Source: Acidobacteriota bacterium (GTDB lineage Bacteria; Acidobacteriota; Terriglobia; Acidiferrales; UBA7541). Taken from it: DNA of 32,681 nucleotides. Positions 1 through 32,681 of the stretch are shown here, one piece after another. The DNA is taken from contig QHYL01000261.1 in NCBI GenBank assembly GCA_003224105.1, positions 1-32,681 on the forward strand, read 5' to 3'. The notes under the pieces were generated by a model. That model ran no database searches, was not told where the DNA came from, and was given only the letters and a program-made list of their open reading frames with translations. Positions within the stretch are counted from its first letter, which is position 1; each line of letters opens with the position of its first letter. Both the position numbers and the translations under genes were made by a program.

Positions 1-2
1 CT

Positions 3-149
3 TTTGAAGCCTGTCGCTTCGCCATTGACACGCTCAAGCGCACCGTGCCCATCTGGAAGAAAGAGTATTTCGAGGATGGCGCCGTCTGGGCCGATGGTGA
101 ACTGCCTCCCGCACCTGTGGCGACGCCGCGCGCGAAACCCGCATCTTAA
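3..149 (+). CDS. moaE: Molybdopterin synthase catalytic subunit MoaE, C-terminal end (5' truncated by window)
   Basis: Open frame from the window edge reads FEACRFAIDTLKRTVPIWKKEYFEDGAVWADGELPPAPVATPRAKPAS*, a MoaE-like C-terminus (AIDTLKxTVPIWKKExFEDG). Not in the ORF track because the start lies outside the window. Confidence 0.85.
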   Translation, partial: FEACRFAIDTLKRTVPIWKKEYFEDGAVWADGELPPAPVATPRAKPAS

Positions 150-155
150 TTCCCA

Positions 156-1250
156 ATGCTCACCCCAACGCCCCACGCCAGCCGAGTTATTTTCTTGGCC
201 CTTACCGTTTTCCTGGCAAGCGGAATTGCCGCTACCCAGGACGACCCCAACCGCCCTCCCTGGGCGCAGAAATCCAAGCCCAAGAAGAATTCCTCCTCCA
301 GAACCACGTCCAGCGCGAGTTCCTCTCCTTCTCCTCCGAATGGCGAGCCTGGCAAAATTGTTCAACCTACCCCGGCACCTCCCAAGGAAGAGTCTTCAGC
401 GCCAACGGTCCAGGGCAACCGCATTCGCGTCAACGTCAATCTGGTTACTGTGCTGGTCAGCGTTCTCGACGAGCACAATCGCCCGGCCCCGGATCTGCCA
501 CGCGAAGCCTTTCAGCTTTTCGATGAAGGCAACGAGCAAAAAATTGACATCTTCGAGCCGGAAACTTCCCTGCCGCTCGACCTCGCGCTGATGATTGACG
601 CGAGCATGAGCGCACACAAAGAAATCACGTTTGAGCAGGAAGCTGCAGCTCATTTCATCCGGCAGGTGGTACGGCCTGGAGATCGCCTGGCGGTTTTTTC
701 TTTCGACGAGGATGTGACACAGCGTCCGCCGGGTTTTTCCGACAATGTCGCCGCTCTTCAGGCGGCAGTTCGCAAAATTCCTGACGGGGCCGGCACTTCC
801 ATCTATGATGCCGTGCTCTTAGCATCCCGCGCGCTAGCGAATCGTGGGGACGACCGCCGCCGCGTGATCGTCCTCGTAACTGACGCCGGCGAGACCACCA
901 GCCACTCGGATTTCGACGCCGCTCGCAGAGAGGCCGTCGGCGCGAATGTGCTTCTTTACACGATCGTCATCCGTCCCGTGAAAAACGAAAACGGGCGCAA
1001 CACCGGCGGCGAGCATGCCCTCGAAACCATGACCGATACCACCGGCGGCGCCATGTTTTATCCGGATACGCCCGCGGAACTTACCGCGATTTTTGACCGC
1101 ATCGACCGCGAGCTTCGCACGCAATACCGCATGGCTTACTATCCCAATCCGCGCGGACCCGCGAACACGTATCGCTCCATCGAAGTGAAAGTCACGACTG
1201 GCAAGTACCAGGTTCGCCACCGCAAGACCTACCTCACAGCCCCGCAGTAA
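156..1250 (+). CDS. Secreted VWFA domain-containing protein (acidobacterial VWFA-related type)
   Basis: Signal peptide; NLVTVLVSVLDEHNRPAPDLPREAFQLFDEG N-terminal domain; complete MIDAS residues (DASMS, T in GAGTSIYDA, D in VTDAGE); starts 6 nt after the moaE stop. Confidence 0.88.
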   Translation: MLTPTPHASRVIFLALTVFLASGIAATQDDPNRPPWAQKSKPKKNSSSRTTSSASSSPSPPNGEPGKIVQPTPAPPKEESSAPTVQGNRIRVNVNLVTVLVSVLDEHNRPAPDLPREAFQLFDEGNEQKIDIFEPETSLPLDLALMIDASMSAHKEITFEQEAAAHFIRQVVRPGDRLAVFSFDEDVTQRPPGFSDNVAALQAAVRKIPDGAGTSIYDAVLLASRALANRGDDRRRVIVLVTDAGETTSHSDFDAARREAVGANVLLYTIVIRPVKNENGRNTGGEHALETMTDTTGGAMFYPDTPAELTAIFDRIDRELRTQYRMAYYPNPRGPANTYRSIEVKVTTGKYQVRHRKTYLTAPQ

Positions 1251-1402
1251 AGCACCCCGCCAAGGCAGTTCCATTCGCCTCGCATCGAGTAATGGCGCTT
1301 TAGCCAACGCAGTACTCTTGGCCTATGGCTTCTTTGCGATTCGAAACGGGAACATGCCGCTAGGGCCTGGTGTTCCCACGCCCCGAGGACGGTACGGAGA
1401 TC

Positions 1403-2062
1403 ATGCCCATCATCATGCAGCCAATACGAGTCGTAGCAACTCTGTTTTGGCTCGCGCTCACCATCGCACCTGGCTACGCCCAAGATCAATCTCAAGATCC
1501 AGCTCAACCTCAACCGCAGCCGTCCTTGGCGGATGTGGCGCGCCAGGCCCGCAAAGACCGGGAGAAGAACGCCGCTACGCCCAAGGCGGTCATCACCGAC
1601 GAGAATATGCCTTCCAGCAAGGGTTTGACAGGGCTGGCGGGTGACCTCGGGAGCTCGCAGGGCGGAGTGGATAGTGGCGCAATGGCAAAGGCCCTGGCCA
1701 AAGTCGCAGAAGCGGAAGAAGGGCTCAGGAAATTGGAGTTGCTCGATCGCGCGACCCTGGCGAAGGCCATCTTGCTGGACAACGACGTGGACTTTCCCAA
1801 TCGGCGGGCGTGGGAGGACAAGCTCTACGCCGCGAAGGAACACTACGTTTCACGCGAAGGCGAGCTGATTGTGGAGTTGAAACAGATTGTCTCGCAAATG
1901 CAGGCGTTGCAGAGCCAGAGCAAGTTGGACCCCAAAGATCCTCGGGCACAACAAATGAAGAGCAGACTCATGGAAATTGTGCAAGACGCTGTACGCACCG
2001 AACAGGACTATCGCGCCGTCGTGATGGAGGGGTGGGACCTTGCCAAGCAAGCAAAGCATTAG
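1403..2062 (+). CDS. Hypothetical secreted protein (QPQPSLADVARQARKDREKNAATPKAVITDENMPSSKG)
   Basis: ORF 1370-2062; the signal peptide begins at the internal Met MPIIMQPIRVVATLFWLALTIAPGYAQ (1403); exact start uncertain. Confidence 0.7.
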   Translation: MPIIMQPIRVVATLFWLALTIAPGYAQDQSQDPAQPQPQPSLADVARQARKDREKNAATPKAVITDENMPSSKGLTGLAGDLGSSQGGVDSGAMAKALAKVAEAEEGLRKLELLDRATLAKAILLDNDVDFPNRRAWEDKLYAAKEHYVSREGELIVELKQIVSQMQALQSQSKLDPKDPRAQQMKSRLMEIVQDAVRTEQDYRAVVMEGWDLAKQAKH

Positions 2063-2519
2063 CGCACCCTTCATCGAGTTAGAGGAAAATCGGGCCCGCA
2101 AGGCGACTTCAAGTCCCCAGGACCAGCGGAACAGGGCTGTAGCCGCATTCCTCGATGGCCGCCGCTTGAAAGGGTACATTTACAATTTCTCCGCACAGAA
2201 AGACCGTTTCCGCCTTTTTCTTGAACAAGACACTCTCCAGCGCGAAGGTACCGACGTGCAAATGAAGGATTTGAAGGCCATTTTCTTCGCCAGGGATTTC
2301 GTCGGCAATAGCGAGTACACAGAATCTCAGACCCTGACTCCCCAGAATGGGGGCAGAAAAGCCGAAGTCACTTTTCGGGATGGCGAAAAACTCGTCGGCA
2401 CCACGGACGCCTACAATCCGCAGAAGATTGGCTTCTTCCTCGTGCCAGCCGATCCACGCTCCAATAACCTTCGAGTCTTTGTCATCACTAAGAACGCCGC
2501 TCAATTTCGCTGGATTTAG
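2040..2519 (+). CDS. Hypothetical protein with a small beta-rich domain (GRRLKGYIYNFSAQKDRFRLFL...FRDGEKLVGTTDAYNPQKIGFFLVPAD)
   Basis: ORF of 159 aa overlapping the upstream gene by 23 nt; two related G-x-x-L-x-G strand motifs; resembles DUF6982-type proteins (recall only, not searched). Confidence 0.6.
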   Translation: MPSKQSISAPFIELEENRARKATSSPQDQRNRAVAAFLDGRRLKGYIYNFSAQKDRFRLFLEQDTLQREGTDVQMKDLKAIFFARDFVGNSEYTESQTLTPQNGGRKAEVTFRDGEKLVGTTDAYNPQKIGFFLVPADPRSNNLRVFVITKNAAQFRWI

Positions 2520-2599
2520 CCCCTTCGCATCCCTAGCCCTGCCTTCTGTCCACATTTTTCAAGCCTCTGGAATGGGTTCGGGTCCCCACCTTACAAGGT

Positions 2600-2630
2600 T
2601 AGGGTCTTTACCCTAGAAGCTAATAGGGTA
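2600..2630. promoter_or_regulatory. Inverted-repeat array TAGGGT-cttt-ACCCTA-gaagctaa-TAGGGTA in the leader of the receiver-like/subtilase pair
   Basis: TAGGGT 2600-2605, TACCCTA 2609-2615, TAGGGTA 2624-2630; the last two form a perfect 7-bp inverted repeat with an 8-nt spacer. Lies 131 nt upstream of ATG 2761. Confidence 0.5.
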
Positions 2631-2760
2631 TCCCCGGAATTGTTCTAACTACTGTTAATTCCTACACTTTGCCTAGCTACGTCAGCGCACGGGTAGAGAA
2701 TCATGAGTACAGGAACCAGCCCCTGTTTCCCATGTGTAGCGGTAGGGGTAGCCCGTCCGT

Positions 2761-3615
2761 ATGCAGCCCAAGGTGTTAATTATTTGCGAGCGTGCAGCGG
2801 AACGAGACACCATTCGTGTACTCGTTGGGACGATGGGGTGTCAGTGGATTCTTGCCTCGGGGATTCAGGAGGCCTTGACTCTGCTTGGACGAGAACGAAC
2901 TTCCGCGGCCTTGCTCGAACTACCGGGCGCAATCTCCGACCCTGCCAAGTTGGAACAAGGTGTACGGGAGCTTCTGGTGCGCTTTCCGGGACGGGTTATC
3001 GTTTTGACGGATGGAGCACCGGGTCCTCTGACCAATGAGTTGATCTCCAAATATTCCATTCCTTCCGTGCAACGCGATCGATTGGCCGTGGATCTCTGGC
3101 CGCGTCTGGAGTCCATGGTTTATCCGCAACTCGGAAGCCGCCGCATCACCAGAGTGGCTCGCCTCGTCCTGGACACCTTCTTGCAACCCTTGCCTGCAGG
3201 CATCCGGGTCCTGCAACCTGATACTCGCCAGTTAGTCTACGAGGCCCCGGCTCTGACCGCCGATATTTCCTTTGAACGGTCTCCCAATTGCCCCCGCATA
3301 ACTCTGTTGGGCCAAGTCCTGAGGACCAAAGAACCGCAGATTCCCCTGAACGGTGTTTCGGTCGTGCTCAAGAGCCGGAACGGCCCCCTCAATTTGAAGA
3401 TGACAAACGAGGTCGGCGAGTTTTCGTTTGAATTCCAGGATGAACGCGCCGTATCTCTCGAAATTGAAGTCAGCCCGAATGAATGGGTATTGCTGATTAC
3501 CCCTCCCCTGGACTGGGCTGGCAAAGCTAAGGATCAGGCGATGAGTGGATCTTGCATATCAAATGGTTTAACCAACGACACAAAGCTTCCTGGAAAAAAG
3601 GCAAGACTTGTATGA
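2761..3615 (+). CDS. Receiver-like (degenerate) protein with a C-terminal carboxypeptidase-regulatory/Ig-like beta-sandwich domain
   Basis: MQPKVLIICERAAERDTIRVLVG...SAALLELPGA...VIVLTDGAPG has receiver-like beta-alpha layout without the usual Asp at the end of beta3; C-terminal PLNGVSVVLKSRNGPLNLKMTNEVGEFSFEF...LEIEVSPNEWVLLITPPL. Confidence 0.6.
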   Translation: MQPKVLIICERAAERDTIRVLVGTMGCQWILASGIQEALTLLGRERTSAALLELPGAISDPAKLEQGVRELLVRFPGRVIVLTDGAPGPLTNELISKYSIPSVQRDRLAVDLWPRLESMVYPQLGSRRITRVARLVLDTFLQPLPAGIRVLQPDTRQLVYEAPALTADISFERSPNCPRITLLGQVLRTKEPQIPLNGVSVVLKSRNGPLNLKMTNEVGEFSFEFQDERAVSLEIEVSPNEWVLLITPPLDWAGKAKDQAMSGSCISNGLTNDTKLPGKKARLV

Positions 3616-5471
3616 GATTGCGATGGCTGTGGGTCCCATTGTTTGTTTTTGGTTTGTGCAGTAATCCGGCAAAAGCAGACAATCGTGTCATAGTTCGGAC
3701 CACGCTTGGCTTGCAGGGCCTTCAGGCCTTTTGCAATGCCCTTCCGTTGCTGCAAACCTGCACGGTAGTCGGAGGCCTGGACGGCGCACTCGGCCAGCTT
3801 TTCCTGATTACCACTCCGCTTGACCTTACCACTATCCTGAACCTGCTAGGCAGCACTGTGGGAATCGTAGATGCGGAAGCCGATCAGTTGCTGAATCTGG
3901 TCGGCGGCCAGAATCAAGTAACCACGCCTCCCGCAGGTCTGTCTGACACGACCCCAGTGAATTATTCCGGCTCAACCGTGTGGAATGGTTACGTAAGCCA
4001 GCCCGCGGCAAACATTGTGCGTGTGTCCGCAGCTCAAACCACGTTCAACGTCATGGGCAGGGGCATCGTCGCTGATATTGATACCGGTGTGGATCCCAAT
4101 CATCCCGCACTGAAACCAGTACTGTTGCCGGGCTACGACTTCACGCGCAATCAGCCTGGTGGTTCCGAGATGACGGACTACACGGGCGCGCCGCCACCAG
4201 CCAACACCACCAACGTCGCCACAGTGAACCAGTCCACCGCTGCCGTGCTCGATCAGTCCACTGCCGCCGTGTTGGATACGAATCCCCAATACTCTGCCTT
4301 CGGCCACGGCACTATGGTGATGGGAATTATTCATCTGGTCGCGCCGCAGGCACAGTTGCTCCCACTGAAGGCGTTCAGTTCAAATGGCAATGGGAACCTG
4401 TCCGATATCTTGCACGCCGTCTATTACGGTGTGCAGAGCGGCGCCAACGTCATCAACATGAGCTTCGACATGAAGTCGAATTCAGCGGAGTTCTCCAAAG
4501 CCATAACCTACGCCAACCAGAACGGCGTGATCTGCGCGGCTTCTGCTGGAAACGATGGAATGCAAGAGACAGTTTATCCCGCTGCATATCAGAATGCTGT
4601 AATGGGAGTGGCTTCCACCAGCGACACTGACACCCGGTCGTCTTTTTCCAATTATGGCGACGCCATCGTGTGGGTCGATGCGCCCGGCGAAGGCGTCGTC
4701 TCTACTTATCCCTTTAGCACTTATGCTGCAGGATGGGGCACTTCCTTCAGTGCCCCGTTTGTTTCCGGCGCTGGCGCTCTTCTGCTGAGTCTCGATCTAA
4801 CCACGAACGAGTCGAAGGCCGCAGCCGCTGTGGCGCACGCAATGCCAGTCGGCTCGGGGATGGGCAATGGACGGTTGGACCTAGTGCAGGCCTTGCAGTC
4901 GGTGGCGCCGGCAAGCGGAAACACCGCGGACTTCAGCACTTCGGTCAGTCCAAACACAGATACCATCAATGCGGGGCAGTCTGCCAACTTCACGGTTTCA
5001 ATCACGCCAAGCGGCGGCTTTAATCATGTGGTGACGTTTAGTTGCTCCGGCATGCCTACAGGAGCATCCTGCACTGTGGCGCCTTCTTCCGTTACGTTGG
5101 ATGGGACCAATCCGTCGAGTGCCAAGCTCGTTGTGATGACTACGCACCGTTCTGGTTTCTTTGTTTCGCCGCGATTTCGCATTGAGCCGAGGATCGGCCC
5201 TGGAAGTGTGGCAACGCTCCTCGCCTGTATTCTCTTTTGGGTTGGATTGATTAGCTCGCGCAAAGTCCTGCGATTCAGGCTGCCTCTTGTTCTGTCTTGC
5301 TCGGTGCTGTTCCTTGCCGCGCTTTGCACTTCTTGTGGCGGTGGAATCGTTACGCCCACTCCTGGCAAGGGGCCGCCTGGCGGAACTCCGGCTGGTAAAT
5401 ACGCCATCGTTGTCACAGGGACTTCAGGGAACGTAAGTCACGCCGCCTCTACCCAGCTCACGGTGAACTAA
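3612..5471 (+). CDS. S8 family (subtilisin-like) serine peptidase with C-terminal Ig-like domain and membrane segments
   Basis: Catalytic motifs GIVADIDTGVDPNHPAL (Asp), FGHGTMVMGIIH (His), GTSFSAPFVSGAGALL (Ser). ORF opens at 3552, but the signal peptide MRLRWLWVPLFVFGLCSNPAKA starts at 3612, overlapping the previous stop as ATGA. Confidence 0.93.
   Translation: MRLRWLWVPLFVFGLCSNPAKADNRVIVRTTLGLQGLQAFCNALPLLQTCTVVGGLDGALGQLFLITTPLDLTTILNLLGSTVGIVDAEADQLLNLVGGQNQVTTPPAGLSDTTPVNYSGSTVWNGYVSQPAANIVRVSAAQTTFNVMGRGIVADIDTGVDPNHPALKPVLLPGYDFTRNQPGGSEMTDYTGAPPPANTTNVATVNQSTAAVLDQSTAAVLDTNPQYSAFGHGTMVMGIIHLVAPQAQLLPLKAFSSNGNGNLSDILHAVYYGVQSGANVINMSFDMKSNSAEFSKAITYANQNGVICAASAGNDGMQETVYPAAYQNAVMGVASTSDTDTRSSFSNYGDAIVWVDAPGEGVVSTYPFSTYAAGWGTSFSAPFVSGAGALLLSLDLTTNESKAAAAVAHAMPVGSGMGNGRLDLVQALQSVAPASGNTADFSTSVSPNTDTINAGQSANFTVSITPSGGFNHVVTFSCSGMPTGASCTVAPSSVTLDGTNPSSAKLVVMTTHRSGFFVSPRFRIEPRIGPGSVATLLACILFWVGLISSRKVLRFRLPLVLSCSVLFLAALCTSCGGGIVTPTPGKGPPGGTPAGKYAIVVTGTSGNVSHAASTQLTVN
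4230..4277 (+). repeat. 24-nt tandem duplication encoding QSTAAVLD x2 within the subtilase
   Basis: cagtccaccgctgccgtgctcgat / cagtccactgccgccgtgttggat; directly precedes the catalytic His motif. Confidence 0.85.
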
Positions 5472-5554
5472 AGCCCACCCCGGTCAAGCGAAGGTCGAAA
5501 GACACCACTAGCGCGTTCTGCGCGCGTCTGGCTACGGGCGGCGATTGGAACGAA

Positions 5555-6193
5555 CTACTGGTCTTTCTGAATGTTCTGGTCTTTCTTGATGTCCGAACTG
5601 GCTTGCTCGATGCTCCCTTTAAGGAGTTCGGTCTTCACTTCCGACTTCTGTCCAGCCAGAAGAGAGACTTCGGTTTCAAATGTCTGGAAGCCGGGTAGCG
5701 CTACACGGATGCGATGCTTCCCGGGACTGATCAGCAAAGAATGGAGAGAACCTCCAAACTCGCTGGCATGGCCCGCATAGTTGTCATCCACAAAAACGGC
5801 CGCTCGTCCCGGATCCACCGTCAGTTTTAACTCAGCTGTGATGGAAGGTAGGCGTGCGCCGGTGAGCAAGGGCATCGCCACGCGAACTTTCTGCGCCTGT
5901 CCCGGCTCAACGACAACATCTCTCACAAAGTCCTTATAACCCGACTGGCCAGCAGTGATTTGATGCTTGCCGGGCAAGAGCAGCACCTTCTTATCGCCCT
6001 TGAGTTCCTTTACATAGCCAACGTAGGTGCCATCGATCCAAACGCCTGCGTCTTTTTCGACGCCGCTGGCGCCTTTGAACTTCAGTTCGCCCATGACCTT
6101 GCTGTCCTGTGCAGCCAAACGCGGAGGGACAAGCAAGAAGTAAGAAAGAGCAAGAAGAAGGGCCGCGGAAGGAAACCGGAAACTTCTGTACAT
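5555..6193 (-). CDS. Secreted PEGA domain-containing protein
   Basis: Signal peptide MYRSFRFPSAALLLALSYFLLVPPRLAAQ; two PEGA-like repeats (AGVWIDGTYVGYVKELKGDKKVLLLPGKHQITAGQSGYKDF and AAVFVDDNYAGHASEFGGSLHSLLISPGKHRIRVALPGFQTF). Confidence 0.8.
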   Translation of the reverse strand: MYRSFRFPSAALLLALSYFLLVPPRLAAQDSKVMGELKFKGASGVEKDAGVWIDGTYVGYVKELKGDKKVLLLPGKHQITAGQSGYKDFVRDVVVEPGQAQKVRVAMPLLTGARLPSITAELKLTVDPGRAAVFVDDNYAGHASEFGGSLHSLLISPGKHRIRVALPGFQTFETEVSLLAGQKSEVKTELLKGSIEQASSDIKKDQNIQKDQ

Positions 6194-6335
6194 GAAACCC
6201 CCTATTTCCGGGCGGGGCATATATGGTAACCCAGATGGGGATTAATCTGTCTGCAAAAACTCTTTCAACGACAAATATTTTTCTGTTTACGTCTCTTTTT
6301 CTCCTACATCCGCCGCTCCCGCCAGTCCTACAGTC

Positions 6336-7211
6336 CTACTTCTCTTCCGCCAGGCTCAAACAGACCTCCCGCGTGTGCACAACGCACGTTTCTCCCGCTT
6401 CATGCGCATCCATCCGCACTGACTTCAGCTTGAGCAATCCTCCGGTCGTCAACCCTTTCAGCAGCTGCGTCTGTAGCGACGCATCGCGCAAGTTACCGCC
6501 GGAGAAAATCGCCACTGGCGAAACCAGCTCCGCCGCATAAATTCCGTTCGAACGCACGATCTTTGTCATCACTCCCTGGCCGATCGTGGCATTGACCGCC
6601 AACGTGAACGGAACAACGAGCCGCCCGGCCTCGCGCAGCCGCTCGAGCCATCTCGTCTGTGGATGCGTCACGCCGCAATTCACGAGAATCGCGTCACACT
6701 CACCGGGATCAAACGCTGCGCCGTCCTCTGCTTCTACCGACACGTTTGCGTAGTCCGCCAAGTTTTCTTTGGCTCGCGCTGCCAAGTCCGGCTGCAGCTC
6801 CAGCCCTATAACACTTCCGCTTGGCCCCACCACTTCCGCCATAATCGCAGTGTAATATCCAACGCCACATCCCAGGTGATACACGCGCTCTCCCGGCTTC
6901 AACCGCAGTGCGTCAATCCAACAGGCCAGCGATCCGGGTTGCCCGTTGTTAATGTCCTTTTTGCGGTCCAGCGAAATCACGACGTTGTGATACACGTCCC
7001 TCGGATCTTCCACCGTGGTGTATGACAGTTGCCCTAAGCCGGCGGCGGACATGGCTCGCCCTTCTGCCGAACCAATCTGCCACGGCCCCGGCCCCAGGAA
7101 TTTCTCTCGCGGCACCTTCGCGAACGCCTCCACCAATCCCGGCGTTGTCGCGCTCGCCGCAAACTTCACCTCCCGCGCATAGAATTCCCTGCAATCCTCA
7201 ATGGTCATCAT
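6336..7211 (-). CDS. Protein-L-isoaspartate O-methyltransferase-like methyltransferase
   Basis: FAKVPREKFLGPGPW...LKPGERVYHLGCGVGYYTAIMAEVVGPSGSVIGLELQPDLAARAKENLADYANV...DAILVNCGVTHPQTRWLERLREAGRLVVPF; start placed at MMTIEDCREF. Confidence 0.82.
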   Translation of the reverse strand: MMTIEDCREFYAREVKFAASATTPGLVEAFAKVPREKFLGPGPWQIGSAEGRAMSAAGLGQLSYTTVEDPRDVYHNVVISLDRKKDINNGQPGSLACWIDALRLKPGERVYHLGCGVGYYTAIMAEVVGPSGSVIGLELQPDLAARAKENLADYANVSVEAEDGAAFDPGECDAILVNCGVTHPQTRWLERLREAGRLVVPFTLAVNATIGQGVMTKIVRSNGIYAAELVSPVAIFSGGNLRDASLQTQLLKGLTTGGLLKLKSVRMDAHEAGETCVVHTREVCLSLAEEK

Positions 7212-7296
7212 GCTTACCCCACCATCTGCCGAAACTGGTCCTACGTTACACCAACTTATAGAGTGCGCTCTCAAAAGTTCGTGGGATAATGACGGC

Positions 7297-8238
7297 ATGA
7301 AGGCTGCTCCCCAAATAGCTTTCTCGGCCTTTGTTGCATTCTACGGTTTTCCCGTCTCCCTCTTTGCACAGGGTGCACAAGCTCCCGCGCAGCGCCAGCA
7401 GCCGGAGTTCATCCGGCAAGGCCAGCAATTGATGCGCGAAGGAAAGTTGGAGGAGGCTCTGGCGTTATATCGCCAGACCCTGCAGTCTCAGCCGCTGTCG
7501 CTCCCGGGGAACATTGCCGCCGGAAATGTGCTGGATTTAATGGGCAAAGGTGAGGAAGCACGCAAGTATTTTCAGAAGGCGATCGAGGTCGCCGAGAAGC
7601 CCGAACAGAAAGCCTCGGCGAATCGCTCCATGGCCATGTCCTACGCCTTTGAAGGCAACTGCAAGAAGACCGTCGAATACGAGCAGAAAGTTCTCGACTA
7701 CTTTGCCGCCGCAAAGGACTTCTTCCAACAAGGCGAGATCGCCGACGAAGCCGCTCGCGTTTGCATTGACTCCGGCGATTGGGATACTGCACTTCATTGG
7801 TACAAGGTGGGTCACGACACCGGCCTAAAGGAACCGGATATCAAGCCGGCTCGCGTGGATTTGTGGAATTTTCGTTGGGAGCACGCGCAGGCTCGTATCG
7901 CGGCCCGCCGCGGAAACTTGGCCGAATCGCAAGATCACATAACTGCCGCCAAAACCATTCTCGACAAAGGCACAAACCCGGAACAAGCCGCGTTCTTTCC
8001 CTATTTGAAGGGGTACGTTGCGTTTTACGGCCGGGATTACAAAACCGCGGCAGAGGAATTGTCAAAAGCCAATCAGAGCGATCCCTTCATCCAATGCTTG
8101 CTTGGCCAAACGTATGAGAGACTCGGCGAGAAAGACAAAGCTGTCGAGTCCTATCGCAAAGCGGCGGCGGCCATTGCCCACAACCCTCCCGCCGCCTACG
8201 CCGTCCCGTTTGCTAAAAAGAGGCTCGCTTCCTCATAA
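7297..8238 (+). CDS. Secreted TPR-repeat protein
   Basis: ORF 7201-8238; signal peptide MKAAPQIAFSAFVAFYGFPVSLFAQ begins at 7297; TPR-like repeats (EEALALYRQTLQSQPLSLPGNIAAGNVLDLMGKGEEARKYFQKAIEVAEKP; KAVESYRKAAAAIAHNPPAAYA). Confidence 0.82.
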   Translation: MKAAPQIAFSAFVAFYGFPVSLFAQGAQAPAQRQQPEFIRQGQQLMREGKLEEALALYRQTLQSQPLSLPGNIAAGNVLDLMGKGEEARKYFQKAIEVAEKPEQKASANRSMAMSYAFEGNCKKTVEYEQKVLDYFAAAKDFFQQGEIADEAARVCIDSGDWDTALHWYKVGHDTGLKEPDIKPARVDLWNFRWEHAQARIAARRGNLAESQDHITAAKTILDKGTNPEQAAFFPYLKGYVAFYGRDYKTAAEELSKANQSDPFIQCLLGQTYERLGEKDKAVESYRKAAAAIAHNPPAAYAVPFAKKRLASS

Positions 8239-8288
8239 AACTAGCACCTCCTTAGGTTCTTTCGTGCTAATCTAAAAAAGATGTCGAA

Positions 8289-8322
8289 CCGCCCGTGCGA
8301 AAGCGCGGGCGGTTTTCTTTTT
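8289..8322 (+). terminator. Rho-independent terminator of the TPR gene
   Basis: CCGCCCGTGC-GAAA-GCGCGGGCGG-TTTTCTTTTT: 10-bp stem with one G.T wobble, tetraloop and T tract. Confidence 0.88.
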
Positions 8323-8355
8323 GCCCCAAAGTTTCCTGCAAGGAGGCACAACGAA

Positions 8356-9107
8356 ATGCCTACACGTCCTGCCGGTCGCATTGAAACGCTCAACGGCCAG
8401 GAACTGTATTTTGAGGTTCACGGAACTGGTGAGCCGCTCCTGTTGCTGCACGGCTTTTCTGGTTCGAGTCAGGATTGGATTCCTTCTCTCCCGCAATGGG
8501 GAACAAAATTTCAGCTGGTCCTGTCCGATCTGAGGGGTCACGGCCGCTCAGGCATTCTCTCGAAACCGTTCCGCCACGAGGACGCCGCCTCTGACACGTT
8601 TGCCCTGCTCGATCACCTCGGAGTTCGCACCTGCAAAGCAGTCGGAATCAGCGCCGGCGGCAACGTTCTGCTCCACATGGCCACGAAACAGCCGGATCGC
8701 GTCACTGCCATGGTGCTGGTCAGCGCCACTCCTTACTTTCCCGCGCAAGCGCTCCGCATCATGAGTCAATACGCGGACAATTTGCCGCAAGAGCAGTGGA
8801 AACCCTGCGCGGTCGTCATTCCGGGGGCGAAGAACAAATCAAAGCCATCCTTGTCAGCACCAAGTCCTTCGCTACCAGCTACGACGACTTGAATTTCGCG
8901 CCTCCCCTTCTCTCCACGATTCAAGCCCACACGTTCGTCATTCAAGGCGACCGCGATCCTCGGTATCCAGTTGAACTCTAGGTCGAAATGTCCAAAGCCA
9001 TCCCGCATTCCTGCCTCTGGATTGTCCCCAACTCTGGCCACGGCCCCGTCATCGGCACCCGCTGGCCTGAGTTCATCCAAGCGTTCTCGGCCTTCCTGCA
9101 GGAATAG
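8356..9107 (+). pseudogene. Alpha/beta hydrolase, disrupted by a frameshift (~8799) and an in-frame TAG (8979-8981)
   Basis: AAGGAGG Shine-Dalgarno, then MPTRPAGRIETLNGQELYFEVHGTGEPLLLLHGFSGSSQDWIPSL...VGISAGGNVLLHMA; continues in another frame as ETLRGRHSGGEEQIKAILVSTKSFATSYDDLNF...VIQGDRDPRYPVEL*VEMSKAIPHSCLWIVPNSGHGPVIGTRWPEFIQAFSAFLQE*. Confidence 0.85.
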
Positions 9108-9141
9108 CTCTGCAAGCGCTTTCATGGGCCATATTTGTGTG

Positions 9142-9147
9142 TATAAT
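9142..9147 (+). promoter_or_regulatory. Putative -10 element (TATAAT) for the GH31 gene
   Basis: Consensus TATAAT 58 nt before ATG 9206; the -35 is not convincing. Confidence 0.45.
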
Positions 9148-9159
9148 CTCGGCTCGGCT

Positions 9160-9197
9160 CTTCCCGAAAGAGTTCCAATTTTCGCTCCTTCGGGAAG
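9160..9197 (+). promoter_or_regulatory. Leader hairpin immediately upstream of the GH31 start codon
   Basis: CTTCCCGAA(a)GAG - 12-nt loop - CTC(c)TTCGGGAAG: 9 bp + mismatch + 3 bp. Confidence 0.6.
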
Positions 9198-9205
9198 CTG
9201 AACAA

Positions 9206-11443
9206 ATGACTAATCGCTATGATCGCCGCAACATTTTAAAAGGCGCCGGCGCCATTTGCGCCACGAGCTTCCTTTGGCCGGACACCAATACCGCCACGCA
9301 ACAAAATCTTCAAGTCGCTGGTCGCGATGTGGAAGTACAGCTCTCGCCCGTGAGTCCGCACACTTTTCGGCTCAGCATTCTTCCCATCGAAGGTGGACAA
9401 CCGCAGCCGGTAAAGGGCAACGGCTCGCTGGTGCGTGCTTCCTGGGGACCACCACTGGCAAAATTCAAGGGCGGAGAAAATGAGCACGTCGTCAAATCCG
9501 GTGAATTCAACATAAAGCTCTCGCTCAGTCCCCTCCGGGCCGTGGTCGAAACCGCCAAAGGCGAAGTCGTACAACAGCTCACGATTGATTCCGAGAGCGG
9601 TGCCGTTTCTTTTCTGCTCGGAAATTCCGCGCTCTTGGGTCTCGGCGAAGGCGGGCCACAATTCGACCGCGGCGGCTCCCAAGACACAATGCGCGGTGGA
9701 CAAGGCGGCTACAAGCTAGGCACGCACGGCGGGCGCGTTCCCATCCCATGGCTCATCGGCACCGCAGGCTGGGCTCTTTACTTCCACCAACCATTCGGCA
9801 CATTTGATTTCACCGGCACCGAAGGCAAGTTCCTTCCCAAAGATCCCGCCAGCGCGTTGCCGCTCGATATTTTCATCGTGGTCTCTCAAGAACCACGCGT
9901 ACTCCTGTCCGAATACATCAAGCTCACCGGCCATCCCGAGCTTCCTCCGCTCTGGAGCTTTGGTTATCAGCAATCGCACCGCACTCTGGCGAGCCACGAT
10001 GAGGTGGTCGCTGAAGCCAAAACTTTTCGCGAGAAAAAACTACCTTGCGACACGCTCATCTATCTTGGCACGGGATTTTGTCCCTCTGGATGGAACACAG
10101 AGAACGGCTCGTTCTCCTGGAACAAGCGCGTCTTCCCCGATCCCAAACAGGCCATCGACGAACTCCACAAGGAAAACTTTCGCGTCGTCTTGCACTCCGT
10201 GATTCTCGAGAACGACTTGCGCGGAACCGTCCACGATCCTTGTAACGTCACGCGCTTCGACAAAGAGCAGGTCAGTTGCGCTTGGGACGCCCACCGCAAG
10301 ACCTTCGCGCTCGGCGTGGACGGCTGGTGGCCCGACGAAGGAGACCCGCTAGGCATCGAAGCGCGGCTTGCCCGCAATCGCATGTATTGGGAAGGTCCGC
10401 AGCTCGATCGGCCCAACGAACGCCCCTTCGCGCTGCATCGCAACGGCTTCGCGGGAATGCAACGTTACGCTTCCTTCCTCTGGTCGGGCGATGTTTACTC
10501 GACGTGGGAAACTCTGAAGACCCATGTTTCCATTGGCATCAACACCGGACTCACCGGCATTCCCTATTGGGGCACGGACATTGGCGGTTTTGTTCCCACG
10601 AAGGAATTCACTGCCGAACTCTATTTGCGCTGGTTCCAATTCGGCGCGTTTTCCACCCTTTTCCGCTGTCACGGCCGGACGTGGAAACTGCGCCTCCCCT
10701 GGGGATGGAACACCGGCGAAACCGGGCCCACAGAAATCAGCGGCTACGGTGGCTCCGCTCTCCCCGACCCCAGCGAATTGCACAATGCACAGGTCGAGCC
10801 GGTTTGCCGCAAATATTTGGAATTGCGGTATCGCTTGATGGCGTACTTGTACAGCGCTGTGCGCGAAGCCACTCTTACAGGAATGCCCGTGATGCGCAGT
10901 TTGTGGCTTCACTACCCCGACGATCCCGAAGCCGTCCGCCGCGGCGATGAATACCTGTGGGGCCGCGACATTCTCGTTGCACCCGTCGTCGAAAAAGGCG
11001 CCACCTCTCGCCGTCTCTATCTTCCGCGCGGTCACTGGTTCGATTTTTGGACCAGCGAACGCCACGACGGCGGACGCGAAATCGAGCGTGCCGTCGACCT
11101 GGAGACCCTTCCGCTATTCATCCGCGAAGGCGCAATTCTTCCGCTAGGTCCGGTCAAACAATACGTCAATGAAAAAATCGACGCTCCGCTCACCATTACT
11201 ATTTATCCCGGAGCAGACGGTGAGTGTCTCTTTTACGAAGACGATGGCATCTCATTCAATTACCGTCGTGGTGATTGGATGGGGCTTCAGCTGAAGTGGA
11301 AAGACTCGCAACGCACTCTTACACTACAGTTGGTCACGGGCTCGCGCATGCGCCCACCGATGCGACGCAAGGTCGAGGTCAAGGTAGGCGATTCTTTGAA
11401 AAAAGTCGAGTTCGACGGCCGGCCCCTCGATGTGCGGTTCTGA
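9206..11443 (+). CDS. Glycoside hydrolase family 31 (alpha-glucosidase/alpha-xylosidase type), probably exported
   Basis: WSFGYQQSHRTLASHDEVVAEAKTFREKKLPCDTLIYL, DGWWPDEGDPLG, SGDVYSTWETL, GIPYWGTDIGGFV, FQFGAFSTLFRCHGR, PFALHRNGFAGMQRYASFLWSGD; N-terminal RYDRRNILKGAGA resembles a twin-arginine signal; start 9206 rather than 9137. Confidence 0.92.
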   Translation: MTNRYDRRNILKGAGAICATSFLWPDTNTATQQNLQVAGRDVEVQLSPVSPHTFRLSILPIEGGQPQPVKGNGSLVRASWGPPLAKFKGGENEHVVKSGEFNIKLSLSPLRAVVETAKGEVVQQLTIDSESGAVSFLLGNSALLGLGEGGPQFDRGGSQDTMRGGQGGYKLGTHGGRVPIPWLIGTAGWALYFHQPFGTFDFTGTEGKFLPKDPASALPLDIFIVVSQEPRVLLSEYIKLTGHPELPPLWSFGYQQSHRTLASHDEVVAEAKTFREKKLPCDTLIYLGTGFCPSGWNTENGSFSWNKRVFPDPKQAIDELHKENFRVVLHSVILENDLRGTVHDPCNVTRFDKEQVSCAWDAHRKTFALGVDGWWPDEGDPLGIEARLARNRMYWEGPQLDRPNERPFALHRNGFAGMQRYASFLWSGDVYSTWETLKTHVSIGINTGLTGIPYWGTDIGGFVPTKEFTAELYLRWFQFGAFSTLFRCHGRTWKLRLPWGWNTGETGPTEISGYGGSALPDPSELHNAQVEPVCRKYLELRYRLMAYLYSAVREATLTGMPVMRSLWLHYPDDPEAVRRGDEYLWGRDILVAPVVEKGATSRRLYLPRGHWFDFWTSERHDGGREIERAVDLETLPLFIREGAILPLGPVKQYVNEKIDAPLTITIYPGADGECLFYEDDGISFNYRRGDWMGLQLKWKDSQRTLTLQLVTGSRMRPPMRRKVEVKVGDSLKKVEFDGRPLDVRF

Positions 11444-11481
11444 TCGGGATTCCGAAGGGCCAATCCGAATTTCTAAGGAGA

Positions 11482-12354
11482 TTACTCTATCTGCTTTCCT
11501 GCGAAATTCCGAAACTTGCCACCTCTTCTCCCGCCAAAATAATAAATCAGCCCCCAGGTCGCGCGCAGATCGTACTCTCCGTGAACTTTCACTGCACTAT
11601 TGTAGAAAGACGTATGCAGCGCATCGATGTCTACTCGCGCCGCCAACGATCCCGTAAACCACTTTTCTAAGCTGGTGCCAAAAGCCCAAGCAAGGTCGTC
11701 GGCAGTACCTTTGAGAAATCCCCCGGTGCTCGGTGTAAGAACCACTACTCCCGAGACCCGCGCGGCCCCGCCGAGGACGTGGACCGAAGTTACGAAACCG
11801 CTCCGCCGGTAAGGGTAGAAAACCGGGCCGGCCAGAAACGTCAAAACGCTATTGGATTGCCCCGTTCCAAAAACGTTGAACGCCCGCAGATAACTCGCTT
11901 CGAATGTCGCGCCAAAGCGGTCGGACGACTGCCCGGTCACGCTGACGTTCAGGCCTTTGAACAGAATCTTGTTGTTCGGCGAAGAAACTCGGGAGAGAGT
12001 CGAGAACCCCACTCGGGTTTCGATAGCCGGAGCCAGTGCGGCGGGCAATGGTGCCTGTGCGAAAGCGGGTGGATTCGAGCGGAGTTTGGCAGGCAGAACG
12101 GGCGGCGGGGAGGGAACCTCGGGCGGTGCAGCCGCCGGAGAAGGCAAAACACCTTGGCCTTGGGTAGAGGGTCCCTGAGACTGTGCAGCCGGAGGGGACT
12201 CAGGATCCTGCGCCGACGCTTCGGTAGCCCAGAGCAAAGACAGCGTCACAAACAATAAACACTTCTTCGCCGCGCCCCTTTTTCCTCGCGGCTGAAGTGG
12301 TGTACCCACAAAACAGTTTGCAAAAAAAGTTGCTACACCCGGAACGCTCCTCAC
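11482..12354 (-). CDS. Secreted protein with Pro/Ala-rich N-terminus and predicted outer-membrane beta-barrel
   Basis: LLFVTLSLLWATEASAQDPE signal sequence; alternating amphipathic strands (VSVTGQSSDRFGATFEASYLRAFNVFG...YDLRATWGLIYYFGG). Confidence 0.65.
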   Translation of the reverse strand: MRSVPGVATFFANCFVGTPLQPRGKRGAAKKCLLFVTLSLLWATEASAQDPESPPAAQSQGPSTQGQGVLPSPAAAPPEVPSPPPVLPAKLRSNPPAFAQAPLPAALAPAIETRVGFSTLSRVSSPNNKILFKGLNVSVTGQSSDRFGATFEASYLRAFNVFGTGQSNSVLTFLAGPVFYPYRRSGFVTSVHVLGGAARVSGVVVLTPSTGGFLKGTADDLAWAFGTSLEKWFTGSLAARVDIDALHTSFYNSAVKVHGEYDLRATWGLIYYFGGRRGGKFRNFAGKQIE

Positions 12355-12582
12355 CCATTTCCCCCTTTTAAGCCCCGGGCACTAACCCAAGCATGGCTTC
12401 TGGGCAGCCAAATGCAATCAGGTCATGTCCTGAATGGAACACTCAGGAAAACCCTGATGCGCTTCCTGTTAAAATTCTTCGCCCTCGCTCGCGCTCAATG
12501 TGAAAGACTTGGCTAACCCATTCTGGATCAAGGCGAAAGACGTGCTCTTCTCGATTTTCAATTTGCTACACTTTCCCTTACC

Positions 12583-13443
12583 ATGCTCTCCTGTTTGCGG
12601 CGTAATACAGGCCTGCTCCTCGCCACTCTGTCACTCGGCCTCTCCTCGCTCTTGCTGGCAAGCGTTCCCTCAGATTGGAAAACTCTCGCTCCCGGCATGA
12701 ACCTCAAATATTTCGCCGCAAAACATCCCAGCTCCGTTGGAGACTCGCGGATCCTCATCCTCCGCATGGATCCGAGCCTATGGCAGTTGGAAACTGTGGG
12801 CATCACGCAAACGGGCGAATCGGCGGGACATACGGCACGCTCCTGGGGACAGAGCCGCAATTTCTCCGCTACCATTAACGCGGGAATGTTCGCTACAGAT
12901 TACAAAACGCACCTCGGCTATATGGGCGCTGCCGGCCATATCAACAACAGCCATACCAACGCCTATCAATCCGTCGCCGCGTTCGAGCCACGCGACTCGC
13001 AATCCCTTCCTCTGTTTCGTATTTTTGACTTGGATGCCCCGGGCATCCATTTCCAGGACATCCTGAAGGACTACACCTCCGTTCTGCAGAATCTGCGTTT
13101 GGTCAAGCGCTCCGGTTTGAATCAATGGAGTCCGCAGGAACGCAAATGGAGCGAGGCCGCTTTGGGCGAGGACGATGCAGGCCGCATTCTGTTTATTTAT
13201 TCCCGTTCGCCCTTCTCAATGCACGATCTCAACAACGAGCTTTTGGCTGCTGGCATCGGACTCGTAGCTGCGCAACATCTGGAAGGCGGTCCGGAAGCAC
13301 AGCTTTACGTGCACGTGGGAACGGTGGAGTTGGAACTCTGCGGCAGTTATGAAACCTCTTTCAAGGAGAATGACACAAATTCCGTTGCATGGCCGGTTCC
13401 CAACATCCTCGGTGTTCGCCCGCGCTCATCCGCCGCTCACTAA
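12583..13443 (+). CDS. Phosphodiester glycosidase (NAGPA/DUF2233-like) family protein
   Basis: ATINAGMFATDYKTHLGYMGAAGHINN...GRILFIYSRSPFSMHDLNNELLAAGIGLVAAQHLEGGPEAQLYVHVG. Confidence 0.7.
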   Translation: MLSCLRRNTGLLLATLSLGLSSLLLASVPSDWKTLAPGMNLKYFAAKHPSSVGDSRILILRMDPSLWQLETVGITQTGESAGHTARSWGQSRNFSATINAGMFATDYKTHLGYMGAAGHINNSHTNAYQSVAAFEPRDSQSLPLFRIFDLDAPGIHFQDILKDYTSVLQNLRLVKRSGLNQWSPQERKWSEAALGEDDAGRILFIYSRSPFSMHDLNNELLAAGIGLVAAQHLEGGPEAQLYVHVGTVELELCGSYETSFKENDTNSVAWPVPNILGVRPRSSAAH

Positions 13444-13582
13444 TGCGCCGCCGTGCGCGCATCTGTAGAGGCCGGGGTTCAGCCCAGCTCCGCAACATTC
13501 AACCTTTTTTTCGACTTTTCTTCTACACTCGAACGCCTGCCAAACCAAGGCGCGTTGTAGAATACTTGCACGAGGTAACAAT

Positions 13583-14410
13583 ATGCCCAGTTACGCGCAA
13601 CCGGTGACGCGAAAGGCTGCCACGTTCTCAATTCCTTTGCTGGCGCTCTTCCTTCTTCTCGGTCCCTGGAACTCCGCAGCGCGATCGCAATCCGCTGCGC
13701 AAGATTCTGTTGCCAAGGATCCGGCCGTCGAGCGCGGCCACAAACAGTTCGCGGAATCCTGCGGATTCTGCCACGGCGCCGACGCCACAGGCGCACGCGG
13801 GCCGGATCTGGTCCGCTCGCCGCTCGTCGCTCATGACGTCAAGGGCGATCAAATCGGCGAAGTGATTCGCCGCGGCCGTCCTGACAAAGGCATGCCGCCT
13901 CTGGCCAACATGACAGATGAGCAAGTGGCCGACATCGCGGCGTTTTTGCATGAGCGCGCCAAAGAAGGGCTCGAGTCCGCCGGAATTCCAAGATCCTATC
14001 CCGTCGAGAAATTGCTCACCGGCAGCGCCGACGCTGGCAAAGCCTTCTTCAACGGCGCCGGCGGTTGTAAGAGCTGTCATTCGCCCACCGGCGATCTTGC
14101 CGGCGTCGCGGGCAAATACTCTCCCGTCGAGCTCGAAGCGCGCATGCTTTATCCCGGCCACCGCAAAAATAGCCCTCACAGCACGGCCATCGTAACGCTT
14201 CCCTCGGGCGAGCAAATCAAAGGAGAGTTGGTGCATGCCGATGATTTTGTGGTCGGCTTGCGCGACGCCTCCGGCTGGTATCGCTCTTTCTCGCGCGACC
14301 ACGTAAAGGTCGAGCTCCAGGATCCGCTCGCGGCCCATCGCGATTTGCTAAACAAGCTTACGCAAGCGGACGTTCACAATCTCTTTGCGTATCTGGAAAG
14401 CCTGAAGTAG
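13583..14410 (+). CDS. Secreted c-type cytochrome (two CxxCH motifs)
   Basis: Signal peptide; heme motifs CGFCH (CGFCHGADATGARGPDLVRS) and CKSCH (GGCKSCHSPTGDLAGVAGKY); 12 nt upstream of the PQQ dehydrogenase. Confidence 0.9.
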   Translation: MPSYAQPVTRKAATFSIPLLALFLLLGPWNSAARSQSAAQDSVAKDPAVERGHKQFAESCGFCHGADATGARGPDLVRSPLVAHDVKGDQIGEVIRRGRPDKGMPPLANMTDEQVADIAAFLHERAKEGLESAGIPRSYPVEKLLTGSADAGKAFFNGAGGCKSCHSPTGDLAGVAGKYSPVELEARMLYPGHRKNSPHSTAIVTLPSGEQIKGELVHADDFVVGLRDASGWYRSFSRDHVKVELQDPLAAHRDLLNKLTQADVHNLFAYLESLK

Positions 14411-14422
14411 GGAAGCACGAAC

Positions 14423-16057
14423 GTGAATCAAAAGAGAGGAGCCGCAATGCTTTCTTGCACTTCGCAAAAGACTCGAATCGCAATCCTGCTGTTTCTTACT
14501 TTGGGCTTGGGCGCACCGTTCGCCATCGCGCAAGGCCTCGATCCCACCGCTCTTCTCAAACCCGCCACCAATACGTGGCCCACCTACAACGGCGACTACT
14601 CGGGCAGGCGCTTCAGCACGCTCGACCAGATCAACGCCACCAACATCAAGTCTCTTACGCTCGCCTGGATTTATTCCGCACGCCAAGAGCTTAAATCCAC
14701 TCCTCTCGAAGTAAACGGCATCCTCTACTTCACTTCTCCTGACAACGTTTGGGCCGTGGATGCCCGCTTCGGGCGCGAGATTTGGCACTACTACCGAAAA
14801 TCGGAAGGCGACCACATCGGCAATCGCGGCTTGGGCATGTACAAGAATTGGCTCTACTTCACCACTCCGGACGCCCACTTGATTTGTCTCGACGCCAAAG
14901 ATGGCACCGTTCGGTGGAACGTCGAACTCGCCGATCCCAAACTCGGCTACTTCGCCACCATGGCTCCGCTGGTTGTCCGCGATCACATCGTCGCTGGCAT
15001 CTCGGGTGACGTCACCGATGTTCGCGGCTATCTCGAATCCTTAGATCCGGAAACCGGCGCCGTCCAATGGCGCTGGTACACCGAGCCCGATCCCGGCCAG
15101 CCCGGCTCCGAAACCTGGCCGAAAGATACCGACGCTTTACTTCACGGCGGGGGCATGACTTGGATGACGGGAACCTACGATCCCGAGCTGAATCTCCTCT
15201 ATTGGGGCACCGGCAATCCCAATCCTGTTCTCGTTGGCGACGAGCGGCCCGGCGACAATCTCTACACCTGCTCCATCGTCGCCCTCAATCCGGACACCGG
15301 AAAGCTCGTCTGGGCCTTTCAGCCCTCGCCTCACGACGTGCACGACTGGGACGCCGTCGAAACTCCCGTTTTGTTCAACGCCGAGTTCAAGGGCAAGCCA
15401 CGCAAGCTTCTCGCTCAGGCCAGCCGCAATTCGTTTTTCTTTGTCCTCGACCGCACCACTGGCGAGCATCTGGTCACCGCACCGTTCATCGATCAGACTT
15501 GGGCTTCCGGCGTGGACTCGCACGGCCGTCCCATCGCCAAGCCGGACGCGGCTCCCAGCCCCGACGGCGCGCTCGTCGAACCGAGCTCGGACGGCGGCAC
15601 GAATTGGATGGCGCCAAGCTTCGATCCCCAGACGAATCTGTTCTATGTCAATTGCCGCCGCATCTTTAGCGTTTTTTATCGCACTACGGAGGGCAAGGCG
15701 GAGGGCTGGGGCGGCCGAGACCGCAACTTATGGGCAAACTCGACTCTGCGCGCGCTCGACTACAAAACGGGCAAAGTCGTGTGGAATCACGAGCTCGGTA
15801 ACGGCGGAACGATCGCTGGCATTCTGACCACGGCTGGGCATCTGCTCTTCACCGCCGACAACTCTGGCAATCTGCTCGCACTCGATCCCGACACCGGCAA
15901 AACTCTCTGGCACCTCAATGTGGGCGGAGACCTGCTCGCCTCGCCCATGACCTACGAACTCGACGGCCGCCAATATCTGATCGTTCCCATTCAAGACAAT
16001 CTTTACGCCTTCGCGCTACCGGTTCATGCAGCAACTACGCCGCGCCCAGATCGCTAG
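14423..16057 (+). CDS. PQQ-dependent alcohol dehydrogenase (quinoprotein)
   Basis: WPTYNGDYSGRRFSTLDQINATNIKSLTLAWIY; repeated W-motifs (ALDPDTGKTLWHLNVGG, ALNPDTGKLVWAF); GTGNPNP; SPHDVHDWDAVETPV active-site region. Confidence 0.92.
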   Translation: MNQKRGAAMLSCTSQKTRIAILLFLTLGLGAPFAIAQGLDPTALLKPATNTWPTYNGDYSGRRFSTLDQINATNIKSLTLAWIYSARQELKSTPLEVNGILYFTSPDNVWAVDARFGREIWHYYRKSEGDHIGNRGLGMYKNWLYFTTPDAHLICLDAKDGTVRWNVELADPKLGYFATMAPLVVRDHIVAGISGDVTDVRGYLESLDPETGAVQWRWYTEPDPGQPGSETWPKDTDALLHGGGMTWMTGTYDPELNLLYWGTGNPNPVLVGDERPGDNLYTCSIVALNPDTGKLVWAFQPSPHDVHDWDAVETPVLFNAEFKGKPRKLLAQASRNSFFFVLDRTTGEHLVTAPFIDQTWASGVDSHGRPIAKPDAAPSPDGALVEPSSDGGTNWMAPSFDPQTNLFYVNCRRIFSVFYRTTEGKAEGWGGRDRNLWANSTLRALDYKTGKVVWNHELGNGGTIAGILTTAGHLLFTADNSGNLLALDPDTGKTLWHLNVGGDLLASPMTYELDGRQYLIVPIQDNLYAFALPVHAATTPRPDR

Positions 16058-16073
16058 TGATTCACTCGCACAG

Positions 16074-16125
16074 AAATAGCCGCGTATCTCATTGAAAAGA
16101 TTGGCTCAACAGTGAGCGGCTATTT
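16074..16125. terminator. Likely bidirectional terminator / inverted repeat between convergent genes
   Basis: AAATAGCCGC (16074-16083) and GCGGCTATTT (16116-16125), perfect 10-bp arms, 32-nt loop, A/T-rich outer flanks. Confidence 0.45.
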
Positions 16126-16159
16126 TCGTCCTTCGCTGTGGCTCTGAAAGAGCCATGAG

Positions 16160-18598
16160 CTACTCGTAGCGGAGGGCTTCCATGGGATCGATTGACGAAG
16201 CGCGCCGCGCTGGCACAAAAGCCGCCAGAGCAGCTGCTAGAATCAACAACACCATAGCGGCAATAAAAAGAATCGGGCTCTGCGTGCTGCCTTCCGCCCA
16301 TCGCGCCAAGAATTTGCTCAACACCAGGCTCAGCACCACGCCTCCCGCGAGCCCTCCAATAACGCTTGTTGCCGTTGACGCAAACACAAGCCGCAGCACT
16401 TGCACTCCATTCGCTCCCAGCGCCATGCGAATTCCAAACTCATTTGTTCTCTGTGCCACAGTGTAGGAAACTACACTGAATAGCCCCGTAGCCGCCAGAG
16501 CCAGCGCCAAGATCGAGAATCCCCCGAACAATCCCGATACCAACCGCGCATAAGAATATTCGGGCATGCCTTCAATCCACTGTTGCAGGTCGCGCGTGCG
16601 GCCAAACACCTGTTGGTCCGGATCGACGGTCTTGACTGCGGCGCGAACGCGGTTGAGGGCCGCCAACGGCGCTGCATGCGTACGCACAAGAATCTGTGTC
16701 CAGACGCGCACCACCAGAGAAAATGGCACAAACACCGCGGGCTTGACGGGATTGCGCAAGCCGTCATCGCGCGCGTCTGCTACAACGCCGATAACCTGCA
16801 GCCAATTATTACTTTCCGGCACCGCTTGCGTGTACGGCGGCTCGCTCTTCAAATCAGGGAAGCGCAACTGCTTGCCAACAGGATCTTCTTGTTGCCAATA
16901 CTGCCGTGCGAAGGTCTGGTTGACCAAGCACAAACGCGCCCCGCGCATCAATTCGGGATGGTCCCACAACCGCCCGCCCAGCAGCGGAATGTGCAAAGTC
17001 GAAAAATATTCCGAGTCGACGAAATTCAGCCGCGCCGTCTGCTGCTGGTCAGAGGGCCGCCCAAAGATTTCAAATGTCGTCTCGTTGCCATTCCAGGGCG
17101 GCGTAGCATTCGTGGAAATGCCCGCTGAAACCACTTCCGGCAACGCTGCAATATGCTCGCGGAGCTGCTCGAAGTAATTAGTGCGGTCCTCCCATGCAAC
17201 ATGTGCGTTCTGGTGCACGGGAATGCCCACCGACATCACGTTCTGCGGATCGTAGCCTAGATTTGCTCGCACAATGCGCACAAAGCCGTTGATCGCTGCG
17301 GTCGCGGAAGTCAGCAGGAGCAGCGTCAATGCGATCTGCCCCATCACCAGCAGGCTGTGCGCGCGTTTTCCATGGACACCGCTAGTGGTGCGCCGCGAAC
17401 CCGACTGCATAAGCTGAGAAACATTGGGCCGCGAAAATTGAAAGGCTGGCGAGATCCCCGCCAGCGCCCCGGTGACGATGGCGGCCACGACGCTGAACGC
17501 CAGCACCGGCAAATTAATCCTAATCACGATCTCATGCGGAAAAGAGTATTCAGGCAGCCAGCGCACGAGCACCGCGAGCAAACCGTAAGCGAACACGACT
17601 CCGCCAAGCGCCCCTGTCAGTGAAAGTGCCAAAGCTTCCGTCAGGAGCTGTCTTTGAATCCTCCAGCGGCTCGCCCCGATCGCGGATCGCACCGCCAGTT
17701 CCTGCTGCCGCGCCGTGCCCCGGGCGAGCAGCAGGATGGAAATGTTGGCGCATCCGATGACCAGCAGCAGGCCTACAGCCCCCAATAGCAGAAATAAGGA
17801 ACGACCGAGATGTTCCACGAATTGCTCGTTGAGACCCTTCAGATGCACGCGAAACTTCTTAGGAAAGTGCGTCGGAGTTTCCTTGGCGAATTGCTCAATC
17901 AGTGGCTGCAACTCGGCGTTGGCTACCTCATGCGTAACTCCCGGCTTCAGCCGGATGGTCGGGTCATAAATATCGTTGGCGCCCCCAGGGAGTTTCAGCG
18001 GAAGGTAGACATCGGCATCTTGCCAAGTGAACCGCGAGGGCATCACGCCCACGATCGTATAAGTCTTGTGGACCAACTGAATCTTGCGGCCCACCACCGC
18101 AGGGTCGCCGTTGTAATGGCGCTGCCAAAACTTATAACTGAGAACAGCTACGGGCTCCGGGTCTTGCCCTTCCGGCGCATCCGATGGAAGGAGCGTGCGG
18201 CCCAGCAGCGCCGGGACCCCAAAATGAACGCCCGCGTTGGCGGTCATGTTGACCGAGGGCACGTCCTCCGGAAGTTCCTCATCGGTGGTGGTGAGATTCC
18301 ACGTTCCGAAGGTCGCTGCCGCGCTCTCCACGCACTTGGCCTGGCTCACCAGCTTGAGTTGAGGTCCGGTGAGCCCAATCCACCAGTCCTCCCCTTTCTC
18401 GTTTAGGGCTATCAGGTGGACCATGCGGTCTGCAGCGCGGTATGGGTAAGGATTGACGAGCAGGGCATAAATGACGCTGAAAACCGCGGTCGTCGCCCCG
18501 ATGCCAAGCGCTAACGAAAGAATGGCCGTCGCCGCCAGCCCGGGCCGCTTGCTCCACTCGCGATACGAGAACCTCGGGTCTTGGAAGAGAGTTCGCAT
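16160..18598 (-). CDS. ABC transporter permease, ADOP type (MacB-like/FtsX)
   Basis: MRTLFQDPRFSYREWSKRPGLAATAILSLALGIGATTAVFSVIYALLVNPYPY...; C-terminal FtsX TNEFGIRMALGANGVQVLRLV...PARRASSIDPMEALRYE; AAGGAG before ATG 18598. Confidence 0.93.
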   Translation of the reverse strand: MRTLFQDPRFSYREWSKRPGLAATAILSLALGIGATTAVFSVIYALLVNPYPYRAADRMVHLIALNEKGEDWWIGLTGPQLKLVSQAKCVESAAATFGTWNLTTTDEELPEDVPSVNMTANAGVHFGVPALLGRTLLPSDAPEGQDPEPVAVLSYKFWQRHYNGDPAVVGRKIQLVHKTYTIVGVMPSRFTWQDADVYLPLKLPGGANDIYDPTIRLKPGVTHEVANAELQPLIEQFAKETPTHFPKKFRVHLKGLNEQFVEHLGRSLFLLLGAVGLLLVIGCANISILLLARGTARQQELAVRSAIGASRWRIQRQLLTEALALSLTGALGGVVFAYGLLAVLVRWLPEYSFPHEIVIRINLPVLAFSVVAAIVTGALAGISPAFQFSRPNVSQLMQSGSRRTTSGVHGKRAHSLLVMGQIALTLLLLTSATAAINGFVRIVRANLGYDPQNVMSVGIPVHQNAHVAWEDRTNYFEQLREHIAALPEVVSAGISTNATPPWNGNETTFEIFGRPSDQQQTARLNFVDSEYFSTLHIPLLGGRLWDHPELMRGARLCLVNQTFARQYWQQEDPVGKQLRFPDLKSEPPYTQAVPESNNWLQVIGVVADARDDGLRNPVKPAVFVPFSLVVRVWTQILVRTHAAPLAALNRVRAAVKTVDPDQQVFGRTRDLQQWIEGMPEYSYARLVSGLFGGFSILALALAATGLFSVVSYTVAQRTNEFGIRMALGANGVQVLRLVFASTATSVIGGLAGGVVLSLVLSKFLARWAEGSTQSPILFIAAMVLLILAAALAAFVPARRASSIDPMEALRYE

Positions 18599-18968
18599 GA
18601 GCACTCCTTAAGGGTGAATACTTGAGGGGGGAGAATTTGTTCTGCGGGCCTCAATAAATAGACATTCCCGCTGAGAAATAGACGACGGAGCATCGGTGAG
18701 GTTAGGGCTTGACCACAAGCTGCTTTTCAACAATGGGTTGCGGCCAAACCGGCCACGGATGCTTTGGCCGTGTGCCTGCTGCCGCAAATCCCTGTCCCAT
18801 GACCGAACACGTTGGAGAAACCGTACGGTCACAGCCACGCGCCCGCGCGTCAATCTGAGCCTGCTTCAGTGAGGTTCACGACGCGTGGCGTTCATTCCTA
18901 ATTCATGGCGGCAAAGGGATACTGGCTCCTGATTCCTTTCTTCTCATCGGGACAGGCCAATCCGGCTG

Positions 18969-18996
18969 TTGGCTGGCGCTTGGGTTCGCGTATACT
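18969..18996 (+). promoter_or_regulatory. Putative sigma70-type promoter TTGGCT-16 nt-TATACT
   Basis: -35 at 18969-18974, -10 at 18991-18996, ATG at 19008. Confidence 0.55.
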
Positions 18997-19007
18997 TTTC
19001 TTCACTC

Positions 19008-20420
19008 ATGACTCCCACGATCAAGTTTGGCACGGACGGGTGGCGCGGCGTCATTGCAGATGATTTCACGCTTGCAAACGCGCGCATTGTGGCGCACGCG
19101 ATTGCGCGCTATGTGGTTCGCGGCGAAGACGCGCGCAAAGGCGTGATCATCGGTTACGACCACCGCTATTCCTCCGATCGCTTCGCCACTGCGGTCGCCG
19201 AAGTTATCAGCGCATCGGGGACCCCGGTGCGGGTTGCGGACAAGCCTTGCCCCACGCCTGCGATTTCGTTTTTGGTGCGGCACCAGAAAGCGGTCGGCGG
19301 CATTGTCATCACGGCGAGTCACAATCCCTATTGCTGGAACGGAATGAAGTACAAGGCGAGCTACGGCAGCAGCGCTCTGCCATCGATCGTGGCGGAAATC
19401 GAAAAGGAACTCGCCGGCGTCCTGGAAAAAGGGGTGCCGCCGCTTCCGCCGCGTACGGACTTGATTCATTCCATCGAGCCTCGCGCGCCTTATCTCGATG
19501 CGCTCGAAAAACTTGTGGACTGGAAGCGGCTTCGCGATGCAAACCTGAAATTCGTTTTCGATCCGATGCATGGAGCCGCAGCCGGTTTGTTGCCGGAACT
19601 GTTCCGGCGAAACGGCATTCCGTGCGACGAAATTCGTGGAACGCGCGACCCGCGGTTCGGCGGTGTGCATCCGGAACCCATCGAGCCGCACATCGAAGCG
19701 TTGCGGCAGGCCGTTTTGAAGGGAAAGTACGACGCCGGGTTCTGCGCCGACGGCGACGGCGACCGCATCGGCGCGATTGATCGCACTGGCGCTTTCGTCA
19801 ATCCGCACCAGATTCTGGCCCTGCTCGTATGGCACCTCGCTGGGACGCGGAATCTTCCGGGCGACATCGCCAAAACTTTTTCTGTGACAAAGCTCATTGA
19901 CAAGCTCGCCGCGAAATTCCAACGCAGGCTCCACGAAGTGCCCATCGGCTTTAAATACATCTGCGAACTGATGCTGGAACAAAACATTTTGATTGGCGGC
20001 GAAGAAAGCGGCGGCATCGGCACGAGCCTGTATCTTCCGGAGCGCGATGCAACGGTTTCCGCTCTCTTTCTAGCGGAGTTGATGGCCTGGCATGGCAAAT
20101 CGCTGGGCGAATTGCTCTCCGCGCTGCATGCGGAATTTGGCGAATACCATTACGGCCGCGTGGACCTCGAGTTGAAGCCGGGGCAAAAGGAAAAAGCCAT
20201 CTCGCATTTTTCGGACGGCAAGCTGAATCGAGTCCTCGATTTTCCGGTGGCGCGGCGCGAAAACATGGACGGCATCAAACTCTATCTTGGCGAGGCGGGC
20301 TGGGTGATGGTGCGCGCATCGGGCACGGAAAACGTCCTGCGTATTTATTCCGAGACCGGCAAGCCGGAAACGACGCGGCGCGTTCTTGCCAACGTCTCCG
20401 ATCTCGTTCAAAGCCTCTAG
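19008..20420 (+). CDS. Phosphoglucomutase/phosphomannomutase family protein
   Basis: KFGTDGWRGVIADDFT, VITASHNPYCWNGMKYK active-site Ser loop, CADGDGDRIGAID metal loop, GGEESGGIG, VRASGTENVLRIYSET. Confidence 0.95.
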   Translation: MTPTIKFGTDGWRGVIADDFTLANARIVAHAIARYVVRGEDARKGVIIGYDHRYSSDRFATAVAEVISASGTPVRVADKPCPTPAISFLVRHQKAVGGIVITASHNPYCWNGMKYKASYGSSALPSIVAEIEKELAGVLEKGVPPLPPRTDLIHSIEPRAPYLDALEKLVDWKRLRDANLKFVFDPMHGAAAGLLPELFRRNGIPCDEIRGTRDPRFGGVHPEPIEPHIEALRQAVLKGKYDAGFCADGDGDRIGAIDRTGAFVNPHQILALLVWHLAGTRNLPGDIAKTFSVTKLIDKLAAKFQRRLHEVPIGFKYICELMLEQNILIGGEESGGIGTSLYLPERDATVSALFLAELMAWHGKSLGELLSALHAEFGEYHYGRVDLELKPGQKEKAISHFSDGKLNRVLDFPVARRENMDGIKLYLGEAGWVMVRASGTENVLRIYSETGKPETTRRVLANVSDLVQSL

Positions 20421-20429
20421 GAGCGCATC

Positions 20430-20789
20430 ATGGACACGATCAATCTTGCGCAAAAGTTCAGCAGCTTCTCCGACCGCTGGAGCCCCAAAATCATCGGGGA
20501 GCTCAACGATTTTTACGTGAAGGCGGCGAAGCTCAAAGGCGAATTCGTCTGGCATCACCATGACCACGAGGATGAATTGTTTCTGGTGATCAAAGGCATG
20601 CTTCGGATGAAATTCCGCGACCGCGAAGCGGTTATTCGGGAAGGTGAATTCATCATCGTGCCGCATGGCGTCGAACACCTTCCCGTCGCCGACGAAGAAG
20701 TTCACTTAGTGCTATTTGAACCGAAGTCCACTCTCAACACCGGCAACATCACGAACGAAAGGACGGTCGCGCAGCTCCAGCGCATTTAA
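20430..20789 (+). CDS. Cupin domain-containing protein
   Basis: FVWHHHDHEDELFLVIKGMLRMKFRDREAVIREGEFIIVPHGVEHLPVA cupin motifs; AGGAG upstream. Confidence 0.9.
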   Translation: MDTINLAQKFSSFSDRWSPKIIGELNDFYVKAAKLKGEFVWHHHDHEDELFLVIKGMLRMKFRDREAVIREGEFIIVPHGVEHLPVADEEVHLVLFEPKSTLNTGNITNERTVAQLQRI

Positions 20790-20819
20790 CGCTGCCGCCG
20801 CAAGCACACGGATCCAGCC

Positions 20820-21701
20820 ATGGAACACCGCTACTACACGCTCGATGTCTTTACTACCACGCGCTTTGCAGGAAATCCCCTGGCGGTCTTCACCGACGGC
20901 GATGGACTTTCCGAAGAAGAGATGCTCGCTATCGCGCGCGAGATGAATCTTTCCGAAACGGTCTTCGTGCAAAAGCCGACGGATGAAGAGGCGCTCGCTC
21001 GGCTGCGCATCTTCACTACAAAAGAAGAATTAAAGCTGGCGGGACACCCGGTCATCGGGACGTGGTTCCTGCTCGCCGAGCTTGGCGTGGTCCCCGCCCA
21101 GGAAGGCGGCGTCCACGTTTTGCAGCAAACGGGCGCGGGAGTTTTGCCCGTGGAAATTCGCTTCAAAGATGGCCGCCCGCACCGCGTGACGATGACGCAG
21201 AAGGAAGCGCTCTTTAAGCCGGCAAGGCTCGATAAAAAGAAATTAGCCGCCGCGCTCGGGCTTTCGACGAAGGATTTTGATCCGACACTCCAAACGGAGT
21301 TTGTTTCCACTGGCATCTTCAACCTGATGGTGCCGCTGCGCAATCGCGCCGCGCTGGGAAAAATTGCGATGAACATGATCGAGCTGAGAAAGTTGCAAGG
21401 CAAAAACGCCACGATGGCCTATTGTTTTGCGCCGAACGGCAATGGCAAGGTGTGTTCGCGCGGAATGCTTCCATGGGAACTCTACGAAGACGCGGCGACG
21501 GGTTCCGCGGCAGGTTCGCTCGGGGCGTACTTGGTACGCCACGGAAAGCTGGCGCCTGGCCACACTCTGAGCATCCTGCAGGGCGCGGAGATGGGTCGGC
21601 CGAGCCACATCGAAGTCGAGGTCACTCAAACGGGCAAGAAGCTAGTCCCCCGCGTGAGCGGCGCCGCGATAAAAGTGCTGGAAGGCACCATCCGAATCTG
21701 A
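20820..21701 (+). CDS. PhzF family isomerase-like protein
   Basis: YTLDVFTTTRFAGNPLAVFTDGDGLSEEEMLAIAREMNLSETVFV; RIFTTKEELKLAGHPVIGTWFLL; EDAATGSAAGSLGAYLVRHG. Confidence 0.92.
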   Translation: MEHRYYTLDVFTTTRFAGNPLAVFTDGDGLSEEEMLAIAREMNLSETVFVQKPTDEEALARLRIFTTKEELKLAGHPVIGTWFLLAELGVVPAQEGGVHVLQQTGAGVLPVEIRFKDGRPHRVTMTQKEALFKPARLDKKKLAAALGLSTKDFDPTLQTEFVSTGIFNLMVPLRNRAALGKIAMNMIELRKLQGKNATMAYCFAPNGNGKVCSRGMLPWELYEDAATGSAAGSLGAYLVRHGKLAPGHTLSILQGAEMGRPSHIEVEVTQTGKKLVPRVSGAAIKVLEGTIRI

Positions 21702-21715
21702 GAAGAATCACGTTC

Positions 21716-21752
21716 CACAAAAAAATAAGGCCGCGCGGAATTCCGGGCGGCC
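21716..21752 (-). terminator. Rho-independent terminator on the minus strand (end of the Asp-heptad gene)
   Basis: Minus strand reads GGCCGCCCGG-aatt-CCGCGCGGCC-TTATTTTTTTG; one mismatch in the stem. Confidence 0.7.
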
Positions 21753-21791
21753 CCTTCTGCTGAACAGGCAACTGAAAGCTGAGAACTACGT

Positions 21792-22427
21792 TTAGCGTCC
21801 CCTGCGGTCTTTGCGCAAGTCCTTGCGGTCCTTGTGCAGATCGCGCTTGTCCTTGTTGATGTCCTTCTGATCCTTGTTGCGGTCCTTGCGGTCCTTAGCC
21901 AGGTCCTTCTTGTCATGATTAATATCGCGCTGGTCAGCATTGCGATCTGCGCGGTCCTTGGCCAAGTCCGTTTTGTCGTGATTGATGTCGCGTTGGTCCT
22001 TGTTGCGGTCGGCGCGATCGGCACGGAGGTCCTTGCGGTCGGCCTTCGCTTCGGAGCTGTTGGCGCCATACTTGGCATCATCGCGGGTGAGGTCGCGCTT
22101 GTCCTTGTTAATGTCGCGCTGATCCGCATTGCGATCCGTGCGGTCCTTCGATAAATCGCGCTTATCGTGATTGATATCCCGCTGATCCGCGTTGCGGTCG
22201 GCGCGGTCTTTCGATAGGTCGCGCTTGTCTTTGTTGATATCGCGCTGATCCGCATTGCGATCCGCGCGATCCTTCGCCAGGTCTTTCTTGTCCTGGCGAA
22301 TGTCCTTTTTATCGTTCTGGGTATCCTGTTGCTGCGGGGTTGGGTCTTGGGCGTAAGCACCGGCGGCAAGGAAACCGGCAAACGCCATCGCGAGCACACC
22401 TCGACGAACCATGAGTTCAGCCTTCAT
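21792..22427 (-). CDS. Secreted low-complexity Asp-heptad repeat protein (D-x-x-x-D-x-x, 25 heptads; 21-aa super-repeat)
   Basis: Signal peptide MKAELMVRRGVLAMAFAGFLAAGAYAQ from 22427 with TAGGAGC upstream, then repeats of DL(A/S)KDRADRNADQRDIN(K/H)DKR to the C-terminus. Confidence 0.85.
   Translation of the reverse strand: MKAELMVRRGVLAMAFAGFLAAGAYAQDPTPQQQDTQNDKKDIRQDKKDLAKDRADRNADQRDINKDKRDLSKDRADRNADQRDINHDKRDLSKDRTDRNADQRDINKDKRDLTRDDAKYGANSSEAKADRKDLRADRADRNKDQRDINHDKTDLAKDRADRNADQRDINHDKKDLAKDRKDRNKDQKDINKDKRDLHKDRKDLRKDRRGR
21798..22325 (-). repeat. 21-bp/63-bp coding tandem repeat array (25 heptad codon blocks)
   Basis: Every 7th residue from 35 to 203 of the predicted 211-aa protein starts a D-x-x-x-D-type heptad, apart from two degenerate blocks (KYGANSS, EAKADRK) that keep phase. 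Confidence 0.85.
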
Positions 22428-22558
22428 TTTTTCGCTCCTAGTAAAGACATTCCCTGGGTTCACCACCACACTTAGCAAGTCAAACACGCCGGCAGGGACA
22501 AAGTTTCGCAATGTTGGGGGGGCTAAGACGGATGCGAAGCATTGCCGTGATCCCGCAA

Positions 22559-22966
22559 CTACTTCATTGTAAATGACTTATGGACGGCATCCAGAACGCC
22601 ATTCACGAACGCGCCCGACTCTTCGGAGGAAAACTTCTTGGCTAATTCGACCGCTTCGTTTAGCACTACTTTGGGCGGGGTACTCGAGGAACTCATTTCG
22701 TGAATGGCCAAGCGCAGAATCGCGCGGTCTATGGCTGCAAGCCGTTCGAAGCGCCAGTTTTCACAGTGCTTGCCGATGATTTCATCCAGAGCAGTGATTT
22801 CTTTGGCAGCGCCTTCGAAGAGCTGGTTCGCGAAATCGCGTGTTTTGTCGGCGGCCTTAGCGCTTTTCCAGAATTTGGCTTCGAGTTTCGCGGGATCCTG
22901 CTGGCTCATGTCCCACTGGAAGAGCATTTGCATCGCAAATTCGCGCGATTTGGTGCGGAGGGACAC
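22559..22966 (-). CDS. nusB: Transcription antitermination factor NusB
   Basis: VSLRTKSREFAMQMLFQWDMSQQDP...DEIIGKHCENWRFERLAAIDRAILRLAIHEMSSSSTPPKVVLNEAVELAKKFSSEESGAFVNGVLDAVHKSF; GTG start at 22966 chosen next to the ribH stop (ORF extends to ATG 23026). Confidence 0.92.
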   Translation of the reverse strand: MSLRTKSREFAMQMLFQWDMSQQDPAKLEAKFWKSAKAADKTRDFANQLFEGAAKEITALDEIIGKHCENWRFERLAAIDRAILRLAIHEMSSSSTPPKVVLNEAVELAKKFSSEESGAFVNGVLDAVHKSFTMK

Positions 22967-22967
22967 G

Positions 22968-23504
22968 TTACTTGCGCCGCCGTAGCTCAGGAGATGCAGC
23001 AGGTACCGATTTCGCTTCAGGCGCACGCAGCTTGCGCGAGAGCTGCGCCATTTCCGTCGCCGCCAGGCCCGCTTCGAATCCTTTGTTTCCGCCCTTGAGC
23101 CCTGCGCGATCGATGGCCTGCTCGAGCGTATCGCAGGTCAGGACGCAGAAAACGACGGGCAGTCCGGTATCCATCTGCGCGAGCTGCAGTCCGCGCGCCG
23201 TTTCAGAGCAAACGTAGTCGTAATGAGAAGTTTCTCCGCGCAAAATGCATCCAATCGCAATCAGCGCGTCATATTTTCCCGTGGCCGCGAGTTTTTTTGC
23301 CGCCAAGGGCAATTCGAAAGAGCCGGGAACGTGCACAACATCTACATCTTTGCTTTCCGCACCGGCGCGCTCAAGCGCGTCCGTGGCGGCAGCAAGCAAA
23401 CGGTCTGTAATAAAGCTATTGAAGCGGCTCACGAGGATTCCGAAGCGCAAACCTTGGGCGCTGAGTTCGCCGTGAATCCTGCTGGGTTGAAGTTTCTCAG
23501 ACAT
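22968..23504 (-). CDS. ribH: 6,7-dimethyl-8-ribityllumazine synthase
   Basis: LRFGILVSRFNSFITDRLL, VPGSFELPLAAKKLAATGKYDALIAIGCILRGETSHYDYVCSETARGLQ, PVVFCVLTCDTLEQAIDRAG, KGFEAGLAATEMAQL. Confidence 0.97.
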   Translation of the reverse strand: MSEKLQPSRIHGELSAQGLRFGILVSRFNSFITDRLLAAATDALERAGAESKDVDVVHVPGSFELPLAAKKLAATGKYDALIAIGCILRGETSHYDYVCSETARGLQLAQMDTGLPVVFCVLTCDTLEQAIDRAGLKGGNKGFEAGLAATEMAQLSRKLRAPEAKSVPAASPELRRRK

Positions 23505-23526
23505 TGCTGGTTCGCGTAGTTTTCCT

Positions 23527-24309
23527 TTACTTTCCCTTGAACTGTGCTGGCCTCTTCTCCAAAAACGCTTTCGTACCCTCGCGCATGTCTTCCGTGGCGC
23601 AGGCGAGCCCAAAAAGCGTCGCTTCGAGGAACAAACCTTCTTCCTGTGGCATCTCCACCCCGCGCTCGATGGCTTCCATGGCGTATTTCACGGCGAGGGG
23701 AGCGTTCGCGATGATCTTTTTCGCCATGGCTTCTGCCGCGGGAAGGAGTTCCGCCGGCTCGTGAATATGATTCACCAAACCAATGCGCTGCGCCTCCTCG
23801 GCGGAAATCATTTCCCCCGTCAAGCAAAGCTCATGCGCCACACCTTTGCCGCAGAGACGCGCCAGCCTCTGCGAACCGCCATAGCCGGGCAAAATTCCCA
23901 GTTTCACTTCGGGCTGGCCCAACTTGGCGGTCTTACTGGCGATGCGAATCGTGCAGGAAAGCGCCAGTTCACAGCCGCCGCCCAACGCAAATCCGTTAAT
24001 CACACAAATGGACGGTTTTCCCATCGTCTCCAGCAAATGGAAAACGCTCTGGCCGTACAGCGAAAACTCTTTGCCATTCACGGGAGTTTGCACAGCCAGT
24101 TCGCTGATATCCGCGCCCGCCACAAAGGATTTTTCGCCCGCGCCCGTCAGAATCAGCACGCGAACGCTGGCGTCATCGTCCGCATCGAGTAAAGCGTGAT
24201 GTAGTTCCTCGACGGTTTTGCGATTCAACGCATTCAGCACCTTCGGGCGGTTGAATGTGATATAGGCAATCGCGTCTTTTTTTTGGTACAGAATGTTTTC
24301 GTAAGCCAT
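23527..24309 (-). CDS. Enoyl-CoA hydratase/isomerase family protein
   Basis: ITFNRPKVLNALNRKTVEEL, SFVAGADISEL, CVINGFALGGGCELALSCTIRIAS, QPEVKLGILPGYGGSQRLARLCG. Confidence 0.95.
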   Translation of the reverse strand: MAYENILYQKKDAIAYITFNRPKVLNALNRKTVEELHHALLDADDDASVRVLILTGAGEKSFVAGADISELAVQTPVNGKEFSLYGQSVFHLLETMGKPSICVINGFALGGGCELALSCTIRIASKTAKLGQPEVKLGILPGYGGSQRLARLCGKGVAHELCLTGEMISAEEAQRIGLVNHIHEPAELLPAAEAMAKKIIANAPLAVKYAMEAIERGVEMPQEEGLFLEATLFGLACATEDMREGTKAFLEKRPAQFKGK

Positions 24310-24377
24310 CGATTCTTCTCTACGTCCTCTGTGCTCTCCTACCCTCTGTGTTAATTCCGAAGGCGCACCTCAAGTGA

Positions 24378-25259
24378 TTAGAACTTCATCGGCCTCGGCT
24401 TCTGTGGATCGGCATAATCGTAAAAGCCTCGGCCTGACTTGCGCCCGTTCCATCCAGCCAGCACCATGCGCTTCAGCAGCGGCGGCGCTGCAAAGCGCCT
24501 CTCCTTGAACTCATCGAACATGATCTGCGAAATGTAATAGGTCGTATCGAGCCCCACAAAATCCAGCAACGTCAGCGGCCCCATCGGATAGCCGCAGCCC
24601 AGCTTCATGGAATTGTCGATGTCTTCGATGGAGCCCACGCCTTCTTCCAATGCGCGAATGGCGTCGAGCAGATACGGCACCAGCAGCCGGTTCACGATGA
24701 AGCCCGTACTGTCTTTCGCGCGCACCGGCGTTTTGCCGAGCTTCCTGCCGAAAGCTACCATTTCTTCATAGGCCGCGTCATCGGTGGCAATCGTCCGCAC
24801 CACTTCCACCAGCTTCATCACCGGCACGGGATTGAAAAAATGCAGACCCACAAAGCGCTGGGGCCGTTTTGTCGCCGTCGCGATTTCGGTGATGGTCAGC
24901 GAGGAGGTGTTGCTGGCGAAAATCGTCGAAGGCGGACAGATGATATCTAGCGAGGCAAACAGTTCGCGCTTCGCGGGCAATTGCTCAATGATGGCTTCCA
25001 CAATCAAGTCGCAACCCTTCAAGTCGTCCAGCGAAGTTGTTCCCTTCAGCCTTCCGCGAATTTCGCCCTTGGCCGCTTCACTGATCGTTCCCTTCTCGCC
25101 CAGACGACTCAATTGTTTTTCGATGCCCTTCAACCCTTTGTCCATCAGATCCGCGCTTACTTCGCGCACCATCGTGGGGAACCCCGCCGCCGCGCACACT
25201 TGCGCGATGCCCGAACCCATCAGCCCACACCCCACGACCCCCACTTTTTGAATCGCCAT
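24378..25259 (-). CDS. 3-hydroxyacyl-CoA (3-hydroxybutyryl-CoA) dehydrogenase
   Basis: VGVVGCGLMGSGIAQVCAAAG Rossmann motif; FVGLHFFNPVPVMKLVEVV; DSTGFIVNRLLVPYLLDAIRALEEGVGSIEDID; GPLTLLDFVGLDT. Confidence 0.95.
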   Translation of the reverse strand: MAIQKVGVVGCGLMGSGIAQVCAAAGFPTMVREVSADLMDKGLKGIEKQLSRLGEKGTISEAAKGEIRGRLKGTTSLDDLKGCDLIVEAIIEQLPAKRELFASLDIICPPSTIFASNTSSLTITEIATATKRPQRFVGLHFFNPVPVMKLVEVVRTIATDDAAYEEMVAFGRKLGKTPVRAKDSTGFIVNRLLVPYLLDAIRALEEGVGSIEDIDNSMKLGCGYPMGPLTLLDFVGLDTTYYISQIMFDEFKERRFAAPPLLKRMVLAGWNGRKSGRGFYDYADPQKPRPMKF

Positions 25260-25345
25260 GCTTTTCCTCGCTTGAAATTTGGCGCGGAGCCGCCGAGTTC
25301 AGCCCGCGGAAAGCAGGTAGAGTGTATCACCGGCTGCTGCTTTCT

Positions 25346-25735
25346 TTACTCCGGCCCGAAGTCTTCAACGTATGTTGGCTCGTCGATCAATTCCAACTCA
25401 GCTCCCCGACCGAAAACCAAAATGATTTGATCATTCCAAGACTCCAGACGGATCTCAGTATCTCCACGGAAATTGAGAGGTATCGGGATTTCGTTGTCAA
25501 AAATCGAGTCACCCAGCCTAAGATATCCACCAAGCAACTCGCCCGGGAAGAGAGTGAGTATGATTGCATCCACAATCGTAAGCTTAGCTCGCTGTACCCA
25601 TCCCGTTCCGGGGTCCACGCCGGGCTTTCCGAGAGATTTGTGTATGTAAACGGACGAGGAGTACAGCACTGCCTTGCCATCCACATTGGTAATAGCGTCG
25701 ATGACAGAATCATGGATTTCGATGGCGCTATTCAT
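25346..25735 (-). CDS. Hypothetical protein (MNSAIEIHDSVIDAITNVDGKAVLYSSSVYIHKSLGKPGVDPGTGWVQRA...)
   Basis: 129-aa ORF from Met 25735 on the strand of its neighbours; coherent alternating hydrophobic strands; no known domain recognised. Confidence 0.6.
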   Translation of the reverse strand: MNSAIEIHDSVIDAITNVDGKAVLYSSSVYIHKSLGKPGVDPGTGWVQRAKLTIVDAIILTLFPGELLGGYLRLGDSIFDNEIPIPLNFRGDTEIRLESWNDQIILVFGRGAELELIDEPTYVEDFGPE

Positions 25736-25761
25736 GACTGAAAATAAGGAATCGCATGGCC

Positions 25762-26952
25762 CTAGTTTGACAGCGCTTCCACAATCATTGCAATTCCCTG
25801 CCCGCCGCCGATGCACGCCGTCGCCAGTCCATAGCGCAAGCCGTTCCGTCGCAGTTCATTCAAAATCGTAGTCACCAGGCGCGTGCCGCTCGCGCCAAGC
25901 GGATGCCCGAGCGCAATTGCTCCGCCGTTCACGTTGGTCTTGTCCCTCTTCAGCCCTAGAACTTTTTCGACCGCCAAATACTGCGCGCCAAACGCCTCGT
26001 TCACTTCCACGCGGTCCATCTGGTCGAGCGTCAACCCCGCGAGCTTCAGTGCCTTCTGCGAAGACGGCACCGGCCCAATTCCCATGATGCTCGGGTCAAC
26101 GCCTGCGACGGCCCACGACACGATGCGTCCCATCGGCTTCAAGCCGCGTTCTTTTGCCGTTTTCTCGCGCGTCATGACCACTGCTGCCGCGCCATCCACA
26201 ATTCCACTGGCGTTCCCGGCCGTCACGATGCCATCTTTCTTGAACGACGGCGGCAATTTCTCCAGCGTCTCCATCGTCGTTTCTGGCCGCCGGTGGTCGT
26301 CTTCGCTAACGACGATCGTCTTTTTTCCTTGCTTAACCTCCACGGGCACCAGTTCCTCCTTGATGCGGCACGCTTTGTACGCTGCATCCGCCGCCTGCTG
26401 GCTGCGCAGCGCGTAAGCATCCGCTGCTTTTCGTGTGATTCCATGCTGCTCCGCCAGTTTTTCTGCGGTCAGCGCCATCGGCAATCCGCAATACGTGTCC
26501 GTCAGGCCCGCCATGAGCGAATCTTCCAGTGCGCCACCGCCCAGCCTCAAACCATTGCGCAAGCCGCGAATGACGAATGGTGCCTGCGTCATGTTCTCCA
26601 TGCCGCCCGCCAGCACCATCGTCGCTTCGCCGAGCAGAAGCCGCTGCGCCGCTTGGGCAATCGCCTCGATGCCCGAGCCGCACAAGCGGTTCACCGTCAC
26701 CGCGGGCGTTTCCATCTTCAACCCCGCTTTCAAGCCGACGTGCCTCGCGCCATAGAGCGCGTCCGCGCTCGTCTGCATCACGTTGCCAAAAATCGCATGG
26801 TCGAATTCGCCCGGGTCTGCGCCCGATCGCCGAATCGCCTCTTTCGAGGCGTGTGCCGCCAGGTCAATCGCGCTTACGTCCGAAAACGCGCCGGTGTAAC
26901 GCGCCATCGGCGTCCGCGCCCCCGCCACAATCACGACATCCGTCGGAAACAT
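25762..26952 (-). CDS. Acetyl-CoA C-acyltransferase/acetyltransferase (thiolase)
   Basis: VVIVAGARTPMARYTGAFSDVSAIDLAA, VNRLCGSGIEAIAQAAQ, GGMENMTQAPFV, NVNGGAIALGHPLGASGTRLVTTIL, GLATACIGGGQGIAMIVE; AGGAAAGA before ATG 26952. Confidence 0.96.
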   Translation of the reverse strand: MFPTDVVIVAGARTPMARYTGAFSDVSAIDLAAHASKEAIRRSGADPGEFDHAIFGNVMQTSADALYGARHVGLKAGLKMETPAVTVNRLCGSGIEAIAQAAQRLLLGEATMVLAGGMENMTQAPFVIRGLRNGLRLGGGALEDSLMAGLTDTYCGLPMALTAEKLAEQHGITRKAADAYALRSQQAADAAYKACRIKEELVPVEVKQGKKTIVVSEDDHRRPETTMETLEKLPPSFKKDGIVTAGNASGIVDGAAAVVMTREKTAKERGLKPMGRIVSWAVAGVDPSIMGIGPVPSSQKALKLAGLTLDQMDRVEVNEAFGAQYLAVEKVLGLKRDKTNVNGGAIALGHPLGASGTRLVTTILNELRRNGLRYGLATACIGGGQGIAMIVEALSN

Positions 26953-27125
26953 TCTTTCCTCGCTTTTCAAGGATTAACCATTCACAGTTTACCGTCGAAA
27001 GTCCGAAAGAAGAAACTGACGCGCGGAGTTGTGAAAGCAACTTAAGTTAGTACACTTGCCCAGTAAGTTCATTTTGAGCAACTGCAGGCAAAGAGGCACT
27101 CTGGCTTTGTCAAGTTTCCGAAAAT

Positions 27126-29720
27126 CTACAACCTCGGCGTCTCCAGCGCGACGATGCTGTCGCCGCCCTTCTTTCGCGCTTCCTCGATGGAAAACTCCGC
27201 GCGATTGATCAGATCGGTCACAATGTCTTCGCTGTCATAATCCGGCTTGGGGACGGCCTCCACAATCCCCGCGCTCAACGTAATTTGCGTGGAATCCCAC
27301 GGCGGGCGCAATCCGGACGCCGCGCGGCGCAGTTTGTCCGCCAGGTTCTCCGCTCCCGCCAAGGTCGTGTCCGGCAAAACAAACGCCAGCGACCACGCTG
27401 TGTATTTCACCGCCACATCGTTTTGCCGCACAATCGGCTGCAGCGCCCGCGCCAGTTGCTCCAGGAAGCGCTCCAGTGGCGGCTCGCCCTGCTGCCGCAA
27501 AATTTCACCCCCGCGGTCGATTTGCAGAACGGCCAGCGACAGCGGCGTCCCCTGCGACTTCGCGCGATCCGTCTCCGTCAACAGGCAACTCACGTACGAG
27601 CTGCGGCTCAGCAATCCCGAGCGTTCGTCCGACACGCCCATACGCCGCACCAGCGACCGCAGCCGCGTGTGGCTGACGCTCATCAGCATCTGGTCGCCAA
27701 TGGCCTGCAAGAAATAAACTTCATTCGGCTTCCACTTGTGACGTTCCGCTTGCGCGGCAATCAACATGCCCGCCGGTGACTGTGTCTCTTTGTCCAAAAT
27801 CATCACGCCAAGCGCCGTCTCGACTCCCAGGTCGCGCAGAATTGAGCCCTCCGACGCTTGCACCACCAGGCCGCCAAGCTCATCGGGTTTGGCTTTCTCC
27901 ATTTGCGCTAACAGTAGGACAACTTGCGCGCCTGGCGCGGCTTTCACGCCAGTTCCGCAAAATTCAGCGGCCATTTCCGGCGGCCGCCCCGGCGCGCCAA
28001 CCACGGCCAGCGCGCGCGTCGCGTGCAGATACGTCCCGACCTCGTTCACCGCGGTGTTGAGCATCGCTCGCGGCGTCTGCTGCCTAAAGATTTTCTGGTT
28101 GATCTCCGATATTTTCGATAGGTCACGCAGCGTATCCGCCGAATACACACCGGTTTTCCCGGTAATCGCCCCCGTTTGCGGTTCGGCAGTGGATGGCCCC
28201 GGCGCCGGCTCGCTTTTCGCCGCCGCTTCCGCTTTCGGTTTCTGCGCTCCCGGCGGCCACCAATTCGCGGTTTGATACAAACTCGACAGCCTCGCGTTAC
28301 GCGCCTCTTCGCCGGGAAACAGCGACGCAATTTTTTGCAGGCGCTCCAGCGCCTTACTCTGCAGCGAATACTGCAAAAAGATTTCCGTCTGCACAATCAA
28401 GTCTTCTAGTGCCTGCATCTGCCGCGCTTCTTCTGTGTTCGCCGGCGCAATCGATGACGCGGGCGCTCCCGTTCGCGGAGCGTGTCCGCCCGTGGCTTGC
28501 CCTGCTTTCATCATTCGGCTCGACAACCTGTTCACGTACGCGTCATCCACGCGCCCGCGGAGTCTTTCCATGCGCTCCTGGTTCCGGAAGTCATAGGGAT
28601 CAATGTCCACAAGCCGCTCGAGCGATTCCGCAGCCTTCTTGACGTTTCCCGAACTCAAATACACGTCGAACAGCTTGATCAACACTTCAAAGTACTGCGA
28701 TTCGCGGTTCAGCTCGTTGTGGATGCCGGCCCAAAATTCCAAAATGCTTTGCGAGTGGGGAAATTTCGCGCCCAACCCATCCATCATGGTCGCGAAATCG
28801 GTTTGCCGCTTGTCGGCGAACATCCTTCGCTTGAGCATTTCAAGAACGGACGACGCCCTTTGGTCCTGCCCTGCTGCGACGTGGCGCTCCGCCAGGTCGA
28901 AGAGTTGCGTCACGCCTTCATTCTTCTCGCGCAGCAGCTTTTGCAGCACTTCGCTGGCCTTTTCGAGTTGGCCCGCGCCCATGAGCGCTTCGGAATAGGT
29001 CATGAGGAATGGCGCGTCATTCTCCGTGGCCGCGAACGGCTCCAGAATCGAAACCGCGCGCACCGCGTTCCCGCTCTGTAAGTTCGCTTGGGCATAGAGC
29101 AGCGCCACGCTTCGCTCCTGCGGCGCAAGTTTTTGCGCGCGACCAAGAAGATTCAGCGCATCGGACGAGGAGCCTTTGGTAGTGGCTAATTGTCCCGCGC
29201 GAAGAAACGCACGCGCCGCCAGCGAAGCCTTGCCCAGGCGCTCGGCGCCTTCCGCCAGCCTGATCTGGCGGGCGAGGTTGTCCGGTTCGAGTTGCGCAAT
29301 GCGCTCCCAGCAAAACAGCGCGTCTTCGTCGCGTCCGGCCGCAACAAAAAGTTCTCCGGCCTTGTTGTATTGTTCAATCGCCTCGTCGGCGCGGTTTTGA
29401 CGCTGCTGGAGGAAAGCATACCGCGCCACTCGCTCGGGAGCCTGTTGCGCAGGAATGGAGCGGAGGAACCGGTTGTAGATGGCCAGCGCCTTGCTTTCGT
29501 CCTTCGGATCGACCAGCAAATCAAACAACATGCCGTAATACACGGCGGCGCGGTCCGCTTGATCAATGCGCGCGTACAAATCGCCTAACGCCTGCGTGGC
29601 TTCCTGGTGCTGCGGCGCTTCATCCAGCACCTCCAGGTACGCTTGAATGGCGTCCTCGACACGATTCTTCTCAAGGAAGCGCTTGGCACGCTCCAAATGT
29701 TTGTTGACGTCTGCGGCCAT
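27126..29720 (-). CDS. TPR - GAF-like - degenerate GGDEF-like multidomain protein
   Basis: N-terminal TPR units (VEDAIQAYLEVLDEAPQHQEATQALGDLYARIDQADRAAVYY); GAF-like segment (LRDLSKISEINQKIFRQQTPRAMLNTAVNEVGTYLHATRALAVVG); C-terminal GGDEF-like fold ending LINRAEFSIEEARKKGGDSIV. Start 29720 (MAADVNKHLERAKRFLE) preferred over 29999. Confidence 0.8.
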   Translation of the reverse strand: MAADVNKHLERAKRFLEKNRVEDAIQAYLEVLDEAPQHQEATQALGDLYARIDQADRAAVYYGMLFDLLVDPKDESKALAIYNRFLRSIPAQQAPERVARYAFLQQRQNRADEAIEQYNKAGELFVAAGRDEDALFCWERIAQLEPDNLARQIRLAEGAERLGKASLAARAFLRAGQLATTKGSSSDALNLLGRAQKLAPQERSVALLYAQANLQSGNAVRAVSILEPFAATENDAPFLMTYSEALMGAGQLEKASEVLQKLLREKNEGVTQLFDLAERHVAAGQDQRASSVLEMLKRRMFADKRQTDFATMMDGLGAKFPHSQSILEFWAGIHNELNRESQYFEVLIKLFDVYLSSGNVKKAAESLERLVDIDPYDFRNQERMERLRGRVDDAYVNRLSSRMMKAGQATGGHAPRTGAPASSIAPANTEEARQMQALEDLIVQTEIFLQYSLQSKALERLQKIASLFPGEEARNARLSSLYQTANWWPPGAQKPKAEAAAKSEPAPGPSTAEPQTGAITGKTGVYSADTLRDLSKISEINQKIFRQQTPRAMLNTAVNEVGTYLHATRALAVVGAPGRPPEMAAEFCGTGVKAAPGAQVVLLLAQMEKAKPDELGGLVVQASEGSILRDLGVETALGVMILDKETQSPAGMLIAAQAERHKWKPNEVYFLQAIGDQMLMSVSHTRLRSLVRRMGVSDERSGLLSRSSYVSCLLTETDRAKSQGTPLSLAVLQIDRGGEILRQQGEPPLERFLEQLARALQPIVRQNDVAVKYTAWSLAFVLPDTTLAGAENLADKLRRAASGLRPPWDSTQITLSAGIVEAVPKPDYDSEDIVTDLINRAEFSIEEARKKGGDSIVALETPRL

Positions 29721-29889
29721 CCGTTTGAACTGCCTTTGCAGGCTTGTTGTCGCTGAATTTGCCCCGGCCGCACGCCAAGAGAGGGGCGCGCGGTCATTTC
29801 CACTATACCCTGCGGGAGAAAGGCGGGCAAAACCTGCGTTCCAACGCCTTGCGGTAAACGCCAAGTGACCTGGGCGGCTGTGTTGGTAG

Positions 29890-30423
29890 TTATCGAACGC
29901 CGTTCTTCGGGTCCCAGGAGCCTTGCTCTTTACGCACGTAAATGATCTGCCCGATGTGATACGCGTTGTGTGTGCTGATGTGCGTAAAAACCTGTGCATT
30001 CTCCTTCAATTTCGCGTCGTCGGCGCCTTCTACCCATTTCTCCAGTTCGTTCATGACCTGATCGAGCTGCTGGACCGTTTCGTTCCAGGTCTTGGTATCG
30101 AACTTGTCGAAGGTCTCATCGTTGTCGCCGCTGAATTTGTCAGGCTTCTCGCCTTTCAGAACCTGTAAATTCCGGCGATTCCAGAACACCAGGTGGTACG
30201 CCAACTGGCCCACCGAGTGATTACCCTTGCCGTCAGTCCAGCTCGCCTGCTCCGCAGTTAAACCCTTCACCGCAATGTTCGCGGGCACAAACCACTCTTC
30301 TGCGCCATGCGTGGATTTCAATTCCGCCAGCACCACTTCTCGCAGCGTCGTCGGCTTTTTGTCCTGCGCATAAACGGGAATCGCCAACAACAAAAGCACA
30401 AAAACCACCACTTGTTTAATCAT
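29890..30423 (-). CDS. DinB-like (four-helix metal-binding) family protein with signal peptide
   Basis: MIKQVVVFVLLLLAIPVYAQ signal; SVGQLAYHLVFWNRRNLQVLKG and THISTHNAYHIGQIIYVRKEQGSW His motifs. Confidence 0.85.
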   Translation of the reverse strand: MIKQVVVFVLLLLAIPVYAQDKKPTTLREVVLAELKSTHGAEEWFVPANIAVKGLTAEQASWTDGKGNHSVGQLAYHLVFWNRRNLQVLKGEKPDKFSGDNDETFDKFDTKTWNETVQQLDQVMNELEKWVEGADDAKLKENAQVFTHISTHNAYHIGQIIYVRKEQGSWDPKNGVR

Positions 30424-30546
30424 TCGAGGATCCTCCCGGCCCTTAGACGCACAATCGCAGCGTTCAGCTTTCCGGTGTAACCATGGCGCGGCAGATACTT
30501 TAAAGGACCCGGACGTTTAATCACGCGAGCCCACCTCTTCCGGCAA

Positions 30547-31926
30547 TCAAGGGAGAGAATTGTTTGCAGAAACACGCTGACCAGCCTGCATCTCGCCCGG
30601 CGCGCGGACGCCCGCAACCTTAGGAAGAAGCAGCACAAGCGCTGCGCCCACCAGCATGGAAATTCCCGCAAAGGCAAGCCCGCCGTACAAAGTCCCCGTT
30701 CTTTGAGTGATGAACCCGACCATGGACGGCCCGAAAAACCCACCCAGGTTTCCCACCGAATTGATGAACGCGATTCCGCTGGCGGCCGATAATCCGGTCA
30801 AAAATTCGCTGGGCATCGCCCAAAAAGGGCTAAGCGAACTGCAATAGCCGATCGCCAAGAGGGACAGCAGGACTACGGTCACAAAAGGAGAATGCACCCA
30901 ACCCAGCGACAAAAACCCAATTCCTCCCACCAGCAAACATGCGGCAGCATGATACCGGCGCTCCATCCGGCGGTCGGAACTTCGCCCAACAAAAATCATC
31001 CCTACCAGCGCCACGAGGTACGGAATCATCACGAGATTGCCGACCAGGCTGCTGGAATATTCGCTGGAGAGCGACTTCACCAGTTGCGGCGCATAGAAAC
31101 TCAACGTGTAGCTCCCAATCATCATTGCAAAATAGATGAGCGCGAGATGCCACACACGAAGGTTGGCGATTCCTTCCATAGCAGAGTGCCGCCCTTGCGG
31201 TTTCTGTGTCTCTTCCCTCTCTAACTCTGCTTGAACCCAATCCTTTTCCTCTTCCGTCAGGAATTTCGCCTCGCTCGGACGGTTCGGCAACACCAGATAA
31301 GTGAGGAATCCGAGTGCGATGGCCGGCAGGCCCTCGAGAATGAACAGCCAGCGCCAGCTTCCCACACCCAGCCAATGCACGTGCTGCAAAATAAAGCCGG
31401 AGATCGGCGCTCCCAGGACGCTATTCACGGCGAAACCGGTCAGGAACAAAGAGAGTACTCGCGCCAGTTCCCGCTGCCGAAACCAGTACGTCAAATACAA
31501 AACAATTCCCGGATAATAGCCCGCTTCCGCAAACCCGAGCACGATGCGCGCGGCGTATAACTGGTGCACACTTTGCACCAATCCGGTCAGCGACGCCACC
31601 ACTCCCCAGCTCAATAGGATTCGCGCAATCCACACGCGCGCTCCGACCTTGTGCAAGATCAAATTGCTGGGCACTTCGAAAAGAAAATATCCGACGAAGA
31701 AAATTCCCGCGGCGATGCCATATTGCTGGCTGCTCAGGCCAAGGTCCTTGTTCATGGTCAACTGGGCGAAGCCAATGTTGATGCGGTCGACCATCGCGAC
31801 CACATAAAGCAGGAAGAGAAGCGGAATCAGCCTGATCTGTAATTTCCGAATCGTTCTGATCTCAATGGATTTGGCGCCGCTCGCCAGGCGGATTGCGGTC
31901 GCTTCTGTGTGCTCTCTGCTCGCCAA
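30547..31926 (-). CDS. MFS transporter (anion:cation symporter/phthalate permease type)
   Basis: LLFLLYVVAMVDRINIGFAQLTMNKDLGLSSQQYGIAAGIFFVGYFLFEVPSNLILHKVGARVWIARIL; AEAGYYPGIVLYLTYWFRQRELARVLSLFLTG. Confidence 0.94.
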   Translation of the reverse strand: MASREHTEATAIRLASGAKSIEIRTIRKLQIRLIPLLFLLYVVAMVDRINIGFAQLTMNKDLGLSSQQYGIAAGIFFVGYFLFEVPSNLILHKVGARVWIARILLSWGVVASLTGLVQSVHQLYAARIVLGFAEAGYYPGIVLYLTYWFRQRELARVLSLFLTGFAVNSVLGAPISGFILQHVHWLGVGSWRWLFILEGLPAIALGFLTYLVLPNRPSEAKFLTEEEKDWVQAELEREETQKPQGRHSAMEGIANLRVWHLALIYFAMMIGSYTLSFYAPQLVKSLSSEYSSSLVGNLVMIPYLVALVGMIFVGRSSDRRMERRYHAAACLLVGGIGFLSLGWVHSPFVTVVLLSLLAIGYCSSLSPFWAMPSEFLTGLSAASGIAFINSVGNLGGFFGPSMVGFITQRTGTLYGGLAFAGISMLVGAALVLLLPKVAGVRAPGEMQAGQRVSANNSLP

Positions 31927-32101
31927 AGGGTTTCACCCTCAAGTGCCGCTGACCGCAAGCTCTCTGCCCAGGAAGTCGTCGTTGCGTTTCGAAAAAACTC
32001 TATGCCGTGACGTTGGACGCGTCAAGCAATTCGGCTTTGCAATCGACGTTTTTATGTAAAACGAAACGTTCATTGCGTTCTCTCGCTAAGCTAAGAGCGG
32101 C

Positions 32102-32490
32102 ATGAACAGTCTTGAAAATAATTCAGAAACGGGCGGCGTGGACGTATTGCCGCCGCCCGCTTTGAATGAAGAAAGCCGCACTCGAAATCGCAAGCGCGTG
32201 ACCCTCGCGGCGATGTGTCTCGCGACCTTCATCGCCATCCTGGACACCACAGTCGTAAATCTGGCCCTGCACGCGATTCAAACAGACCTTCGCGCGGGCC
32301 TTGCCGCATTGCAGTGGGTGATTGACGCCTACAATCTTGTCTACGCGAGCTTCATCCTCACCGGAGGCGCCCTGGGAGACTTGTTCGGCCGCCGCCGAGT
32401 GTTCGCCGCCGGCATGGGTTTGTCGCCTCGGGAGCGGCAGAAGTAGCGGGAGCGCTGATTGCTCTTGCGGACCTGCGTGCGAGCCTCTGA
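32102..32490 (+). pseudogene. Truncated DHA2-type (EmrB/QacA-like) MFS transporter remnant
   Basis: In-frame part 32102-32446: LAAMCLATFIAILDTTVVNLALHAIQTDLRAGLAALQWVIDAYNLVYASFILTGGALGDLFGRRRVFAAGMG, then LSPRERQK*. A +1-frame tail 32419-32490 (FVASGAAEVAGALIALADLRASL*) may be a C-terminal remnant. Confidence 0.75.
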
Positions 32491-32648
32491 GAGCTAGACC
32501 AAGAAGCCGGGTAAAAACAATGCCCGGCATCATTCCGTTGGACAAAGCGTGCTTCGCCTCGCCCAAAGTTTGTTGGGAACTTTTTGTCCTTTCCTCCGTT
32601 CTAAATACTGTCGCTCTGCGTGGACAGTGCGCCAGGAGGAGTGTTTGT

Positions 32649-32681
32649 ATGTCCTTGCGAAACCTGCTTTCGGATTTCCGC
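32649..32681 (+). CDS. 5' end of a CDS running off the window (MSLRNLLSDFR...), possibly another ADOP-type permease
   Basis: AGGAGGA at 32634-32640, 8 nt spacing, ATG 32649; N-terminus resembles ADOP openings but only 11 codons are visible. Confidence 0.5.
   Translation, partial: MSLRNLLSDFR

Follow-up and report, generated by a model that had tools for sequence, protein, structure and literature searches.

According to a review, the conserved genes around sigma factors of the ECF54 group encode carboxypeptidase-like, subtilase and CHAT domains, and proteolytic control, without an anti-sigma factor, was proposed for the group (PMC8999054). In a different field, receivers lacking one or more of the five active-site residues are defined as pseudo-receivers, and those without the phospho-accepting aspartate as aspartate-less receivers or ALRs (PMC12632262). 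Glutamate is the commonest replacement of this aspartate, and ALRs were found to be abundant in Acidobacteria (PMC4395418, PMC12632262). The locus described here touches on both. The window, the whole stretch of 32,681 nucleotides that was analysed, belongs to a 5.1-Mb acidobacterial metagenome-assembled genome whose nearest named relatives are subdivision-2 (gp2) acidobacteria. It encodes a receiver-like protein of 284 aa (ORF 2761-3615, + strand, TGA stop at 3613-3615), followed by a subtilase with its Met at 3612 (+). Homologues of the first protein were divided into type A, with a receiver and a beta-domain, and type B, with a zinc finger and a beta-sandwich.

The type B operon, composed of genes for an ECF sigma factor, a TPR-CHAT protease, the zinc-finger and beta-sandwich protein, a subtilase of the same family and often a stand-alone HD-GYP protein, matches the ECF54 context of that source by gene content. 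The window pair shares with this context the subtilase and the beta-sandwich ("carboxypeptidase-like") partner, but it has neither a sigma nor a CHAT gene, and a pseudo-receiver stands in place of the zinc finger. ECF54 was described without an anti-sigma factor, whereas the type B beta-domain protein has an anti-sigma-like HxxxxCxxC motif. The best reading of these sequences is that the window pair branched off, within one lineage, from a sigma/CHAT/zinc-finger/subtilase operon that is widespread among acidobacteria. An earlier, sequence-only reading of the locus knew of no described system with this architecture. This still applies to the fusion of a receiver to the beta-sandwich, which appears undescribed (a literature search for a receiver-like protein/subtilase pair returned none), but not to the parental operon, given its match to the ECF54 context in PMC8999054.

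Adjacency of the two genes and features of the subtilase

Among 95 genomes of the order, 15 encode type A proteins, often more than one. Fourteen of the 15 belong to the window's genus and one (G064) to a different genus of the same family. Outside the order, no receiver and beta-domain protein was found in approximately 400 genomes of the phylum. In 25 of the 26 type A loci the next gene downstream is a subtilase, intact or as a remnant, and the same four type A subgroups were recovered in the beta-domain tree and in the subtilase tree, indicating that the two genes diverged together. The pair is thus conserved and, as presented below, the first protein has a receiver fold, so both refutations foreseen in the sequence-only reading fail. 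Locus L060 contains the receiver protein without any downstream subtilase, and in L043 (5674-6170) an intact receiver protein is followed by subtilase fragments that no longer include the catalytic core; these losses suggest that the link between the two products may not be obligate.

The overlap of the receiver-like ORF and the peptidase start as ATGA (3612-3615, +) was confirmed, and the start at 3612 is supported by its alignment with the conserved M-[RK]-x-[KR] signal-peptide start of the relatives. Among the 26 type A loci, the overlap was present only in five (the window, or W, L040, L041, L043 and L051), the remaining junctions being intergenic gaps of up to about 100 nt. Adjacency is therefore conserved and overlap is not, which leaves unsupported the earlier suggestion that the two proteins are made in a fixed ratio.

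The second protein was identified as an S8 peptidase (Pfam PF00082, 2.5e-31). Its predicted signal peptide (residues 1-22, MRLRWLWVPLFVFGLCSNPAKA; 3612-3677, +) was read from the sequence and forms a hydrophobic helix in the structure model, which is of modest confidence (mean pLDDT 65); an equivalent peptide was found in nearly all relatives with an intact subtilase N-terminus. A prodomain of beta-alpha-beta-beta-alpha-beta order (residues 24-95; 3681-3896, +) with invariant Cys41 and Cys50 follows, and then the S8 catalytic domain (residues 150-430; 4059-4901, +), in which the triad Asp157, His232 and Ser378 and the oxyanion Asn314 are intact. With these residues, the signal peptide and the prodomain, the protein has the predicted make-up of an exported S8 zymogen. 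Its C-terminal "lipo-invert" tail (residues 503-619; 5118-5468, +) matched NCBIfam NF058595 above the curated cut-off (3.9e-20), with two predicted membrane helices (530-548 and 557-574 in the model). The earlier description of the second product as an S8 peptidase with a signal peptide, an exported membrane protease, agrees with these sequence and model predictions. Here NF058595 interrupts an Ig-like domain: an insertion of some 75 residues, which contains both membrane helices and the lipobox-like motif LCTSC, lies before the last beta-hairpin of that domain, and in the aligned L051 subtilase the Ig-like domain is uninterrupted, without the insertion. No paper on the NF058595 domain was found in the literature search. 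The prodomain and catalytic domain presented dN/dS values of 0.06-0.09. Asp157 is replaced by Asn or Gly in the subtilases of L051, L056 and L062, with His and Ser retained, and some of the partners may therefore be inactive (pseudo)proteases. A doubled motif, NQSTAAVLDQSTAAVLD, was observed within the catalytic domain (window 4230-4280, residues 207-223) and is kept in most relatives.

A physical complex, with the receiver-like protein acting in the cytosol as a chaperone or export gate bound to the subtilase precursor, would be in line with the strict adjacency, the congruent subgroups of the two gene trees and the ATGA overlap in the window. Nevertheless, this explanation is considered unlikely. 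A Sec-type signal peptide and a prodomain are present in the subtilase, whereas inspection of the first protein revealed no signal peptide and no membrane helix; the two products are thus probably separated by the membrane, making direct contact unlikely. Moreover, two loci retain the first protein after loss of the subtilase, and the same subtilase family is also found beside zinc-finger versions that share only the beta-domain.

Receiver and beta-sandwich domains of the first protein

The N-terminal pseudo-receiver domain (residues 1-124; 2761-3132, +; median dN/dS 0.13) gave no Pfam receiver match when the window protein was searched alone. Response_reg matches were obtained for 16 of 24 homologues (best 7.6e-8), and the family profile found receivers in the PDB, the best being 3crn (8.5e-6). 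The AF2 model (mean pLDDT 78) presented the (beta-alpha)5 order of a receiver followed by a beta-sandwich, and Foldseek searches with this model retrieved receivers at TM values of 0.75-0.79 by target length, including DivK and Thermotoga regulators (0.79). The receiver-like layout reported earlier is borne out by all four lines, and the fold check proposed for 2761-3615, by profile against the PDB and by AF2, returned a receiver fold. The top structural match by E-value was RssB, the receiver adaptor for sigma-S degradation, which likewise combines a receiver with a beta-rich second domain and has the theme of regulated proteolysis in common with the window pair. The second domain of RssB is PP2C-like. 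Homology to RssB was rejected, as the match is domain-wise only (global TM 0.33, rmsd ~16 A) and the second domains are unrelated, leaving an analogy at most.

The active-site residues were mapped by profile alignment to 3crn and then checked in 24 members. The window protein has Cys9/Glu10 at the DD pair, Glu53 at the phospho-Asp and Pro101 at the Lys, with Thr83 retained; relative to the receiver active site, these changes correspond to D12 to Cys, D57 to Glu and K109 to Pro, and they make canonical phosphorylation very unlikely. The earlier observation that the phospho-acceptor position after beta3 is not Asp was thus correct, the residue being Glu53. Glutamate can mimic the phosphorylated state in some receivers; for Glu53 such mimicry is uncertain because the Lys is lost. 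A phospho-regulated response regulator, still signalled by a histidine kinase, would be compatible with the receiver fold, with the Asp kept at the phospho-site in 17/17 relatives outside the window clade and with the Thr, which is mostly retained among the members. It is nonetheless highly improbable, as 24/24 members lack the Lys and the first of the two metal-binding Asp residues, the phospho-site is Glu in 7/7 members of the window clade, and a Pfam scan of the neighbours recognised no kinase beside the pair. In the sequence-only reading the protein was taken as a phosphorylation-independent partner of the co-produced protease. Its independence of phosphorylation is plausible, whereas "partner" is doubtful since the two products are predicted in different compartments.

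Judged by the aligned residues, type A members are pseudo-receivers by the published definition (PMC12632262, PMC4395418), and the window clade is an aspartate-less receiver. The window protein resembles these proteins in having a receiver fold without active-site residues and Glu in place of the phospho-Asp, and differs from them in that the receiver is fused to the beta-sandwich of the sigma/CHAT/subtilase operon rather than to one of the usual output domains, such as a DNA-binding domain. This C-terminal beta-sandwich (residues 128-246; 3142-3498, +; median dN/dS 0.11) also occurs in the zinc-finger proteins of the operon. Its earlier description as "Ig/carboxypeptidase-regulatory-like" is valid for the fold class, a predicted beta-sandwich, but not for membership of the carboxypeptidase-regulatory Pfam family, since the Big_1 and CarbopepD_reg matches were all sub-threshold. 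The remaining tail, with the TGA stop (residues 247-284; 3499-3615, +), is weakly constrained (pLDDT <50, dN/dS 0.43). The dN/dS values of about 0.1 in both the receiver and the beta-domain indicate that the first protein is under purifying selection.

Promoter and expression of the pair

Two tandem operator-like boxes, AGGGTCTTTACCCTA (2601-2615) and AGGGTATCCCC (2625-2635), were found upstream of the first gene (2601-2635, +) and are conserved in the seven-member window clade and in other type A subgroups. The motif information was 14.3 bits compared with a shuffled maximum of 8.7. They are followed by a predicted sigma70-type promoter (2640-2668, +), with TTGTTC (2640-2645), a 17-bp spacer and TACACT (2663-2668). 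The combination TTGnnn and TAnnnT, at a spacing of 17-18 bp, occurs just downstream of the boxes in six of the seven window-clade members, and TTGACT-N17-TATnnn occurs in several other type A subgroups. Given the conserved boxes and promoter upstream of 2761, the two genes probably form a separate, regulated transcription unit. Across type A subgroups the arrangement of the window (2601-2668), with tandem AGGGTnTTTnCCC-type boxes immediately preceding a sigma70-type promoter, is conserved. A regulon defined by the boxes was rejected, as pattern searches of the window's own genome presented no excess over reversed-pattern controls; the other box matches checked in this genome were without the tandem arrangement. 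A conserved 5'-UTR hairpin before 2761 was also rejected, with folding z-scores from -2.1 to +1.5, mostly insignificant.

An own promoter with operator-like boxes, together with products predicted in different compartments, might equally describe a simple co-expressed pair, in which the boxes mark a regulon and the products do unrelated jobs. There is little probability in this explanation, given that adjacency was kept across the four subgroups and, in many families of the phylum, is also a feature of the parental operon. Similarly, a decaying paralogue, the remnant of a duplicated operon without present function, is hardly probable: several broken copies in the metagenome-assembled genomes (L043, L053, L059 and L063) and the catalytic Asp lost in three subtilases would point to it, but in the window clade dN/dS is about 0.1 for the receiver, the beta-domain and the subtilase domains alike, the catalytic residues of the window copy are intact and the promoter is conserved.

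Parental operon and proposed role of the receiver swap

Many further matches to the first protein share residues 130-240 only and have a different N-domain, that of type B, in which His31, Cys36 and Cys39 are invariant and His6 is nearly invariant. The sole PDB match of this domain was RsiW, with a non-significant E of 0.65, and Pfam zf-HC2 gave no match. By its HxxxxCxxC motif, the domain resembles zinc-binding anti-sigma domains. It has in common with ZAS proteins, such as RsiW, the residues His6, His31, Cys36 and Cys39, the weak RsiW match and a position adjoining an ECF sigma gene; it differs from them in that no transmembrane segment was noticed in the type B family. The window protein is without a zinc domain altogether, the His-x(3-4)-Cys-x2-Cys domain present in its type B relatives being absent and the receiver standing in its place.

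The sigma factors of the type B operon were assigned by NCBIfam to the sigma70-ECF superfamily only. The operon was found in other acidobacterial families, and among the 16 loci sampled outside the order a CHAT gene was nearby in 14, a subtilase in 14 and a sigma factor in 11. The window's own genome also holds a type B operon (contig C330, L039), and type B was present in 14 of the 15 type A genomes compared with 28 of the 80 others (Fisher p 3e-5, kinship ignored). No sigma or CHAT gene was found in the examined flanks of the 26 type A loci, with the exception of L064: there, the type A pair is followed on the same strand, after about 6 kb, by a type B operon. In the tree of the beta-domain alone, a single branch (94/77, 94% of bootstrap trees) separates 26/26 type A rows from the others, and a type B row from the same genus stands next to them. 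On this tree the zinc finger was replaced once by the receiver, with moderate support for a single swap.

That the offshoot pair provides a pseudo-receiver regulator acting in trans on the parental system, to which the subtilase is linked by co-expression, is given about an even chance of being right. The first protein would be a cytosolic regulator, whose receiver would serve for protein interaction independently of phosphorylation, perhaps with Glu holding it in an active-like state. The shared beta-sandwich would dock in trans on the partner of the parental anti-sigma-like protein, either the sigma factor or TPR-CHAT, and the docked protein would modulate it. The subtilase would be co-transcribed, exported, matured by removal of the prodomain and, in the window clade, membrane-anchored, its tie to the first protein being one of co-expression and not of direct contact. 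More tentatively, the receiver swap may have rewired the sigma/CHAT/subtilase module: in place of the zinc finger, a phosphorylation-independent receiver would provide an input that reaches the parental system in trans. The two versions offer a natural experiment on a poorly understood operon of ECF sigma, CHAT (caspase-like) protease and subtilase: the retained beta-sandwich and subtilase point to its core, and the swapped zinc finger and pseudo-receiver to its input. The locus would also be a case of a pseudo-receiver exchanged as a module beyond two-component signalling, and an anti-sigma-like zinc motif may have been overlooked in the "carboxypeptidase" partner of operons of this kind.

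Several variants of the type B operon were also observed. In L098 (2793-6620), TPR-CHAT and the zinc-finger/beta-domain protein share a single open frame of 1276 aa; such a naturally fused protein suggests that CHAT and the beta-domain are physical partners. In L072 (8074-9930), a second subtilase with a lipo-invert tail is located right after the HD-GYP gene; outside type A, no other subtilase scored closer to that of the window. L065 (G093:C122) has three tandem-neighbour copies of the zinc-finger and beta-domain gene within 7 kb, with more on other contigs of this genome. Elsewhere in the window, 27126-29999 encodes a TPR protein of 957 aa with a terminal GGDEF (diguanylate cyclase) domain.
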